Positions 1 through 64,000 of a DNA stretch of 64,000 nucleotides are shown one piece after another (position 1 is the stretch's first letter; each line of letters opens with the position of its first letter). Source of the DNA: Hymenobacter elongatus. GTDB lineage: Bacteria; Bacteroidota; Bacteroidia; Cytophagales; Hymenobacteraceae. The translations under genes were made by a program, and so were the position numbers. The stretch is taken from NCBI RefSeq assembly GCF_004745955.1, contig NZ_SRLD01000029.1, positions 1 through 64,000 on the forward strand. Direction: 5' to 3'. A model generated the notes under the pieces. It was not told the DNA's origin and did no database searches. It was given only the letters and a program-made list of their open reading frames with translations.

Positions 1-62
<62 letters not shown>

Positions 63-300
63 ATAAAATCCTACACTCATGCGAACATGAGCTGATGTCG
101 AGTGCTGATCCGACTCGTATTAACGAGACTGTCTCGTTCGTGGTCGCTTGTTTGCTTGCCCCTGTCGCCAGAGGCAAGACTTACCTATTTGTCATTTCCA
201 ACTATTCAAAGAACGTGTGCCCTCCCCTGTCGGGAGAACCGTGGACCAGCACCGCTGATCGTGTGTTTTGTTCGTGTTTCGCAATCCTCGTTCGGATTGG
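63..300 (-). other. rRNA operon leader
   Basis: This ~240-nt stretch lies between the promoter closest to the 16S gene (P1, -7 element at 306-313) and the 16S 5' end. No coding region is credible here. It is the expected pre-16S leader that carries RNase processing and antitermination signals; I cannot point to individual sites in it. Confidence 0.6.
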
Positions 301-305
301 GAGTG

Positions 306-335
306 CAAAGGTAACAACTCTTTTTCGTTTCGCAA
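306..335 (-). promoter_or_regulatory. rRNA promoter P1
   Basis: On the minus strand, TTG (333-335), a 19-nt spacer and TACCTTTG (306-313) match the Bacteroidota consensus of TTG at -33 and TAnnTTTG at -7. The predicted start of transcription is near 300. Just downstream the transcript can pair CAATCC with GGATTG around a 6-nt loop. Confidence 0.8.
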
Positions 336-411
336 GTAAAAAAGAAACTTTCTTTTTTCGCCCGCTGGCCGCTTGAATCACTTCCTTCCCCCTTCCTGTT
401 GAAGCGGGCTG

Positions 412-443
412 CAAAGGTAACACCCTTCGTCGCCACTTTCCAA
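412..443 (-). promoter_or_regulatory. rRNA promoter P2
   Basis: Minus strand TTTG (TTG at 441-443), 21-nt spacer, TACCTTTG (412-419). It is one of four related units spaced 87-106 bp apart upstream of the 16S gene. Confidence 0.75.
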
Positions 444-506
444 ACACTACAGCTGAAAAAGTTTCGCCGACTGGCAGCTCCCTCGCCTCCTCTCGATTCG
501 GGAGGA

Positions 507-536
507 CAAAGGTAACGCCACACCCCGCTTTTCCAA
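507..536 (-). promoter_or_regulatory. rRNA promoter P3
   Basis: Minus strand TTG (534-536), 19-nt spacer, TACCTTTG (507-514). The initially transcribed sequence can form a CCTCC/GGAGG hairpin shared with P4. Confidence 0.75.
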
Positions 537-593
537 AACAAATCGAGAAAAGGTTTTCTGCTGCACTGCCCGCCTCCGTTCGATTCGGGAGGG

Positions 594-624
594 CAAAGGT
601 GGGGCTTCAAACGGAAAGATCCAA
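594..624 (-). promoter_or_regulatory. rRNA promoter P4 (weaker match)
   Basis: Minus strand TTG (622-624), 20-nt spacer, CACCTTTG (594-601). The first base of the -7 element is C instead of T, so this unit is probably weaker than P1-P3. The CCTCC/GGAGG hairpin follows as in P3. Confidence 0.55.
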
Positions 625-688
625 CTATGGTATTCCCTTTTTCTGAGGCATAGTATAGCCGAGATATGATGACGGTCAGCATAAGCTT

Positions 689-721
689 GGTTAATAACCT
701 TTTATCGAAAGGTTATTAACC
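689..721 (-). terminator. Hairpin after the serine hydrolase gene
   Basis: A perfect 14-bp inverted repeat (GGTTAATAACCTTT and its complement, 689-702 and 708-721) with a 5-nt loop. It lies 40 bp past the leftward hydrolase gene. The stem is AT-rich and there is no long U-tract, so it may be a weak terminator, or it may separate the gene from the rRNA promoters. Confidence 0.5.
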
Positions 722-761
722 TGGAAGAATCCGCTTGCTCTGGCAAAAGCCGGGAGCAGTA

Positions 762-2066
762 TCAGTCTTTACTGAACGTATTGTGGAGTTGAGGACGCTT
801 TATATAGTTTTTGGCGACTTCGTATTGATAGATTATCTGGCCTAGTCGGGCTAGAAAAGGTAATCCGACAGATTCGTATTCATATGCTCCGTCGTTAATG
901 ATACCGTCTTTATTTACGTAAATGACTGCACTCAGCAGGAATTCGGTCTGTTGAGTAGCATCAGCAAAATAGGCGACATCGGCTAGATAACCGTGTGACA
1001 TACCTACAACATTGTAAATACGCAAGCTTGGGTGGCTACGAGCTTTGGGGCTGCGCCCGTAGTAGAGATATTTCTTGTATGCATCGTGGTACTTATTTGA
1101 AGTGTATAATGATATGTTAGAGGCATGTGGTGTTTTATACAAGTAGCGGCGGAGAAAAGCATAGTCAACAGTCGTCAGATTCATCTGCTGGTTTCTGGGG
1201 GCTTGTTCGGGAAAAAGGATGGCTTTGAGCAGATCTGTTGCCTGCTGCAATGGCAGATAGTTCGCCGTTGTGAAATCGTAAGACTTTTTCACGATCTGGC
1301 CCCCAGCTTGGTAACCGTTGCCTTTGGTGATACGGCCAAGTGGGAAACCTAGCGGGTAAGTGTTGATAGCAGCGGGCTGCTTGTAGATGGGCTCTCCTTG
1401 TTGATTGTAGAATATGAAAGGGTTGGTATATCGATTGGCAGCGGCATCGCAGGGAGCAAAGCGCCGGACGATGCGAACGGTGGGGTAGCCCAGGGACCAG
1501 AGACGCTCATTAAGGAAGCGTTGGCCAAGAAATTCATACAGCCGGTTGTAAGCGCTATTGTCACTGACGAGCAGCATCCGCTTTATATAGTTGCCAATTG
1601 TGTTGAGTTGGTCAGAATCTGAGGGAACTACATACGGAACGGGCGTTTGGCAGCGGAAGGCTGCGCCAATTGACAGTGAATTATTCAGATTGAGTCCGGG
1701 CTGGTGCAGCTGGTTGAGCTTTTCTAGTGCTAAGGCGGCGACAGGGAGCTTTACTAAGCTGGCCGGGTTGAAGTATTGGCGGGCGTTGAGGTGAAAATTG
1801 TGCTGCGTAAAGTGTGGCTGGTTTTGTTCGTCACGATGAATCTGGGTATAAATGATCTGAACCTCGTGTTCGTTGGCGCGCTTGATGATTGGAGCAAGCT
1901 GTGGATCGGCACGAAGTAGGCTGTCCAGCAGCGGGCTGTCGGTGTTGCTTTGGGCAGGCAGCGAAAGTGGCCGTCGCCTCGACGAAGCCGCCTTTGGGAG
2001 CGTGAGCAACGTCAGGCTCAGTATAACGAGTGCAGCAGCGCTTAATGCTTGTCCTGTTTCCCGCAT
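762..2066 (-). CDS. Exported class A beta-lactamase-like serine hydrolase
   Basis: 434 residues from ATG at 2066. An upstream in-frame start at 2204 would run through a repeat element (2120-2195) and would hide the signal peptide, so I reject it. Residues 1-29 form a signal peptide. The catalytic SxxK is S103-L-V-K106 in an FNPASLVKLP context, and the SDN motif is at 168-170, as in the beta-lactamase/DD-peptidase fold. The third motif (KTG) is not visible; the equivalent segment reads VVGMSHG, near the C-terminus. The protein probably acts on a peptide or amide in the periplasm. A true antibiotic-hydrolysing role is not supported. A palindromic mobile repeat lies just upstream of the gene. 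Confidence 0.85.
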   Translation of the reverse strand: MRETGQALSAAALVILSLTLLTLPKAASSRRRPLSLPAQSNTDSPLLDSLLRADPQLAPIIKRANEHEVQIIYTQIHRDEQNQPHFTQHNFHLNARQYFNPASLVKLPVAALALEKLNQLHQPGLNLNNSLSIGAAFRCQTPVPYVVPSDSDQLNTIGNYIKRMLLVSDNSAYNRLYEFLGQRFLNERLWSLGYPTVRIVRRFAPCDAAANRYTNPFIFYNQQGEPIYKQPAAINTYPLGFPLGRITKGNGYQAGGQIVKKSYDFTTANYLPLQQATDLLKAILFPEQAPRNQQMNLTTVDYAFLRRYLYKTPHASNISLYTSNKYHDAYKKYLYYGRSPKARSHPSLRIYNVVGMSHGYLADVAYFADATQQTEFLLSAVIYVNKDGIINDGAYEYESVGLPFLARLGQIIYQYEVAKNYIKRPQLHNTFSKD

Positions 2067-2119
2067 TTTCACTACTCTATTATATATAGTGTGTTGACAA
2101 AAAGGGCTACTCGCAACGA

Positions 2120-2195
2120 AGCTGCTTGGGAAGGCTGTCGAACGCCTGCTCAGACATGACGTTCTGAACTGATTATACCGACTTCCCAAGCAGCT
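2120..2195. repeat. Palindromic element, copy 1
   Basis: A perfect 14-bp inverted repeat (AGCTGCTTGGGAAG, 2120-2133; complement 2182-2195) bounds a ~76-bp unit that contains ACATGACGTTCTG. Its ends resemble the AAGCTGTTTAGGAAGT end of the copy near 48.65 kb, and its core contains the GTCAT/ACGTTC words of the other copies. It sits between the leftward genes at 762-2066 and 2257-3474, close to the promoter of the former. Confidence 0.6.
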
Positions 2196-2256
2196 GCAGC
2201 ACACAACAAGCTCCTCCTACTGAAGCTGGAGCCCCAGTGGCGAATTGTAGCGTGAT

Positions 2257-3474
2257 TTATTCTACGGGTGCGGACTGCCGCCGAGCAAGCAAAAGATTGG
2301 AGTCGTTTTGGCGCCAGTTGTAACCGGTACCAAAAGGCAACGGGCGGGGCCTATGGGTAGTGTCGGCAAAGGCTTGGGTGAGGGCCGGCTGATAGAGTTT
2401 GGCAAATAGGTTGATGGGCCGCTTATAGGTGCCATAGTAGATAAACTTCCAATCGGACGGACGGAAGTACTTTATGGCAATACCGGAGTCATCCTGCAGT
2501 ACATAGGCGCTACGTTCCAAAATCAGGTTACGAACCTTGGAAAAATAGCTTTTGTGCATGAGGTAGGTTGCCGACTTGACGTAGGTAGTCAGAGGCCCGA
2601 GGGAACGGACGTACTGCAGAGCGGCCTGTTTGGTGACGCCGAGTTTCCAGTCGCTGAGGTCAGCAGAGAAGTAATACACAGTCTTTGCCTGCCCTGTCTT
2701 GTCGGTTAGCTTCATTTCTACCCCAGGAATGATCTTAGGCCCGGGCTTGCGAATAGCGGCGGTGTCAGATTCTGTGAGCCGGCCCTGGTTGTCGAGTTGC
2801 ACGTAGCGGATGGCGGTAATCTGGTTATTGGTGCGGGCGGCGAAAAGCATCATGAGCGGTAAGGCTCCATCCAACTCCACTGACTTCAAATCGATGGCCA
2901 TATCATTGGTACGGAAGAAGCTGAAGTTTAGCACGGACCACAGAGAGGCTTTCAGGGCGGAGTAGAGCTTCGGATTGGCCAAGGTGCTCAGGTGCGGAAC
3001 TGTGCCAACGGGCTCCAAGCCAACCAATACATACGTTTCACTGGTCGGGAACATGGTGACAACATTGAGCAAGTCGGGGCCACTGAAGGGATAAAAGATG
3101 GTGGGACTCACGGCCCGGACGGAATCCAGCTCAGAGGTAGCCCATTGCTGAATTTTGGCGGTACGGGTTTGATGGTAGCTGAGCCAGCTTTTATCGGCAT
3201 CGGCGGCAAACCCCTGCCAGGCTGGCGAAGACGTCAGAGAGCGTAGCTCGCTTCGGCGGCTTACACGGCTACCGGCCATGTAAGCGGCTACGTCCTGTAG
3301 ATAGGTGGTGTCGGCGGAGACGAGGGGTTGAGTCGCGGCTGTGTCAGCAGGGGGCGTTGGCAGGATGGCAGTTGGGAGAGCAGCCAGTTCGGGTGCAGGC
3401 TTTCTTTGCTCGGAGCAACTGACCAGAGTTAGTAGGAATACTGGCAACATGGACCAGACGAAAGGTAAACGCAT
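2257..3474 (-). CDS. Lipoprotein of unknown function
   Basis: 405 residues from ATG at 3474. The start was chosen because it puts a lipoprotein signal (hydrophobic stretch, then L-V-S-C20) at the N-terminus; the longer reading frame to 3558 would bury it. After a Pro/Ala/Thr-rich linker (about 25-60) comes a globular region with no motif I recognise. It has aromatic-rich segments and several Tyr-Phe pairs, compatible with a beta-rich periplasmic domain. The downstream gene on the same strand is the serine hydrolase (190 bp away, with a repeat between), so they are probably separate transcripts. The function is unknown. Confidence 0.75.
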   Translation of the reverse strand: MRLPFVWSMLPVFLLTLVSCSEQRKPAPELAALPTAILPTPPADTAATQPLVSADTTYLQDVAAYMAGSRVSRRSELRSLTSSPAWQGFAADADKSWLSYHQTRTAKIQQWATSELDSVRAVSPTIFYPFSGPDLLNVVTMFPTSETYVLVGLEPVGTVPHLSTLANPKLYSALKASLWSVLNFSFFRTNDMAIDLKSVELDGALPLMMLFAARTNNQITAIRYVQLDNQGRLTESDTAAIRKPGPKIIPGVEMKLTDKTGQAKTVYYFSADLSDWKLGVTKQAALQYVRSLGPLTTYVKSATYLMHKSYFSKVRNLILERSAYVLQDDSGIAIKYFRPSDWKFIYYGTYKRPINLFAKLYQPALTQAFADTTHRPRPLPFGTGYNWRQNDSNLLLARRQSAPVE

Positions 3475-3561
3475 GCAGGAAGGGTTTGGAAAGGTAGCGG
3501 CGGGAAACATAGGAGATGGCAACTGTAGACGTTTGGCCTCGCGGAGAAATTCCGGCATTTC

Positions 3562-4875
3562 TCATACTGCCTTTAGCCGTCGGCCAATGAAGTACACAAT
3601 GGCTCCTGCCGCCAGCGTGGCAAGGCCGTAGAGCGACTCCAGCGGTTTATCGCGCAGAATAAATACCAGAGTCCAGCCACTCAAGGCCAGAAACAGCAGC
3701 GGCGTGAGCGGGTAGCCCCAGGCCCGGTAAGGCCGCAGTAAGGTCGGGCGGCGCAGGCGCAGCACAAACAAACCCAGCACCGTCAGAAACGTGAGCAGGC
3801 TCAGAATAAACCCGGCGTAGAGTAGCACCTGCTCGAAGGTGGCCGTTAGAATGAAGACCAGCGTGAGAACGGTTTGCAGCAGCATAGCCCGCACCGGAAT
3901 ACCGTTGCTGCTGACGACGGCCAACCCGCGCAGCGCCGGCAGATCTTCTCCCATTACCTGGATGATACGCGGCCCGGCAAAAATCATGGAGCTGACCGTA
4001 GACACGAGCAGCACCGCAATGACGGCCCCCATAAACCGCCCGATAGCCGGGCCAAAAATATAGCTGGCGGCCACGTACCCCACTTCTAGCTGACCGGCTA
4101 ATTGGGGAATAGGAGTCGAATACAGAAACACAAAGTTGAGGCCTACATATAAGAGGAGTACCACGACCGTACCAGCCAACAGAATCCGGGGCAGATTGCG
4201 CTGCGGATCGGTAACTTCGCCGGTGAGGTAAACGGCGGCGTTCCAGCCCGAGTAGGCATACGATACATAAATGAGCGAAACGGCAAAGGTCGGAGTCAGA
4301 ATCTGCTGCCAATCGGCCGCTACGGGCAGGAAGACGATAGGCTGCGGCGTGGCCTCCCCAAAGCCCGCGACGACAAAAACCAACAGCACTCCTACTTTTA
4401 TAGCTGTAACGACAACCTGCAGTTGGCTGCCGGCCCGGCGGCTGGTGGCATGAACCCCAGTAAGCAGCAGTACTACGGCCACGGATAAGAACCGGGGCTC
4501 CAAACTCGGCCACACGCTGGCGGCATACTTGCCCAGCGCCATAGTCGCCAATGCCGTGGGTGCCGCAAACCCCACGGTGGCCGACACCCAACCGGACAGG
4601 AACCCCAAAGCCGGATGGTAAATTTCGGACAGGTAATGATATTCACCCCCCGACCGAGGCATAGCGGCGGCCAGTTCGCCGTAGCATAGCGCGCCACATA
4701 AGGCAATAACCCCTCCCACTATCCACAACATCAACAATGCAAACCCACTTTGCATACCGACCACCTGAAACCCCAGGCTGGTAAAAACCCCCGTTCCGAC
4801 CATATTGGCAATGACGATGGCAGTACCGGTCAGGAAACTAATTTTGTAAGGTTGGACGCTAAGTGGCAGAGGCAT
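3562..4875 (-). CDS. APC-family amino acid permease
   Basis: 437 residues with about 12 hydrophobic segments. The first helix contains the GTGVF motif of the APC superfamily, whose unwound helix 1 binds the amino-acid backbone; helix 2 and the PRSGGEYHYL loop are also typical of the family. It should import or exchange amino acids across the inner membrane; the substrate cannot be read from the sequence. A start at 4893 would be TTG, so I prefer the ATG at 4875. The gene stands alone, 87 bp upstream of the lipoprotein gene and separated from the next upstream gene by a strong terminator. Confidence 0.88.
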   Translation of the reverse strand: MPLPLSVQPYKISFLTGTAIVIANMVGTGVFTSLGFQVVGMQSGFALLMLWIVGGVIALCGALCYGELAAAMPRSGGEYHYLSEIYHPALGFLSGWVSATVGFAAPTALATMALGKYAASVWPSLEPRFLSVAVVLLLTGVHATSRRAGSQLQVVVTAIKVGVLLVFVVAGFGEATPQPIVFLPVAADWQQILTPTFAVSLIYVSYAYSGWNAAVYLTGEVTDPQRNLPRILLAGTVVVLLLYVGLNFVFLYSTPIPQLAGQLEVGYVAASYIFGPAIGRFMGAVIAVLLVSTVSSMIFAGPRIIQVMGEDLPALRGLAVVSSNGIPVRAMLLQTVLTLVFILTATFEQVLLYAGFILSLLTFLTVLGLFVLRLRRPTLLRPYRAWGYPLTPLLFLALSGWTLVFILRDKPLESLYGLATLAAGAIVYFIGRRLKAV

Positions 4876-4947
4876 GCAAGTTTCGTTGGTCAATCAAAGA
4901 TGCATATTCTGCCAACTGCACCTAGCTCGCCAACCTCATTGACCTTA

Positions 4948-5007
4948 CTTCTCAGGCACAGAAAAGCCCATCAGCAGAGACTGATGGGCTTTTCTGTGCC
5001 TGAGAAG
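4948..5007 (-). terminator. Long bidirectional terminator hairpin
   Basis: A perfect 27-bp stem (4948-4974 and 4981-5007) with a 6-nt loop. The stem contains GCCCATCAG/CTGATGGGC followed by TTTT, so it can end transcription from the DUF2480 gene, which stops at 5018. Confidence 0.9.
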
Positions 5008-5017
5008 CGCCTGAATT

Positions 5018-5533
5018 TTAGGCCTGTACTTTGGGGCGTTTGTACAGCGGCACCGTGCTGCATGGCTCGCCATACATGATACTGGACGTCACGGGCAGCA
5101 GCTTCTGCATAATGGCCACGTAGGCGTAGGTGGGCACCGGAATTGTGCCGCAGCCCTTCACTACTACCTTTGCGTCGCGGAAATCCTCGGCGTTGATGGC
5201 GGCAATGGCTTCGTGGAAAAGCTCCTGATCCAGGGCTTCCAGAGTGCCAAATACGTAGCGGTGCGCATGATTCTGGAGCTTGGAGGCCAGCAGCATGTAG
5301 GCCCAGGTAGGCACAATAGCGTCGGCCGAGCAGATGATGGCTACGTTTTTACCATCGTACTGGCTCCAGTCGTGGGTTTTGATAAATTCGCGGAAATCCT
5401 TTTCGCGCAGCATCAAGCCGTGGAACAGGTTCTCCTTGATATCATACACCACCCGCTCGCCCGGATGAATGAGTTCTTCCAGATTGAGGGAAGTCAGGGC
5501 GCTTTGCGCCACGCGGTTGATAAAGTCTTCCAT
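5018..5533 (-). CDS. DUF2480 family protein
   Basis: 171 residues from ATG at 5533. The sequence pattern (MEDFINRVA start, the LNLEELIHPGERVVYDIKE segment, FREFIK-HDWSQYDGKNVAI, and a C-terminal end rich in short hydrophobic motifs) is that of DUF2480, a small soluble Bacteroidota family of unknown function that is highly conserved in Cytophagales. It has no signal peptide, so it is cytoplasmic. It lies 74 bp after tsaB and may share its transcript. It ends at the strong terminator at 4948-5007. Confidence 0.85.
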   Translation of the reverse strand: MEDFINRVAQSALTSLNLEELIHPGERVVYDIKENLFHGLMLREKDFREFIKTHDWSQYDGKNVAIICSADAIVPTWAYMLLASKLQNHAHRYVFGTLEALDQELFHEAIAAINAEDFRDAKVVVKGCGTIPVPTYAYVAIMQKLLPVTSSIMYGEPCSTVPLYKRPKVQA

Positions 5534-5607
5534 GGTGGTATCCTGAGAGCTTGGATGCAGCGCTGCCCTACGGCCGCTGCCGAATTCTAAGCGCTACATT
5601 CTGAGTT

Positions 5608-6297
5608 CTACGTTCTAACCTTGGGGGTGGTCGTGTGTACTTCCTTCAAATAAAAAGGCTCGTAGTAGGCTACGTCCCGAAACTCCTGGCGCTGGAAAGC
5701 CTGCTGGGCCAATGCTCCTACCGCACTGGCAGAAGGCTCGATACCGCGCAGAAAACCCGCATTCGGCGTATTTAGAAGAGGCTCGAACTTCGCCGCACCG
5801 TTTCCAAAGAACAACAAACGATGGTGGGCTAATTGTTCGGTCAGCGTATCTGAATCCAGAATGAGCGGGGCCGGGCCCAGCACTTCCTGCCCCTCGTGCG
5901 TGTAGAGGGCACTGTATACTTCCATCCGCCGGGCATCGAGCATGGGGCAGAACAGCAAGCCCTCGGCGCGCGGTGTGAAGGCGGCCACTTGGTAAGCCAA
6001 CGCCTGGAGCGTGCTTACGGCTATCAGCGGAATAGTCAGTGCGTAGCACAAGCCCTTGGCCGCCGCCCCGCCGATGCGCAGCCCCGTGTAGGAACCCGGC
6101 CCATCGGATACGGCCACGGCCGCCAGATCTTGTAAGGTGCAGCTTGTGTTATCCAGTAGCTGCTGAATTAATACAGTCAGATGCGAGGAGTGCGACTTTT
6201 CCAGCCGCAGCTCCGACTGGCCCACCAACTGCCCGTCGCGGTGCAAAGCTACGGAGCAGACCGACGAGGAGGTTTCAAGAGAAAGGATGAGCGTCAT
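5608..6297 (-). CDS. tsaB: TsaB, tRNA t6A37 threonylcarbamoyltransferase complex subunit
   Basis: 229 residues. The N-terminus MTLILSLETSSSVCSVAL and the SHSSHL and DGPGSYTGLRIG motifs identify the YeaZ/TsaB branch of the ASKHA fold. TsaB dimerises with TsaD and, with TsaE, transfers threonylcarbamoyl to A37 of ANN-decoding tRNAs; it is an essential cytoplasmic function. The start codon is ATG at 6297. The upstream gene (6275-6808) overlaps its start by 23 bp, which suggests translational coupling. Confidence 0.95.
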   Translation of the reverse strand: MTLILSLETSSSVCSVALHRDGQLVGQSELRLEKSHSSHLTVLIQQLLDNTSCTLQDLAAVAVSDGPGSYTGLRIGGAAAKGLCYALTIPLIAVSTLQALAYQVAAFTPRAEGLLFCPMLDARRMEVYSALYTHEGQEVLGPAPLILDSDTLTEQLAHHRLLFFGNGAAKFEPLLNTPNAGFLRGIEPSASAVGALAQQAFQRQEFRDVAYYEPFYLKEVHTTTPKVRT

Positions 6298-6808
6298 GAG
6301 CAGAAGAGAGTTCTTGTATCTGATTCAAGCGGGGCTGGATAAACCAAATCCCAACTGGCCAGGAGAAAATCAGTACTACGGTACCCAGATAGTTGCTGAA
6401 GTCCGGCGTCTGTTGCTGTTCAGCGCTCAGTAGTAAGGAGGCAGGAAACCAATGCGTATGCAAAGCAGCAAAAAACACGCACACCAGTGGTAAAGATCCA
6501 GTGTTGTGCGCTTCAAACGAGTTCGTCGTAACGTGAAAGTCGTCACTCTCAATAATTGCGCTGAATCCTACCGCAACCAGTAGAATCAGGATATCCAGCA
6601 AAAACCAGGATAACGAATGGGCGAAGCCGCCGCTAGCCCGATACAAGCTATTTCCCAGTAAAGCCAGCCAGCTGAAATAAAGCAACGCGTTGAGCAGCAC
6701 CAACAACTCAACAACAAAAGCATCCCTGATAAACCAAGGCGCTACGTGTGTGGAGCTGAGCAGCAGGAATAGTTGCCAATGTTTTGCGTTGAGGACGAAA
6801 TCACCCAC
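6275..6808 (-). CDS. Hypothetical integral membrane protein
   Basis: 177 residues with four or five hydrophobic segments (about 10-30, 32-55, 63-85, 105-130, 140-157). It starts at GTG (6808); an in-frame stop lies five codons upstream and there is no better ATG. It matches no family that I recognise. Its end overlaps the tsaB start by 23 bp, so the two are cotranscribed. Membrane location is inferred from hydrophobicity alone. Confidence 0.65.
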   Translation of the reverse strand: MGDFVLNAKHWQLFLLLSSTHVAPWFIRDAFVVELLVLLNALLYFSWLALLGNSLYRASGGFAHSLSWFLLDILILLVAVGFSAIIESDDFHVTTNSFEAHNTGSLPLVCVFFAALHTHWFPASLLLSAEQQQTPDFSNYLGTVVLIFSWPVGIWFIQPRLNQIQELSSAHDAHPFS

Positions 6809-6830
6809 TGGCGTATTGGTTTAGAGTCAC

Positions 6831-6861
6831 AAAAAAGCAGGCCCAAAACTGAGCCTGCTTT
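6831..6861 (-). terminator. Terminator of ctpA
   Basis: AAAGCAGGC/GCCTGCTTT stem with a ~10-nt loop. Read on the minus strand it is followed by a run of T. It lies 20 bp past the ctpA stop. Confidence 0.85.
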
Positions 6862-6882
6862 CTATCTGCAAATATACACTTC

Positions 6883-8589
6883 CTACTTCCCGCCTGCCGT
6901 TTTCCGGCTCGCTTCGGGCCGGGTTTTGGCTTCCGATGTGCCGGGCTTCAGCAGGGCAGCGTAGCGTGGCGCATCATTGATGACCTGCAGAGCCGTGAGA
7001 ATATTGGGGTCGTCGTCGAAGCTGGCTTCGATACCACCTTTCTGGAAGTAGTAGCGCGACACAATTTCCTGCTCCAACAGCTCCCGAATTTCGGGCTTGA
7101 AGCGGGTCAGGTCATTGCTTTTGTTCGTCGAAACCTTCTTCCGGATAGCATCCAACTCGCTTTTCACGTCGTCGTAGTGCTTTTCCTCCTTCGCCTTTTT
7201 GGATAGCTCCGTCAGGCTTTTCTCCATATCGGTGCTGTAGGTGATATCCTTACCGGTCAGGAACTGCACAAATTTCTGGTACTCGGCGTCGGACAGTTGA
7301 AACTCGCGGGCGGCAACAATAGTGGAGTGCTCGGCGCGGTAGCGGGTGGCGTAGTCGAACACGTAGTTCTTCTGCATGAGCACGCGGGTGATGTCGGCAA
7401 TTTCCTTTTCCTGCACTTCCACATCCGGAGCCACGCCGCCGCCATCGTATACCACGCGGCCACTCTGGGTTTTGAAGGCCGTGCGCAACGAGTCCGGGAA
7501 TTTACCCAGTGTGCCGTCATCGGCGCGGTGGGCGTAGTCGATTTCCTGAATACAGCGGCCACTGGGAATGTAGTATTTGGCCGTCGTTACTTTCAGCTGC
7601 GAATTATAGCTCAGCGGCCGGGTAGCCTGCACAAGGCCTTTACCAAACGTCCGCTCGCCTACCACCACGGCCCGGTCGTAGTCCTGCAGCACGCCCGACA
7701 CGATTTCGGAGGCTGAAGCCGAGCGGCTGCTGGTGATAATCACGACTGGAATCTGAGTATCCAGCGGAGCGTCGAGGGCTTTGTAAGTCTTGTTCCACTC
7801 CGTCACCTTGCCTTTGGTGCTCACCACGTCCACCCCTTTGTCGACGAACACGTTGGAGATATTCACTGCCTCGTTAAGCAGGCCACCGGGGTTGTCGCGA
7901 ATATCGAACACGATTTTCTTGGCGCCCATTTCCTTGAGCTTACTCACGGCCATACGCACCTCCTTGCCGGCATCGACGGTGAAGCTGCCGAGCTGGAAAT
8001 ACCCGACTTCCGGGGAAAGCATACCGTAGTACGGCACATTATCGACCTGGATTTTGTCGCGGGTGATGTTGATTTCAATTGGCTTTTCCTGGCCGTAACG
8101 CGTCACTTCGAGCTTCACCAGCGAGTTGGCCTGGCCTTTCAGCAGCTTGCTGATGTCGCTGTTGTTCTTCTTTTCAACAGCAATGCTGTTGATAGTCAGG
8201 ATCTCGTCGCCGGGCAGCAAACCAGCTTTTTGGGCCGGATACCCCTCATACGCGCTCTGCACGATGGTCTTCCCACTACGCTTCACGACTATAGCCCCAA
8301 TGCCGCCGTATTGGCCGGTGGTCAGCGTGCGGAAGTCCTCAATATCGTCCTCAGGAATGTAATTTGTATACGGGTCTAAGGACTTGAGCATCGCGTCGAT
8401 ACCGGTCTTCACCAGTTTCGCGGGCGCTACCTCGTCCACGTAAAACGTATTCACTTCCTTAAAAAGAGTCGCGAAAATGTCGAGGTTCTTGGCAATTTCG
8501 AAATACCGCTCGTTATCCGAAGCAGTCCGAAAGGAGGCAAGCAGGGCAGCACTCCCAAGGAGCAGGCCAGCAACGGTAGTTTTACGCAT
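6883..8589 (-). CDS. ctpA: S41 C-terminal processing protease
   Basis: 568 residues from ATG at 8589; the in-frame start at 8655 lies inside rnpA and would displace the signal sequence. Order: signal peptide (1-20), an N-terminal helical region, a PDZ domain (about 95-165, with PAQKAGLLPGDEI), and the S41 catalytic domain. By comparison with CtpB the catalytic residues are Ser292 (in SASASE), Lys317 and Gln321 (in GKGLVQ). It cleaves proteins from their C-termini in the periplasm. The C-terminal ~200 residues are helical and charged. It follows rnpA by 28 bp and is probably cotranscribed from the rpmH promoter. Confidence 0.95.
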   Translation of the reverse strand: MRKTTVAGLLLGSAALLASFRTASDNERYFEIAKNLDIFATLFKEVNTFYVDEVAPAKLVKTGIDAMLKSLDPYTNYIPEDDIEDFRTLTTGQYGGIGAIVVKRSGKTIVQSAYEGYPAQKAGLLPGDEILTINSIAVEKKNNSDISKLLKGQANSLVKLEVTRYGQEKPIEINITRDKIQVDNVPYYGMLSPEVGYFQLGSFTVDAGKEVRMAVSKLKEMGAKKIVFDIRDNPGGLLNEAVNISNVFVDKGVDVVSTKGKVTEWNKTYKALDAPLDTQIPVVIITSSRSASASEIVSGVLQDYDRAVVVGERTFGKGLVQATRPLSYNSQLKVTTAKYYIPSGRCIQEIDYAHRADDGTLGKFPDSLRTAFKTQSGRVVYDGGGVAPDVEVQEKEIADITRVLMQKNYVFDYATRYRAEHSTIVAAREFQLSDAEYQKFVQFLTGKDITYSTDMEKSLTELSKKAKEEKHYDDVKSELDAIRKKVSTNKSNDLTRFKPEIRELLEQEIVSRYYFQKGGIEASFDDDPNILTALQVINDAPRYAALLKPGTSEAKTRPEASRKTAGGK

Positions 8590-8617
8590 ACAGATGACTA
8601 GAAGCGAGAAAAGTAGC

Positions 8618-9055
8618 CTACGAGACAGACTCCGTCGTCCGGACGGGAGTTGCATCGGATAACAAACGCTCCAGTCCTGAAATTAATTTTTTTTCAACCA
8701 GCGTGAAAGGCTTTTTTTCCTTACCCGTGTAGATAAATGCCACAGTGCCTACTTGGTGTCCATCCACGGCTTCCACTAAGCGGTATTTATTGAGCCGATA
8801 AGCTTCGCGCACTAGCCGCTTGATGTAGTTGCGGTCGACAGCGCGCTTGAAGCTGCGCTTGGACACACTGACCAGGACCTGAGGCGGAGCCGAGGTAGGC
8901 GCGGCGGCGGGTAGCCACACCACGCGGAGGGGATATAAACCAAAAGAAGAACCCCGGCCAAAAAGCTCCTCAATGAGCTTTTTACGACACAAGTGTTCTT
9001 CTTTCGGAAACGAATACGAACGCGCCCCCGGCACAGAAGCCGAGGCGGGCGACAC
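8618..9055 (-). CDS. rnpA: Ribonuclease P protein component
   Basis: 145 residues. The RNA-binding helix KRAVDRNYIKRLVREAYR is the RnpA signature, and FPKEEHLCRKKLIEELFGRG is the typical N-terminal strand-helix region. With the RnpB RNA (not in this window) it matures tRNA 5' ends. It lies 19 bp downstream of rpmH in the near-universal rpmH-rnpA order. The first ~14 residues are a poorly conserved extension, and no alternative ATG is closer to the conserved part. Confidence 0.96.
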   Translation of the reverse strand: MSPASASVPGARSYSFPKEEHLCRKKLIEELFGRGSSFGLYPLRVVWLPAAAPTSAPPQVLVSVSKRSFKRAVDRNYIKRLVREAYRLNKYRLVEAVDGHQVGTVAFIYTGKEKKPFTLVEKKLISGLERLLSDATPVRTTESVS

Positions 9056-9074
9056 GGCAGGCGCCGCCAGCGGG

Positions 9075-9233
9075 TTAGCGCTTATGTTTTCCTTCGTCGG
9101 ATACGGTCAGGCGCTTACGGCCTTTGGCACGACGACGGGCCAGCACACTGCGGCCATTAACGGATTCCATGCGCGTGCGGAAACCGTGCTTATTGCGGCG
9201 TTTGCGCTGCGAGGGCTGAAAAGTACGTTTCAT
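9075..9233 (-). CDS. rpmH: 50S ribosomal protein L34
   Basis: 52 residues, read directly from the sequence: ATG at 9231-9233, TAA at 9075-9077. The N-terminus [19 protein letters not shown] and the [14 protein letters not shown] motif are diagnostic for L34. It heads the rpmH-rnpA-ctpA cluster and has its own TAnnTTTG promoter at 9269-9299. Confidence 0.97.
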
Positions 9234-9268
9234 GATATTGTAAAGGACTCAGTGACAGGTAAGGCCGG

Positions 9269-9299
9269 CAAAGGTACGGCCTTGATTTGGAAAAGGCAA
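9269..9299 (-). promoter_or_regulatory. rpmH promoter
   Basis: Minus strand TTG (9297-9299), a 20-nt spacer and TACCTTTG (9269-9276). The 5' UTR would be about 30 nt. Confidence 0.75.
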
Positions 9300-9442
9300 C
9301 GACTGAAGCAGGTTTTTCCGTCCAAACCCTAAAAACCCGCAACGGCAGGCACAAAGATACGCATCTACCAGCGGCCAATTGTTCCGTACACTACTCGTAC
9401 AGCAGATGTGCCAACGCGTGCCGGTTCCCACGCGTTACCCCG

Positions 9443-9450
9443 TAGCTTTG
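9443..9450 (+). promoter_or_regulatory. -7 element of the M61 peptidase gene
   Basis: TAGCTTTG lies 35 bp before the ATG. No clear TTG is seen at -33. Confidence 0.5.
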
Positions 9451-9484
9451 TAGCAGTTTCTGGCCCTCCCCGACCCGCCTTTCC

Positions 9485-11218
9485 ATGATTCACTATTCCG
9501 TTTCATTTGATAATCCGCTCACTTTTTACCTGCGGATCCAGATGACCTTTGAGGTGCCCCCCACGGCTACTGAGGCGCTGCAGCTACAGCTACCCGCCTG
9601 GCGACCAGGCCGATACGAGTTGCAGAATTTTGCCCAGAAAGTACAGCGGGTGATGATAGAAGATGCCGCTACCACTGCGCTTCTCCCCTCTCGGAAACTG
9701 ACCAAGGACCGCTGGCAGATAGCCGATGCGGCAGGTCGGACAGTGCGGGTAAGCTATAACTTCTACGCCCACCAGATGGACGCGGGCGGCTCGTGGCTCG
9801 ATGAAGCCCAGCTCTACCTCAACGGCGTGCAGTGCTTTATGTATATCGAGGGCCGGCAGATGGAAGCATGCCAGTTGCAGCTACACGTACCGGAAGGCTG
9901 GCAAATTGCCTGCGGTCTGCCCCAAAGCGGCCCCAATACGCTCCAGGCTACTGATTTCGATACATTGGTGGATGCACCGCTAATTGCCAGCCCTACGCTG
10001 GTGCAGCATACCTATGTGGCCCAGGGCATTCCGTTCTCCATTTGGGTGCAGGGGGAATGCGTGCCCGATTGGTCCCGGTTTCTGGGCGACTTCGCCGCCT
10101 TCACCGAGGAGCAGCTGGACCTGTTTGGGGGTTTTCCGGTATCAGACTACCATTTCCTGAACCAGATATTGCCCTACAAGCACTACCACGGCGTGGAGCA
10201 CGCCAACTCGACGGTAATTGTGCTGGGCCCCGCCGAGCTGCTCATGACCGAGGGTCTGTACAAGGAGCTGTTGGGCGTAAGCTGCCACGAGCTGTTTCAC
10301 ACCTGGAACATCAAAAGTATCAGGCCGGCCGAGATGCAGCCGTATGACTTCACGCGGGAAAACTATTTCCGTACCTGCTTCATAGCCGAGGGCATCACCA
10401 CCTACTACGGCGAATACCTGCTGGCCCGGAGCAACGTGCGCACGGCCGAGCAGTATTTCGCTGAGCTGAACACCGTACTGCGCAAGCACTACGACGACTA
10501 CGGCCGCTTCAACCTGTCTTTGGCCGATGCATCGATGGATCTGTGGCTCGATGGCTATAAACCTGGCGTACCCGACCGCAAGGTGTCGGTGTACCACAAG
10601 GGGGCCCTGGCAGCGCTGCTACTCGACCTCACGCTACGCCGCCTGAGCAACCACCAGCGCAGCCTCGACGACGTGATGCGGCGGCTGTACCAGGAATTTG
10701 GCCAGACCGGCCTGGGCTATACCGAAGATGACTATATCCGTATCGTGGCCGAAGTAGCGGGCCGGGATATGAAGACGTACTTCGACAAGTTTGTGTACGG
10801 CACTGCCCCCCTGGAAGAGCCGCTGGACAAGGCGCTGAGCTTCGTGGGCTGTACGCTGCGGGTTGAGCAGAACGTATCGGTGGCGGAAGGCGTTTTTGGG
10901 TTTCGGACGGTGGTAAAGAACGAGCGTACGGAAGTAACCGACATTCTGCCCGGCTCGCCGGCGGCGGCGGCCTTAACGGTAGACGATGAAATAGTAGCGG
11001 TGAACGGGCGGCGGGTTGATATGAACCTGCACAGCCTATTGGCCGACAACGCGGCAAGCTACCAGATAAGCGTATTTCGCCAGAACCGCCTGCTCACCGT
11101 CAATTTGGCGGGCACTGCGGGTCAGGAATTCTGGCAAAAATTTACGGTAGAGAAGCTGGCCGAACCCACCCCGGAGCAGCAGGCCAGCTTCCGGCTATGG
11201 CTCAAACAGGAATTTTAA
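9485..11218 (+). CDS. M61 family metallopeptidase with PDZ domain
   Basis: 577 residues. The zinc site is H268-E-L-F-H272 with a third ligand at about Glu302 (in AEGITTYYGEY), as in the M61 glycyl-aminopeptidase family. The N-terminal ~170 residues form the beta-sandwich typical of the family, starting directly with a Y-S-V-S-F strand. A PDZ domain occupies about 478-545. No signal peptide is visible, so it may be cytoplasmic, unlike some exported relatives. The lipoprotein gene at 11244 follows after 25 bp and is probably in the same transcript. Confidence 0.92.
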   Translation: MIHYSVSFDNPLTFYLRIQMTFEVPPTATEALQLQLPAWRPGRYELQNFAQKVQRVMIEDAATTALLPSRKLTKDRWQIADAAGRTVRVSYNFYAHQMDAGGSWLDEAQLYLNGVQCFMYIEGRQMEACQLQLHVPEGWQIACGLPQSGPNTLQATDFDTLVDAPLIASPTLVQHTYVAQGIPFSIWVQGECVPDWSRFLGDFAAFTEEQLDLFGGFPVSDYHFLNQILPYKHYHGVEHANSTVIVLGPAELLMTEGLYKELLGVSCHELFHTWNIKSIRPAEMQPYDFTRENYFRTCFIAEGITTYYGEYLLARSNVRTAEQYFAELNTVLRKHYDDYGRFNLSLADASMDLWLDGYKPGVPDRKVSVYHKGALAALLLDLTLRRLSNHQRSLDDVMRRLYQEFGQTGLGYTEDDYIRIVAEVAGRDMKTYFDKFVYGTAPLEEPLDKALSFVGCTLRVEQNVSVAEGVFGFRTVVKNERTEVTDILPGSPAAAALTVDDEIVAVNGRRVDMNLHSLLADNAASYQISVFRQNRLLTVNLAGTAGQEFWQKFTVEKLAEPTPEQQASFRLWLKQEF

Positions 11219-11243
11219 GCGGCGCGTTTTTTCAGTCAACCAC

Positions 11244-12053
11244 ATGCTACGGCTCCGGGCCCTGTTCTTCTTCGTTTCTTCGCAGCTGCTGCTGGGAGGC
11301 TGTACCTTCCGTGGCCCGGCCGAACGGATGCAGCCCAGCGTCCCGACCTCGCGGCCGGTATCACCGCTGCCACCACCAGTACCACCGCGCATCTACCGCC
11401 TGGGTCACCTCGATACGCTGGTGCAGCTGCCGGGCCGTGTGCTCAGCATTCATCAGGGCTCCCGCAACGTATACCAGCGGCTGCCGCATACTACCTGGCT
11501 GCCACCCGAAGCGGAAACCGAGGAGCAGGAAATTGACTTTGCTGCCGAAGAGCAGCTGCGGCTGCGTGCAGCCGGCCCCAGCGTACGCCGCGTAGGAAAT
11601 TCTTTGGTATTGAGTCTTTCCGCTGCCAAACCGCTACGCCTTACCAATAATCCCGACGAGGATTACGAGAAAAATATCGGCTACGAATACGTGGGCAGCT
11701 TACCCGAAATCAAGCAGTGGCTGATTTCCGTGCGCCTGTACGAAGGCGGCTACTTCCTGCTGGTTGACCAGCGAACTGGCCGACGGACCCGCGTGTGGAG
11801 TCCGCCGGCAGTGGCCCCCGATGGGCGGCATTTCGTGTGCGGCAATTCCGACGTGCTGGCCCGCTACGAGCCCAGCGGCCTGCAAATCTGGAGCGTGGAA
11901 GGCAACAAGCTTCAGAAGCTCTGGGAGCGCCAAACCGAGTGGGGCGTCACGGGCCCGCGCTGGCTCGACAACAAAACCATTCTCTTCGAGCAGGATTTTT
12001 TCGACAACGGCGACGTGGATACCCGCGTGGTCCGGATGCGGGTGGTACCCTAG
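11244..12053 (+). CDS. Lipoprotein of unknown function
   Basis: 269 residues. A signal peptide ends in the lipobox L-L-G-G-C20, followed by a Pro-rich linker (about 30-50). The rest contains LVDQRTGRRTRVWSPPAVAPDGRHFVCGNSD and a late WLDNKTILFEQDFFDNGDVD segment, which read like blades of a beta-propeller, but I cannot assign a family. It is 25 bp downstream of the M61 peptidase and is followed by a terminator. Confidence 0.75.
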   Translation: MLRLRALFFFVSSQLLLGGCTFRGPAERMQPSVPTSRPVSPLPPPVPPRIYRLGHLDTLVQLPGRVLSIHQGSRNVYQRLPHTTWLPPEAETEEQEIDFAAEEQLRLRAAGPSVRRVGNSLVLSLSAAKPLRLTNNPDEDYEKNIGYEYVGSLPEIKQWLISVRLYEGGYFLLVDQRTGRRTRVWSPPAVAPDGRHFVCGNSDVLARYEPSGLQIWSVEGNKLQKLWERQTEWGVTGPRWLDNKTILFEQDFFDNGDVDTRVVRMRVVP

Positions 12054-12082
12054 GCGCTGCCGCAGCAGAAATTACTACGCAC

Positions 12083-12120
12083 AAAAAAGCCCCGCCGTAT
12101 TACCACGACGGGGCTTTTTT
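12083..12120 (+). terminator. Terminator
   Basis: AAAAAAGCCCCGCCGT pairs with ACGACGGGGCTTTTTT (one G-U) around a short loop. It serves the rightward M61-lipoprotein pair and, read on the other strand, also the leftward gene at 12138-12470. Confidence 0.9.
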
Positions 12121-12137
12121 CCTAGTTCCGCACTGGG

Positions 12138-12470
12138 CTAGTCGGCGTCGCGGCCGGGGCCCTTCTGGCTGCCGTCTACCGACATCGGCTTGTTGCCTTG
12201 CGGATTGTTGCGGGGCTTATTTACGGGCGACGTACGCTGGTCTTCGTTGTTGCCGTCGCCGGGCGTGCTATTCTTGGTTGGGTTGCCGGCTTCGTTGAGA
12301 CCATTCTGGTTCACGTTCTGCATTTGGGTGCCGCCGCTGTTAGAATGGGCTTCCCCCTTATGATTGGCGGCCTCCTGATTCTGCTCGTTTGCCTCGGGGT
12401 GTTGCTTGGCTTCGGCGCGCTCCTTCGATTTCTCCGAATTCGTAGGTGCTTTATCTTGATGCTTACTCAT
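12138..12470 (-). CDS. Small hydrophilic, probably disordered protein
   Basis: 110 residues, rich in Asn, Gln, Gly, Lys and Glu, with almost no aliphatic or aromatic residues and no cysteine. It begins MSKHQDKAPTNSEKSKERAE. The composition resembles stress-associated hydrophilic (hydrophilin-like) proteins, but this rests on composition only. Terminators flank it on both sides, which supports an independent gene. No family was recognised. Confidence 0.6.
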   Translation of the reverse strand: MSKHQDKAPTNSEKSKERAEAKQHPEANEQNQEAANHKGEAHSNSGGTQMQNVNQNGLNEAGNPTKNSTPGDGNNEDQRTSPVNKPRNNPQGNKPMSVDGSQKGPGRDAD

Positions 12471-12550
12471 GGCGGTAAAAGCTTAGGTGAGAAGATTCTG
12501 CTGGTTGTACCGTGCCGGCGGGCAAATGGTTGTGTGAAAGAACACACAAA

Positions 12551-12586
12551 AAACCCTGCTGACCATGAGACAGGCCAGCAGGGTTT
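12551..12586 (-). terminator. Terminator of the PfkB kinase gene
   Basis: AAACCCTGCTG/CAGCAGGGTTT stem. On the minus strand it is followed by TTTTTTG. It lies 21 bp past the kinase stop codon. Confidence 0.85.
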
Positions 12587-12607
12587 CTGCTAATGAGCAA
12601 GCGCTAC

Positions 12608-13555
12608 CTACGCGGGCTGGGCTGAGGTAGCAGGTATTACTTCCACGAGGTCGGCAAACTGCTTCTCGCGGGCTTCAATTTCCTCCTGCTGCAGATTCAG
12701 CAGCCGCTCGGTGCCGAACTTCTCTACGCAAAACGAGGCCATAGCCGACCCGTGAATCACGGCGCGCTTCATGTTGTCGAAGCTAATGTCGTCGGTGGCG
12801 GCGAGGTAGCCGATAAAGCCGCCCGCAAACGTGTCGCCGGCACCGGTGGGGTCGAATACTTCTTCCAGCGGCAGGGCTGGCGCGTAGAATATCTTCAGCG
12901 TTTCCTTCACCTTGTGGAACAGCAGTGCGCCGTGCTCCCCTTTCTTGATGATGAGGAATTTAGGGCCCATCTCCATAATTTTCTTGGCGGCCTTCACCAA
13001 TGAATGCTCTCCCGATAGCTGCCGCGCTTCTTCATCGTTGATGCTGAGCACGTCCACCATTTCGATGGTGGCAATCAGGTCTTCCAGAGCCACGTCCATC
13101 CAGAAATTCATTGTGTCCATTACAATCAGCCGGGGCCGATTAATAAGGCGCTGAATTACGAGGCGCTGCACGGCGGGGGCCAGGTTGCCCAGCATCAGGT
13201 ATTTGCAATCCTGGTAGCTGTCGGGAATAACGGGGTCGAAATCAGCCAGCACGTTCAGCTCCGTCACCAGAGTTTCGCGCGAGTTCAGGTCGTTGGAATA
13301 CTTACCCGACCAGAAAAACGACTTCTCTCCTTCCTTGATCTGCAGGCCCTCGGTATCGGCGCCATGCTCTTGCAGGAGCAGAATATCGGCTTGCGGAAAA
13401 TCGTCGCCGACTACGGCTACCAGCTTCACGGGCTTTACCGAGTACGAAGCCGACAGGCTGATGTAGGTAGCGGCACCACCGATGATTTTGTCGGTTTTAC
13501 CAAAAGGCGTTTCCAGCGCGTCGAACGCTACGGAACCGATAACGACCAGACTCAT
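12608..13555 (-). CDS. PfkB family sugar or nucleoside kinase
   Basis: 315 residues from ATG at 13555; the frame is open to 13618 but those extra residues are not conserved-looking. The N-terminal substrate-binding GGAATYISLSAS and the C-terminal DPTGAGDTFAGGF (catalytic Asp in GAGD, anion hole) define the ribokinase/PfkB fold. LSINDEEARQLSGE matches the family's NExE-like region. It phosphorylates a sugar or nucleoside hydroxyl with ATP; the substrate cannot be told. It is a single gene with its own terminator. Confidence 0.9.
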   Translation of the reverse strand: MSLVVIGSVAFDALETPFGKTDKIIGGAATYISLSASYSVKPVKLVAVVGDDFPQADILLLQEHGADTEGLQIKEGEKSFFWSGKYSNDLNSRETLVTELNVLADFDPVIPDSYQDCKYLMLGNLAPAVQRLVIQRLINRPRLIVMDTMNFWMDVALEDLIATIEMVDVLSINDEEARQLSGEHSLVKAAKKIMEMGPKFLIIKKGEHGALLFHKVKETLKIFYAPALPLEEVFDPTGAGDTFAGGFIGYLAATDDISFDNMKRAVIHGSAMASFCVEKFGTERLLNLQQEEIEAREKQFADLVEVIPATSAQPA

Positions 13556-13616
13556 AGTCAGAGGAATAAGTGGGGGTTCGGCAATAGGCCGATGTTCGCA
13601 CAACGGCACAAAGAAC

Positions 13617-13651
13617 AAAAAAAGTCCCCGGAAATTTCTCCCCGGGGACTT
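13617..13651 (-). terminator. Terminator of tRNA-His
   Basis: AAGTCCCCGG (13622-13631) pairs with CCGGGGACTT (13642-13651). On the minus strand the stem is followed by seven T. It begins 9 bp past the tRNA 3' end. Confidence 0.9.
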
Positions 13652-13659
13652 CTACTATG

Positions 13660-13734
<75 letters not shown>

Positions 13735-13752
13735 AGGTTGGTAATGGAGCGA

Positions 13753-13782
13753 CAAAAGTAACGCTTCGAGGATGATTTCCAA
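13753..13782 (-). promoter_or_regulatory. tRNA-His promoter
   Basis: Minus strand TTG (13780-13782), a 19-nt spacer and TACTTTTG (13753-13760), 19 bp before the tRNA. This is a close match to the Bacteroidota consensus. Confidence 0.8.
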
Positions 13783-13846
13783 AAAAATAACCACTTTTTT
13801 TATCTTCTCCTGTAGCCCCTTGTTCCGCTGCCGCCCATATTCCCCG

Positions 13847-13854
13847 TACCTTTG
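13847..13854 (+). promoter_or_regulatory. -7 element of the DEAD-box helicase gene
   Basis: TACCTTTG lies 22 bp before the ATG. A TTG at 13820-13822 is 24 nt upstream, slightly farther than usual. Confidence 0.65.
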
Positions 13855-13876
13855 CTGCTCGTAATCTGTTTTAACT

Positions 13877-15292
13877 ATGCCTGATACGCCGCAGCCGCTC
13901 GCCTTCTCCGATTTTAAGCTCAACAAGCAATTGCTGACGGCCGTAGCCGAAGCCGGCTTCGAGCAGCCGACGCCCGTGCAGGAGCAAACCATTCCGCTGC
14001 TGCTCGCCGGCCACGACGTGCTGGGCATTGCCCAGACCGGCACCGGCAAGACCGCCGCCTTTGGCCTGCCCCTGCTGATGAAAGTAAAATATGCCCAGGG
14101 CATCCACCCGCGCGGCCTCGTTCTGGCTCCTACCCGGGAGCTGGCCATGCAGATTGAAACCCACCTGAAACGGCTGGCCGTACACACCGACCTGCGCATT
14201 CTGGCCATCTATGGTGGCTTGGGGCCCAAGACCCAGATCGATACGCTGGCCAAGGGCGTCGATATTCTGATTGCCACGCCCGGCCGCCTGATGGAGCTGT
14301 ATCTGAAGGGCGCGCTGGTTTTCAAGGAATTGAAAACGCTGGTGATGGACGAGGCCGACAAGATGATGGATATGGGCTTCATGCCCCAGATTCGGGCTAT
14401 TTTGGAGGTAATTCCCAGCAAGCGGCAAAACGCGCTATTTTCGGCTACGATGCCCGACCGAGTGGTGCGGCTGAGCGAGGAGTTCCTGGAGTTTCCGATG
14501 CGCATTGAGGTGACGCCGGCCGCTACCTCGGCCCAGAATGTGTCGCAGACGCTGTACCGGGTGCCCAACCTGCTAACCAAAATCAACTTACTGGGCTACC
14601 TCTTCAAGGACACCGATACCTTTCACCGGGTCATGATTTTTTGCCGCACCAAGGAGCACGCCGACAACGTGGCGCACTTTCTGGGCCGCAAGGTAACGGG
14701 TGAGGTGCGGGCTATCCATGGCAATAAAGGGCAGAATGTGCGCATCAACGCCATGGAGGCTTTCCGCAACGGTGAGCTGCGCTTCCTGGTGGCTACTGAT
14801 GTGGCGGCCCGCGGTATCGACGTGCCGCTGGTAAGCCACGTGATTAACTTCGACGTGCCGCTGGTGTACGACGACTACGTGCACCGTATTGGGCGCACGG
14901 GCCGGGCCCAGCACACCGGCGCGGCCATTACCTTCGCCAACGAAGCCGAAATGCACCACATCGGCCGCATCGAGGAGCTTATCAACCAGACCATTCCCGA
15001 GCTGCCGCTGCCGCCCGACGTGAAGGTGATGGATACCATGTTTGATGAGAAGCAGAGCATGGCCCGCGAAATCGACGACCGCCGCAAGCGCCTCGACGCC
15101 GATTTTCAGGGCGCGTTCCACGACAAGGTGACGCCATTGCAAAAGGGCATCGACAAGCGTACGGGCCTGCCCTACGTGGAAGGGCCCAACCGTAGCCAGA
15201 AAGGCAAGAAGAAGCGGGCCTCGCCGGGCAAGAGCCAGTCGCCGGCGGCGAAGGGCGCGGCCAAGCTGCGCAACGCACGGCGGAGCAAGTAA
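13877..15292 (+). CDS. DEAD-box RNA helicase (RhlE type)
   Basis: 471 residues with all motifs in order: Q motif (FEQPTPVQEQ), AQTGTGKT (I), PTRELA (Ia), TPGR (Ib), DEAD (II), SAT (III), RGID (V) and HRIGRTGR (VI). A basic Lys/Arg/Ala-rich tail occupies about 430-471. Members unwind RNA duplexes in ribosome assembly and cold adaptation; the RhlE assignment follows from overall size and the short basic tail. It is a single gene with a strong promoter element and terminator. Confidence 0.95.
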   Translation: MPDTPQPLAFSDFKLNKQLLTAVAEAGFEQPTPVQEQTIPLLLAGHDVLGIAQTGTGKTAAFGLPLLMKVKYAQGIHPRGLVLAPTRELAMQIETHLKRLAVHTDLRILAIYGGLGPKTQIDTLAKGVDILIATPGRLMELYLKGALVFKELKTLVMDEADKMMDMGFMPQIRAILEVIPSKRQNALFSATMPDRVVRLSEEFLEFPMRIEVTPAATSAQNVSQTLYRVPNLLTKINLLGYLFKDTDTFHRVMIFCRTKEHADNVAHFLGRKVTGEVRAIHGNKGQNVRINAMEAFRNGELRFLVATDVAARGIDVPLVSHVINFDVPLVYDDYVHRIGRTGRAQHTGAAITFANEAEMHHIGRIEELINQTIPELPLPPDVKVMDTMFDEKQSMAREIDDRRKRLDADFQGAFHDKVTPLQKGIDKRTGLPYVEGPNRSQKGKKKRASPGKSQSPAAKGAAKLRNARRSK

Positions 15293-15319
15293 GCCAGCAG
15301 CTTGCTAAGCTGAATACTA

Positions 15320-15355
15320 AAAAAGGCCCCAACCATTGCTGGTTGGGGCCTTTTT
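15320..15355 (+). terminator. Terminator of the helicase gene
   Basis: A perfect 16-bp stem AAAAAGGCCCCAACCA/TGGTTGGGGCCTTTTT with loop TTGC. It can also act on the leftward gene that ends at 15380. Confidence 0.92.
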
Positions 15356-15379
15356 GGTTGCAGTAGGCGTTAGAAAAGG

Positions 15380-16741
15380 TTAGTTGCGCACGACGCGCTT
15401 CACGAGGCTGCCAGCGCTGGTTTGCAGGCGCACCGTGTACACGCCCGACTTCAGATTGCTCAAGTCGAGCTGGGTGCTGAGCTGGCCGGCCTGGGGCCGG
15501 GCCGTGAACTGCTGCACGAGCTGGCCCAGGGCATTGCGCACTTCGCCCGTGGCCGCTTCGGTGCCGGGCACATCGGCCACGACCAGCGTTACGAGGTCAG
15601 CGGCGGGGTTAGGGTAGAGCGTGGCGCGGGCTTCCAGGGCCGCGTTGCGAGCTGCAGCCAGCGTGATGGTCTGGAAGTTGGAGTAGTTGGAGCGGTAGCT
15701 GTTTACATACTGACGGATATCCTCATCAAACTGCTGCTCGACTTTCCGGAGTACGGCGTTGCTGCTATTGTAGATAAGTATATTCTTTTGGCCGTATTCC
15801 AGACGCCAGGCATTATTAACCCATGTATCTTCAGTGTACCCCAGCTCGTTACCATTGGCATCCTGGAGGTTGGTATAGCGTCTGTAGTTCACCCACGCCG
15901 AATTAATGTATCGCTGGTTTATCTCCACGGAGCCTCCATTGGCGGCGTAGGTGATGGTGTAGCGGTCTTTATCGACGAAGGCATTACCATCATATTCTTG
16001 CGTCCGAAACGACGCAGGCCGGAGCTTGGCCCAATCATACCAGACTATATCGAGGATACGATCTTCGGTTACCCAAGCGCCGTTATCCCATTCCTGAGAC
16101 ACCAAGGAGCTCCATTGGCCATTAGTCACTGTATATATTTGGCGACTATTATTGACGTAGACCCCGTTTTCCAGCTCCTGGCGTATCTCCTCCGTGAGGA
16201 CGCCGGCGGTGTTATAGGTATACGCACTTTTGGAACCGTAATCAGTTGTCCACGTGCTACCGTTCCATCTTTGGCTTAGCGACTCCGTTTGGTTACCCCG
16301 AGCGTCATACGTCGACAAGTACCGGCTTTCGTTTCTCCAGGCGTTATTGTCCCAGCTTTGGCTGGTGTAGCTGGTTTCTTCACCGCGCGCATCGTAGGTA
16401 TACAAATACCGGGAGCTATTTACTGCCGTGGCGGAATCCTTGTAAAGCTCCTGGGTTACCCGGGCACCCGAGTCATAGGTGTATTCCTGCAGGGAGTTGA
16501 CGTACTGCTTCCAGCTACTGGTACTTCCGTCCCAGTAATAGTTGACGGCCCGCCTGGGGCGTACGACGGTGGTATTGATGCCGCGCAGCGCCTGGGAAAC
16601 GGTATGCTTGCCCGTATGCTGGGCGTACCGGGCTATCGGGTTGGCCTCTTTTGCCGGTACCGCCTGAGCCAAGGCAGTAAAACTACCAAGCGTTAGCAGG
16701 CCGAGGACGCTTAAAAAGATCTTTTGAGGAGAAGTTGGCAT
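15380..16741 (-). CDS. Type IX secretion cargo protein, copy 1
   Basis: 453 residues from ATG at 16741, which gives a clean signal peptide (MPTSPQKIFLSVLGLLTLGS and on to about residue 26). The middle (about 70-350) contains irregular repeats of the form WN..W....RY...YDA.GN.T, which suggests a repetitive beta structure. The last ~80 residues are a T9SS type A sorting domain: LYPNPA, then NALGQLVQQF, SGVYTVRLQT and KRVVRN. The protein should be exported by Sec and then moved through the outer membrane by the type IX system. The paralog at 16965-18329 lies just upstream on the same strand. Confidence 0.85.
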   Translation of the reverse strand: MPTSPQKIFLSVLGLLTLGSFTALAQAVPAKEANPIARYAQHTGKHTVSQALRGINTTVVRPRRAVNYYWDGSTSSWKQYVNSLQEYTYDSGARVTQELYKDSATAVNSSRYLYTYDARGEETSYTSQSWDNNAWRNESRYLSTYDARGNQTESLSQRWNGSTWTTDYGSKSAYTYNTAGVLTEEIRQELENGVYVNNSRQIYTVTNGQWSSLVSQEWDNGAWVTEDRILDIVWYDWAKLRPASFRTQEYDGNAFVDKDRYTITYAANGGSVEINQRYINSAWVNYRRYTNLQDANGNELGYTEDTWVNNAWRLEYGQKNILIYNSSNAVLRKVEQQFDEDIRQYVNSYRSNYSNFQTITLAAARNAALEARATLYPNPAADLVTLVVADVPGTEAATGEVRNALGQLVQQFTARPQAGQLSTQLDLSNLKSGVYTVRLQTSAGSLVKRVVRN

Positions 16742-16860
16742 AAGTCGAACTATGTAGTGAAAAGTGAGGAATAAAAAAGCGTTGAACACAAGCCAGCTTA
16801 GGTAGTAAGCTGATTATCTGAGTTTAAACAGGCAGCAAAAGTCGCTCTTAACTCTCATTC

Positions 16861-16890
16861 CTGCAATACCCACAAGTAGGTATTTTGCAG
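16861..16890. repeat. Short inverted repeat upstream of cargo gene 1
   Basis: CTGCAA-TACC and GGTA-TT-TTGCAG face each other around CACAAGTA. It lies 120 bp upstream of the copy 1 ATG and 75 bp past the stop of copy 2. It could be an operator or a processing hairpin. Confidence 0.35.
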
Positions 16891-16904
16891 CCTCGCCAAA
16901 GCAC

Positions 16905-16940
16905 AAAAAAGGTCCGGCCAACGACGGTCCGGAGCTTTTT
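16905..16940 (-). terminator. Imperfect terminator of cargo gene 2
   Basis: On the minus strand AAAAAG-C-TCCGG pairs with CCGGA-C-CTTTTTT with one mismatch. It lies 25 bp past the stop at 16965. Confidence 0.55.
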
Positions 16941-16964
16941 GCTGCCACAAGCAGGTAGCGAAAA

Positions 16965-18329
16965 TCAGTTGCGCACGACGCGCTTTACGATGCTGCCAGC
17001 GCTGGTTTGCAGGCGCACCGTGTACACGCCCGCTTGCAGACTGCTCAGATCGAGCTGGGTGCTGAGCTGGCCGGCCTGGGGCCGGGCCGTGAACTGCTGC
17101 ACGAGCTGGCCCAGGGCATTGCGCACTTCGCCCGTGGCAGCTTCGGTGCCGGACACATCGGCTACGGCCAGCGTTACGAGGCCAGCGGCGGGGTTAGGGT
17201 AGAGCGTGGCGCGGGCTTCCAGGGCCGCGTTGCGAGCTGCAGCCAGCGTGATGGTCTGGAAGTTGGAGTAGTTGGAGCGGAACTCGTTAGTATACTGACG
17301 CTGGCCGTTGTCGAAGCGCTGATGCACCTTGCGCAGCACCACGTTATTGGCATTGTAGAACAGCAGGTTACGGTCGCCGTACTCTAGGCGCCAGGCGTTG
17401 TTCACCCACTGTTCTTCCGTGAAGCCCAGCTCGTTGCCGTAATTGTCATACGGTTCAGAAATGCGGTAGTCATTCACCCAGGCTGTGCCGTCGTAGGATT
17501 GTATGGTGCTTAGAATGGTACCATTGGCGCTGTACATGATGTTGTAGCGCTCCATGTCCATGAAGCTGGTGCCGTCGTATTCCTGTGTGCGGAAAGAAGC
17601 GGGCTTGCGGCTGGCCCAGTCGTACCACACCACGTCGAGCGAGAGCACCCTGTTCTGCCAGGCGCCGTTTTCCCATTCCTGAAACAGGGCGCTGCTCCAT
17701 TGCCCGTTGGTGAAGGTGTACACCGTGCGCTGTTCGTTCACGAACAACCCCTTGTCATACTCCTTGCGGATCTCCTCCGTCACTACGCCGGCCGCATTGT
17801 AGGCATACACGACCTGAGTGCCGAAATCCGTAGTCCAGGTGCTGCCGTTCCAGGTCTGGCTCAGGTACCCGGTTTCGTTGCCGTAGGCGTCGTAGCTGGT
17901 GGTGTAGCGGTTGTTATTTTCCCAGGCGTTGTTGTTCCAGTTCTGGTAGGTAGTGGCCGTAGGCCGGCCCTTGATGTCGTAGGCCAACAGAAGCCGGCTA
18001 CTGGGCAGCGAGGTGGCCGAATCCTGCGAAACGATTTGCGTAGGGCGGCCACCGGCATCGTAGGTATACAGATCTTTACTTGCCGGCTCCCATTGGTTAC
18101 TGGATGTGCCCCAGTAATAATTCACGCTCTGGCTGGGGCGTACCACAGTAGTGTTGATACCGCGCAGGGCATTGGCAATGGGGCTGCTGGGAGCGGTATG
18201 CGCCGGGCGGCTCAGCGTCAGGGGCGTGGCCGCTGGCCGGGTCGAAACCGATTGGGCTTGCAGGCCGGCAGTGGTGAGGGCCAGCAGCCCCAGGGCCGCC
18301 AGAAAAATCTTTCGTGGAGAAATAGGCAT
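16965..18329 (-). CDS. Type IX secretion cargo protein, copy 2
   Basis: 454 residues from ATG at 18329; signal peptide to about residue 26 (ending LQAQS). It has the same architecture as copy 1: a repeat-rich middle (TYDAGGRPTQIV, SYDAYGNETGYL and similar units) and a T9SS sorting domain with LYPNPA and VKRVVRN. The C-terminal ~110 residues are nearly identical to copy 1, while the middle has diverged clearly. The two genes are a tandem duplication. The ligand or function of the repeat region is unknown. Confidence 0.85.
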   Translation of the reverse strand: MPISPRKIFLAALGLLALTTAGLQAQSVSTRPAATPLTLSRPAHTAPSSPIANALRGINTTVVRPSQSVNYYWGTSSNQWEPASKDLYTYDAGGRPTQIVSQDSATSLPSSRLLLAYDIKGRPTATTYQNWNNNAWENNNRYTTSYDAYGNETGYLSQTWNGSTWTTDFGTQVVYAYNAAGVVTEEIRKEYDKGLFVNEQRTVYTFTNGQWSSALFQEWENGAWQNRVLSLDVVWYDWASRKPASFRTQEYDGTSFMDMERYNIMYSANGTILSTIQSYDGTAWVNDYRISEPYDNYGNELGFTEEQWVNNAWRLEYGDRNLLFYNANNVVLRKVHQRFDNGQRQYTNEFRSNYSNFQTITLAAARNAALEARATLYPNPAAGLVTLAVADVSGTEAATGEVRNALGQLVQQFTARPQAGQLSTQLDLSSLQAGVYTVRLQTSAGSIVKRVVRN

Positions 18330-18484
18330 AAAGTAAATAAATGGGGTGAGAGAATGTACTACTGAGACAAGTGCCACCGCAGAGGTTGCGTGTGGTGGCG
18401 GGGAAAGGATAGAATGCTAGACTACCGCCCGAGTAACGGCCCGTGCAGTACCGAAAGATACAGATGCAACTTCAATTTGAGAAC

Positions 18485-18520
18485 AAAAAAAGCCGGCCTG
18501 CTTCAGCAGACCGGCTTTTT
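18485..18520 (-). terminator. Terminator of the membrane protein gene
   Basis: AAAAAGCCGGCCTGCT/AGCAGACCGGCTTTTT stem with one G-U pair, 26 bp past the stop at 18546. Confidence 0.88.
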
Positions 18521-18545
18521 GTTAGCCTGAAACCTAACCGCCTGA

Positions 18546-18998
18546 CTAGCGGTGAAAAAACGGCAGATGACTGAATTTCACCGTGAGCAGCGTGAGGGTG
18601 AAACCCCAGAACAGGGCACTCCAGAGCATGTGCAGCAGAATCCGCAGACGCGGCACGTGCAGCTGCGTGGCAATGACGGTGCCGCCAATGGGACTGAACA
18701 GAATGGGGGTGAGAAAAGCAATGCCCGGCATGCCAAAGCGCCGAAAAATGCCCACGATGCGGCGGCTGCGCTTGCTAAAGAGAGGCTTGCCTTTCGTTTC
18801 GCGGCGCTGGCGCATGTGCAGGGCCCACATACGGCCCACGCTTGACACCAATGCCACGCTGGTCATCATGCCCGCCACGGTAAGGCCCAGAGTCTGGACA
18901 AAGGGCAGACCCAGTGATATTCCCGCCAGCGGCCCGGCGAAAAACTTGACCATGCTCAGCAGGAAAACGGAGGCGTACTTGGCGAAATAAGGTAACAC
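18546..18998 (-). CDS. Small integral membrane protein (small multidrug export-like)
   Basis: 150 residues with hydrophobic segments near 5-25, 30-55, 92-115 and 122-142. The RFGMPGIAFLTPILFSPIGGTVIA stretch resembles the COG2426 / small multidrug export family, but this is recalled similarity and weak. The start is GTG at 18998. A near-consensus -7 element (TATCTTTA, 19031-19038) lies about 33 bp upstream. It is probably a single gene. Confidence 0.6.
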   Translation of the reverse strand: MLPYFAKYASVFLLSMVKFFAGPLAGISLGLPFVQTLGLTVAGMMTSVALVSSVGRMWALHMRQRRETKGKPLFSKRSRRIVGIFRRFGMPGIAFLTPILFSPIGGTVIATQLHVPRLRILLHMLWSALFWGFTLTLLTVKFSHLPFFHR

Positions 18999-19083
18999 GG
19001 CGTTTGCGGAGCTAAGAAAAACGGGAGGCGTAAAGATAACACGTAAGCGCCGGCCGGTTTGGTTCCGCGTCGTTACCGGGGTG

Positions 19084-19767
19084 TTACAGTTTGCTGCCGT
19101 ACGATAGGTCGCCGGCGTCGCCGAGGCCGGGCACGATATAGGCCTGCTCGTTGAGGTGGTCGTCGACGGCGGCTACCCACAGCGTGGCCTCGGGGATTTC
19201 ACGCGTCACGTATTCCACGCCTTCGGGGCTGGCAATAACGGCGGCAATATGCACCTGCCGGGGCTGGCCGAAGCGCAGCATGGCCCGGTAGGTTTGCACC
19301 AGCGACTTACCGCTAGCCAGCATGGGGTCCACCAGAATCAAGACCCGCTCGTCGAGGTTGGGAGCCGAGAGGTAGTCGACCTGCACCTGCACCTGCGAGG
19401 TGCCTTCGATGCGGTAAGCAGCGGCAAAGGCGCTGGGCGACTGGTCGAAGTAGTTCAGAAAGCCCTGGTGAAACGGCAGGCCCGCGCGCAGCACCGTGGC
19501 CAGCACCGGAAAGTCGCGCAGCTGCTTGCTGCTGGATTCGCCCAGCGGAGTTTTCACGGTTTTCTCGGTGTAGCTGAGCTGGGAGCTGATGCGGTAGGCC
19601 ATAATTTCGCCCAAGCGCTGGAGGTTGCGGCGAAAGCGCAGACTGTCGCGCTGCACATCCACGTCGCGCAGCTCGGCCAGGAAATGGTTGGCAATGGAGG
19701 GCTCGGCGCACACAATATGGACGCGGTCGGAAGAATTCACGGCGGAGGAGGGCTTTAGCGTTTCCAT
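19084..19767 (-). CDS. upp: Uracil phosphoribosyltransferase
   Basis: 227 residues. The PRPP-binding loop LILVDPMLASGKSLVQTY, the VLRAGLPFHQGFLNYF segment and the uracil-binding C-terminus YIVPGLGDAGDLSYG identify Upp. It converts uracil plus PRPP to UMP in pyrimidine salvage. The start at 19767 overlaps the end of the GNAT-like gene by 13 bp, so translation may be coupled. Confidence 0.95.
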   Translation of the reverse strand: METLKPSSAVNSSDRVHIVCAEPSIANHFLAELRDVDVQRDSLRFRRNLQRLGEIMAYRISSQLSYTEKTVKTPLGESSSKQLRDFPVLATVLRAGLPFHQGFLNYFDQSPSAFAAAYRIEGTSQVQVQVDYLSAPNLDERVLILVDPMLASGKSLVQTYRAMLRFGQPRQVHIAAVIASPEGVEYVTREIPEATLWVAAVDDHLNEQAYIVPGLGDAGDLSYGSKL

Positions 19768-20762
19768 AACAGATACCAGGGCTGACGGGGTTTGGTGAGG
19801 GCCGCGTAGGGAACGGGCTGCGCCCCGAAGTTGGCGAAAAAACGGGCAATCGACGGAATCATGCCGCCTTCAAAGTCGAGCACGAGGCCAGGCGAGGCCG
19901 CGTATGCCCGGATAGCATAGTCGAGCAGCACTATGGGTGCCGCTACTTTTTTGCCGGCCGGCGAGGCGGCGGCAAACAGGTAAATAAGCACCCGTGGCGT
20001 GCTGACGAACAACGCCCCGGCCAGCAGCTCGTCGGTGTGGGGGCTCTTTACTTCCAGAATCCGAATCTGCCCCAGCTTCTGCAGACTGACCGTAAGCGCC
20101 TGCAGCTGCCGGTAGTGCCGCGCTCTGAGGCCGGCCACTTCGCCACCCTTATGCTGCTGAAACAAAGCCAGCAACTCGGCTATTGAGCTACTTTCCGACA
20201 CTCGCAGCGGCAGCTCCTGCTGCTGGCTGATGCGCAGACGGCGGCGGTAGTCGGCCGCGTAGCCTTTCCGCAGCGTTTCATAGTCGGTGGCCAGCGGCAG
20301 GCAATACGTTTGCCGGGTCGTCACGCGGAAGACGTCAGTCGCAGCCGGTACCGGATTGCCTGTGTTCAGCTGGAGATAGAACTGAGAGAAGCGTCCGGCC
20401 GCCACGGCTACGTATTCCTCGACTCGGCGGTGCTGGCTGGCGGCGGTGGTCAGCAAACCCAACTGCTGGGTAAAGGCCGGCTGGTGTACCTGCCGGCCCC
20501 AGGGGCGGCGCTTTACCGGCAGCGGCAGCACGGACAAGTACCGGCCTGAGCCTGCCTCCAGCTCCACTACGGCATCCCAGCGGCCGGCCGTGGCGTGCAG
20601 CCAGGCCGTGTGGGCGTAGGGCACGGCTTGCGCGGCGGCAGCCACGCAATCATCCCAGGCAGCCAAGTCGAGGTGAGTAAAAGGCAGGTAAACTAAGGAC
20701 AAGGCGAGTAGCTGAAAACGAGTGGCACCGTAAAAGTAGGGCAATCCGGCCGGCACCCGCAC
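19755..20762 (-). CDS. GNAT/FemAB-like acyltransferase
   Basis: 335 residues from GTG at 20762; no ATG is available and a TTG about 20 codons further on, just before the conserved-looking YLPFTHLDLAAWD, is an alternative. The two-lobed layout with QLGLLTT, DYRRRLRISQQQELPL in the middle and ALFVSTPRVLIYLFAAASPAGKKVAAPIVLLDYAI and DFEGGMIPSIARFFANFGAQ at the end is that of the GNAT/BioF2-like acetyltransferases of Bacteroidota. The substrate is unknown. It is translationally coupled to upp by a 13-bp overlap. Confidence 0.75.
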   Translation of the reverse strand: MRVPAGLPYFYGATRFQLLALSLVYLPFTHLDLAAWDDCVAAAAQAVPYAHTAWLHATAGRWDAVVELEAGSGRYLSVLPLPVKRRPWGRQVHQPAFTQQLGLLTTAASQHRRVEEYVAVAAGRFSQFYLQLNTGNPVPAATDVFRVTTRQTYCLPLATDYETLRKGYAADYRRRLRISQQQELPLRVSESSSIAELLALFQQHKGGEVAGLRARHYRQLQALTVSLQKLGQIRILEVKSPHTDELLAGALFVSTPRVLIYLFAAASPAGKKVAAPIVLLDYAIRAYAASPGLVLDFEGGMIPSIARFFANFGAQPVPYAALTKPRQPWYLLWKR

Positions 20763-20861
20763 TTAGGTTCGTTGCCGCAAGGGCGCTAATCTGCGTATGT
20801 GCGAAACCGACCTGCGGTGTTCCTTTTCCTGCCTGGCCCCAACTCCCACCGTCGAACTGCG

Positions 20862-20869
20862 TAGGTTTG
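20862..20869 (+). promoter_or_regulatory. -7 element of the Wzi-like gene
   Basis: TAGGTTTG lies 41 bp before the ATG at 20911, giving a leader of about 35 nt. Confidence 0.55.
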
Positions 20870-20910
20870 CCCCGCCGGGCGTCCGAACAGAAGCGCGGCC
20901 TCCCGTTCTT

Positions 20911-22794
20911 ATGAAGAAACCGCTAATTTTTTTATTATCTGCGCTGGGCCTGCTGACGGGCCGCGCCGTGGCTCAAACGACTCCGCCGCCCGCCAAGGAT
21001 CCGGACGCGGTGTGGCTGATCTTTGATCATCCCGTTAAGAGCAAGGAAGCTAAGCCGGACGCGCCGACAACCAATGCCCCCGCTCCGGTAGCAAGCCCCG
21101 TAGTCGGCGACCTACCCACTGTCAGCCAACGCCAGCGCTCCCGCAGCACACAAGGCAGCACCTACGTGCCGCTCGACCAGGATGTGTACCGTCTCATTGA
21201 CCGCTACGCTATAAAATACGGTCCCGACTCGCTCCATGACCCCTACACGGCCGTGCGGCCTTATCACCGGGCGGGTATTGCCCGGTTGGCCGAGCGAATA
21301 ACAAGTGACAGCGCTACTGCAGTTCCGCTCTCAGCCGCTGACCGCTTCAACGCTGAATATCTGCTGCGCGACAACTGGAACTACTCTGGCCCGGGCGCGG
21401 CCCTGAACGAAAGCAACAAGAGCTTTCTGAGCTACTTTTACCGTAATCAGTCCGACCTGTTTCACGTCGAGACGCCCGACTTCACGCTGCGCGTGAACCC
21501 GGTAGTACACTTCCAGGCCGGCAAGGATACCGAAAGTGACGGGCTGCGCTATATCAACACCCGGGGCCTGCAAGTCGAAGGCACCGTGGATGGGAGACTA
21601 GGCTTTTACACCTTCGTGGCCGACAACCAGATGGCCGTGCCTGCCTACGTGCAAAACCGCGTGGTGCGCGACACCATTGTGCCGCACGAGGGCTACTGGA
21701 AGTATTACAAGGGTAAAACCGACCAGTACGACTTCCTCTCGGCTCGCGGCTACCTGACCTACGCGGCCACGAAGCACATTAACGTGCAGCTGGGCCACGA
21801 CCGGAATTTTATTGGCAACGGGTACCGGTCCCTGATTCTGTCGGACTATTCGGCTCCGTACTTTTTCCTGAAGCTCAATACGCGCGTCTGGAAATTCAAC
21901 TATCAAAACCTGTTTGCCGAACTCACCGCCGACCGCAGGGAAGCCGACCAAGTGTACCCCAAAAAGTACATGGCTCTGCACCACCTGAGTCTCGACGTAA
22001 CGTCGGATTTCAACGTAGGCGTATTTGAATCGGTCATGTTTTCGCGGGGCAAAGGGCGCTTCGAGCTACAGTACCTGAACCCGATTATCTTCTACCGCAG
22101 CGTCGAGCAGCAAATTGGCTCCGAAGACAACGCCATTTTGGGGCTGGATTTTAAGTGGAACGTGCTGCGGCGCGGCCAGATTTACGGCCAGGTAGTGCTC
22201 GATGAACTGGTGGTTAGTCAGATTCGCTCCGGCAACGGCTGGTGGGCCAACAAGCAGGCTTTCCAAATCGGCGGTAAATACATCGACGTGGCCGGCATTC
22301 GCAATCTGGATGTGCAGGCGGAGTTCAACTACATCCGCCCCTACACCTACCAGCACGAAGACCAGTACCGCAACTACCAGCACTACCAGCAGCCCCTGGC
22401 TCACCCCATGGGAGCCAACCTGTATGAGTTGCTGGGCATCGTAAGCTACCAGCCCCTGCCCCGCCTCAACCTCGTAGCCAAGGGTTTTTATACCAAGCAG
22501 GGCCTCGACAACGAGCCTGCCGTGGACCCCGAGCTGAACTACGGCGGCAACGTGCTCAAACCCTACACTACCCGCGTGCAGGAGTTCGGCAACACCGTGG
22601 GCCAGGGCAACACTACCAACCTCCTGCATGGCGACCTGACGGCCAGCTACCAGGTGAAGCACAACCTGTGGCTGGATGCCAAGCAGATCGTGCGCCGCCA
22701 GACCGGCGACGCTACGGCCATCGGCAACGGCACGGCGGCCTTTAGCTCCGTGTCGCTGCGCTGGAATATCGCGCAACGTTTGCACGAGTTTTAA
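20911..22794 (+). CDS. Wzi-like outer membrane beta-barrel protein
   Basis: 627 residues from ATG at 20911; the longer frame from 20797 lacks a signal peptide and covers the promoter. A signal peptide (to about residue 22) and a linker precede a domain with alternating amphipathic strands and many aromatic girdle residues. GHDRNFIGNGYRSLILSD and the FNYQNLFAELT strand resemble the capsule-assembly Wzi and gliding-related barrel proteins of Bacteroidota. It probably sits in the outer membrane and handles surface polysaccharide. The exact role is inferred from family resemblance. Confidence 0.75.
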   Translation: MKKPLIFLLSALGLLTGRAVAQTTPPPAKDPDAVWLIFDHPVKSKEAKPDAPTTNAPAPVASPVVGDLPTVSQRQRSRSTQGSTYVPLDQDVYRLIDRYAIKYGPDSLHDPYTAVRPYHRAGIARLAERITSDSATAVPLSAADRFNAEYLLRDNWNYSGPGAALNESNKSFLSYFYRNQSDLFHVETPDFTLRVNPVVHFQAGKDTESDGLRYINTRGLQVEGTVDGRLGFYTFVADNQMAVPAYVQNRVVRDTIVPHEGYWKYYKGKTDQYDFLSARGYLTYAATKHINVQLGHDRNFIGNGYRSLILSDYSAPYFFLKLNTRVWKFNYQNLFAELTADRREADQVYPKKYMALHHLSLDVTSDFNVGVFESVMFSRGKGRFELQYLNPIIFYRSVEQQIGSEDNAILGLDFKWNVLRRGQIYGQVVLDELVVSQIRSGNGWWANKQAFQIGGKYIDVAGIRNLDVQAEFNYIRPYTYQHEDQYRNYQHYQQPLAHPMGANLYELLGIVSYQPLPRLNLVAKGFYTKQGLDNEPAVDPELNYGGNVLKPYTTRVQEFGNTVGQGNTTNLLHGDLTASYQVKHNLWLDAKQIVRRQTGDATAIGNGTAAFSSVSLRWNIAQRLHEF

Positions 22795-22812
22795 GCCCCG
22801 TTCTTTGCTTCT

Positions 22813-23172
22813 GTGCGCCACGACCCCGCCGCCCTGCTGCTGTACTGCCCCATCGATCAGCAGGAGCTGGATTTGATAGCCGCTGCCAACTGGCTGGCGT
22901 TTCCGCCGCGCCTGCCCGAGCAGCCGTTTTTTTACCCGGTGCTGCATGCGGCCTACGCCACCCAGATTGCCCGCGACGGGAATGTGCCCTACTACGGCAT
23001 CGGCTATGTGGTGCGCTTCGCCGTGGAGGCCGACTACGCCGCGACGTTCCCGGTGCAGAACGTGGGCGGCCCCGACCAGGAGCAACTCTGGGTACCGGCC
23101 GCAGAGCTGGCCGATTTCAACCAGCATCTGCTGGGCCAGATTGAGGTCGTAGCCGTCTTCAGTGCCCCGTAG
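22813..23172 (+). CDS. Small ADP-ribosylation/crystallin J1-like protein
   Basis: 119 residues from GTG at 22813, 18 bp after the Wzi-like gene. The LPEQPFFYPVLHAAYATQIA, VPYYGIGYVVRF and QELWVPAAEL-type segments match a small family that databases label ADP-ribosylation/crystallin J1, found in many proteobacteria and Bacteroidota. The function is not established, and the label does not prove ADP-ribose chemistry. There is no signal peptide, so it is cytoplasmic. Confidence 0.7.
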   Translation: MRHDPAALLLYCPIDQQELDLIAAANWLAFPPRLPEQPFFYPVLHAAYATQIARDGNVPYYGIGYVVRFAVEADYAATFPVQNVGGPDQEQLWVPAAELADFNQHLLGQIEVVAVFSAP

Positions 23173-23216
23173 CGGGCTGTAGCCGGAGCGGCCGGTCCGC
23201 AACCGGAATCCGGGGT

Positions 23217-23224
23217 TACCTTTG
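23217..23224 (+). promoter_or_regulatory. -7 element directly before the ABC exporter start
   Basis: TACCTTTG ends 8 bp before the ATG at 23233. The usual distance puts the transcript start within 0-3 nt of the ATG, so the mRNA would be leaderless or nearly so. Confidence 0.55.
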
Positions 23225-23232
23225 CAGCCCTC

Positions 23233-25071
23233 ATGAAAACCTACCTCCGCATTTTGCAGTATGCCCGGCCCTTCGCCGATTTTCTGCCGCTATACCTGCT
23301 CTACACCGTGTTGGGCATCTTTTTCGGCATTGGCAACATTGCGTTGATGATACCGATGCTGGACGTGCTGTTTGAAAAAACCAGCAAGCACCAAGGCCCG
23401 GCTACCCTACCCGACTTTGCTCCGACTCTGGAGTATATCACCAGCACGTTCTACTACTACTTCGCCCAGATTATTGCCGACTATGGCAAGCTGGGGGCGC
23501 TGCTGTTTGTGTGTCTGGTGCTGGTGTCATCGGTGTTTTTCAGCAACGTCTTCCGCTACCTGAGCCTGCGCATCGCAGCCCGCGTCCGGTCCCGCGTGAT
23601 TCGCAACCTGCGCCGTGACCTCTACAATCGAGTCATTCAGTTGCAGCTGGGCTACTTTTCCACCGGGCGCAAGGGCGACATGATGTCGCGCTTCACCAAC
23701 GATGTGCAGGAAGTGGAAATTTCGGTGGTCAACACGCTGCAGGGCGTCATTCGGGACCCGCTCTACATCGTGGCCTACTTCGTGGTGTTGTTTTCCTTTT
23801 CCACTCGGCTCACGCTGTTTTCGCTGGTGCTACTTCCCATTTCGGGCGGCATGATTGCGGCGCTGGCCAAACGCCTGCGCACCCAGGCCAAAACCAGCCA
23901 AAGCACCTTGGGCTCCATGATGTCGGTCATTGATGAGACGCTGGGCGGTATTCGCGTCATCAAAGCCTTTAATGCCCAGGAATACATCAAAGGCAAATTT
24001 GAGAACCAGAACGACCAGTACGCCCGCACCTCGCGCCGCATCGATAATATTCGTGACCTGGCTTCCCCCTTTTCCGAATTTGCCGGGGTCATGGTCGTGG
24101 CGGGCTTGCTTTACTTCGGCGGCACGCTCATTCTGGGTGGCACTTCCGATTTGGACGCGGCTGCTTTCATTGCCTACATCATCATGTTTTCGCAGGTGCT
24201 CACGCCGGCCAAGTCGTTGTCGTCGTCGTTTGGCAATATTCAGCGGGGGCTGGTGGCCGGCGAGCGGGTACTCAGTATCATCGACACCCAACCCGCTATT
24301 CGGGACAAGCCCGATGCCCAAATCCTGCCCGACTTCCGGCACCAGATTGAGCTGCGCGACCTGCAGTTCGGCTACGGCGACCAGCCCGTGCTGCAGGACA
24401 TCAACCTCATCATTGAGAAGGGCAAAACCGTGGCATTGGTGGGCCCGTCCGGCGGCGGCAAATCGACGCTGGCCGATCTGCTGCCCCGCTTCTACGACCC
24501 CACCGGCGGCCAGATCATCATCGACGGCCACGAAGTGCGCGACTGCACCATTCACTCCGTGCGCGACCAGATGGGCATTGTAACCCAGGAAAGTATCCTG
24601 TTTAACGACACGATTCTCAACAACATCCGCTTTAACACCCAGGCCACCGATGAGCAGGTGATGGAAGCGGCCAAAATTGCCAACGCCCACGAGTTTATCA
24701 CCCAAGCCCCGGACGGCTATCAGACCATCATCGGCGACCGGGGCAGCCGGCTGTCGGGCGGCCAGCGCCAGCGCCTGAGCATCGCGCGGGCCATTCTGCG
24801 CAACCCGCCCATCCTGATTCTGGACGAAGCCACGTCCGCCCTCGACACCGAATCGGAAAAGCTGGTGCAGGAAGCCCTCACGCGGCTGATGCAGAACCGC
24901 ACCTCCCTCGTCATTGCCCACCGCCTGAGCACCATTCAGCACGCCGACGAAATCGTGGTGCTGCAGCAGGGCCGCATCGTGGAGCGCGGCACCCACGACG
25001 AATTGCTGCGCCGGGAAGGTGGCGTGTACCAGCGTCTTAACACGATGCAAACCAACGGCCTACTCCCCTAG
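23233..25071 (+). CDS. ABC exporter, fused permease and ATPase (MsbA/MdlB type)
   Basis: 612 residues. Residues 1-330 form a six-helix type IV ABC exporter membrane domain; 345-612 are the nucleotide-binding domain. Walker A is GPSGGGKS (404-411), the signature LSGGQRQR begins at about 507, and Walker B is ILILDEATSALD, followed by the H-loop (IAHRLS). Half-transporters of this type dimerise and move lipids, lipid A or drugs outward. The substrate is not shown. It is probably a single gene with its own promoter. Confidence 0.93.
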   Translation: MKTYLRILQYARPFADFLPLYLLYTVLGIFFGIGNIALMIPMLDVLFEKTSKHQGPATLPDFAPTLEYITSTFYYYFAQIIADYGKLGALLFVCLVLVSSVFFSNVFRYLSLRIAARVRSRVIRNLRRDLYNRVIQLQLGYFSTGRKGDMMSRFTNDVQEVEISVVNTLQGVIRDPLYIVAYFVVLFSFSTRLTLFSLVLLPISGGMIAALAKRLRTQAKTSQSTLGSMMSVIDETLGGIRVIKAFNAQEYIKGKFENQNDQYARTSRRIDNIRDLASPFSEFAGVMVVAGLLYFGGTLILGGTSDLDAAAFIAYIIMFSQVLTPAKSLSSSFGNIQRGLVAGERVLSIIDTQPAIRDKPDAQILPDFRHQIELRDLQFGYGDQPVLQDINLIIEKGKTVALVGPSGGGKSTLADLLPRFYDPTGGQIIIDGHEVRDCTIHSVRDQMGIVTQESILFNDTILNNIRFNTQATDEQVMEAAKIANAHEFITQAPDGYQTIIGDRGSRLSGGQRQRLSIARAILRNPPILILDEATSALDTESEKLVQEALTRLMQNRTSLVIAHRLSTIQHADEIVVLQQGRIVERGTHDELLRREGGVYQRLNTMQTNGLLP

Positions 25072-25258
25072 TGCCTCGCGGCGGGCTGCCCGCCCGCTGC
25101 CCACGAGCCCAACTGTAGGGCCCTTGCCTACGTTTATGCCGACGTTGCCGGGCTCCGCCCACGGTTTGGCATTGGCAAAATTCTATATTTAATGCGCCAA
25201 TCAGGCATCCGTGTGGCCCAGCTGCCGGCTTTTCCCGACCTCTAGCTTTTCCTTCCCC

Positions 25259-25792
25259 ATGCTTGCTTTCAAACGCCTGGTTACGATTTTGGTGATGGTG
25301 TACTTGTTGCTGGCGCTGCTCTTCGTCTTCAGCCCCGCCGCCCGCGACACGTTTGCGTCGGCTTTCAACCTGAGTGGCGACGCCGGCCTGGCCACGTTCT
25401 ACAACACGCTATTTCTGGTGGGCGCGGTGCTGCTCGGCTTGCAGCTCGTGGTAGAAAACCTCGACAGCGCTCTGCTGCGCCGGGAAACAGCAGCCTTGAA
25501 CGGCAAAATCAACGAGCTCAAAGCCAAGCTCTACGACCACCAGCTCGACCAGCGCGAGCGGGAATTTCAACAGCGGCCCGCTCCTACTCCCACTACTGTC
25601 GGTGCCACTACCATCTACCAATCGGCCCCTGTGCCGGCTCCAGCCATGCCCACCAGCACGCCGGCCCACGACGTGGAGCATCCTACGTTTCCGCAGTCCG
25701 ACCCCGGCCTGATGAATGCCCCGGTGCAGCAGCCCAACACTATTATTCCACCTTCGCCGCCTACAAGCCTCGACAATCGCGCCGGGGTGTAA
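25259..25792 (+). CDS. Membrane protein with coiled coil and Pro-rich tail
   Basis: 177 residues from ATG at 25259. There are two hydrophobic segments (about 6-26 and 45-65), then a charged stretch (about 70-105) likely to form a coiled coil, then a Pro/Thr-rich disordered tail. I recognise no family. Its TAA stop (25790-25792) is also the start of the -7 promoter element of gmhA. Confidence 0.7.
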   Translation: MLAFKRLVTILVMVYLLLALLFVFSPAARDTFASAFNLSGDAGLATFYNTLFLVGAVLLGLQLVVENLDSALLRRETAALNGKINELKAKLYDHQLDQREREFQQRPAPTPTTVGATTIYQSAPVPAPAMPTSTPAHDVEHPTFPQSDPGLMNAPVQQPNTIIPPSPPTSLDNRAGV

Positions 25793-25797
25793 CTTTG
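25790..25797 (+). promoter_or_regulatory. -7 element of gmhA overlapping the upstream stop codon
   Basis: TAACTTTG: its first three bases are the stop codon of the preceding gene. The GTG start of gmhA is at 25802, which implies a leaderless message. There is no clear TTG at -33. Confidence 0.5.
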
Positions 25798-25801
25798 CTT
25801 C

Positions 25802-26395
25802 GTGACTGCACCGCTGACTGACCTGATTCGCGCTGAGCTGACCGAAGCCCGCACCGTTCTCGACCGTTTTTTGGCTGACCCCGAAAACCTGTCGCGCATC
25901 GAACACGCCGCCCGCCTGATGGCCGATAGCCTACGCCGGGGTGGCAAAATTCTGAGCTGCGGCAACGGTGGCTCGCTCTGCGATGCGCAGCATTTTGCCG
26001 AGGAGCTCAGTGGCCGCTACCGCCTCGACCGGCCCGCGCTGGGTGCTATTGCTCTCACCGAGGCCTCGCACATGAGCTGTGTGGCCAACGACTACGGCTA
26101 CGAGCACGTCTTCAGTCGCTACGTGCAGGCGCTGGGTCGCCCCGGCGACGTGCTGCTGGCCATCAGCACCAGCGGCAACTCGCCCAACGTGCTACGGGCC
26201 GCCGAGGCCGCCCACGCCGCCGGCATGCAGGTAGTGAGCCTGACGGGCAAAGATGGCGGTCTGCTGGCGGCGCTGAGCACCGTCGAAATCCGAGCCCCCC
26301 ACAGCGGCTTTGCCGACCGGGTACAGGAGATTCATATCAAAGCGATTCACATCCTGATTCTGCTTATTGAGCAGTTGGTGGCCGAAGCCAGCTAG
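25802..26395 (+). CDS. gmhA: Sedoheptulose 7-phosphate isomerase
   Basis: 197 residues from GTG at 25802. The SIS-domain motifs [21 protein letters not shown] and [11 protein letters not shown] are those of GmhA, and [15 protein letters not shown] is the C-terminal helix. It converts D-sedoheptulose 7-phosphate to glycero-manno-heptose 7-phosphate, the first step of heptose supply for LPS or S-layer glycans. The other heptose genes are not adjacent. Confidence 0.93.
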
Positions 26396-26446
26396 CCCGT
26401 AAGTACGCTCCGCACCGGGCTTCCTTTTTTCGTTGCTGCTATTTTG

Positions 26447-26474
26447 AGCCAGTCCGCATGCGGGCTGGCTTTTC
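26447..26474 (+). terminator. Terminator of gmhA
   Basis: AGCCAGTCCGCA/TGCGGGCTGGCT followed by TTTT. The stem contains one T-G pair. Confidence 0.8.
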
Positions 26475-26540
26475 TTATGCTAATCCATTGCGGCCGGCCT
26501 ATATTAGCTGCCTGATTTCACTAGCGACTTATCCTGCACT

Positions 26541-28079
26541 ATGCTTACAAAAACGTTTGGCTCCGCCGTGCAAGGCGTTAATGCCAATACGATTACGATT
26601 GAAGTAGTTGTATCACAGGGCACCAACTTTTACGTCGTGGGGCTGCCCGACAACGCCATCAAGGAAAGCCAGCAGCGGATAGAGGCGGCGCTGAAGTTTC
26701 GCGGCTACCGCATGCCGCGCACCAAGGTGGTGGTAAACATGGCCCCGGCTGATATCCGCAAGGAAGGCTCGGCCTACGATTTGCCGATTGCCCTGGGCAT
26801 TCTGCACGCCTCCCAGCAGCTCACAACCGAGCGCCTCGGCGACTACATCATCATGGGCGAAGTGTCGTTGGATGGAGAGCTACGGCCGATTCGGGGCGTG
26901 CTTCCCATTGCTATTCAGGCGCGCAAAGAGGGGTTCAAGGGCTTTATTCTGCCCCGCGCCAATGCCCAGGAAGCCGCCATCGTCAACAACCTCGACGTCA
27001 TTCCGGTCGAGAACATGCAGCAGGCCATCGACTTTTTCGAAGGCCGCCTGGAAATCGAGCCACTCCGGCTCGACACCCGCCACGTTTTTCAGCATACCGC
27101 TAACCAGTACGCCGCCGATTTTGCCGACGTGCAGGGTCAGGAGAACATCAAGCGGGCCCTGGAAATTGCCGCCGCCGGCGGCCACAACGTCATTATGATC
27201 GGGCCACCGGGCGCGGGCAAAACGATGCTGGCCAAGCGGCTGCCCAGCATTTTGCCGGCCTTGTCGATTCAGGAGGCGCTCGAAACAACCAAAATTCATT
27301 CCGTGGCCGGAAAGCTCGGGGCCAATGCCTCCCTGCTCACTACGCGCCCGTTCCGCTCGCCCCACCATACCATTTCCGACGTCGCGCTGGTGGGTGGCGG
27401 AGGCAACCCGCAGCCGGGCGAAATCTCCCTGGCCCACAACGGCGTACTGTTTCTGGATGAGCTGCCGGAGTTCAAGCGAGCGGTGCTGGAGGTGATGCGC
27501 CAGCCGCTGGAGGAGCGCCGCGTCACGATTTCACGGGCCAAGGTCAGCATCGACTTCCCGTCGAATTTCATGCTTATCGCCAGCATGAATCCCTGCCCGT
27601 GCGGCTACTACAATCATCCGGAGAAAGAATGCGTATGCGGCCCTGGCATCGTGCAGCGCTACCTCAACAAAGTCAGTGGCCCCTTGCTCGACCGCATCGA
27701 TCTGCATGTGGAGGTAACGCCCGTTACGTTCGACCAGATGACGGAAACGCGCAAATCGGAAACCAGCGCCGATATTCAGCAGCGCGTAGAAAAAGCCCGC
27801 GAAGTTCAGACCGTACGCTTTCAGGAGTTCCCCGAAATTCATTCCAACGCCATGATGCCGTCGCAGATGGTGAAAGAGCTTTGCCAGATAAATGATGCGG
27901 GCCGGGCGCTGCTCAAAACGGCCATGGAGCGCCTGGGTCTCTCCGCCCGCGCCTACGACCGGATCCTGAAAGTAGCCCGCACCATTGCAGACTTAAGCAG
28001 CTCAGAAGAAATCCGTCTGGAACACCTAGCCGAGGCCATCCAGTACCGCTCGCTGGACCGTGAAGGCTGGGCCGGCTAG
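26541..28079 (+). CDS. YifB/ComM-family Mg-chelatase-like AAA+ ATPase
   Basis: 512 residues. An N-terminal ribosomal S5/ChlI-type domain (1-170) is followed by an AAA+ core with Walker A IGPPGAGKTMLAKRLP (about 219-234), Walker B LFLDELPEF and the sensor SMNPCPCGYY. Cys-rich CPCGYYNHPEKECVCGPG is typical of the family. The C-terminal helical domain ends with LSSSEEIRLEHLAEAIQYRS. ComM works as a branch-migration helicase in natural transformation in some bacteria; here the role is inferred. It shares a bidirectional terminator with tRNA-Lys. Confidence 0.93.
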   Translation: MLTKTFGSAVQGVNANTITIEVVVSQGTNFYVVGLPDNAIKESQQRIEAALKFRGYRMPRTKVVVNMAPADIRKEGSAYDLPIALGILHASQQLTTERLGDYIIMGEVSLDGELRPIRGVLPIAIQARKEGFKGFILPRANAQEAAIVNNLDVIPVENMQQAIDFFEGRLEIEPLRLDTRHVFQHTANQYAADFADVQGQENIKRALEIAAAGGHNVIMIGPPGAGKTMLAKRLPSILPALSIQEALETTKIHSVAGKLGANASLLTTRPFRSPHHTISDVALVGGGGNPQPGEISLAHNGVLFLDELPEFKRAVLEVMRQPLEERRVTISRAKVSIDFPSNFMLIASMNPCPCGYYNHPEKECVCGPGIVQRYLNKVSGPLLDRIDLHVEVTPVTFDQMTETRKSETSADIQQRVEKAREVQTVRFQEFPEIHSNAMMPSQMVKELCQINDAGRALLKTAMERLGLSARAYDRILKVARTIADLSSSEEIRLEHLAEAIQYRSLDREGWAG

Positions 28080-28091
28080 TAGAACTAAACA

Positions 28092-28126
28092 AAAAGCCCT
28101 CACTACATGACGCAGTGAGGGCTTTT
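28092..28126. terminator. Shared bidirectional terminator (yifB / tRNA-Lys)
   Basis: A 13-bp stem AAAAGCCCTCACT/AGTGAGGGCTTTT between the convergent yifB and tRNA-Lys genes. The final T is also the complement of the tRNA's terminal A. Confidence 0.9.
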
Positions 28127-28201
28127 GGTGATCCCGCTGGGATTCGAACCCAGGACCCGTACATTAAAAGTGTACTGCTCTACCAGCTGAGCTACAGAAT
28201 C
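28126..28201 (-). tRNA. tRNA-Lys (anticodon TTT)
   Basis: The cloverleaf is complete on the minus strand: acceptor GATTCTG/CGGGATC, discriminator A, encoded CCA, anticodon loop CTTTTAA, T-arm CTGGG/CCCAG with loop TTCGAAT. 76 nt. Confidence 0.97.
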
Positions 28202-28240
28202 AGGTCCCGATGGCGAAAAGCGGTTCGCGTTACGGGGTTG

Positions 28241-28271
28241 CAAAAGTGCTGCAAATAGACTTATTGTCCAA
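28241..28271 (-). promoter_or_regulatory. tRNA-Lys promoter
   Basis: Minus strand TTG (28269-28271), a 20-nt spacer and CACTTTTG (28241-28248), 39 bp before the tRNA. The first base of the -7 element deviates from consensus. Confidence 0.65.
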
Positions 28272-28435
28272 ACTTTGGAAGCATAACTTCCGGCTCACAG
28301 TGCGTAGCGCCAGGTATAGTATTTATTATCAGCCATATACTTTACACAAAAAACTTAGCTGCAACTACTTTTACCAAAGTCAAATGCTACCGGAATAAGT
28401 AGGAGCTTTGTACCTCGACTACTTTGTGGCCCGCC

Positions 28436-29470
28436 ATGTACCAAGCATTGCTCAAACCCCTGCTGTTTCAACTTGACGCGGAACAGGCGCATCACGTCGT
28501 TTTCGACAACCTCAAGCGCGGCTGCCGGCTGCCGGGTACGACCGCCCTGCTGCGGAGCCTGTATGACTTCGCTCATCCAGGGCTTGAGCGGGAGGTATTT
28601 GGGTTGAAATTTCGCAATCCGGTGGGGCTGGCGGCGGGTTTCGACAAGAATGCCGAGTTGACTGATGCGCTGGCGTGTCTGGGTTTCGGCTTTGTGGAGA
28701 TTGGTACGGTAACGCCCCGGCCCCAGCCAGGCAACCCTGTGCCGCGCCTGTTTCGGCTGAAGCAGGACGAAGCGCTGATCAACCGGATGGGCTTCAACAA
28801 CGAGGGTGCGGCGGCAGTGGCCAGCCGCTTACGCCAGCGGCGTTCCACTATTATCATTGGGGGCAACATTGGCAAAAATAAGGAGACCCCCAACGAGCAG
28901 GCGGCTGCCGACTACGTGTCGGCCTTCGAGACGCTGTTCGACACCGTCGACTATTTTGTGGTCAATGTCAGCTCCCCGAACACGCCCAATTTGCGGCAGT
29001 TGCAGGAGAAAGAGCCCCTGATCCGGCTGCTGCAACAGGTGCAGGAGTGCAACCAGGCCAAACCCCGGCCGAAGCCGCTACTCCTCAAAATAGCGCCTGA
29101 CCTGACGGACGGCCAACTTGACGACATTCTGACTATTGCCGCTGAAACCCGCCTGAGCGGCCTGGTGGCTACTAACACTACACTTGCACGAAATGACCTG
29201 CGGGCTACCCCCAGCCAGTTAGCAGCCATTGGAGCCGGTGGCCTGAGCGGCAAACCGTTGCGGCAGCGGGCTACGGAAGTAATTCGCTATCTGCACCGCC
29301 GCTCCGATGGCGGCCTGCCAATTATCGGGGTTGGGGGCATAGCGTCGGCGGCCGATGCGCAGGAGAAGCTGGCAGCAGGAGCGTCGCTGGTACAGCTCTA
29401 TACCGGCTTTATTTATGAAGGGCCAGCGTTGGTGAAGCGTATCAATCAGGCGCTGGTGGCTGCACGCTAG
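28436..29470 (+). CDS. pyrD: Quinone-dependent dihydroorotate dehydrogenase
   Basis: 344 residues from ATG at 28436. The N-terminal amphipathic helix (1-40) is the membrane and quinone-binding element of class 2 enzymes. GLAAGFDKNAELTD and GFGFVEIGTVTPRPQPGNP bind FMN, and NVSSPNTPNLR carries the class 2 catalytic serine. GVGGI and a final YTGFIYEGP are typical. It oxidises dihydroorotate to orotate in pyrimidine synthesis and passes electrons to quinone. Confidence 0.96.
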   Translation: MYQALLKPLLFQLDAEQAHHVVFDNLKRGCRLPGTTALLRSLYDFAHPGLEREVFGLKFRNPVGLAAGFDKNAELTDALACLGFGFVEIGTVTPRPQPGNPVPRLFRLKQDEALINRMGFNNEGAAAVASRLRQRRSTIIIGGNIGKNKETPNEQAAADYVSAFETLFDTVDYFVVNVSSPNTPNLRQLQEKEPLIRLLQQVQECNQAKPRPKPLLLKIAPDLTDGQLDDILTIAAETRLSGLVATNTTLARNDLRATPSQLAAIGAGGLSGKPLRQRATEVIRYLHRRSDGGLPIIGVGGIASAADAQEKLAAGASLVQLYTGFIYEGPALVKRINQALVAAR

Positions 29471-29494
29471 CGGCTTTGGCGCATGGCCTGAGAC

Positions 29495-30193
29495 TTAGCT
29501 GCTAAGCTCGGGCTGGATGCGCACTTCGACTACCTTTTCGGGGTGCTGGCCCGCCGCAAACCGTTTTTTATAGCGGTGCTGTACCCACATAAGGGGTGGA
29601 ATAATAACCAGCGTGGGCCACAGAAAATTGAGCGGAAAGGGAATGAAGCCGAGGCTGGTAGCCGAAAAGGCCGAAACCGCCGCCACGTAGGAGCCTACAA
29701 AACCTGACATATGGTTCAGCAGCCATTGTCCGGCCGGCCATGGCCCCCGGCGCAGGAAACCCCGTATCTGGCGCACAGTCGTCATGAGGCCGATGCCACC
29801 GAAGACGATAGGAACCGGGTTGGTTTTCAGGTGCACCAGGCCATACAGGAGCGTGCCGGCAAAAACAACCGTGCCTGCTCCTACTCCCAGCCAATCGGCG
29901 AGGGCCGGCGGCTCTTCTCCCCGGCTCAGGCGCTTATGGTACACCGAGCGGTAGCCAAACCACGCCAGGTACAGGCTGAAGATACCCGTCAGCAACAGAA
30001 AGGTGAGCCCGTTGATGGAAGCGGAGACAATAGCGGTAGTGCCAGCCACCACCATGGCCCAGAGGAACACCCGCCCCCAGAGCCGGTGCGCCGGACCACC
30101 CTTGCGCACATACAAGGCCACCGGGGCCACAAAAAACCCAAGAAAGCCCGCCGTAATATGCAGCCAGCGGTTCAGTAGCAGAAACGTTTCCAT
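29495..30193 (-). CDS. DUF2306-type integral membrane protein
   Basis: 232 residues from ATG at 30193 (an in-frame ATG at 30226 is possible but adds non-hydrophobic residues). There are about seven hydrophobic segments. The LHITAGFLGFFVAPVALYVRKGGPAHRLWGRVF start, with its two His residues and KGG.AHRLWGR loop, is typical of the DUF2306 predicted membrane proteins. The function is unknown. Confidence 0.75.
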   Translation of the reverse strand: METFLLLNRWLHITAGFLGFFVAPVALYVRKGGPAHRLWGRVFLWAMVVAGTTAIVSASINGLTFLLLTGIFSLYLAWFGYRSVYHKRLSRGEEPPALADWLGVGAGTVVFAGTLLYGLVHLKTNPVPIVFGGIGLMTTVRQIRGFLRRGPWPAGQWLLNHMSGFVGSYVAAVSAFSATSLGFIPFPLNFLWPTLVIIPPLMWVQHRYKKRFAAGQHPEKVVEVRIQPELSS

Positions 30194-30360
30194 CGGTGAG
30201 AAGCGGTGAAGATGATAGCCTGGCATGAAGTAAGCGGAATGCGGTAAGCGCCACTCATTTCAGTTGCCCAACCGACAAAAGAAGGGCCTGAGCTGTCGGT
30301 TAGTCTTTCTCAACCACTTAGCCCGTCAGGTCACTTCAGCAGTATTTCACCGTTTTCCTG

Positions 30361-31467
30361 CTACAGCTTCAGACCTACTTTCAGCTCTACTACATCGGCG
30401 GCACCACGGTGGATTTTCAGGTCGACGGAGCTCCAGAGGTGGTCGGTGAGGCGGTATTTCAGCCCCAGTCGCTCGTAGTAGAACTTGTTGGACTTGTAGG
30501 GATTGTAGACGTAAAACCCCAGGTGTGACACGAAAGCCAGGCGCCCAAACAGCAGCTCGTGGCCGAAAAACACGCCCGCCTTCTTCACATCGGGCAGTTG
30601 CTCGCCGGTGCGGGACGTGTCGCGCAGCTGCACCAGCAGCGACCGGTCGTAGAAGCCCTCGGCCCCGAGCACCAGGTTGCTTTTGCGGTTTACGCGCCGG
30701 CCCACGGCCACCGACACCGACTGCACGGCATACTTGCGCCGGTCCGACTCGTTGCGCTGCTTGAAGCCGAGACTGGTACTCAGATCCAGGAAATTGTGGC
30801 CGATTTCCGCCGGCTCCGCCGTTGGAGTGGTGCTCAGCGGCCGAAAAGGGCGCTGCTGGTGGTAATTGAGGCCCACAAACGCGGTGGGCAGGTTGATGCC
30901 AAAATTAGGCTTGGTGGTCGCCCCGTTGGAGTAGTGATTGAGCCCCACACCCAGCAGCAGGCCGTAGTGGGGCGCAATGGCCACATCATACTCAAGGCGG
31001 GCCTGGAGTGTGGCATTGAGCCGGGAGCTGACGATATTGTTCTTGTGGTTGGTTTCCTGATCGTAGCGAATCGGGAAAATACCGATACCGGTACCAATCC
31101 GAAAGTTCACCTCCTGCCGCGCCGTGCGGTACACAGGCTTGTTGATATAAATCGTAGCCCCGTACGACTTGCCCAGCACCGGATTGTGATAGTCGTAATA
31201 CACCAGGGCCATACCCACTTTGGGGTATTTATACCACGCATGCCAGGGCTCCCGGCCGTTGGTTTGCCGTTGCACGTTCAGCTCCAGCCCCGTCGGGTGC
31301 GACACTACTAAGTGCTTCACCGAGGGCGTGTGGGCAATAATAAAGCTGCCCTGGGCATAAGCACCCACAATCAGGGGTGGGCGCGCAGCACTGGCAGTGG
31401 GTTGCTGGGCCCGGCAGCTTGCGCCACCTGCCAGCATAGCCACGAGCAAACCGTAGCGAATCATCAT
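30361..31467 (-). CDS. Acyloxyacyl hydrolase (PagL-like lipid A deacylase)
   Basis: 368 residues from ATG at 31467; a signal peptide ends near residue 20. The region HYSNGATTKPNFGIN carries the conserved His-x-Ser and the N-x-G pattern of the PagL outer membrane lipid A 3-O-deacylase. GLELNVQRQTNG and the strand-rich C-terminal part fit an outer membrane barrel, and the length (~370) is usual for Bacteroidota members. It may trim lipid A acyl chains. A short hairpin (AACCGACA/TGTCGGTT, 30270-30301) lies past its stop. Confidence 0.8.
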   Translation of the reverse strand: MMIRYGLLVAMLAGGASCRAQQPTASAARPPLIVGAYAQGSFIIAHTPSVKHLVVSHPTGLELNVQRQTNGREPWHAWYKYPKVGMALVYYDYHNPVLGKSYGATIYINKPVYRTARQEVNFRIGTGIGIFPIRYDQETNHKNNIVSSRLNATLQARLEYDVAIAPHYGLLLGVGLNHYSNGATTKPNFGINLPTAFVGLNYHQQRPFRPLSTTPTAEPAEIGHNFLDLSTSLGFKQRNESDRRKYAVQSVSVAVGRRVNRKSNLVLGAEGFYDRSLLVQLRDTSRTGEQLPDVKKAGVFFGHELLFGRLAFVSHLGFYVYNPYKSNKFYYERLGLKYRLTDHLWSSVDLKIHRGAADVVELKVGLKL

Positions 31468-31806
31468 ACAATAGAATCCAAGCGCCCCAAAAATAAGCAA
31501 ACCCGCTGAAGGCACCGCACGAATGCAGCGGCGGCCCAGCCCCCAGCCGGCTGGCCCCGCAAACAGCAGGCCTGACCGCCAATCCACACCTTGGTAAAAT
31601 GCTCCGTAGGACGCCCCAACGCCGGCCCGGCCCTACTGGGTAGCCAGAAAAATTACTTCCATAAACCCCTGAGAGCCTGCCTGCTCCCCCGACCCCGACA
31701 TATTTCCCGGGGCCGAACGTACCTCAACAGGCATATTCTGCGTTTGAGGGCACATCCTGCTCATTCTCAGGATGCGCTTTCTTTTCGTTCACCACACTTC
31801 TCTCTC
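31468..31806. other. Intergenic region between divergent genes
   Basis: This 339-bp stretch separates the leftward PagL-like gene from the rightward barrel gene, so both promoters should lie here, but no convincing TAnnTTTG is seen. A small palindrome CATCCTG..CAGGATG lies near 31754-31775. Confidence 0.5.
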
Positions 31807-32427
31807 ATGAAAAAGACCACTGTCCTGTTGTCCATCTTAGCTGCCGTAGGTCTGATGACCACCACTGCGCAGGCTCAAGTACGTTTCGGCGTGAAGGGTG
31901 GCGTTAACTTGTCTAACTACAATGGCTTGACGGATGCTGAGAAAACAGATTCCGAAAACCTGGTAAACTTCAACGGTGGTGTCATGATGAATGCCCCTAT
32001 CACCGACGACGGTTTTTTCTCGATTCAGCCCGAACTGCTGTATTCCGGCAAAGGCATAAAATTTAAGGGGGCCGGCTACGAGGCGGAAGACCGGATGCAC
32101 TACCTCGATCTGCCGATTTTGGGCAAGATCAACGCCGATGGCTTCATCTTCGAAGCCGGCCCGCAACTGGGCTATATGGTGTCGCGCAAGGGCACGCTGA
32201 CGGCGGGCGGCGTAACGGCCGAAGACAGCGACTTCAGTGGCGTAAATCGGTTCGACCTGGGCTACGTAGCCGGGGTTGGCTACGAGCTCGACAACGGCCT
32301 TGGCCTCGGCATCCGCTATAATGGCGGCTTGCTGAAAGTAGAAAAAGAAGTGGCCGGCCAAGAGCAGTCGAATGCCAAGAACTCGGTCATTCAGTTTCAG
32401 GTAGGCTACCTGTTCGGCGGCAAGTAA
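31807..32427 (+). CDS. PorT-like outer membrane beta-barrel protein 1
   Basis: 206 residues from ATG at 31807; a signal peptide ends at about residue 21 (TTAQA). The family pattern is clear: VRFGVKGGVNLSNY, then a DGFFSIQPELLYSGKG strand, DLPILGKIN, FEAGPQLGYMV, RFDLGYVAGVGYEL and a C-terminal VGYLFGGK. These 8-stranded barrels sit in the outer membrane, and some are linked to type IX secretion. It is the first of three paralogs; its terminator follows. Confidence 0.85.
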   Translation: MKKTTVLLSILAAVGLMTTTAQAQVRFGVKGGVNLSNYNGLTDAEKTDSENLVNFNGGVMMNAPITDDGFFSIQPELLYSGKGIKFKGAGYEAEDRMHYLDLPILGKINADGFIFEAGPQLGYMVSRKGTLTAGGVTAEDSDFSGVNRFDLGYVAGVGYELDNGLGLGIRYNGGLLKVEKEVAGQEQSNAKNSVIQFQVGYLFGGK

Positions 32428-32442
32428 ACCTTCCTCCTTCCT

Positions 32443-32481
32443 CAAAAAAAGCCCCTTATCACCCTGATACGGGGCTTTTTT
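32443..32481 (+). terminator. Terminator of barrel gene 1
   Basis: AAAAAAAGCCCC/GGGGCTTTTTT stem with an imperfect inner part, 15 bp past the stop. Confidence 0.85.
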
Positions 32482-32570
32482 ACGTCTCAAGCTTTCTCCG
32501 CCACCAGTATTTTGGCATATTTTTCGCCTACGCCTCGCCCACACGCTCACTTGCATTTTACTCCCACACT

Positions 32571-33263
32571 ATGAAAAAGACCATAATTGTCTTGGCTTCC
32601 TTGCTGTCGGTTGCTACGCTGAGCGCCTCCCGCGCCCAAGGCGTCCGGCTGGGGCTGCGGGCCGGCACTAACTACGCCAACCTGGCCGGCGACGTGCAGA
32701 ACGAAAACACCTACAACAACAAATTCGGCTTTTTGGGCGGCATCATGCTCAACGCCGACCTGAGTGGCGACGGCTTCCTGTCGGTGCAGCCGGAGCTGCT
32801 CTTTTCGCAGAAAGGCTTCGAAAATAGGCCCACCGAATACACCAACGTGTTGGGCACCACCCAAAAGCGCGAAGGCCAGGTGACCTACAGCTACCTCGAC
32901 GTGCCGGTACTGTTCAAAGTAAACGCCAGCGGCCTGATTTTCGAGGCGGGCCCCCAATACTCCTACCTGCTCAATGCCAAAGACGAAACCCAGGTAACGA
33001 CCCGCTCGGGCCTCACGGGCTCCACCAGCTCCTCCTCTTCTCACGACCAAAAAGACCTGGGCCGCCTCAACCGCAACGAGCTAGGCTACGTGGCCGGTAT
33101 CGGCTACCAGACGGAGGCGGGCCTCAGCCTGAACCTGCGCTACACCGGAGCCTTCAACGATTTCGTGAAAAGCGACGACGGCGCATACTTCGACGGCGAC
33201 CTGAAGAATGCCCGCCACTCGGCCATTCAAGTGTCGCTGGGCTACCTGATTACGAATAAGTAA
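32571..33263 (+). CDS. PorT-like outer membrane beta-barrel protein 2
   Basis: 230 residues. The signal peptide ends near residue 22 (SRAQG). The motifs match barrel 1 (VRLGLRAGTNYANL, DGFLSVQPELLFSQKG, DVPVLFKVN, FEAGPQYSYLL, ELGYVAGIGYQ, SLGYLITNK). It has a longer extracellular-type loop (about 140-170, Ser/Thr-rich) than its paralogs. Ligand and role are unknown. Confidence 0.85.
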   Translation: MKKTIIVLASLLSVATLSASRAQGVRLGLRAGTNYANLAGDVQNENTYNNKFGFLGGIMLNADLSGDGFLSVQPELLFSQKGFENRPTEYTNVLGTTQKREGQVTYSYLDVPVLFKVNASGLIFEAGPQYSYLLNAKDETQVTTRSGLTGSTSSSSSHDQKDLGRLNRNELGYVAGIGYQTEAGLSLNLRYTGAFNDFVKSDDGAYFDGDLKNARHSAIQVSLGYLITNK

Positions 33264-33292
33264 CTCAACGGATTTTCCTGGTTTTGCTATTG

Positions 33293-33493
33293 CAAAAGCC
33301 CCGGCACCTGCCTTGTCCTTACCCAAAACTCAAACGCCCTTCCAGCCATGTGGCTGGAAGGGCGTTTTTGTGCGGTTGACTATCTGGTTTACCGCTTTTC
33401 AAGCGTGGTCAGCTAACAAAAAGGGCCTTGGCATTACCGCCGGGAAGTCGGAAAAAGATTTGGGTAAGGACAAGGCACCTGCCGGGGCTTTTG
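33293..33493. repeat. 201-bp unit with 35-bp inverted ends
   Basis: Left end 33293-33327 (CAAAAGCCCCGGCACCTGCC and on) and right end 33459-33493 are inverted copies with two mismatches. The 6-mer CACCTG of one end is the reverse complement of the CAGGTG found at that point in the other, as if inverted locally. A strong hairpin (33332-33367) lies inside. Confidence 0.65.
33332..33367 (+). terminator. Terminator-like hairpin
   Basis: AAACGCCCTTCCAGCCA pairs over 17 bp with TGGCTGGAAGGGCGTTT, followed by TTG. It lies 68 bp past barrel gene 2 and inside the 201-bp inverted-repeat unit. Confidence 0.75.
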
Positions 33494-33543
33494 TATGGGC
33501 CCTATCTCTTTACACCCCTCGTTCCTACAGCTTGGTTTACATT

Positions 33544-33692
33544 GAAGCTGTTTAGAAAGTCGCTAAAATCCCACAGAACGTCCTGTCGACCAACGGGAGA
33601 CAGCTCATGTGCCGTAGTACTCACCTTACCAGTGCACGCGAGCTGTCTCCCGTTGGTCGACAGGACGTTCGGCAGACTTGCTAAACAGCTTC
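33544..33692. mobile_element. Palindromic MITE-like element, copy 2
   Basis: The outer ends are a perfect 12-bp inverted repeat (GAAGCTGTTTAG, 33544-33555; CTAAACAGCTTC, 33681-33692). Inner 31-bp arms, also perfect, start GAACGTCCTGTCGACCAACG (33576-33606; 33640-33670). The total is 149 bp with no protein-coding content. It is the clearest full-length copy in this window. Confidence 0.7.
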
Positions 33693-34058
33693 ATTGAAAA
33701 AAACAGGGCTCTCACTTTCCGAAACGCATACTAAAGCCTCAGTACTTCAGTTTTCGGCGGCAATAGGGCCAGTGAAGCGGCCTGGGCGTAAGTGGCACCC
33801 CAGGACAAACTTATAAATTTGGTAACATGCCATAAAAGGGATTTCTCCTTGACCAGAAGGGTATCGTCAACAGCAAAGCAAAACCCTGCATCTTGCTGAT
33901 AAAGCAGCAGTTATAACAGCAACCAATCTATGAAGCAACTCAAAGGCGCATAGACCAACTATAAAATTCACAATGACATACTACTTATACTCGCCAGCAA
34001 GTTTGTATGATTTCGATTACCTTCGCGTCACCATTTATTATTTCAAGTTCCTTTGATC
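33693..34058. other. Upstream region of barrel gene 3
   Basis: 366 bp with lower GC than its surroundings and no credible gene. TACCTTCG (34018-34025), 33 bp before the ATG, is a near-match to the -7 consensus. Confidence 0.45.
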
Positions 34059-34670
34059 ATGAAGAGAATTTTCCTCTCTGCAATGCTGCTTGTCGGCCTG
34101 GCGGCCACTGCTTCGGCACAAACACCCGGTTCCATCGGCGTTAAAGCAGGCTTCAACTACTCCAGTATTGAAGGCAAAAACATTGATTTGGATTATCGGC
34201 CCGGCTACAGCGCAGGCTTTTTCCTGAATGCCCCACTGACGGCTGATGGTGCCCTTTCGGTGCAGCAGGAAGTGTCTTACTCGCTGAAAGGCAGCAAAGC
34301 CGAAAAGGATGGTGCGAAGGAAGATCTACGCTTGGGATATATCGAAGCGCCTCTGGTAATACGCTACAAGAAGAGTAACTTTTTCGTCGAAGGCGGGGTG
34401 CAGGCCGGGATTCTGGTTACCACCGATTACACCCTGAAATTCCAGGACGAAACATTCAGCACCGACAAGTCTTCAGACTTGAAGCTGAACACCTTCGACT
34501 TGGGCTATGTAGGTGGTGTAGGCTACCAGATGGGCAATGGCTTCCAGGGAGGCGTGCGCTACAGCCGCAGCTTCATCAGAATCTTCAATGACAATGCCTT
34601 GCTGGGCGGCAGCAAAGCCGCTAACTCGGCATTCCAGCTGTACGTGGGCTACTCCATCAACGGCAAATAG
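34059..34670 (+). CDS. PorT-like outer membrane beta-barrel protein 3
   Basis: 203 residues from ATG at 34059 (two codons upstream a TTG is in frame). The signal peptide ends near residue 22 (ASAQT). The family motifs are present: IGVKAGFNYSSI, DGALSVQQEVSYSLKG, YIEAPLVIRYK, FFVEGGVQAGILV, FDLGYVGGVGYQ, YVGYSINGK. AT content is higher upstream than for the other two copies. It ends at a large palindrome shared with the convergent dipeptidase gene. Confidence 0.85.
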   Translation: MKRIFLSAMLLVGLAATASAQTPGSIGVKAGFNYSSIEGKNIDLDYRPGYSAGFFLNAPLTADGALSVQQEVSYSLKGSKAEKDGAKEDLRLGYIEAPLVIRYKKSNFFVEGGVQAGILVTTDYTLKFQDETFSTDKSSDLKLNTFDLGYVGGVGYQMGNGFQGGVRYSRSFIRIFNDNALLGGSKAANSAFQLYVGYSINGK

Positions 34671-34673
34671 AGT

Positions 34674-34754
34674 AAGTGCCGCGCGCCGGACACTAAAAAA
34701 GCCCCACCGGAATATTCCGGTGGGGCTTTTTTAGTTGTCCGGCGCGCGGCACTT
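34674..34754. terminator. 81-nt palindromic terminator between convergent genes
   Basis: The arms of about 40 bp (34674-34713 and 34714-34754) match with one bulged T and have no loop. The core AAAAAAGCCCCACCGGAAT/ATTCCGGTGGGGCTTTTTT is a bidirectional terminator. The outer part, AAGTGCCGCGCGCCGGACA and its complement, lengthens the stem. The right arm abuts the dipeptidase stop codon at 34755. Confidence 0.92.
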
Positions 34755-36116
34755 CTATTGCATGCTGGCCGCGTAGTTGCGGTAGAAGTGCGGAATGGTT
34801 TCGATGCCTTTCAGGAAATTGAACACGCCGTAGTGCTCATTGGGCGAGTGAATGGCATCCGAGTCGAGGCCGAAGCCGAGCAGCACCGTATCGAGGCCCA
34901 GCTCGCTCTTGAACATGGCCACAATCGGAATGGAGCCGCCGCCGCGCGTCGGGATGGGACGTTTGCCGAAAGTGGTTTCCATGGCGTCGGCTGCCGCTTT
35001 GTAGGCTACCGAGTCGGTGGGCGTTACCACGGGCTCGCCGCCGTGGTGGGGAGTCACCTTCACCGTGACACCGCTGGGCGCGATGCTCTCGAAGTGCTGC
35101 TGAAACAGAGCCGTGATTTCGGCGGAAGTTTGGTGCGGCACCAGGCGCATCGATATTTTGGCGTAAGCCTTAGAGGCAATAACGGTTTTGGCTCCCTCGC
35201 CGGTGTAGCCGCCCCAGATGCCGTTCACGTCGAGCGTGGGCCGGATGCTGACGCGCTCCAGGGTGCTGTAGCCTTTCTCGCCGTGAATATCGGGCAGGCC
35301 GATGCTCTGCTTGAACTCCTCGTCGGAGTGCGGGGCCTTGGCCATTTCAGCCCGTTCTTCGGCCGAAAGCTCCTCTACGTTGTCGTAGAAGGCGGGAATG
35401 GTGATATGGTTGTGCTCGTCGTGCAGCGAGGCAATCATCTTGCACAGGATGTTGATGGGGTTAGCCACCGCGCCGCCATACAGGCCCGAGTGCAGGTCGC
35501 GGTTGGGGCCCGTTACCTCCACCTCGTGGTAGCTCAGCCCGCGCAGGCCCACCTCGATGCTGGGCGTATCGTTGGCAATCATGCCGGTGTCCGAAATCAG
35601 AATCACGTCGGCCTTGAGCTTCTCCTTGTTTTCGCGCACGAAGATGCTCAGGTTGTTGGACCCGATTTCCTCCTCGCCCTCAATCATAATCTTCACGTTG
35701 CAGGGCACGCCGCCTTCCTGCATCAGCACCTCAAAGGCCTTCACGTGCATGTATACCTGGCCTTTGTCGTCGCAGGCCCCGCGGGCGTAGATTTTACCAT
35801 CCTTGATAACGGGCTCGAAGGGCGGCGAAGTCCACAGCTCGTAGGGGTCGGCGGGCTGCACATCGTAGTGGCCATACACGAGCACCGTGGGCAGGGCCGG
35901 GTCAATGATTTTTTCGCCGTACACGATGGGGTTGCCGGCCGTTTGGCACAGCTCCACGTTTTCGATGCCCACCTCTTCGAGGCGCGTTTTGAGGTAGTCG
36001 GCGGCCCGCAGCACGTCGCCGTGAAACTTAGGATCGGCCGAAACCGAGGGGATGCGCAGCCAGTCGAGCAGCTCGCTCAGGAAACGGTCTTGGTTGCTTT
36101 CGAGGTAGGAAGCCAT
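34755..36116 (-). CDS. M20 family dipeptidase
   Basis: 453 residues from ATG at 36116. The metal site is visible as VYGHYDVQP (His and Asp ligands), GACDDKGQ (bridging Asp), EGEEEIG (catalytic Glu and ligand) and a late HSPNEHYG (His ligand). The internal dimerisation domain contains GLRGLSYHEVEVTGPNRDLHSG. It hydrolyses dipeptides or related amides in the cytoplasm. -7-like TACTTTTA is at 36147-36154. Confidence 0.93.
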   Translation of the reverse strand: MASYLESNQDRFLSELLDWLRIPSVSADPKFHGDVLRAADYLKTRLEEVGIENVELCQTAGNPIVYGEKIIDPALPTVLVYGHYDVQPADPYELWTSPPFEPVIKDGKIYARGACDDKGQVYMHVKAFEVLMQEGGVPCNVKIMIEGEEEIGSNNLSIFVRENKEKLKADVILISDTGMIANDTPSIEVGLRGLSYHEVEVTGPNRDLHSGLYGGAVANPINILCKMIASLHDEHNHITIPAFYDNVEELSAEERAEMAKAPHSDEEFKQSIGLPDIHGEKGYSTLERVSIRPTLDVNGIWGGYTGEGAKTVIASKAYAKISMRLVPHQTSAEITALFQQHFESIAPSGVTVKVTPHHGGEPVVTPTDSVAYKAAADAMETTFGKRPIPTRGGGSIPIVAMFKSELGLDTVLLGFGLDSDAIHSPNEHYGVFNFLKGIETIPHFYRNYAASMQ

Positions 36117-36432
36117 GCAGGATGGGGGTTTGAGAAGAGTACGGCGTAAAAGTAACACGCTCTTGGGGTAAAGCGAGAAGCCACCCGACGCGGGCAGCCG
36201 CTAAAGTCTGATCCGCCCTGGCGCGGCGTGGGCCCACGGCGGCGGCAAGCCGTTCAAACCGCTTCTATTCGCTTCTATCCGGCCTTTTGAATACTGCGTA
36301 ACCGCCGGCCGTCCGCGTCATGCCGGCCGAAATCTTCTTCTGAAAAGTCGGAAAGCTCCCACTTTTCGTTTGCGGTACGCCTTGCTTCTGCCGTGGTTTG
36401 GCTCAACCAACGACTCTACCTGCTCCCCTTAT
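36117..36432. other. Intergenic region between divergent genes
   Basis: 316 bp between the dipeptidase and the exported protein gene. It should hold both promoters. Apart from TACTTTTA at 36147-36154 I see no clear element. Confidence 0.4.
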
Positions 36433-37074
36433 ATGAAGCACCTTTCCGCTACTACGCTACTGCTCCTGACCCTCGGCCCTGCCGCCCAGGCTCAGGCCCC
36501 AGACTCGACCTCGGTGCGCAATACCATCTGGGCGTCGCCGGCGGAGGCATTCTACAAGCAGCAGATAGGCTACGAGCGGTGCCTGAATTCCTCGTATAGC
36601 CTGGGAATTCAGGGAGCCAACTACACCGGCTTCAATGGGCAGTACAAGGGCTGGAACCTGACGGTGCTGGCCCGGCGCTACTTTAAAACCCGGTCTACTC
36701 AGTTCAGGAGGCAGGCTCCTTTCGGGTTGTATTCCCAGGTGCAGGCATCGGTGTATACGTATGACCAACACCTTACCATCTACCCCGTAAACGGCTCCCG
36801 GGATGGCTACGTGGGTATCGACTACCGGTGGCGGGGCATGGGAGCCGGCGTTGGCACCGGCCTGGGATACCGCGTGCCCGTGCTAAAAAAAGCCTTCAGC
36901 AGCCATCTTTCGCTTGATACCATGCTCGGGGCTCGCTACTACGCGTGGCCCAAGCCCCAATACGATAAGGCAAAGTATGAGGAAAGGAGCTTTCTGGGCG
37001 GCGACGCCGAGTGGTTCTTAGCCGGCCCCGGCTCTTTTTTCTACGGCCTGCTGGCCGTAGGCTACAGCTTCTAG
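36433..37074 (+). CDS. Exported protein of unknown function, probable barrel
   Basis: 213 residues from ATG at 36433; a signal peptide ends near residue 20 (AAQAQ). Alternating strands rich in Tyr, Gly and Arg (WNLTVLARRYFKT, APFGLYSQVQASVYTYDQH, GVGTGLGYRVPVLKKAF) and a final FYGLLAVGYSF ending in Phe fit a small outer membrane barrel. No family was recognised. It is a single gene. Confidence 0.7.
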   Translation: MKHLSATTLLLLTLGPAAQAQAPDSTSVRNTIWASPAEAFYKQQIGYERCLNSSYSLGIQGANYTGFNGQYKGWNLTVLARRYFKTRSTQFRRQAPFGLYSQVQASVYTYDQHLTIYPVNGSRDGYVGIDYRWRGMGAGVGTGLGYRVPVLKKAFSSHLSLDTMLGARYYAWPKPQYDKAKYEERSFLGGDAEWFLAGPGSFFYGLLAVGYSF

Positions 37075-37145
37075 CCGACGAGGCTAAGTGAGGCCCACTG
37101 CTTAAGGCCGCTGACGTAAGCTACCCTGCACCACGCGCCCGTCAG

Positions 37146-37691
37146 TTACAGGAGCGCAGTAGCCGGCGCGGCCAGCGCCTGCCCGAGCAGTTCTGCCTCA
37201 CGCTCCAGGGCGGCGATGCGGGCACTCAGCAGGATTTGAGCCGTGAGGCCGCACTTGGGCAACCCTATTATAGCATCCTGCTCAAATAGCCGTAGCCAGT
37301 CGTTTTCCAGCCCCGCGTGGCGCACCGGGTGGGGCCAGACCCGGAGCTGGGGCAGGGCCGCCAGCCGCGCCTGATACTGCCGGGCCTGGGTTTGCAGGCG
37401 GCTCAGCTGCTTGCCCAGGCGGTACACCGCGACCTGGCACTCCAGCTGCCGACGCTGCAACGGCTTAGTGACGGGCGGAGCCAGCGGGGGCGGCACTACC
37501 TGTAGCGCAGGCGAAGTACTCATATCCAGATGAGCTACTATCAGGCGACTCATCTGCTGCAGGGCCGCGTAGGGCAAAGCCCGGTGGCCCAGTTCCGCCA
37601 GCGTCAGGCTCACGCGGGGAATATTCAGCCAGTTGGCCAGTTCTTCCTGGGTCAGACCATACTGCTCGCGCAACTCCCGGATATCAGACAT
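37146..37691 (-). CDS. XRE-type helix-turn-helix regulator
   Basis: 181 residues. The helix-turn-helix is residues 4-35 (REQYGLTQEELANWLNIPRVSLTLAE), with an unusual S-L-T-L-A-E recognition end. A Pro-rich linker (about 65-78) is followed by a long basic helical region (80-110) and an Ala/Leu-rich C-terminal part that may form a coiled coil. Two 21-bp palindromes lie 56-117 bp upstream of the start and are candidate operators for autoregulation. Confidence 0.8.
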   Translation of the reverse strand: MSDIRELREQYGLTQEELANWLNIPRVSLTLAELGHRALPYAALQQMSRLIVAHLDMSTSPALQVVPPPLAPPVTKPLQRRQLECQVAVYRLGKQLSRLQTQARQYQARLAALPQLRVWPHPVRHAGLENDWLRLFEQDAIIGLPKCGLTAQILLSARIAALEREAELLGQALAAPATALL

Positions 37692-37717
37692 AGAAGGTAA
37701 AATGTGTGAGTCGGAAG

Positions 37718-37726
37718 GTGCAACAT
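37718..37726. promoter_or_regulatory. Operator half-site
   Basis: GTGCAACAT, identical to one half of the two full palindromes, lies 27 bp before the HTH start. Confidence 0.5.
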
Positions 37727-37746
37727 TTTATTAACACAGCAAAAAC

Positions 37747-37767
37747 ATGTTACACGACGTGCAACAT
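37747..37767. promoter_or_regulatory. 21-bp palindromic operator, copy 1
   Basis: ATGTTACACGACGTGCAACAT is an imperfect palindrome of the form ATGTT(A/G)CACG-n-CGTG(C/T)AACAT. Copy 2 lies 20 bp away (41 bp start to start, about four helical turns), so two dimers could bind on one DNA face. Confidence 0.7.
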
Positions 37768-37787
37768 TTCATTGTTATATCGAAAAT

Positions 37788-37808
37788 ATGTTACACGACG
37801 TGCAACAT
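37788..37808. promoter_or_regulatory. 21-bp palindromic operator, copy 2
   Basis: Identical in sequence to copy 1. It ends 9 bp before the ATG of the divergent small ORF at 37818. Confidence 0.7.
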
Positions 37809-37817
37809 ATTTAGCGA

Positions 37818-38012
37818 ATGAGTAAGAAATGTTACGGTTGTGAGAGACATACGGGTACGTCATCGGCTGTTCTAGCGACAGTAGCACCGCACAATGTGCT
37901 CCTATGCCTCCCCTGCTGGCTAGAACGACAACGCCGCCCGGATTTCTCCAGGGCGGCGCAGGCGACAGAACGTACCACACGGTTTAGTGCGCTTTCACCT
38001 TCAGGTCGGTGA
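37818..38012 (+). CDS. Possible small double-CxxC protein
   Basis: 64 residues beginning MSKKCYGCERHTG. It has two CxxC pairs (C5-C8 and C30-C33), which could bind zinc. The start lies immediately after operator copy 2 and is divergent from the HTH gene, as expected of a gene under the same control. Against it: it is short, its second half is low in hydrophobic residues, and it overlaps the antisense end of a decayed gene (37984). I keep it as uncertain. Confidence 0.4.
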   Translation: MSKKCYGCERHTGTSSAVLATVAPHNVLLCLPCWLERQRRPDFSRAAQATERTTRFSALSPSGR

Positions 38013-38180
38013 AGTCACCGACGAGCTGCAGGTCACATTTCTCGTCGCTTACGTCGGCGTCAGGGTCGCGCTGACCAGGAGCCACCGCGTCGAAGCGGCC
38101 ACTCGCGAGCTGACGCTTGGCGTCGTAGGCCGTGATGGTGACGTTGCCGGTGAGCACGGGTGTGAGAATGGCCGCTACAC
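37984..38180 (-). pseudogene. 3' remnant of a decayed gene
   Basis: The minus strand encodes ILTPVLTGNVTITAYDAKRQ, then ASGRFDAVAP and DLQLVGDFTDLKVKAH, then stop at 37984-37986. The pattern of a final TITAYD..SGRFD motif with a closing strand is common at the C-termini of small Bacteroidota lipoproteins (DUF6252-like). No start codon or 5' part is found; a pair of hairpins and an element end lie where it should continue. Confidence 0.45.
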
Positions 38181-38257
38181 CGCGAAGTTCTACTTCGCGA
38201 CACCCGGCACGGGTCGGCCGCAGCCAGCCGCAACGACTCGCGAAGTGAAACTTCGCG
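38181..38257. repeat. Pair of 19-bp hairpins
   Basis: CGCGAAGT-TCT-ACTTCGCG (38181-38199) and CGCGAAGT-GAA-ACTTCGCG (38239-38257) have identical stems and different loops, with 39 bp between. The arrangement resembles REP/BIME units. They lie at the broken end of the decayed gene. Confidence 0.65.
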
Positions 38258-38324
38258 TTACCCGGAGGTGGTACACTGAACCGGAAACGGCCCTAAAATC
38301 GAGCCCCCCCTCAGGCTACTTCCT

Positions 38325-38341
38325 AAACAGCTTCTTGGTTT
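38325..38341. repeat. Solo end of a palindromic element, copy 3
   Basis: ACTTCCTAAACAGCTTC is the right-hand outer end of the element family (compare 48644-48660 and 33681-33692). No matching left end is found nearby, so this is a solo end or a decayed copy. Confidence 0.5.
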
Positions 38342-38375
38342 CCGGTAGCTCGGTAGCGCGAACTTTATCAAGAAT

Positions 38376-39014
38376 TTACTTGCGCCCAAACAGCGGCACG
38401 CGACTCTCGGTGCCGGACCGCAGCCGTCCGATGTTGGCGCGGTGGGTGTAAATCAGCAGGGCGGCCAGCACGAAGCCAAAGACGAGCAGCAGCGAATTGT
38501 CGGGGCGGAACGGGGGCAGCAGCTGGAGCAGGGCGAAGGCCACGCCGGCCGACATGGAGGCCAGGGACACGTAGCGGAACAGGAAAAGCATCAGCAGGAA
38601 CACCAGGATGCAGACGCCCACCGTGGCTGGGGCAATGGCCAGCATCATGCCCAGCACCGTGGCCACGCCCTTGCCCCCCCTGAACTGCGCGAAAACCGGG
38701 TAGATGTGGCCCACCACGGCCAGCACTCCGCAGGCCAGCTGAAAGTAAAGCAGCTGATCGGGCCGGATGGCCCCTTGGTTCAGCATTACGGTGGCCATCA
38801 TGGTGGCGGCCCAGCCCTTGAGCACATCGATGGCCATGACGACGGAACCCGGCTTTTTGCCCAGTACCCGGAAGGTGTTGGTCGCCCCGGCATTGCCGGA
38901 ACCGTGCTCCCGGATATCGAGGCCAAAGAAGCGCCGCCCCACCCACAGCGCGGTAGGAATGGAGCCGAGCAGATACGCAGCCACGAGCAGGGCCAGGACA
39001 ATGGGAAGGTTCAT
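38376..39014 (-). CDS. plsY: Glycerol-3-phosphate acyltransferase PlsY
   Basis: 212 residues. Motif 1 GSIPTALWVGR, the glycine-rich HGSGNAGATNTFRVLG (motif 2) and GGKGVAT (motif 3) are those of PlsY. The protein has about five membrane segments. It transfers an acyl group from acyl-phosphate to glycerol-3-phosphate, the first step of phospholipid synthesis. The ATG is at 39014, with TATCTTTG 23 bp upstream. Confidence 0.96.
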   Translation of the reverse strand: MNLPIVLALLVAAYLLGSIPTALWVGRRFFGLDIREHGSGNAGATNTFRVLGKKPGSVVMAIDVLKGWAATMMATVMLNQGAIRPDQLLYFQLACGVLAVVGHIYPVFAQFRGGKGVATVLGMMLAIAPATVGVCILVFLLMLFLFRYVSLASMSAGVAFALLQLLPPFRPDNSLLLVFGFVLAALLIYTHRANIGRLRSGTESRVPLFGRK

Positions 39015-39036
39015 AGAGGGCAGGACGAAAGGCCGC

Positions 39037-39044
39037 CAAAGATA
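39037..39044 (-). promoter_or_regulatory. plsY -7 element
   Basis: Minus strand TATCTTTG, with a TTG 23 nt upstream. It gives a leader of about 17 nt. Confidence 0.6.
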
Positions 39045-39140
39045 ACCGGCTTCGGGAGGCTTGTACGCAATTTTTCCGGGCCGCGCCGTTCCGCCAGGCG
39101 CAGCCCTGCTGTAGTGCTCCTAAGTTTCGGAAACCCATCC

Positions 39141-39236
39141 GTCATGTCGAACGGCGTGAGACATCTCGCGTGCAGCAGTAATCAGATTACCTTGGCAACG
39201 TCAGCACGCGAGATGTCTCACGCCGTTCGACATGAC
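39141..39236. repeat. Palindromic element, copy 4a
   Basis: A perfect 32-bp inverted repeat (39141-39172 and 39205-39236) starting GTCATGTCGAACGGCGTGAG, with a 32-nt loop. GACGTTC follows the right arm, as in other copies. Confidence 0.7.
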
Positions 39237-39250
39237 GTTCTGATTTCTAG

Positions 39251-39401
39251 GAACGTGTTTGGGATTATTCAAAAACACCGACTCCGTCATGCTGAGCGCA
39301 GTCGAAGCATCTCTACCGCAAGGGTAATCAGGTTACTTTGGCGGTAGAGATGCTTCGACTGCGCTCAGCATGAGGCGAAAAGTATAATCCCAAACACGTT
39401 C
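39251..39401. mobile_element. Palindromic MITE-like element, copy 4b
   Basis: Outer ends form a perfect 18-bp inverted repeat (GAACGTGTTTGGGATTAT, 39251-39268; complement 39384-39401). Inner 33-bp arms, also perfect, begin TCATGCTGAGCGCAGTCGAA (39287-39319; 39341-39373). The element is 151 bp and follows copy 4a by 14 bp. Confidence 0.7.
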
Positions 39402-39425
39402 TAAGCCGGACTCTACCCCAAAAAA

Positions 39426-39457
39426 CAGCCCCGCGCCGGATACCGGGCGGGGCTGTT
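39426..39457 (-). terminator. Terminator of the giant protein gene
   Basis: ACAGCCCCGC/GCGGGGCTGT stem followed by TTTTTT on the minus strand, 23 bp past the stop at 39480. Confidence 0.88.
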
Positions 39458-39479
39458 GCGATGAGAAGAACTGAGAAGC

Positions 39480-42400
39480 TTAGGAGTCGCCGAAGGGGTC
39501 GTCCTCGTTTTTCTTCTTCTTTTTCTCGGCTTCTTTGGCCTTTTTCTCTTCCTCTTTCTTGAGCTTTTCGGCCTCCTTGGCTTTCTTCTCCTCTTCCTTT
39601 TTCAGCTGCGCGGCGTCCTTGCCGGTATCGACTGGTGCGTCGGTAGGCGGCGTGGCCTCGTCGGCTACTTCGTCTTTCTTCTTTTTCTTTTTGCCGGTGT
39701 CTTCGGTGGGCATGTCGGCAGCGGGGTCGGGCGTGGTGGCGGCATCCACGGCGGCATCCTTATCCTTCTTTTTCTTTTTGGTTTCTTCTACCGGGGCGTC
39801 GGCGGCGGGCTGGGTGCTTTCCTCGAGAGCAGCGTCATCCTTGGCCTTCTTCTTCTTTTTCTTGTCTTCCATGAAGTCGAAGCTGCCCTCGCTCACGGGG
39901 CGGGCGGCAGCGGCTTTGGGCTTGCTGTTGTCGCCGAGGTAGTCTTTGCGGAAGTGCCGCGTGAAGAGCTCTTTCTCCTGCTCGTCGCCGAGGTAGAAGC
40001 CGTACTCCGTGGCCGTGTTGTAGTCACCCTTGGCCTTGAAGCCGATGATTTCGTCGTAGGAGCCGTGCTGGGCCTTGGTGAGCAGCACGTTGTTGGAGTA
40101 GCGGATGTGATACCAGGTCTGGGGCTCGGCTTCGAGGTACATTTCCACCGCGTCGCCGGTAGCTTCCTTCTTGATTTCGATGTAGCCGTCAATCAGGGCA
40201 TTAATGTCCTTTTTGCCGACGCTCACCAAGCCAATTTTGCCCACCGAGTACCAGGCCTTGAACTTATCGGACCAGCGCAGCTCGACCTTGTTCAGTACCA
40301 GCGTGTGCAGGAACTTGGCCGACACTTTTTGCAGCGGCGTGTAGCCGCCCTTGCGGTCGACGTAGTTCTGCACGGCCCTGCTGCCCACAAACTCGCCCAT
40401 CTTGTAGAGCAGCGCCGGGGAGCCGTCCAGGGCCTCCGAGAGGCCTTTGGTGTTGGTAGCCATATCGGCCGCCATAGCCTCCACGGCTTTTTCGGGAATG
40501 TTGATATCAAGCGTCATGAACGTATCCAGCTTGTAGATACCACTGTCGGGCTTGGCATAGCCCAGGCCCGCCGCCGTCAGGTTGTAGTCCTTGTTGGAGT
40601 TGATGAGTTGGATTTTGCCCCGGAAGTCCATGGCCGACGTCGAGTCGTGGAAGGTCATCACGCTGCCCTCGTAGATGTTCGGGTCCGAGAGGTCGTTGCG
40701 GGTAATGGTATAGTTGCCTTTTTTGGCATCAAAGCTCAGCGCTCCGTCTACCTGAAACATATTCATGTCGGTGATGCCGGGCTTGGTAGCGACAAACAGC
40801 GGGTAGACCTTGGAGGAGGCATCGGACAGGAACAGGCCCGACACCATCGGCGTGCCGTCGCCCGACTTGGGCTCGATCAGCTTGATGCGGATGCCTTTGG
40901 GGTCGATACTGTCCTGCACCGAGAACCACTCGGCCGAGGCCGTTTGCTTGCTGAACTCCAGCCGGCTCTGCCCGTCGAAGGTGAAGCCGCGCTTCTGCGA
41001 GTTCAGGTTCACGGCGCCCCGGTAAGCAATGCGCGGGGCCAGGTGAAACTTGTCGGTGGCCTGAATGGTGGCCACCGCCGTGGTAGGCGGCGCAAACGGC
41101 GTGTCGTCGTCCTTCTTCTTAAGCAAGCCTTTGCCGCCCTTGCCGCCGCTGTTTTTGCGGCTGCCGGCATTGGCTACGGCGGCCGAGTCGACGGCGAAGT
41201 TGGTAAACTTAATGGCGAAGGAGTCGGCCGAGGCATTCTTGTAGCTATACAAGGCATTGCCCATAAAGGCCGTGCGCGACTGCACCTTGATTTCGCCCTT
41301 GTACAGGTTGTGGTACTTGGCCAGCGTGTCCATCGTGATGCGCGCATTCTGGAAAGCCCGCATCTGGGCCCCGGCCAGCACGTACACTTTGTTGCTGTCG
41401 GGCTCAATCCAGGCGTCGGCGGCGGCAATGTAGGGCACGCCACCCGCTACGAGGCGGTAGCGGCTCAGGTCGTACTGGCCGGTGCTGGCCCGGAACTTCA
41501 ACCCTTTCTGACTGGGCTTGGTAGAGTAGAAGTAGGAGCGCGACGAGTCGGCCCCGGCGGCGACGCGCATCTGCACTATTTTTTTCTTGAAGTCCCACTT
41601 ACCGCCGCTCAGCGTGGTGCGGTATTCCGTGTAAGGCAGTTCGATGCTGGCCTTGCTGCCCTCCTCCCGCGAGAAGTCGGCGAAGCCCTGCCTGATGTTG
41701 TAGTTGAATGCCACCTCGTTGGCCGTCAGCGCCGGCTTGTTGGCCTCCGCCGATTTGATATTCAGCGTCGACCTTTTACCGGCGTAGCTGGTCGGCTTAA
41801 ACACAAATTGCGGCGAGCGGATGAAGGACTGCGGCCCTTCCATGCGGCCGTCGCCGTAGAGGCCGCCGGGCGTCAGAATGGCCGTGCCCTTGTAGGTGTA
41901 GTCGCCGGCATAAAACTTCATGGGCTGGCCGTCGCGCTGGGTGCTCAGGTACATCGAGTCGGCTTTTACCACCCACTTCATCTGGTAGCCCGGCAGCAGC
42001 GATACTTTGGCAAACTCGACCCCGTTGAGCGGCCCCTGCGCGATGGTCGCCGTTTTACCGACCGTCACCACCGAGTCGCGGTAGAAAATGAACTGGTCGC
42101 TGAACAGGTCGCCGGTGAGGTATTTCACCTCCCCAATGCCCTGAATACCACGGTTGCTCATCATCACCTTGTTGAACAGTCGCGCCTTGCCGCCATACAC
42201 AGGGAAGCCCTCCTTGGGTACATCGTACACGAAGCCCAGGGAGCCGTCGTCCTGCAGGCTCAGCTTGGTTTTGAATTCCGGCATGATGCCGCCCGAAACG
42301 AACGTCCCCTTAAAGCCCACCGCCGAGCGGTTTTTGTTGTTCAGAGAGTCAATCTTGAAGGGCGGAATATCGAAGTACACCGTCGTGTCGTAGGCTCCAC

Positions 42401-44843
42401 CAAGTACTTCGGGCTTGTCGAAAAACACATAGGCACCCGTCGAAGCATCGAACGAGGGGAAAGCACCGAGCCGCTTACGGCCCGACTTATTGTTGGGCGC
42501 GTTGATATAGAGGCGACCCGCCGAGGTTTTTTTCTTGTTGGTCAGGGTGAAGTCGGTATCCTTGCGGGCCTTCATCACCGAGCCTTTCGAGCCCTTGCCC
42601 TTCACGATGATGGAGTCAATCTTGACCAGATCGACATAAAAGCCGTCGTAGTCGAAGCGGAATTCCTTGCCTTTGAAAATAAACGCGGAGGCCACTACGG
42701 TGCCGTTGAACAACACGGCCCGGTTTTTCTGAATCCGGATGATGCTGCTGTCCGGCTTTACGAACACCGTCACGGAGTCGTCGGAGAAGTTGAACCGGTC
42801 GACGCCGCGCACAATCAGGTCGTTGGTGGCCAGGTTGAGCGTGGCATTTTTGCCCGAAGGCGACAACGAGCGAATAGCAATGTGGTCGTAGTCCTTCTTG
42901 CCCCGCGACGAGTTGACGTAGTGCATGGCCTTGGGCAGCAGCACAATCTGCTCGGTCTGCGGATTCCATTGCACGTAGCCATCCTTGGCCAGGCCCGCCA
43001 CGGCCGAGCGCACGTTGGGTTCCTTCACCTTCAGCGCCTGGGCTACATCCTGCACCGAAAAGGTTTTGGCGTTGCCGTTCTGCTGGCTATAGCCCACCAC
43101 CAGCTGCAAGGGGTGCAGCTTGTTGATGCCCTTGATCTGCTGGTAGCGGGTATTGGTGTAGAATTCCTTGGACTCGAAGTTAGCCGTCACCTGGTTTTTC
43201 GCCGTCAGAATGGCCAGGTTGATGTAGGGCGTACGCAGCGGCCAGGTCAGCAGCTCCGTCGCAATTTCCATCTGGTGGTAAGAGTCAGTATAGGGCGTGG
43301 TTTTATACAGGCCGTCTTCGCGGGCCAGCTGCAGCACCTGCCGGGTCTTGGAGTAGCGCAGCTTCACGCCGGGGTGCGTCAGCGAGTCGCTCTTGTCCTG
43401 AAAGATGGTGACGGCGGCGCGGTCGGCCGAAATCAGCGTGTCACCGAGCAGGTACGCCCGCGACGACGCCCGAAACTTGGTTTTGCCATCCACGTCCACG
43501 ATGATGCGCGAGAGGCTGCCATCGAGTGAGGCGCTGAGCGTGCGGGCGCCGGCCAGGGAAAAGCCGCCGAAGTAGCGAATATTTTCCCCGATATTCTTGA
43601 CCCGGGCATCGTTGGTGAGCGAAATGAAGCGCGGGTAGCCGGTATCGGTAGCCCCTACTTTTTTCTTCACGCTCTTATAAGAGAAAGCGCCCTGAATAGG
43701 TGCTTCCAGCACGGCCGGATACGTCAGCGTAATCGGTTCGGCGGTAATTTCCGCTTTGCCCATGTCGAAATCGTAGTTGACGAAGTCGGCCGTCACCAGA
43801 TTCTGCTTCACCGACCACACGTATTGTCCCCCCTGCCCGATAAAGCGGTTGGTGCCGGGCACTACTACGCCACTGGTTTTGCGCAGAAAAATAGAGTCGC
43901 CGGCGGTAGCCATAAATAGGTCGGCATCCTTCACCAGCAGCACCGGCCCGCGCGTGGGCGGCGCTACATACGAATCGTAATAGGCCGGGGCAGGCTCAAA
44001 TACCGGCTCGGGCTCGGGTTCTTTAATGGGCGCGGTACCCTTGGCCGGCGCTTTGGCTACCGGCTTTTTCTTGGGGGCTCCCCAGCCGTCGTTGCCCCAG
44101 CCGCCGCCGGTGTCCCACACGTCGGCCGTATCCCAGCCATCACTCTTCTTTTTCTTGGGAGCCGCCGGCTTGGGGGCGGGCTTGCCGGGCGTGGTTGGCA
44201 GCGGCTGGGTCACTACGGCAGCGGCCGGCGGCGCGGGCCGGGGCGCGGGCGTCGGCTGGGGCATATCCACCTCGTTGTAGGCGAAGCTGAACGTGCCGCC
44301 AATGACCCGTAGCGTGTTGTAGCGGGATTTGTAGAGCGTTTTGGTATCCAGAAACTGGCCCGCGCTGATCAGAAACTTCTCGGCATTGGCTACTGTCTCC
44401 CGGTTCACGGTTTTCACCACCACTTCCAGAAACTCGTCCATCTGCTTGTCGGACAAGTTCTGCACGGTGGCGCCGGCCGTAATGGCCGTGTAGAAGCCTT
44501 CCATCGCCGGGCGGGGCTTGTACTTGCGTAACAGCATCTGCTGCGAAATTTCCACGATGCGGCCCTGCTGGGTAGCCGTGAGCTTGTTGCTGGCCCACAG
44601 TTGCTGCAGGCGCGCCCCGGCCGCCTTGGAAGCCGCGTTATTGGTAGTCGCCATCATCGACTGCACATCGATGATAAACTGCGCGGGTTCCTTGGACAGC
44701 TTGCCCGTAAACTTCGGCAGCGCCTGAGCCGCCGGGGCAGCGGGCTGTTGTTTGGAAGGTGGCGTTTTGGTTTGTTGGGCCCAGGCCGGTACGCTTAGGC
44801 TCAACACCACCGCGCATAGCCACCCAAAAGCAAGTTGCTTCAT
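39480..44843 (-). CDS. Giant exported protein of unknown function
   Basis: 1787 residues from ATG at 44843; an earlier in-frame start at 44903 would overlap prmA and hide the signal peptide (MKQLAFGWLCAVVLSLSVPAWAQ). Layout: helical N-terminal region (about 40-200); Pro/Lys-rich linker with Trp-Asp-Gly repeats (about 210-300); a very long beta-rich body (about 310-1620) of repeating strands with many V.ADSMYL-like units; and a charged tail (about 1640-1787) of alternating Lys- and Glu-rich blocks ending in DDPFGDS. A segment near 593-640 (FSVQDVAQALKVKEPNVRSA and on) looks like a winged helix. No enzyme motif is visible. It follows prmA by 29 bp. The function is unknown; a scaffold or surface-layer role would fit. 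Confidence 0.85.
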   Translation of the reverse strand: MKQLAFGWLCAVVLSLSVPAWAQQTKTPPSKQQPAAPAAQALPKFTGKLSKEPAQFIIDVQSMMATTNNAASKAAGARLQQLWASNKLTATQQGRIVEISQQMLLRKYKPRPAMEGFYTAITAGATVQNLSDKQMDEFLEVVVKTVNRETVANAEKFLISAGQFLDTKTLYKSRYNTLRVIGGTFSFAYNEVDMPQPTPAPRPAPPAAAVVTQPLPTTPGKPAPKPAAPKKKKSDGWDTADVWDTGGGWGNDGWGAPKKKPVAKAPAKGTAPIKEPEPEPVFEPAPAYYDSYVAPPTRGPVLLVKDADLFMATAGDSIFLRKTSGVVVPGTNRFIGQGGQYVWSVKQNLVTADFVNYDFDMGKAEITAEPITLTYPAVLEAPIQGAFSYKSVKKKVGATDTGYPRFISLTNDARVKNIGENIRYFGGFSLAGARTLSASLDGSLSRIIVDVDGKTKFRASSRAYLLGDTLISADRAAVTIFQDKSDSLTHPGVKLRYSKTRQVLQLAREDGLYKTTPYTDSYHQMEIATELLTWPLRTPYINLAILTAKNQVTANFESKEFYTNTRYQQIKGINKLHPLQLVVGYSQQNGNAKTFSVQDVAQALKVKEPNVRSAVAGLAKDGYVQWNPQTEQIVLLPKAMHYVNSSRGKKDYDHIAIRSLSPSGKNATLNLATNDLIVRGVDRFNFSDDSVTVFVKPDSSIIRIQKNRAVLFNGTVVASAFIFKGKEFRFDYDGFYVDLVKIDSIIVKGKGSKGSVMKARKDTDFTLTNKKKTSAGRLYINAPNNKSGRKRLGAFPSFDASTGAYVFFDKPEVLGGAYDTTVYFDIPPFKIDSLNNKNRSAVGFKGTFVSGGIMPEFKTKLSLQDDGSLGFVYDVPKEGFPVYGGKARLFNKVMMSNRGIQGIGEVKYLTGDLFSDQFIFYRDSVVTVGKTATIAQGPLNGVEFAKVSLLPGYQMKWVVKADSMYLSTQRDGQPMKFYAGDYTYKGTAILTPGGLYGDGRMEGPQSFIRSPQFVFKPTSYAGKRSTLNIKSAEANKPALTANEVAFNYNIRQGFADFSREEGSKASIELPYTEYRTTLSGGKWDFKKKIVQMRVAAGADSSRSYFYSTKPSQKGLKFRASTGQYDLSRYRLVAGGVPYIAAADAWIEPDSNKVYVLAGAQMRAFQNARITMDTLAKYHNLYKGEIKVQSRTAFMGNALYSYKNASADSFAIKFTNFAVDSAAVANAGSRKNSGGKGGKGLLKKKDDDTPFAPPTTAVATIQATDKFHLAPRIAYRGAVNLNSQKRGFTFDGQSRLEFSKQTASAEWFSVQDSIDPKGIRIKLIEPKSGDGTPMVSGLFLSDASSKVYPLFVATKPGITDMNMFQVDGALSFDAKKGNYTITRNDLSDPNIYEGSVMTFHDSTSAMDFRGKIQLINSNKDYNLTAAGLGYAKPDSGIYKLDTFMTLDINIPEKAVEAMAADMATNTKGLSEALDGSPALLYKMGEFVGSRAVQNYVDRKGGYTPLQKVSAKFLHTLVLNKVELRWSDKFKAWYSVGKIGLVSVGKKDINALIDGYIEIKKEATGDAVEMYLEAEPQTWYHIRYSNNVLLTKAQHGSYDEIIGFKAKGDYNTATEYGFYLGDEQEKELFTRHFRKDYLGDNSKPKAAAARPVSEGSFDFMEDKKKKKKAKDDAALEESTQPAADAPVEETKKKKKDKDAAVDAATTPDPAADMPTEDTGKKKKKKDEVADEATPPTDAPVDTGKDAAQLKKEEEKKAKEAEKLKKEEEKKAKEAEKKKKKNEDDPFGDS

Positions 44844-44872
44844 ACTTTTTCCGTCAAGACCTGGTACGACGG

Positions 44873-45703
44873 CTACAATTTCGTGAAAATCGCCGAAACC
44901 CAATTATTCTTGGTTCGGTGTGACTGATAGACCAATGCGTGTTTGGTCGCCTCGGCTTCAATCTTGGATAAATCCTCTTGGTAAAAGCCACTGAATAAAA
45001 TAGGACGCCCCTTCGGCAGCAAGGCTGCGTAGGCGTGCATGTCTTCCAGCAGCACATTGCGGTTGATGTTGGCCAGAATGATATCGAAAGGCGCTTCGCC
45101 TTCCAGTACTTCGACGCCACCCAGCCGGCACTCAATATTCGTGCAGTTATTTTCGGCCGCGTTGTCGGCGGCGTTTTCCACCGTCCAGGGCTCCACATCC
45201 ACGGCCAGCACTTCGCGGGCCCCGAGGTGCACGGCCATGATGGCCAGAATGCCCGTGCCGCAGCCCATATCCAGCACCCGCAGACCTTGGTGGTCGTTGT
45301 CGAGCTGGTTTTCAATCATAAGGGCCGTGGTTTCGTGGTGGCCGGTGCCGAAAGACATGCGCGGCATAATCACGATTTCGTAGTCCAGGCCCTCCGGCTT
45401 TTCGTGGAACGGCGCCCGCACCGACACCCGCTCGGCAATGATGAGGGGCTGAAAGTTCTTTTCCCACTCGGCATTCCAGTTTTGGCGCGTAATCACGCGG
45501 TGCTCGTAGCCCAGCTCGCCCAGGCCTTCGTAACGGCTCATCACCTCGGCCACGGCGTCGGGGTTGAAGTCGCCCTCGCCGATGTAGGCACAAAATCCTT
45601 CGTCGTTGTCCTCGAAGGTATCGTAGCCCACTTCGGCCAGCTCGGCTACCAGAATATCAGCTAATTCACGGGGGGCTTGTACGCGTACTTCTACAAAATC
45701 CAT
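44873..45703 (-). CDS. prmA: Ribosomal protein L11 methyltransferase
   Basis: 276 residues from ATG at 45703. The N-terminal substrate-recognition domain (1-100) is followed by the SAM-binding Rossmann fold with LDMGCGTGILAIMAVHLGA and the NINRNVLLEDM motif (the N[IV]xxxxL type of PrmA). It trimethylates L11 at its N-terminus and lysines. The giant gene begins 29 bp downstream, so the two are likely one transcript. Confidence 0.95.
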   Translation of the reverse strand: MDFVEVRVQAPRELADILVAELAEVGYDTFEDNDEGFCAYIGEGDFNPDAVAEVMSRYEGLGELGYEHRVITRQNWNAEWEKNFQPLIIAERVSVRAPFHEKPEGLDYEIVIMPRMSFGTGHHETTALMIENQLDNDHQGLRVLDMGCGTGILAIMAVHLGAREVLAVDVEPWTVENAADNAAENNCTNIECRLGGVEVLEGEAPFDIILANINRNVLLEDMHAYAALLPKGRPILFSGFYQEDLSKIEAEATKHALVYQSHRTKNNWVSAIFTKL

Positions 45704-46056
45704 CTTAATAGTCGTTGAGGCGGGAGAAGCGAAAGGTGCCTCTCGGGTTAAGATGCAAGTTCGCACGAAAAAACCGGCGAACAGCAACTCAGCCTCTTAT
45801 CGGCGGTCCTGCGCAACAGCGGCTGGTGCTCCGGCGGTTCCCACCGCCCGGGAGTTAGCGCCACGCTTGCTAGTTGCTACCAGCAGCGCGGGCTGCTTTA
45901 TCATTGCACGCTCCACCCCGTTGCCAACAAATGCCCGCCGCACCGCCCTACCCACAGCCAATACCTGAAGCTGCTAGCGTAATGTGGCTAGCTTCTCAAA
46001 GCAAAAAAGCCCCTCCCGTAGTTTCGGAAGGGGCTTTTTTGTGTCTGATGAAGCTA
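45704..46056. other. Intergenic region
   Basis: 353 bp between prmA and the DUF6150 gene. It holds the terminator at 46003-46040 and the prmA promoter region. I see no clear -7 element and no small gene. Confidence 0.45.
46003..46040 (-). terminator. Terminator of the DUF6150 gene
   Basis: AAAAAAGCCCCTCCCG/CGGAAGGGGCTTTTTT stem with one mismatch, 17 bp past the stop at 46057. Confidence 0.88.
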
Positions 46057-46443
46057 TTACTGCTTGCGGCAGCCGGCAAACGAGCGGGAATCAGTGTAAT
46101 GAATGTAAAAGTCGGCCAGGGCACGGTTGTCGGTCACGTAGAGCATGTAGTCGGCGAAGTCGCGGGTGGGCGTTTGGTACCAGAATCCGGCTTTGTCGGC
46201 AAACAGCTTGTTGTCTTCCTTGTACACCAGCAAGTCGGCGAAGGCTTCCTCGGGTTCCAGATACACCGTGGCAAAGCAGTAGCTGCGCCGGACGGGGTCG
46301 GTTTCCAGGTAAATGGAGCCATAAATCCGGCACGGATCGATGGAGCCGACGGGCGCAACGGTCGCCGCTACGAAGGGCACGCGGGGCGCGGCCCGGAAGG
46401 GATTCAGGGCCAGCAAGCCGGACAACAGTAGGAAAATCAGCAT
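46057..46443 (-). CDS. DUF6150 family protein
   Basis: 128 residues. The tandem short units ARIYGSIYLE-type, AFADLLVYKEDNKLFADKAGFWY, RALADFYIHYTDSRSFAGCR are diagnostic for DUF6150: strings of beta-hairpins carrying F-A-D motifs. A short hydrophobic N-terminus (MLIFLLLSGLLALNP) may act as a signal peptide or anchor. The function is unknown. Nearby CATCTTTG (46493-46500, minus strand) is a poor -7 match. Confidence 0.8.
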   Translation of the reverse strand: MLIFLLLSGLLALNPFRAAPRVPFVAATVAPVGSIDPCRIYGSIYLETDPVRRSYCFATVYLEPEEAFADLLVYKEDNKLFADKAGFWYQTPTRDFADYMLYVTDNRALADFYIHYTDSRSFAGCRKQ

Positions 46444-46635
46444 GTCGTAGAGAACTCAGAAGGTAGTGCGTAGCTCGGAAAGGAAGTGTTGGCAAAGATG
46501 CTGCCAGCACTACGGCTAACACCCAGGTCTACGTTCTGCACGGCGCATAATACTGCCGAAACGAAAACCAAGCCCGACCTGCTTGATCTGGTGTCCGCGC
46601 AGGCGGAGCAGCTTGCGTGCTTGCGTCTGAGGAGT

Positions 46636-46714
46636 ACTACTCATACGTCAGCACGCAAGATGTCTCGCGTTGCTCGACAAGACGTTCTTTTTTCCTACGG
46701 TCCCCAGTGCCTAG
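46636..46714. repeat. Direct repeat unit, first copy (palindromic family)
   Basis: A 79-bp stretch repeated at 46807-46885 with two mismatches. It contains GCACGCAAGATGTCTCGCG and GACAAGACGTTC, i.e. the right arm of the palindromic family, then a T-run and GGTCCCCAGTGCCTAG. Confidence 0.7.
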
Positions 46715-46757
46715 GGCGCGTGGACAGCAATCGAAAAAGTAGTCCTGAATGCTTTTT

Positions 46758-46852
46758 GAACGTCATGTCGAGCAACGCGAGACATCTCGCGTGCGGTCGT
46801 TGGATGACTACTCATACGTCAACACGCAAGATGTCTCGCGTTGCTCGACAAG
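46758..46852. repeat. Palindromic element, copy 5
   Basis: Left arm 46758-46794 (GAACGTCATGTCGAGCAACG and on) pairs with the right arm that lies in the second direct repeat (to about 46852). The arms are nearly complementary, with a few mismatches. Confidence 0.65.
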
Positions 46853-46885
46853 AGGTTCTTTTTTCCTACGGTCCCCAGTGCCTAG
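46807..46885. repeat. Direct repeat unit, second copy, ends in the tpiA stop codon
   Basis: The last bases CTAG include the complement of the tpiA stop codon (46882-46884). The copy at 46636-46714 therefore looks like a duplication of the DNA directly past tpiA. Confidence 0.65.
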
Positions 46886-47646
46886 AACGACTTAATAATC
46901 TCGGTGAAGTCGCGCGACTTGAGCGAGGCGCCACCGATGAGGCCGCCATCTACGTCGGGCTGGCTGAACAGTTCCCGGGCGTTTTGGGCATTGGCCGATC
47001 CGCCGTAGAGGATGGTGGTATTCAGCGCTGCTTCGGCATCGTACGCGCGGGCAATCTGCTCCCGAATGAAGGCGTGTACTTCCTGGGCCTGCTGGCTGGT
47101 AGCCGTTTTGCCGGTGCCGATGGCCCAGATGGGCTCGTAGGCTACCACTACCTGCGCAAACTCCTCGTTGGAAAGGTGAAACAGGCCATTCTGGAGCTGA
47201 GCCGCCAGATATTCGAATGTTTCGTCGGCTTCGCGCGTCTCCAAAGATTCGCCGATGCAGAAGATGGGCTTCAGGCCGGCGGCCAGCACGGCTTTCAGCT
47301 TCTGGCTGAGCAGCTCATCGTCTTCGCGGAAATACTGCCGCCGCTCGGAGTGGCCCAGAATCACGTACTCCACGCCCACCGAGTGCAGTTGCTTTGCTGA
47401 AACCTCGCCGGTGTAGGCACCGCTCTCCTTCTGGTGGCAGTTCTGGGCTCCCAAGTGAATAGGACCGCCGGCGACCAGCAGCTTACCAATGGAATGCAGG
47501 AACGGCGCGGGCGGCGCAAGCACCACTTCCACGTTGGCGGCCAGCGTTTCGTCGGCTACCATATTCGTAATTTCCGAAACCAGGGCGAGGCCGTCCTGGT
47601 AGGTCATGTTCATTTTCCAGTTGCCGGCAACGATATTCTTACGCAT
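46882..47646 (-). CDS. tpiA: Triosephosphate isomerase
   Basis: 254 residues from ATG at 47646. The catalytic signature is complete: NWKMN (Lys), HSERR (His) and AYEPIWAIGTG (Glu), plus the phosphate-binding GGSAN. It interconverts dihydroxyacetone phosphate and glyceraldehyde 3-phosphate in glycolysis. The stop codon sits at the edge of a repeat unit. Confidence 0.97.
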   Translation of the reverse strand: MRKNIVAGNWKMNMTYQDGLALVSEITNMVADETLAANVEVVLAPPAPFLHSIGKLLVAGGPIHLGAQNCHQKESGAYTGEVSAKQLHSVGVEYVILGHSERRQYFREDDELLSQKLKAVLAAGLKPIFCIGESLETREADETFEYLAAQLQNGLFHLSNEEFAQVVVAYEPIWAIGTGKTATSQQAQEVHAFIREQIARAYDAEAALNTTILYGGSANAQNARELFSQPDVDGGLIGGASLKSRDFTEIIKSF

Positions 47647-47721
47647 AGAGGAGGATTGGGAGGGAGATGAATCGTTTCGCCGCAAAGAAACGACAATTCG
47701 TCCGAGCGGCCTGCGGCCCAG

Positions 47722-48528
47722 CTAGCGGATGCGCTTGTGCCGCTTGTGCCGCTTGCGCAGGCCCAATACCGCGCTGCCCACCGCCACCACCACCGCGCCG
47801 GCCAGCGCCGCCCAGCCCAGCTCCGAGTATTCGACTCGCCGCGCCACCCAAATGGCTACCAGCGCCCACACCACCGCCGCCGAAAAGACCACTTCATACT
47901 TCACGTTGCTGATTACCAGCGCCAGGCCCACTACCAATGCCAGCAGCAGCAGCGTGAGCAGCACGGTGATATTGGTGGGCGTCTGCCAGCCCAGCTCCCG
48001 CAGGCCAATGGTGATGTTGAGGACCGAGGCCACCGAAATCCAGCCCAGATACAGGGCCAACGGCATGCTGGTCCAGCGCGGGGCTTTGCGCGCCAATACC
48101 TGCCGATGAGCCCGCCCATACGCGACGATGAGAGCGACCAGAATGACGAGCATCATGGCCACGCTGGCTTCGATGAGTTCGTAGGCAAACAGCACAACCC
48201 AGGCAGCCGTGGCTCCGCTGGCCACCGTGAGCGGCTGAGCCACCACATCGGGCAAACGCGTATGCCGCTGCGCCGGCAGCAGCTGCCAGATGGCGTAGAT
48301 GGTCAGAGCCAGGAAAATAAGCCCCCAGATGCTGAAGGCATAGCCCGCCGGGGTCAGTAGCGTTGGATATTTAGCTGATACGGCTCCCATCGTTTGCCCA
48401 TTGAAGGGATGCGTGTTGGCCCAGTAATTCAGACCAATATTGCCTAGGATACTCAGGGCAGCCAGCCAACGCCGGGTAGCAGCGGGGGCAGCAGTGCGCA
48501 GTCGAATAGTCGTATCAGCAGATGCCAT
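47722..48528 (-). CDS. TspO/MBR-like tryptophan-rich membrane protein
   Basis: 268 residues with about seven hydrophobic segments. LTPAGYAFSIWGLIFLALTIYAIWQL is the Pro/Trp pattern of the TspO/MBR-like proteins that databases call tryptophan-rich sensory protein. It is longer than classic TspO (~160), as in several Bacteroidota. It ends in the basic run RKRHKRHKRIR. It may bind a tetrapyrrole or sterol; this is inferred from the family only. Confidence 0.7.
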   Translation of the reverse strand: MASADTTIRLRTAAPAATRRWLAALSILGNIGLNYWANTHPFNGQTMGAVSAKYPTLLTPAGYAFSIWGLIFLALTIYAIWQLLPAQRHTRLPDVVAQPLTVASGATAAWVVLFAYELIEASVAMMLVILVALIVAYGRAHRQVLARKAPRWTSMPLALYLGWISVASVLNITIGLRELGWQTPTNITVLLTLLLLALVVGLALVISNVKYEVVFSAAVVWALVAIWVARRVEYSELGWAALAGAVVVAVGSAVLGLRKRHKRHKRIR

Positions 48529-48643
48529 ACAGTAGCGGCAGGGGCGGAAATGTGGGAGTTGCCGCCTGCCAGGGTGGGTTGTAGGGCAATTTTACGAAAT
48601 AATAAACGGCTCAGATTTCCGCCCGTTTTAGGCAAAAAACGAT

Positions 48644-48757
48644 AAAGCTGTTTAGGAAGTCCAGAGAACGTCATGCTGAGCTTGTCGAAGCATCTCTACC
48701 GCTTCGTTGAACGACTCCTACGAAACGGTAGAGATGCTTCGCCAAGCTCAGCATGAC
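48644..48757. repeat. Palindromic element, copy 6
   Basis: The outer end AAAGCTGTTTAGGAAGT (48644-48660) is followed by inner arms GTCATGCTGAGCTTGTCGAA (48670-48701) and complement (48726-48757) that differ at one base. The right outer end is decayed. The inner sequence is close to copy 4b. Confidence 0.65.
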
Positions 48758-48858
48758 CGCCTATCCAGCTATGCTTTAGCGTACTTGTAGGGCAACTCCA
48801 AAACCCATAAAAAGCGCACGTACGGCGGCCTGAACCAAGGTTTTTGCCCAGGCTCTCA

Positions 48859-49272
48859 CTAGGCCGCGAAATATTTCTCGACCAGCTCATCGGTTAGCTC
48901 GCGGGAGCCGGGCTGGTTGTTTTTCGCGGGCGGAAAGGCGTTGCGGCAAAATCCCATCCGGCGCTGAAAGTCGTAGAGCGCGTGGCAATAGCCGCCAATA
49001 ATGAGTACCGCCGCGCTCTGGGCTTCGTCCCAAAAAATCTGGGCGGTGACGGGTGCCCCCCGGTCCTGCACATCCTCGACGTTGTAGATGTGCAGCGCAT
49101 CCAGAATCTCCAGCTCCTCGCCGTTGCGCAGGGCATAGAGGTAGCCGGTGGTGCCATCGTCCTCAAACATGACTTCGAACTCGTGGTTGCTGGCCGTGCT
49201 GCTGAGCAGCTGATTTTCCTGGCCCGGCTCGGGCTCCCCCACCTTTATTTGCTCTTCGGCACCTAGTATCAT
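48859..49272 (-). CDS. DUF2251-like cytoplasmic protein
   Basis: 137 residues from ATG at 49272; a TTG five codons upstream is in frame but overlaps the uvrA terminator. The segment FEVMFEDDGTTGYLYAL and ILDALHIYNVEDV match DUF2251 as I recall it. There is no signal peptide. The function is unknown. It lies just past the uvrA terminator. Confidence 0.65.
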   Translation of the reverse strand: MILGAEEQIKVGEPEPGQENQLLSSTASNHEFEVMFEDDGTTGYLYALRNGEELEILDALHIYNVEDVQDRGAPVTAQIFWDEAQSAAVLIIGGYCHALYDFQRRMGFCRNAFPPAKNNQPGSRELTDELVEKYFAA

Positions 49273-49287
49273 AGTCGCTTCAATCAA

Positions 49288-49317
49288 AAAGGAGCCGCCT
49301 TTCGGGGCGGCTCCTTT
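49288..49317 (-). terminator. Terminator of uvrA
   Basis: AAAGGAGCCGCC/GGCGGCTCCTTT stem with a 6-nt loop, followed by TT on the minus strand. It is 31 bp past the uvrA stop. Confidence 0.88.
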
Positions 49318-49347
49318 GGTTTTTACGGAAAACGCAGCCAGTTGGGC

Positions 49348-52185
49348 TTACAGCTTTTCGGCCAGGAAACGCGCCGTGTGGTTGGTGTCCTGGTGGGCCA
49401 GCATTTCCTCGGGCGTGCCCTCGAACAGCAGGTGGCCGCCGTTGGTACCGCCTTCCGGCCCCAGGTCAATCAGCCAGTCGGCGCACTTAATGATGTCCAT
49501 ATTATGCTCGATGATGAGCACCGAGTTGCCCTGCTCAATCAGCGCATTGAGGGCTTTGAGCAGCTTGGCAATGTCGTGGAAGTGCAGGCCGGTGCTGGGC
49601 TCATCGAAGATGAACAGGATTTTATCCTGCTGTAATGTGGCCCCTTTGGTCAGGAAGCTGGCCAGCTTCACGCGTTGGGCCTCGCCGCCCGAGAGCGTAT
49701 TGGCCGACTGCCCCAGCCGGATGTAGCCCAGGCCCACATCGTCGAGCGGCCGGAGACGCTCGGCTACTTTGGGCTGGCCTTTGAAGAACTCTACGGCGTC
49801 GGCCACGGTCATGTTCAGCACGTCATCAATGCCTTTTTCCTGGAACTTCACGTCCAGAATATCCTGCTTGAACTTGCGGCCGCCGCAGCTTTCGCACGTC
49901 AGGTAGATATCGGCCATGAACTGCATTTCGATTTTCACCTGGCCTTCGCCCTGGCACACCTCGCAGCGGCCACCCTCGATGTTGAAGCTGAAGTGCGACG
50001 GTTTCAGGCCCCGGGCCTTGGCCAACGGCTGCTCCGAAAACAGCGTCCGGATGGCGTCGTAGGCCTTCACGTAGGTCACCGGGTTCGAGCGGCTGCTCTT
50101 GCCGATGGGGTTCTGGTCGACGAACTCGACGTGCGACACCTGCCCGTTCACGCCCATCAGGCGGTCGAACTTGCCGGTGGCTTCGCCCGCGCCGCCGCCG
50201 AGCTGCTTGGCTACGGCCGGGGCCAGAATGCGCTTCACCAGCGTCGACTTGCCCGAGCCCGATACGCCCGTCACGACGGTCATCACGCCGAGCGGAAACT
50301 TGACGTTGACGTTTTTCAGGTTGTTTTCGCGCGCCCCGGTTACTTCCAGCGCGTTGCGCCACGGCCGCCGAATCAGGGGCACTTTCACTTCCATCAGCCC
50401 ACTCAGGTACTTGCCCGTGTAGGTCGTCGTGTTCTTCAGAATCTCCGGATACGTGCCCTGGAACATCAGCAGCCCCCCGCCCGTGCCCGCCTCGGGCCCG
50501 ATATCGATAATCTGGTCGGCCTGCTCCATCATCTTCTCCTCGTGCTCCACCACAATCACCGTATTGCCGAGCTTCTGCAAGGAGCGCAGCACCCCAATCA
50601 GCTGCTCGGCATCTTTGGGGTGCAGGCCAATGCTAGGCTCATCGAGAATGTACATGGAACCCACCAGAGCCGAGCCGAGCGAAGTAGCCAACGAAATGCG
50701 CTGCGACTCGCCGCCCGAAAGCGTGCTGCTCAGCCGGTTCAGGGTCAGGTAGCCCAGGCCCACGCGGTGCAGGTAGCCCAGCCGGTTGGTAATTTCGGTA
50801 CTCAGGCGCTCGGCTACCTTCATGTCGTGCTCCGAAAGGGCCAGGTTTTCGAAGAAATCGAGGGCTTTGCTGATCGGCAGCAGCACAATATCGGTGATGC
50901 TTTGCGCGCTGATGGTCACGTACTGCGCGTCTTTGCGCAGGCGCGTGCCCCGGCAGTCGGGGCAGGTAGTGCGGCCCCGGTAGCGGCTTTGCAGCACCCG
51001 GTACTGGATTTTGTGCGTTTGGGTGCTCACCCACTTAAAGTAGTCGTCGAGGCCGTCGAAGTACTTGTTGCCCTTCCAGAGCAGGGTGCGCTCGGCTTCG
51101 CTCAACTCATTGTAGGGCCGGTGAATGGGAAAGTCGAAGCGAATGCCGTTTTTGAGCAGCGGCTTGAGCCATTCGCTCTGCTTATCGGTGCGCCAGGGCG
51201 CAATGGCTCCTTCGTACACCGTCAGGCTTTTGTCGGGAACAACGAGGTCCTCATCAATGCCCAATACAGAGCCGAACCCTTCGCAGGTCTGGCAGGCACC
51301 GTAGGGGTTGTTGAAGGAGAAAAAGTTGACGTTGGGCTCCTCGAACACCAGGCCGTCGAGCTCGAACCGGTCGGAGAACGTACGGGTTTCCTCGTCCAGC
51401 CGAATGAGGCAAGTGCCGTGGCCCTCAAAAAACGCGGTTTGCACCGAGTCGGAAAGCCGGAACTGCAGGTCTTCGTCGCCGGGCCGGATAACGGCGCGGT
51501 CAATCATGATGTACACGTCGCCTTTCACCTCGGGCTTGCCTTCCCCGATCAGGTCTTCGATGAAGGCCGTTTCGTCGCCGTTCACCACCACGCGGCTGTA
51601 GCCCTTCTGGAGCAGCAAGTCCAGCTCCTTGCTCATCGGGCGCCCGTCTTCGGAGGGCAGCAGCGGAGCCAATATCATCACGCGGGTGCCATCGGCCAGG
51701 CCGAACAGGTAGTCCACGACGTCGGCCACGGTGTCTTTGCGCACCTGCTCGCCGCTGACGGGCGAAAACGTGCGGCCCACGCGGGCAAACAGCAGCTTGA
51801 GGTAGTCGTAAATCTCGGTGCTGGTGCCGACGGTGGAGCGGTTGTTCTTGATGCTGACCTTCTGCTCGATGGCAATAGCCGGCGAAATACCCCGGATATA
51901 GTCCACGTCGGGCTTGTCCATGCGGCCCAGAAACTGGCGGGCGTAGGAGCTTAGGCTCTCTACGTACATGCGCTGGCCTTCCGCGTACAGCGTGTCGAAG
52001 GCCAGGCTCGACTTGCCCGAGCCCGACAGGCCCGTGACGACGATAAACTTATTGCGCGGCAGGGCCACGCTCAGGTTTTTGAGGTTGTGCACCCGCGCAT
52101 TCTTGATCAGAATGAACTCGCGCGGGTCGAGCTGGTCAATCGGGTCGGCGGCGGGAGCTGCTACTTGTAAAGATTCTTTGGCCAT
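49348..52185 (-). CDS. uvrA: UvrABC excinuclease subunit A
   Basis: 945 residues from ATG at 52185, the usual length. Two ABC ATPase modules: Walker [17 protein letters not shown] (about 52-67) and [15 protein letters not shown] in the second half; signatures [12 protein letters not shown] and [12 protein letters not shown]; Walker B with DEPSIGLH and DEPSTGLH. The zinc fingers are seen as CxxC pairs ([28 protein letters not shown]). It recognises bulky DNA lesions with UvrB. It is a single gene. Confidence 0.97.
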
Positions 52186-52540
52186 AGAAAGCTGAAACAG
52201 CCGAAGCAACCGGGAAGGTTTCCGCCGCGGCAATTAGACCGCCGAAGGTACGGCGCAGGCAGGCAGATTTGTTGTATCCGGCAAAAGTTAGTGGCCTTTT
52301 ATCGGCCCGTTGCTGAAGCGCAAGCATGGTTTCAGCGCTACCGTAGGCTTACCGCCGGGCCTGCGAGGCCAGCCGAAAATGACATTTATCATAATCGGCA
52401 GCGGGCCTGCCCTCTACTTTTGAGCATGCGTATGAGAAGCGCCTTCCAGCTATGATTGGCGCTTTCTTCTCATCATTTTACCAGCCTCATCTGCGTCGAT
52501 GGCTGCTGGCAGAACATCACCATCATACTTACCACTGCCC
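52186..52540. other. Intergenic region
   Basis: 355 bp between the divergent uvrA and the small exported protein. TACTTTTG (52415-52422) is a good rightward -7 element. An imperfect hairpin (GAGAA-GCGCC / GGCGC-TTTC-TTCTC, about 52434-52478) follows it in the leader. Confidence 0.5.
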
Positions 52541-52942
52541 ATGAGAATGCTCATCATTGCGTTGCTGTTCCTCGCTTTCAGCAGACGCTCTGCCGCGCAG
52601 GACGCGCACGCCAAGCCGCTTCCGGCCACAAGGGAAGCGAGTAGCACCAGCGTCGCCCCCGACACAGCGCAGGCCATCAAGGCGCTTTTCACACGGCGGC
52701 GGGCAGGCGGCTGGGGATACGTCCGCCTAAACAGCTATTCGATTCTGCCCGCAATTGCCCTCTTCGTACTCGATACCAATCCTATCGGGCTGGCTTTGTC
52801 GGGCACAGCAGCCGGCGTCGGTATCGGCAAGCTGGTGCGCTTCAGTGCCAAAAAGGAGGCTACGCTGCTCGATGCTTACCAACGAGGCCAGCCATTGCCA
52901 GCTTCTGTCAGAAGGAGGCTGAAGAGCAAGTACTTCCATTAG
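52541..52942 (+). CDS. Small exported protein of unknown function
   Basis: 133 residues from ATG at 52541; a signal peptide ends near residue 20 (RSAAQD). A second hydrophobic segment (about 68-95) may anchor it or form part of the fold. No family was recognised. The TACTTTTG element at 52415-52422 lies about 120 bp upstream. Confidence 0.55.
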   Translation: MRMLIIALLFLAFSRRSAAQDAHAKPLPATREASSTSVAPDTAQAIKALFTRRRAGGWGYVRLNSYSILPAIALFVLDTNPIGLALSGTAAGVGIGKLVRFSAKKEATLLDAYQRGQPLPASVRRRLKSKYFH

Positions 52943-53380
52943 AGCTTGGCACACCTCCTCTTTGGCACAGGCGAAATAGCGGCAGCTGCACGCCTGGCCG
53001 TACCTGGCAGCAGGCTACGTTCGAAAAGAGGCCACGGCGCTACCAGCATGGTACCTGAGTATGAGATTCCTTGGAAGCTGTTTAAAGAATAGTTTGACGG
53101 TCCTGCTCATCTGGCGTCCGCTTGCCGAAGCATGACGGCCTTTTGACTCTCTAAACAGCTTCAGTGGATGTAAGTACTGGAAACGGAAATTCCAGCGGCG
53201 CAGAACCAGTTATTTTCTCTGGAAAGTGACCATTGCAGCGCTCCGAAACACAATCGACCATGCTACCTGCATTCCACAGTTCAGCTTATGAATCTTCTGT
53301 GGACGGTGTGCCATAAGTTTGGTATTTTCGGGACCTTTTTCACGCCCACACCTCTCAGAGTCGATTACAAACAGTACTTT
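52943..53380. other. Intergenic region with a decayed palindromic element
   Basis: 438 bp that hold no credible gene. The element at 53074-53162 lies here. Beyond it I see no promoter element with confidence. Confidence 0.45.
53074..53162. mobile_element. Palindromic MITE-like element, copy 7 (short)
   Basis: Outer ends GAAGCTGTTTA (53074-53084) and TAAACAGCTTC (53152-53162) form a perfect 11-bp inverted repeat, as in copy 2. The 67-bp interior has lost its long arms and keeps only traces (GTCCTGCTCAT, GAAGCATGAC). Confidence 0.6.
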
Positions 53381-54877
53381 ATGAAGAAATATTTACACCA
53401 CTTGAGTCTCATATTTCTCGTTTTTTATCTGCCATTGACCACAGCGCGGGCCGGCGTGGCTGGCGTGGAACCCTCTCCGCTGAACGGGCAGTGGAAAGGC
53501 CAGCTGAAAGTACCCGGCGGCAGCCTCGATTTGATTATCACCATCGTGCCCCTGACGGGTGGCACCTACTACGCGGCCCTGGATGTCCCCAAGCAGAAAA
53601 TAAGCCGGATGCCGGTGGCGGTAGAGCTGAAAAAGGAGGATGTGGTACTCAAGATTGAGCAGGCGGCCAGCCGCTTCACCGGCAAGCTCAACCCGGACGG
53701 CAAATCGATGGCGGGCACCTGGGAGCAGCCGGGCCTGAAGGAGCCAATAGAGTTCGTGCAGGCTACGGCGTCGGTGGTAAGCGCTCCGACGTTTAAAACG
53801 GCGTTGCCCTACAAGCTGGAAGAAGTAATTGTGCCCAATAAAGCCGCCAAGCTGCGTCTGGGCGCTACTCTGACCATGCCCACCGGCAACGGGCCGTTTC
53901 CGGCCGTGGTACTGGTCTCCGACGCGGGCCCCCAGGACCGGGACGCGTCGCAGGAGGAATACCACATGTTTGGCATTCTGGCCGACTACCTCACCCGCCA
54001 CGGCATCGCTGTGCTGCGCTACGACGACCGGGGCGTGGGCAAATCGGATGGGCACTATGCCATTGCCACTACCGCCGACCTAGTGACCGACGCGCAGGCC
54101 GCTATGGGCTACCTGCGGGCCCACTACCGGATCGACAAGAAGAAAGTGGGCATGATTGGGCATGGCGAAGGCGCCAACATTGCCTTGCTGGCCGCTACGC
54201 AGCTCAAGTCGCCCGACTTTGTAGTTTCTTTGGCTGGCTACGGCATGCCGGGCCACGAGATACTGCGGCGGCAGCAGGTGGAAATCATGCGCATGATCGG
54301 GGCCAACTCCACCCAGGTAGACGCGGCGCTGAAGCTGCACGACAAGATGATCAACATCATCCGGCAAACGCCCAACAACAACCAGGCGCGGGGCAAGGTA
54401 GCCGCCATGATTCGGCTGAACAATGCCGATATCGACCCGACGATGGCCCGGGCCCGGGCCGCCCAGCTCACCTCGCCCTGGTACCGCTACTACCTCGACT
54501 TCGACCCCAAAGCGAAGCTGGGCGAAGTGCACTGCCCGGTGCTGGCCCTCAACGGCAACGAGGATTTGCAGGTGACAGCCAACAAAAACCTCTCGATTCT
54601 ACAGAAAGGCCTGAAGTCGGCCGGCAACCGTAAAGTGACGGCACATAAAGTTGCAGGGGTCAACCACTCGTTTCAGCCCGACCAAGCGGAGTGGCCGCTG
54701 GTGAACGGGGAGCAGCACCCCAACTTCTCACCGAAGGCTTTGGAAGTGATGCAGACCTGGCTGGGCGAACACGCTAGGCCCGCCCCGCTGGCCATAGCTC
54801 CGACGCCGCGCTCCAACCCCCGCACCAGCCTGCAGAAACCGTCGAGGCCCGCAGCAGCGCAGAAAGTAAGCCGGTAG
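53381..54877 (+). CDS. Exported alpha/beta hydrolase with a lost nucleophile serine
   Basis: 498 residues from ATG at 53381; a signal peptide ends near residue 25. Residues 30-140 form a beta-rich N-terminal domain (substrate-access type, seen in related Bacteroidota hydrolases). The alpha/beta hydrolase domain starts near 150. The oxyanion region VLVSDAGPQDRD, acidic residue NGNEDLQV and catalytic His GVNHSFQP are present, but the nucleophile elbow reads G260-H-G262-E-G264 where the family has G-H-S-E-G. The codon is GGC (54164-54166), one base away from AGC. It is either inactive or uses another nucleophile. The C-terminal tail is Pro/Arg-rich. Confidence 0.85.
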   Translation: MKKYLHHLSLIFLVFYLPLTTARAGVAGVEPSPLNGQWKGQLKVPGGSLDLIITIVPLTGGTYYAALDVPKQKISRMPVAVELKKEDVVLKIEQAASRFTGKLNPDGKSMAGTWEQPGLKEPIEFVQATASVVSAPTFKTALPYKLEEVIVPNKAAKLRLGATLTMPTGNGPFPAVVLVSDAGPQDRDASQEEYHMFGILADYLTRHGIAVLRYDDRGVGKSDGHYAIATTADLVTDAQAAMGYLRAHYRIDKKKVGMIGHGEGANIALLAATQLKSPDFVVSLAGYGMPGHEILRRQQVEIMRMIGANSTQVDAALKLHDKMINIIRQTPNNNQARGKVAAMIRLNNADIDPTMARARAAQLTSPWYRYYLDFDPKAKLGEVHCPVLALNGNEDLQVTANKNLSILQKGLKSAGNRKVTAHKVAGVNHSFQPDQAEWPLVNGEQHPNFSPKALEVMQTWLGEHARPAPLAIAPTPRSNPRTSLQKPSRPAAAQKVSR

Positions 54878-54965
54878 CGCAAGTGCGTGACTGGTGTACT
54901 GAAAAGAGCAAATAGCCTGACGACATTGCCAGGCCCGGCTTTCCCCGAATACGCACCTATCAGCC

Positions 54966-55015
54966 TTGTTGCTGAAGTAGCAACAACGAAAAAGAACGTC
55001 ATGCTTAGCATGACG
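54966..55015. repeat. Two short hairpins between convergent genes
   Basis: TTGTTGCT/AGCAACAA (54966-54986) and CGTCATGCT-T-AGCATGACG (54997-55015). The second contains the GAACGTCATGCT word of the palindromic family and may be a short copy. They lie between the convergent hydrolase and STN genes. Confidence 0.5.
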
Positions 55016-55060
55016 ACCACATCTCATGACCCGTTTTTGCTTCAGGAATAAGTCTGGCAC

Positions 55061-57256
55061 CTAAAACCGCAGGCCAATCTGCACGCCTGGCCACAGCCGC
55101 ACCAGCGTGCGGCCCGATTTCGTATCGAGCAGCAGCAGCTGATTTTTGCCGAAGTCGGAGCTCGTGCCGCCGCCTTCGTTCTCATACAACCCCATGTTTA
55201 GGGTGGGCGAAAACACCAGCCCGAGGTGGCCTTGCGGCTCTATCTGCCACGTTAGGGAGGGCCGCAGCTGGGTGTAGGAAAGCAGCGTGCCCGCCGTGCC
55301 CGGCTGCTTCAGCAGGTACCAGTCCAGCAAATCCAGGTTCCAGGAGAAGCGCCCGTGCGGCCGGCTCGCCGTACCGATACCAAAGCCGGTAGCCCAATGA
55401 ATACGGGTACCGAAGGGCTGGGTAGCGGCCGAGAGAATGGTATAATAGCGCGTCACACCGAGCTTCAGGGCCGCATTTAGCGGCAGCGTTTCACTGGCCC
55501 ACACCTCGCCGTGCAGGTAGCCGTGCCGCACAATGTTGATGATGCCCAGCGTGGCTCCCTCCACCGAATCGGCAATGTTGATCAGGCCAAACTGCACACC
55601 ATGTACATGCTTGGCCACGTTCACCAGTCCTAGCTGCAGCCCCCGCACACGGCGGGCCGTATTCAGTAGCGTAGCCGTCTGCAGGCCCCGAATATCAGTG
55701 CCGGTCAGGTTGGCCACGGCGGCGGCTTGTAGCAACGAACCCGGCAGGGAAGAAGCACTGGGAGCCCCTGGGTACCGGGCCGCCGAGTCGGTAGCCAGCA
55801 GGCGGGGCAGCCCCAGCAGCTGGCGCACCCAGGTCGGTCGGCCCGACAAGTCGGAGCGGGCCGCGCCGCCCACGATGTTGACGATGCCGGCCAGCTGAAT
55901 GCCCCGGGCATCGTCGCGCACCACATTTGCAATGCCCGCGCCCTGCATGCCGCGTACCGAGCCGCCCACCACATTCACGACGCCCGCGCCCTGAATGCCG
56001 TTCACCTCCGTGCCGATAACGTTGGCAATACCCGCGCCCTGCACACCTTGCATCGTGTCGCGCACCACGTTCAGGATGCCGCCCAGCTCGACGCCGCGCA
56101 CCCCGGCTGAGTAGCCGGCCAAGGCGTTCAGGGAAATGGTGTTGATGCTGCGCCCGCTGCGCAGCCAGTTGGTACCCAGCGGTGCCACAAACGATATCTG
56201 CCACCGACGTCGGTCGTAGGTCTGGCTCCGAACGGCGGGCGCGGCAATGGGCACCGGCTGTAGCAGCGTATCGCGGGCCGGCAAGCCGCTCCGTACCGCC
56301 ACCACCTGCCCCGCCAGTGTATCGCGCCGGCCGGCTCTGGTCAGGCGTCGGGCACTGTTCTGGAGCGGCTCCTTCAGCCCGCTGGCGGCCACGGCTACCG
56401 AATCGAGGACGGCGCGGGCCCCACCGGCTACTTCCGTTACGCCTTTATTCAGGGTGCGGCCGGTTTGCCGGGCGGTGCGCGCCAGCGTGTTGGTAGCAGC
56501 TTGGGCCGTGGTGCGGGCCTTTTGCCGCAGGCGGGCCAACGCTGAGTCTGTTTCTTGGGTGGTACTATCGACGGCCGCCGGGCGCGAGGGGAGCGAGTCG
56601 GCAGATGATGGCGCGGGCCGAGGCACAGCAACGGCTACTGCTGGTTCCGGATTGGGTCCGGCAAGTGCTGGTGCAGCTGCTTTGGGTGAGCTGACTGGTG
56701 GGGCAGCACGAGCAATAGGGCGCTTGGGGGGAGTGAGAACAGCCGTTTTCTTCATCGGGCCAGCAGCCGGCGTCGATGATTTTACGGCTGCTATTGGTGG
56801 TTTCGCGCTTCGCAGGCTTGCCGCAGTGGGAGGCGCCGTTTTTCGGTTCGTCGCAAGCACGGCGGCGGGCGGGCGGGCGGCAGCCGCCGATGTGGGGACT
56901 ACTGCTGGTGCAGAAGGGGGAACCGCAGGCGGGTTTTCGCCCGTGCGCCACAGCACGATTTGCCCGCCGATAACTTGGTAGGAAACGCCCCGGTTCTGGA
57001 ATAGCTGTTTGAGCACTTCCCTTACCGGCTGAGCGTCTTTTGTGTGGAGGGTTACGCGCTTTTGCAGCGGAATAAATGTGCTGCTGTAGCTAAAGGACAC
57101 CCCGCTCTGCCGCGCTATATCGCGCAGCACCTGGTGCAGCGGCATATTGGTAGCCACCACCCGCACCCGCCGCGCCAGCAGTGCCGACGAGGATTGGGCC
57201 TGGCTGCTGCCACTCCACAGCCACACGCACAAGGCAAGACAAACGACGTACCGCAT
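55061..57256 (-). CDS. STN-domain protein with surface-repeat barrel region
   Basis: 731 residues. A signal peptide (1-20), then an STN (secretin/TonB N-terminal) domain at about 27-110 (MPLHQVLRDIARQSGVSFSYSS, VTLHTKDAQPVREVLKQLFQNRGVSYQVIGGQIVLW). Next a long Pro/Ala/Thr-rich linker (110-340), then repeated GI.NVV units (GGILNVV, GAGIANVI, GAGVVNVV, GIVNIV) at about 390-600, as in the LA_2272 surface-repeat proteins, and a C-terminal barrel-like part ending in GLRF. There is no TonB plug or receptor barrel. It follows the fecR gene by 99 bp and probably passes a signal to it. Confidence 0.8.
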   Translation of the reverse strand: MRYVVCLALCVWLWSGSSQAQSSSALLARRVRVVATNMPLHQVLRDIARQSGVSFSYSSTFIPLQKRVTLHTKDAQPVREVLKQLFQNRGVSYQVIGGQIVLWRTGENPPAVPPSAPAVVPTSAAAARPPAAVLATNRKTAPPTAASLRSAKPPIAAVKSSTPAAGPMKKTAVLTPPKRPIARAAPPVSSPKAAAPALAGPNPEPAVAVAVPRPAPSSADSLPSRPAAVDSTTQETDSALARLRQKARTTAQAATNTLARTARQTGRTLNKGVTEVAGGARAVLDSVAVAASGLKEPLQNSARRLTRAGRRDTLAGQVVAVRSGLPARDTLLQPVPIAAPAVRSQTYDRRRWQISFVAPLGTNWLRSGRSINTISLNALAGYSAGVRGVELGGILNVVRDTMQGVQGAGIANVIGTEVNGIQGAGVVNVVGGSVRGMQGAGIANVVRDDARGIQLAGIVNIVGGAARSDLSGRPTWVRQLLGLPRLLATDSAARYPGAPSASSLPGSLLQAAAVANLTGTDIRGLQTATLLNTARRVRGLQLGLVNVAKHVHGVQFGLINIADSVEGATLGIINIVRHGYLHGEVWASETLPLNAALKLGVTRYYTILSAATQPFGTRIHWATGFGIGTASRPHGRFSWNLDLLDWYLLKQPGTAGTLLSYTQLRPSLTWQIEPQGHLGLVFSPTLNMGLYENEGGGTSSDFGKNQLLLLDTKSGRTLVRLWPGVQIGLRF

Positions 57257-57355
57257 GGGAGCGGAAATGAGGAGATGTGAGGAGAAAAACAGCTGGTCAT
57301 CAGCCGTTCGTACTGAAAAAGCAGCGCGGCTACTCAGGCGGGCCCCACTTGTGGG

Positions 57356-58471
57356 CTACTCGCAGCCTTTACCGTCGAGCAGGAACCCATCAACGGTATT
57401 GCCGGTCAGGGTTGCATTGGTAGCCAGGCTCACGACTTGCAGTACCTGGGCCGGATCGGGCTGATGAAAAGTACCGGTGAAGCGGCAGTTCAGCAAGCTG
57501 TTATCCGACACGCGGATGGTGGTGCCAAACGTGGTGCGCAACGTCCGGACGACGTGGCTGAGGGAAGCATTATCGAACACCAGCTCGTCGGTTTGCCACG
57601 CCCGGAAGTTGGCATCGGCAGTAGCCGTTTGGCGCACCGGAGCCGGAACGGTGCCGCGGGCCGACACGGCCAGCACGCCGCGCATACCGGGCGTGAGCAG
57701 CACCGAGTCCTGGTGGTAGCGGCGACTGGCAAACGCCACTTTGCCCGTCACGACCGACACTTCCACCGAGTCTTCGGCAGCGTAGGCACGCACGTTAAAA
57801 GAAGTACCCAGCACGCGGGTGCGGGTGGCGGCACTCAGCACCGTAAAGGGCCGCTGCGGGTCTTTACGAACGTCAAAAAATGCTTCGCCCGTGAGCTGTA
57901 CCTCCCGCGCACGGCTGCTGAACTCAGCCGCGTACGTTAGGGTAGAATGCTTGTTGAGCCACACCTGGCTGCCATCAGGCAACGCCACCAGGCGCTTTTG
58001 GGCACCGGCCGAAACGGCTACGGGCGGCGTGGGCAGCAGCTCGCGCCGATAAGCCCGAAACGCATATACGGCCCCAACCAGCAGCAAAATAGCGGCGGCA
58101 ACCCGCAGCAGGGCAGGCAGCGCCCGGGGTCGCAGCGGAATAACGGTGTGCTCCGTCGCCGGCTCAGCTACGGCGGCGGGCTCCGTGCGGGTTACGCGCA
58201 GCTGGGGCATTGCTGCTGGTTTGGGTGCCATCATTTTCGGCCGGAACCGCTGCCAGGCGGCCTCCACCTCCATTGCTCCAAACAGCTCGGCTACCGGCGC
58301 GGCCCCGGCCCGCTCCCAGGCGCGGGTGGCATCGGTGAGCAGGCCCAGCCGTTTGGGGTCGGCCGTGACCCAGGCCCGCAGCCGCTCCAGCTCGTCGGGC
58401 GTGGCTTCGCCGGCCAAGTGTTTGGCCAGCAATTCCCAGGGCGCCTCAGACTCAGAGTGGAGAGTAGACAT
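57356..58471 (-). CDS. FecR-type anti-sigma factor
   Basis: 371 residues. Cytoplasmic N-terminal part (1-115, WELLAKHLAGEATPDELERLRAWV is the sigma-binding DUF4880-type helix), one membrane helix (about 118-136, RVAAAILLLVGAVYAFRAY), periplasmic FecR domain (about 150-260, RLVALPDGSQVWLNKHSTLTYAA) and a C-terminal DUF4974 domain (about 295-371). It should hold the ECF sigma factor until a periplasmic signal arrives. The sigma gene is not adjacent but ~4.4 kb upstream on the same strand. Confidence 0.92.
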   Translation of the reverse strand: MSTLHSESEAPWELLAKHLAGEATPDELERLRAWVTADPKRLGLLTDATRAWERAGAAPVAELFGAMEVEAAWQRFRPKMMAPKPAAMPQLRVTRTEPAAVAEPATEHTVIPLRPRALPALLRVAAAILLLVGAVYAFRAYRRELLPTPPVAVSAGAQKRLVALPDGSQVWLNKHSTLTYAAEFSSRAREVQLTGEAFFDVRKDPQRPFTVLSAATRTRVLGTSFNVRAYAAEDSVEVSVVTGKVAFASRRYHQDSVLLTPGMRGVLAVSARGTVPAPVRQTATADANFRAWQTDELVFDNASLSHVVRTLRTTFGTTIRVSDNSLLNCRFTGTFHQPDPAQVLQVVSLATNATLTGNTVDGFLLDGKGCE

Positions 58472-58669
58472 GCAGGATGAAACAATCAGAAAAACGACCG
58501 GCGCAACTCCTAAGCAAGTAAGCCAGGCCGGGGAAATGGTGGCCCAAAATCCACAATTTCTGCGGCAATCTATAACGGATGGTGTTGAGGAGCTACCGAG
58601 TGTCCGTTTTCAGTTTCCGCTACGACTACCAAACGCGCGCGGCTCGCACGTTGTCGCAGAATGCGCGGC

Positions 58670-59509
58670 CTACTCAATCACCAGCGAGTCGGTGCGCACG
58701 GTGTGGCCGGCGAAGTAGCCCACCGCCACTTTTTCGGAGCCGGCCACCACGTTGCGGACGTTGGTGCGCACGTTAGCGGGTGGCGTCGAAAACAGGCCTA
58801 CGTTGTTGATCTGGGTTACCATCTCGTTCAGGAAGTAGAAATAGTCGCGGGTGATGGAAAGAGCCTCCACGCGCACTTTGTCGCCTTTTTTGAACACGCC
58901 ACCCACGCCTTCCTCATTCGTCAGCTCCACGCCGTTGATGTAGTTGCCATCCACCATTTCGTCGTTGGTCACAATCAGGTCGCCCGGCTGGTTGAGGCGG
59001 CGGCCGTTGTGAAATACCTTGAACTGGTAGTAGTCGCCCACGCCCCGCGTTTCCTCGCCGTAGTATAGGATGTAATAGCCTTCGTTCCGGGTGCTGGTTT
59101 TGGCCCGAAACTCGGCCCGGACACTATCAATTTCGGGCGTGCGCCGAATCTCGGTTTCGGCCCGGTACTCCTCCCCTTCCGCCCGGATGGTCAGCACATA
59201 CTGGTTCCCTATTTTGCCCCGCACGGTGCTCGTGGCGTAGCGGCCGGGGCTTACTTCGCGCAGCACTTCGCGCTGGCCTTCGCTGTCTTCCAGCGTCAGC
59301 ACGGCCCCGCGCACGCGTGGCAGCTCGGCCTCATCGAAGTAAGGAGCCGTTTTGGTAAGCGTGACGTAGTACGGGCCCGGCTGGTCGGTGATTTCCCCTT
59401 CCACGGCCAGCAGCGGCTTGCCTTCCGGAATATCGACCGGCACTACATCGAGGCAGCCGGCGAGCGGCAACAGGCAGGCGGCGCAAAAAAAGGTGGCAAT
59501 ACGATTCAT
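58670..59509 (-). CDS. DUF4249 lipoprotein
   Basis: 279 residues with lipobox L-A-G-C19. The GKPLLAVEGEITDQPGPYYVTLTKT start and the SPGRYATS..RGKIGNQYVLTI strand pattern match DUF4249, a family that is found next to TonB-dependent receptors and is thought to be their surface partner. It begins 34 bp after the TonB receptor gene and is probably cotranscribed. 198 bp separate it from fecR. Confidence 0.88.
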   Translation of the reverse strand: MNRIATFFCAACLLPLAGCLDVVPVDIPEGKPLLAVEGEITDQPGPYYVTLTKTAPYFDEAELPRVRGAVLTLEDSEGQREVLREVSPGRYATSTVRGKIGNQYVLTIRAEGEEYRAETEIRRTPEIDSVRAEFRAKTSTRNEGYYILYYGEETRGVGDYYQFKVFHNGRRLNQPGDLIVTNDEMVDGNYINGVELTNEEGVGGVFKKGDKVRVEALSITRDYFYFLNEMVTQINNVGLFSTPPANVRTNVRNVVAGSEKVAVGYFAGHTVRTDSLVIE

Positions 59510-59542
59510 GAGACAGGTATGTAAAGGCCAGCGGGCCGGGGC

Positions 59543-61930
59543 TTAGAAATTGAAATTGTAAGAGGCTGAGGGCAGCACCGTCCCGAACACGGCCAGACGC
59601 ACGGCCTCGGTTTTGGCCGGATTATCCGCGTTCTGGCGGAAATAGATGCTGTAGGGGTTGCGGCGGCCGTAGGCGTTATACACCGAGAACGTCCAGCTGC
59701 TGTGCCAGCGGCGGCTTGGGTCCGGCTTGCCCTCGTAGGTGGCGGCCAGGTCGAGGCGGTGGTAGGCGGGCACGCGGTAATTGTTGCGCACGTCGCCGTT
59801 CACGTTCGGAATCACCAGGCCCTGGTACACGTAGCGGCTGTCGGGAAACGTGGTGGCAATGCCGGTGCTGTAGTTGAAGGTGCTCGACACCGTCCAGCGC
59901 GGCGTGAGGGTGTAGATGCCCACCACCGAGAGGTAGTGCGTCTTGTCGTACTTGTTCACGTACCACTCGTTGTTGTTGATGCCGTTGATCTGCCGCTCGC
60001 TACGGCTCAGCGTGTAGCTCACCCAGCCCGTCAGCCGGCCTTCGTTCTTTTTCACGTAGAACTCGGCCCCGTAGGCCCGGCCCCGGCCATACAGCAGCTC
60101 GGCTTCCAGGTAGCGGTTCAGCAGCGTATTGGCCCCGTTGATGTAGTCGATTTGGTTGTCCATGCGCTTGCCAAACACCTCCACCGACGCCTCATAGGCG
60201 TTATCCTTGAAGTTGCGGAAATAGCCCACGGCCAGCTGGTCGGCGTGCTCGGGCTTAATGTTGTTGGTGCTCGGCGTCCAGACGTCCAGCGGCGACGAAG
60301 CCGTGGTATTCGACACCAGATGAATATACTGCACCATGCGGTTATAGCTGGCTTTCAGCGAGCTATGGCCGTTGAGCGAGTAGCGCAGCGAGGCGCGCGG
60401 CTCCAGGTTCGGGTAGCGCTTAATGAGCTTACCGGCAGCGTACTGCCGGGGGTTGACCGGGGTTTTCTGCCAGCCGTTGGGTCCTTCGTACTCATACACG
60501 GTGCTGCCCGAACCCATGTAGTCGAACATGCTCAGCCGCAGGCCATACTGCGCCGACAAGCGGGGCGAAAACGTCTGCTCATTGTCGAGGTAGGCGCTGT
60601 ATTCCACCGCCCGCTGGTTGTCGAGGGCAATGGTGCGGAAGATGGAATTCGCGGAAATGGGCGTCACGCGGCCCGGCAGAAAGGTGTAGTAAATAGCGCC
60701 CGCGCCAAAGTTAAGCGTGCTTTGGGGCGTGCGGTAGTAGTTGAAATCAGCCTTCGCGCTGTAGTTCACGATGTTGGATTTCCAGTCGAACGACTGGTTG
60801 CCTTCCGGCACGCCCAGGCCGTAGTCGTACTTGCTGACCAAGCCCGTGACGTTGGCAAACAGCCGCGAGTTGAACACGTGGTTCCAGCGCACGGTGCCGG
60901 TGCGGTTGCCCAGCGTGTTCTTGAAATCCTTGCCGAAGGCAAATACGTCGCGCCCCAGGTAGCCCGAAATATACACCCGGTCCTGGTCGCCCAGCGTGTA
61001 GTTGGCCTTCGCCGAGAGGTCATAGAAATAGGCCTGGTTGTCTTTCTGGTCGGGCACGAATTTGAGGAACAAATCCCCGTAGGAGCGGCGGCCGGCCACG
61101 ATGAAGGAGCCTTTATCCTTCACAATCGGCGCTTCCACGGCCAGGCGTGACATAATCAGGCCCACGCCGCCCGTCACGCCCAGGCGCTGGGTGTTGCCTT
61201 CCTTCATGCGCACATCCAGCAGGCTCGACAGCCGCCCGCCGTACTGGGCCGGAATGCCGCCCTTCACTAGCTTAATGTCCTTGACAGCATCGGGATTAAA
61301 GGTCGAAAAGAGCCCGAACAAGTGGGAAGCGTTGTAAATCGGTGCTTCGTCCAGCAGAATCAGGTTCTGGTCGACGCCCCCGCCGCGCACATTGAAGCCC
61401 GACGCGCCCTCGCCCACCGTGCTAATGCCCGGCAGCAACTGAATGCTGCGAATCACATCGACCTCGCCCAGCAGTGCGGGCATCAGCTTCACCGTTTTCA
61501 TATCGAGGCGACTGGTGCCCATTTCGGTGCTTTTCACATTTTCGTCGGGTTTTTTGCCCGTCACCAGCACCTCGTCGGTTTGCAGGCCCTGCGTGGCCAG
61601 GCGCACCGAGCGGGTCAGGTTTTCGCTGAGCACGAGCGGCGTGTTTTGCGGTTCGTAGCCCACGAAGGTGTAGGTAATCGTGTAGGTACCCTTGGGCAGC
61701 GTGAGCGAGTAAAAACCGTATTCGTTGGCGGTAGCGCCAATGCCCAGACTTTTCACTACCACCGTAGCGCCCACCAGCGCCTCGCCGTTGGCCGCGTCTT
61801 TCAGGTAGCCGCTCACGGTTACTTTACCGTTGGGGTCAGCGGCCCGGCCGGCCGGCTGCTGCGCCAGGGCCCCCGTGGCGGGCAGCAGCAAACACAGGAA
61901 TCCCAGAAATAGTCGAAGTGCAAATGCCAT
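59543..61930 (-). CDS. TonB-dependent outer membrane receptor
   Basis: 795 residues from ATG at 61930. Signal peptide (1-25, ending GALAQQ), a carboxypeptidase-regulatory-like domain (about 35-115), then plug (LPGISTVGEGASGFNVRGGGVDQNLILLDEAPIYN, about 165-230) and a 22-strand-type barrel ending in SYNFNF. There is no STN domain at the N-terminus. It imports a ligand using TonB energy. The partner is the DUF4249 lipoprotein downstream. Confidence 0.93.
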   Translation of the reverse strand: MAFALRLFLGFLCLLLPATGALAQQPAGRAADPNGKVTVSGYLKDAANGEALVGATVVVKSLGIGATANEYGFYSLTLPKGTYTITYTFVGYEPQNTPLVLSENLTRSVRLATQGLQTDEVLVTGKKPDENVKSTEMGTSRLDMKTVKLMPALLGEVDVIRSIQLLPGISTVGEGASGFNVRGGGVDQNLILLDEAPIYNASHLFGLFSTFNPDAVKDIKLVKGGIPAQYGGRLSSLLDVRMKEGNTQRLGVTGGVGLIMSRLAVEAPIVKDKGSFIVAGRRSYGDLFLKFVPDQKDNQAYFYDLSAKANYTLGDQDRVYISGYLGRDVFAFGKDFKNTLGNRTGTVRWNHVFNSRLFANVTGLVSKYDYGLGVPEGNQSFDWKSNIVNYSAKADFNYYRTPQSTLNFGAGAIYYTFLPGRVTPISANSIFRTIALDNQRAVEYSAYLDNEQTFSPRLSAQYGLRLSMFDYMGSGSTVYEYEGPNGWQKTPVNPRQYAAGKLIKRYPNLEPRASLRYSLNGHSSLKASYNRMVQYIHLVSNTTASSPLDVWTPSTNNIKPEHADQLAVGYFRNFKDNAYEASVEVFGKRMDNQIDYINGANTLLNRYLEAELLYGRGRAYGAEFYVKKNEGRLTGWVSYTLSRSERQINGINNNEWYVNKYDKTHYLSVVGIYTLTPRWTVSSTFNYSTGIATTFPDSRYVYQGLVIPNVNGDVRNNYRVPAYHRLDLAATYEGKPDPSRRWHSSWTFSVYNAYGRRNPYSIYFRQNADNPAKTEAVRLAVFGTVLPSASYNFNF

Positions 61931-62029
61931 AGCGAAAGGAGATTTCGGAAGAGGAAAGGCCGGCCCGGCGCAAGGCACCAGTGGCTGGCCTGTATACATA
62001 AGCGGTGGTAGCGTCGACGACAGCCAGCG

Positions 62030-62758
62030 TTAGTTCGCGTCGACGACGCGGCCGGAGCCGGAGGTGCGCACCGTTAGGGCAGGGCGGCCTTTGTAATACA
62101 CCGTGCCCGATCCGCTGATGGTGGCGCTCAAGCTCTGGGGTACTGTCAGGCGGGTGCTGCCCGAGCCGCTGATGTTCACCTCGGCGGCCTGCACAGTGAG
62201 CGGATACGCTTCTACCGCGCCCGAGCCGCTCAGGCGCACCTGGCAGCGGGCCGCGTCGCCGGCCAGCCGCACCGCGCCCGAGCCGGAAATATCAGCGTCC
62301 AGGCTCTGCACTCCGAGTACGCTCAAGTCGATGCTGCCCGAGCCCGACAAGCCGACGCTTAGCGCCGGCACCCGCCACGCATTCTGGCCCACTATCCTGC
62401 CCGAGCCCGACAGGGATACGCCCGTCAGAGAAGGAGCCGTGATATAGATGCGGATAGGATCGTGGCGGCGCACGCTCACCCGGCCAAAGCTGATGGACAG
62501 CCGCTCGCCGCTCACGTTGGTTTGCAGCACATCCAGAATGTTCTGCTGGGCTTCCACGCGCACGGTTTGGGTGGGCCCCTGCGTGAGGTATAGCTCGGCA
62601 TCCACGGCCAGGTCGAGGCGGGAGAAGCCGGGCACGGCGCGGTTTTCGGCCGCTACCGGCCCACTGCCGGTTACTTTATCCGGAAAAATGTCGTCGCAGT
62701 CGCAGCCCGCCAAGAGCAGGAGCAGCGGTAGCAGGCAGAGGTAGTGCAGGTTTTTCAT
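62030..62758 (-). CDS. Head GIN domain lipoprotein (DUF2807)
   Basis: 242 residues with lipobox L-A-G-C19. The body consists of regular G-S-G-containing units (SLSGSGRIVG, GLSGSGSIDL, DISGSGAVRL, RLSGSGAVEA, NISGSGSTRL, TISGSGTVYY), which build the right-handed parallel beta-helix of DUF2807 proteins. It is probably surface-exposed. It lies between the sigma gene (104 bp) and the TonB receptor gene (99 bp); no terminator is visible between them. Confidence 0.93.
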   Translation of the reverse strand: MKNLHYLCLLPLLLLLAGCDCDDIFPDKVTGSGPVAAENRAVPGFSRLDLAVDAELYLTQGPTQTVRVEAQQNILDVLQTNVSGERLSISFGRVSVRRHDPIRIYITAPSLTGVSLSGSGRIVGQNAWRVPALSVGLSGSGSIDLSVLGVQSLDADISGSGAVRLAGDAARCQVRLSGSGAVEAYPLTVQAAEVNISGSGSTRLTVPQSLSATISGSGTVYYKGRPALTVRTSGSGRVVDAN

Positions 62759-62862
62759 AGCCGTTGGTAAGGTTTCAGGTCAGAAGAAGGATGCTTTCTT
62801 CTGTCTGATCCGTAACCCTGCCTTCACCCCTACGCGCCCACAACTTATTTTTTCGCGGCAGC

Positions 62863-63444
62863 CTATAGCAGCAAGGAATACAGGTTTTTGAGCAGCCCGC
62901 TCAGCTGCTGCCGCATAATGCGCAGCGCCTTGCCCATCTGGTTTTCCACGGTTTTAGGCGAAATCTCGAGCGTATCAGCAATTTCCTGGTAGCTCATCTC
63001 ATCGTAGCGGCTCATGGTGAACACCACCCGACACTGGGGCGGCAGCAGCCCCAGCGCGGCCTCCACCGAGTCCTCGGCTTCCCGCTGATATAGGGCGTGC
63101 AGCGCATTATCGACCTGCGGCTCTTTGTCCACCGGCGCGTCGTCCCAGGCTACCTGCCGCTTGCCCCGGTCGGCGTAGCGCAAGGCGGCATTCAGCGCCG
63201 CCCGGTATAGGTAAGCATGGTAGGTAGTCGTGATGACGAGCGTGTCACGGGCGTTCCAAACCCGCAGAAAAACGTCCTGCAGTAAATCCTGCGTGGCTTC
63301 CTTGTCCTTCACCACCCGCTGAATCACGTTGCCCAGCGGCCGATAGAACTCCTTGAACAGCAGCTCCATAAAGGCCTCCGCGTCGGTGTCGCGCAGGTGG
63401 GCGAGCCGGGCTTCTACTGCGTCTGGAGCATCGGAAGTAGCCAT
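62863..63444 (-). CDS. ECF RNA polymerase sigma factor, Bacteroidota type
   Basis: 193 residues. Region 2 is visible (FMELLFKEFYRPLGNVIQRVV..EATQDLLQDVFLRVWNARD) and region 4 with its helix-turn-helix (LGLLPPQCRVVFTMSRYDEMSYQEIADTLEISPKTVENQMGKAL). It should direct transcription of the envelope genes that follow, under control of the FecR protein at 57356. TAGCTTTG (63499-63506, minus strand) is its likely -7 element, with a ~49-nt leader. Confidence 0.95.
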   Translation of the reverse strand: MATSDAPDAVEARLAHLRDTDAEAFMELLFKEFYRPLGNVIQRVVKDKEATQDLLQDVFLRVWNARDTLVITTTYHAYLYRAALNAALRYADRGKRQVAWDDAPVDKEPQVDNALHALYQREAEDSVEAALGLLPPQCRVVFTMSRYDEMSYQEIADTLEISPKTVENQMGKALRIMRQQLSGLLKNLYSLLL

Positions 63445-63498
63445 AGCGCGGGGTGGCCGCTAAGCCGTAAGCTGCCGGGAAAGGGCACCATCAGGAGG

Positions 63499-63506
63499 CA
63501 AAGCTA
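63499..63506 (-). promoter_or_regulatory. -7 element of the sigma factor operon
   Basis: Minus strand TAGCTTTG, 55 bp before the sigma start codon. No TTG at -33 is visible. Confidence 0.55.
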
Positions 63507-63548
63507 CACTATATAGAGTTTCGACTAGCTTTTTCTCACATACATATG

Positions 63549-64000
63549 CTAGGCCACGGGCTCCGCTTGTTTCGGGCTCAGATCCAGATTCCGAAGCTTG
63601 TCGGCGCGCCAGGCCGTTACGGCCACCACCACGAGAGTCATCATGCCCCCAAACACGACCGAGGGCACCACGCGCATCAGCTTGGCCGCCGCCCCCGACT
63701 CGAAGGCCCCGATTTCGTTGCTGGAACCGATGAAGATGTTGTTGACGGCCGATACGCGCCCTTTCATGTACTCCGGCGTAAAGGTGTGGATCAAAGTAGA
63801 GCGCACGATTACGGAAACCGAATCGAACACGCCCGTCATGAACAACAGCACCATCGACAGCCAGAAGTTAGTGGATACGGCAAAGCCAATAGTTGCCAAG
63901 CCAAACCCCGCCACCGCCCACAGCAGCTTGCGGCCGGCGTGGTGGCGCAGGGGAAAGTAGGTCAGGGCCACGGCCATCAGCACCGAGCCCACGGCTGGCG
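63549..64000 (-). CDS. MFS transporter, C-terminal part
   Basis: The frame is open to the window edge, so the 5' part is missing; the visible ~150 residues hold four or five membrane helices of a major facilitator protein. The MKGRVSAVNNIFIGSSNEIGAFESG loop is typical of the MFS_3 / enterobactin-exporter-like group. The GTG that could start a short reading frame at 63992 is internal. The substrate is unknown. Confidence 0.85.
   Translation of the reverse strand, partial: PAVGSVLMAVALTYFPLRHHAGRKLLWAVAGFGLATIGFAVSTNFWLSMVLLFMTGVFDSVSVIVRSTLIHTFTPEYMKGRVSAVNNIFIGSSNEIGAFESGAAAKLMRVVPSVVFGGMMTLVVVAVTAWRADKLRNLDLSPKQAEPVA

Follow-up and report, generated by a model that had tools for sequence, protein, structure and literature searches.

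In classic cell-surface signalling, the N-terminal STN domain of a TonB receptor contacts FecR, and descriptions of FecR signalling tie it to TonB-dependent transducers. A gene cluster of Hymenobacter elongatus (contig NZ_SRLD01000029.1, positions 1 to 64,000; this 64,000-nucleotide stretch is called the window here) raises the question of which protein serves FecR when the STN domain is encoded apart from the receptor. The cluster combines an ECF sigma factor with a FecR-like regulator, and all six genes lie on the minus strand:

62863-63444, minus strand: sigma gene (ECF, TIGR02985 subfamily; 140.9 bits against a cut-off of 126.4)
62030-62758, minus strand: DUF2807 head-GIN-domain gene (GIN; Pfam, 161 bits), proposed cargo
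59543-61930, minus strand: TonB-dependent receptor gene (CarboxypepD_reg, Plug and barrel, without STN), proposed cargo
58670-59509, minus strand: DUF4249 gene (Pfam, 108.2 bits), proposed cargo
57356-58471, minus strand: FecR gene (Pfam, 71.2 and 43.4 bits)
55061-57256, minus strand: STN-barrel gene (731 aa), product proposed to partner FecR at the outer membrane

Architecture of the cluster

The gene order, domains and distances given in a preceding sequence-only reading could all be reproduced in minus-strand coordinates, including the gap between sigma and fecR (ca. 4.4 kb; 4391 bp). Pfam likewise agrees with its assignment of the STN domain to a separate protein (55061-57256) beside a receptor without one. 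Among the cluster proteins, STN scored above cut-off in the STN-barrel protein only (35.8 bits against 28.4); the window's receptor gave no STN match at E 0.1 and matched CarboxypepD_reg and Plug instead. The open frame of the receptor extends to 61999, and a start at 61930 yields a signal-peptide-like N-terminus, as judged from the sequence. By eye, the GIN protein has a lipoprotein-like N-terminus. FecR has a cytoplasmic N-terminus and a single membrane helix (at about residues 119-139, as read from the sequence), followed by a periplasmic FecR domain and an STN-like FecR_C domain (Pfam); it matches the solved anti-sigma factors 4m0n (E 8e-20) and 4m0h (E 1.5e-19). fecR and the STN-barrel gene are separate open frames with 99 bp between them.

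The STN-barrel protein was divided into four parts based on domain matches and structure models:

56927-57193, minus strand: STN domain, residues 22-110; pLDDT mostly >90
56225-56926, minus strand: Ala/Pro-rich linker, residues 111-344; low model confidence over most of its length, with helices predicted at 234-316
55529-56224, minus strand: LA_2272 repeats (beta-helix in the model), residues 345-576
55064-55528, minus strand: predicted 8-stranded outer-membrane-type barrel, residues 577-731; last residue Phe

The LA_2272 surface repeat scored 31.5 bits against a cut-off of 25 (NCBIfam). The C-terminal 8-stranded barrel that follows the repeats in the structure model had not been part of the sequence-only reading. 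Using VIA-align, residues 577-731 superimposed on the 8-stranded barrel 6x9z (Z 15.2, rmsd 2.1 over 110) and on OprF 4rlc (Z 13.9, rmsd 2.6 over 122), with soluble 8-stranded barrels scoring nearly as well (mFAP1 Z 12.9, avidin ca. 11). The repeat region aligned with the beta-helix 3p4g (Z 16.8, rmsd 2.4 over 191); GlmU-like helices reached a Z of ca. 12, yet with an rmsd near 10. Foldseek returned nothing at E <0.001 for either model, with 3p4g ranked 25th (E 2.7), and the fold statements made here for beta-helix and barrel rest on VIA-align. A search of solved structures with the STN-barrel profile gave a single weak match, the SusC-homologue domain 9hfj (E 5.6e-05). The protein is thus predicted to consist of an STN domain, a flexible Ala/Pro linker, a beta-helix and an 8-stranded outer-membrane-type barrel. 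The beta-helix would be sited in the periplasm; in some proteins, LA_2272 'surface' repeats may thus act as stalks within that compartment.

The FecR/STN-barrel pair in genus and phylum

Gene order in relatives, a comparison proposed in the sequence-only reading, shows that the pair is kept across the genus and the phylum scan. Within the genus, the STN-barrel gene lies behind FecR in 43/43 orthologue loci (42 fetched loci and the window), including four in which it is in pieces (L045, L047, L049 and L076). In the phylum scan, which used barrel-repeat patterns only as query, 69 of 75 STN-bearing barrels were found directly behind fecR, two were convergent to FecR and four had none that could be found; four Chitinophaga loci carry an STN-barrel for which FecR was not found. 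By comparison, 0/41 STN-less barrels lie directly behind fecR, although nine of them have a fecR at a distance of up to 1.5 kb. The sigma gene stands immediately in front of the pair in 55/69 phylum loci. At E 0.01, Pfam detected STN in 49 of the 63 STN-barrels aligned and in 18/33 of the genus set, two rows of which are C-terminal pieces; in the remaining STN-barrels, among them the type-a protein of L070 (no Pfam match), the domain was recognized only by an in-house profile for which these proteins had supplied part of the input. A search for viral contigs carrying FecR gave nothing. The FecR/STN-barrel pair occurs widely among Bacteroidota, and computation establishes that its members are co-inherited. 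Its recurrence in many related bacteria points to a variant of the classic signalling system.

In a FecR tree of 138 rows, FecRs partnered by a barrel and FecRs partnered by an STN receptor separate with 4 label changes, compared with a mean of 46 for shuffled labels (0/500 as low as 4). Five STN-receptor FecRs (L080-L084) and L250 fall among the barrel-type FecRs, so partner type can change. The STN-domain tree, built to look for domain hopping and poorly resolved owing to too few columns, required 7 changes. Pair distances for 39 genus loci gave 0.76 for FecR-STN given sigma, 0.42 for FecR-barrel given sigma and 0.11 for sigma-STN given FecR; the corresponding values for 54 loci outside the genus were 0.30, 0.52 and 0.56. 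The distance test is thus specific within the genus and not specific outside it. Since it is the STN protein, and not the receptor, that consistently accompanies this FecR, the STN protein is the likely relay. To this extent the proposal of a split system in which the STN protein passes on the signal is supported, while an origin by division of a classic STN receptor is not.

Promoter-like elements

Two elements were located upstream of the sigma and GIN genes:

63499-63516, minus strand: element before the sigma gene, CTATATAGTGTAGCTTTG, containing TAnnTTTG
62826-62853, minus strand: candidate promoter element for the sigma factor, made up of an A/T tract, a spacer and GCGTAGGGGT, 68 bp upstream of GIN

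The first element is identical save for one base in 8/8 aligned loci and has one match in the window, with 0 expected. PMC9723704 reports TAnnTTTG as the -7 box of flavobacterial sigma-A.

The strict pattern of the second element has one match in the 4.97 Mb genome and none in the reversed control. Only this pattern was used, because a looser one gave 8 matches against 7 in the reversed control. The element is present in 35/44 STN-barrel loci of the genus compared with 0/19 classic FecR loci of like length, and was found at the locus in all seven sister genomes searched. Its core precedes 22 of 23 GIN genes and 0/47 STN-barrel frames. Outside the genus the site is rarer (16/66 STN-barrel loci; 18 sites, compared with 0.8 after shuffling), and the classic stretches there, which are shorter, contain it in 1/44. 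The locus hence carries a single conserved promoter-like site. Because this site occurs once in the genome and at none of the 19 classic genus loci, the sigma factor, which would recognize it, probably drives one operon running from GIN through the STN-barrel gene.

Proposed mechanism and alternatives

The anatomy of the system, its genes and domains, is established by computation. We consider it probable that the locus encodes a cell-surface-signalling circuit in which a plug-less 8-stranded barrel, carrying its STN domain on a beta-helix and linker, is the outer-membrane partner of FecR, with a sigma-driven GIN-to-STN-barrel operon that includes the receptor as cargo. A housekeeping-type promoter would supply the sigma factor, which FecR, itself in the inner membrane, would hold back. 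The STN domain of the barrel protein would span the periplasm and dock on the STN-like C-terminal domain of FecR, resembling signalling domains of the FecA/FoxA/PupB type, and the docked STN may either keep FecR intact or switch it. An altered state of the barrel protein would then free the sigma factor, which would fire the one promoter before GIN, so that GIN, receptor, DUF4249, FecR and STN-barrel are expressed together. Because FecR and its partner are both encoded in the operon, they would damp the response. By analogy, the best reading is that the system works somewhat like the one-piece Dma anti-sigma factors, whose founding paper is reportedly Pardue 2024. More tentatively, and with rather less confidence, it may represent a TonB-independent signalling branch of Bacteroidota, in which FecR and a small STN-on-linker outer-membrane barrel with their own promoter class sense the state of the outer membrane (e.g. 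barrel insertion or envelope tension) and not a ligand imported by a receptor, as a two-protein counterpart of Dma.

The role of the receptor bears directly on this reading, as the STN-less receptor could itself sense a substrate and act through the STN-barrel onto FecR, the transducer role being shared by two proteins. Consistent with such a relay, sigma and FecR are separated by receptor and DUF4249 in 12/43 genus loci, receptors of the same branch adjoin STN-barrels outside the genus (L113, L173), and a downstream receptor, though of a different type, is present in another three genus loci (L048, L051, L054). We nevertheless regard it as unlikely. The window's receptor type is confined to the same number of genus loci (12/43) and is missing from 31/42 fetched ones; the in-house profile found no receptor of any kind within the fetched stretch of 28/43 genus loci, and none was found nearby on the same strand in 39/69 phylum loci, which rules out a receptor as a general component of the system. 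The other 30 phylum pairs have a nearby receptor, with STN in 0/30 by the in-house profile and in 0/7 of those run against Pfam. In the receptor tree, where L242 was labelled STN-bearing from its N-terminus without a profile match and L235 from a 17-bit match only, these receptors belong to different branches. Receptor presence requires 3 changes on the genus FecR tree, and a single insertion between sigma and FecR was therefore not upheld; since STN-barrels also adjoin the closest receptors from outside the genus, repeated loss is as likely as insertion. We propose that the receptor is regulated cargo rather than a transducer. Of the earlier suggestion that two regulatory units had been joined, what holds is that receptor/DUF4249 and GIN form variable cargo around sigma, FecR and STN-barrel.

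It is very improbable that an STN receptor encoded elsewhere is the partner of this FecR, with the STN-barrel having a different function in the outer membrane and being no more than a neighbour in the operon. The whole genome has three FecR and two STN matches above cut-off. The one additional STN protein, a receptor on contig C70, gives this idea some footing, as do the Chitinophaga STN-barrels without FecR in reach, but the C70 receptor sits behind a FecR of its own. Behind the third FecR (C51) lies an STN-like receptor start with a broken frame, its STN seen by eye only and without a Pfam STN match. The genome hence holds no spare STN partner, a point on which the sequence-only reading had made its relay depend. 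Further, the pair is kept in 43/43 and 69/75 loci and partner types track the FecR tree. A relic, i.e. a classic STN receptor broken apart in this lineage with its parts decaying, is scarcely credible. Related receptors with a fused STN do exist (L080-L082, above the Pfam cut-off); however, the STN protein has an intact frame of 731 residues, and the 8-stranded barrel predicted for it does not resemble that of a receptor. A split-receptor or relic origin was rejected since the layout recurs across the phylum.

Comparison with known systems

A conserved class of STN domains on plug-less barrels would separate signalling from transport and offers a natural test of what STN docking by itself does to FecR. 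The apparent single-operon regulon has a recognizable promoter element, and one reporter could probe it. In the part of the literature covered, no STN-bearing non-receptor barrel beside FecR had been recognized in Bacteroidota; the portions available of PMC9249621, PMC12045153, PMC12596196 and PMC10434189 describe none.

Systems of the FecI-FecR-FecA type (FoxR/FoxA, PupR/PupB) similarly combine an ECF sigma factor, a FecR with an STN-like C-terminal domain and an STN partner encoded beside FecR. Their STN domain, however, is located on a TonB-dependent transducer, whereas here it sits on a plug-less 8-stranded barrel and the receptor of the operon has none. According to the accessible text of PMC11637429 and PMC7186176, STN-to-STN docking is predicted for FoxA/FoxR and seen in a crystal structure for PupB/PupR. 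STN receptors of Bacteroidota (SusC and DUF4249 types) also place the STN carrier directly behind FecR (C70, L080-L084), with receptor and STN fused as one protein; in an 11-genome sample, a receptor-sized protein follows 44 of 48 FecRs. In the PUMA3/Vre system of Pseudomonas aeruginosa (VreA-VreI-VreR), as far as described in the text available of PMC2729926, the STN is again carried by a protein other than a TonB receptor, and this protein pairs with a sigma regulator. For the most part VreA is soluble, and its C-terminus is TolA/TonB-like, whereas the C-terminus of the STN-barrel is predicted to form an outer-membrane-type barrel ending in Phe, and the STN-barrel layout is spread through Bacteroidota. 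Dma anti-sigma factors, as outlined in the accessible part of PMC13088901, join an inner-membrane anti-sigma factor through a disordered tether to a C-terminal beta-barrel. They do so within one polypeptide and with ECF21 partners, whereas FecR and the STN-barrel are encoded on separate frames as two proteins, which would have to meet via STN contacts.

Results and discussion

The cluster runs on one strand and comprises the following genes:

62863-63444, minus strand, ECF sigma factor, first gene in the direction of transcription
62030-62758, minus strand, GIN-domain protein
59543-61930, minus strand, TonB-dependent receptor with CarboxypepD_reg and Plug domains
58670-59509, minus strand, DUF4249 protein
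57356-58471, minus strand, FecR
55061-57256, minus strand, STN protein (STN-barrel), the sole cluster member with a Pfam STN match

The sequence-only reading had described a sigma-FecR cluster with the STN domain on a separate protein, and the Pfam search bore this out. A whole-genome search for an STN receptor elsewhere that might pair with this FecR returned three FecR and two STN matches over the cut-off. The second STN is part of a classic sigma-FecR-SusC locus on contig C70. Behind the third FecR (contig C51) a receptor begins in a frame that breaks after 239 aa (L007 7192-9119); its N-terminus is STN-like and has no STN match in Pfam. As the C70 STN has its own FecR and the C51 receptor start sits behind the third FecR, the genome has no unpaired STN receptor for the FecR of the window.

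Conservation of the FecR/STN-barrel pair

A FecR search over 101 Hymenobacter genomes gave matches in 89, and the neighborhoods of the 60 best FecR matches, the window's own excepted, were compared for gene order and STN fusion state. A separate STN-barrel gene stands directly behind FecR in 43 of 43 loci (the 42 closest, from 41 genomes, and the window). The layouts are sigma-FecR-STN-barrel (type a, 16/43), sigma-GIN-FecR-STN-barrel (15/43) and an arrangement in which receptor and DUF4249 separate FecR from sigma, GIN being present or not (12/43, the window among them). Of the 31 loci lacking the receptor type of the window, three (L048, L051, L054) carry a different receptor type. The STN-barrel gene is in two frames or shortened in L045, L047, L049 and L076, through a frameshift or an assembly fault. 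The more distant FecRs of L080-L084 belong to loci with sigma, FecR and a receptor carrying its own STN, which is over the Pfam cut-off in L080, L081 and L082, seen only with our own profile in L083, and seen with that profile in L084; the Pfam scan took in L080-L083.

Genomes of 84,980 species were scanned with patterns derived from the barrel repeats rather than FecR. This yielded 123 relatives, the best 80 loci of which, holding 116 barrel frames, were used (Hymenobacter, Pedobacter, Mucilaginibacter, Niastella, Chitinophaga, Spirosoma, Saprospiraceae, Prolixibacter, Segatella, Flavobacteriales and others). In these best 80 of 123, 75 of the 116 frames bear an N-terminal STN (74 called with our own STN profile, L126 solely with our own receptor profile), and 69 of the 75 are the immediate downstream neighbor of FecR on its strand; in 61/69 the gap is between -61 and +35 bp. 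Two STN-barrel genes are convergent to the neighboring FecR-sigma (Mucilaginibacter L166 and L171), and for four, all Chitinophaga (L132, L138, L147, L156), no FecR was found in the fetched stretch; a small protein of ~200 aa immediately precedes the STN-barrel gene in L132, L138 and L156. None of the 41 STN-less barrels lies directly behind FecR, and nine are no more than 1.5 kb away from one. Contigs labeled candidate division WOR-3 likewise hold LA_2272 barrels without STN (L109, L110).

Sigma lies at most 300 bp before FecR in 55 of the 69 FecR/STN-barrel pairs and farther off in nine, of which eight are Hymenobacter loci where receptor and DUF4249 intervene; it was not found in five. A GIN gene is present in 35/69 and a second barrel gene in 34/69. 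A census covered all 48 FecR matches of the 11 FecR-positive same-order or same-class genomes in the phylum sample. The partner behind FecR is an STN-barrel in 3/48, a receptor-sized protein in 44/48 (42 matched by our own receptor profile; L215 and L248 without match) and another protein in 1/48. The STN-barrel is a minority FecR partner type.

The FecR tree holds 139 sequences labeled by partner (75 barrel, 63 receptor, one other left uncounted); the tree excludes FecR frames below 115 bits as well as a fragment in L079. In this non-random sample (61 genus loci, 28 phylum loci hand-picked for spread, 48 census and 2 own-genome sequences), the partner label requires 4 changes versus a shuffled mean of 46, and 0 of 500 shuffles were as low. 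Barrel-partnered FecRs group in a single region, which also takes in L080-L084 and L250. In L080-L084, with their fused-STN receptors, the STN carrier seems to have been swapped within one FecR lineage. For the genus alone, 3 changes account for the presence of the receptor and 1 for that of GIN. In 39 genus loci, distance correlations are higher for FecR-STN than for FecR-barrel; 54 loci from outside the genus do not show this.

Architecture and proposed mechanism

The full-protein model, built from an alignment of 63 sequences with the STN-barrel protein among them, is confident for the STN domain and for the C-terminal half, which is all-beta; confidence is mostly low over the Ala/Pro linker of ~230 residues. 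Structural matches to residues 577-731 are 8-stranded barrels, namely the designed membrane barrel 6x9z (Z 15.2), OprF 4rlc (Z 13.9), NspA, OmpW and OmpA, with soluble barrels close behind (mFAP1, Z 12.9; avidin, Z about 11). The last residue is Phe, as in 49/66 relatives outside the genus. The LA_2272 repeats modeled alone (mean pLDDT 88) resemble the beta-helical antifreeze protein 3p4g (Z 16.8, rmsd 2.4 over 191 residues). Because both termini of known outer-membrane barrels are on the periplasmic side, the modeled beta-helix is probably a periplasmic stalk rather than a surface structure. Repeats of the pattern used are absent in all 16 type a loci of the genus while the C-terminal barrel part is kept (in two pieces in L076). 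The core of the protein thus seems to consist of STN, linker and barrel. Pfam detects STN in 49/63 aligned STN-barrels and in 18/33 of the genus set, in which two of the 33 sequences are C-terminal pieces; elsewhere the STN call comes from the profile made in this analysis. CarbopepD_reg_2 matches 43/63 of the aligned proteins versus 1/33 of the genus set, and STN-barrels outside the genus often carry a CarboxypepD_reg domain in the place that in Hymenobacter is mostly taken by the linker alone.

Passages of PMC7186176 describe an STN subdomain at the PupR C-terminus, included in a crystal complex with the PupB signaling domain, and passages of PMC11637429 report that the FoxA signaling domain shields FoxR from proteolysis, with a predicted STN-STN contact. 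By analogy with these accounts, the simplest reading is that the STN of the barrel protein would dock on FecR as the PupB and FoxA signaling domains do. An 8-stranded barrel is too small for a plug and a transport path, and it is therefore a fair guess that the STN-barrel responds to the state of the outer membrane. In the window's own layout, the receptor might instead, though with rather low probability, be the sensor and the STN-barrel its relay. A same-strand receptor is nearby in 30 of the 69 FecR/STN-barrel loci, with STN in 0/30 by our own profile and in 0/7 of those scanned with Pfam.

Promoter-like elements

Common to the region upstream of GIN in eight aligned loci are an A/T tract like AAAAAATATTTTC, then a short spacer, then GCGT[A/G]GGGGT. 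The strict pattern AAAAWWWN{7,13}CGTRGGGGT has one match in the genome, at 62826-62853 (reversed control 0; 0 matches expected within the window). All 7/7 sister genomes that have the locus carry the strict site there, and one of them has one extra match; among five genomes without an orthologue in the FecR search it is absent in four, with one match in the fifth. A slightly wider pattern is found in 35/44 genus STN-barrel loci versus 0/19 classic FecR loci of like length. Outside the genus it occurs in 16/66 STN-barrel loci (18 sites versus 0.8 in shuffles) and in 1/44 classic stretches, which are shorter (1.5 versus 0.3 sites per 100 kb). In genus STN-barrel loci the core lies upstream of 22/23 GIN, 14/45 FecR, 5/15 receptor and 1/44 sigma genes and 0/47 STN-barrel frames; for classic loci of the genus the counts are 0/18 (FecR), 0/18 (sigma) and 0/12 (receptor), and for random stretches 168/8400. 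Outside the genus it precedes 14/58 sigma genes, 11/42 second barrels, 7/27 receptors and just 1/30 GIN genes.

Before the sigma gene, 8/8 aligned loci have CTATATAGTGTAG[C/A]TTTG. This includes TAnnTTTG, the sigma-A -7 box of flavobacteria according to parts of PMC9723704, which also report a CGT box for ECF-type promoters; GCGTAGGGGT in the GIN-upstream element fits the latter. From these motifs we infer a housekeeping-type promoter for the sigma gene and a putative sigma-dependent promoter for the operon from GIN to STN-barrel. Anti-sigma factor and partner would then lie within the regulated operon, which would explain why sigma and FecR stand so far apart. In the cargo-free loci L061, L071, L073 and L079, the element is several kb off, before lipoprotein-like or small secreted-protein-like genes, which are possible targets of those sigma factors.

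Comparison with known systems

With the barrel-borne STN docking on FecR, the cluster would work like Fec-type signaling, although the defining transducer of that type, a receptor with STN, is absent from the cluster. A precedent is PUMA3, where, in the portions of PMC2729926 on VreA, STN is borne by a non-receptor whose C-terminus differs from that of the STN-barrel. Dma factors, as outlined in sections of PMC13088901, combine anti-sigma factor, tether and barrel in a single chain, whereas in the window cluster two chains would do the same job.
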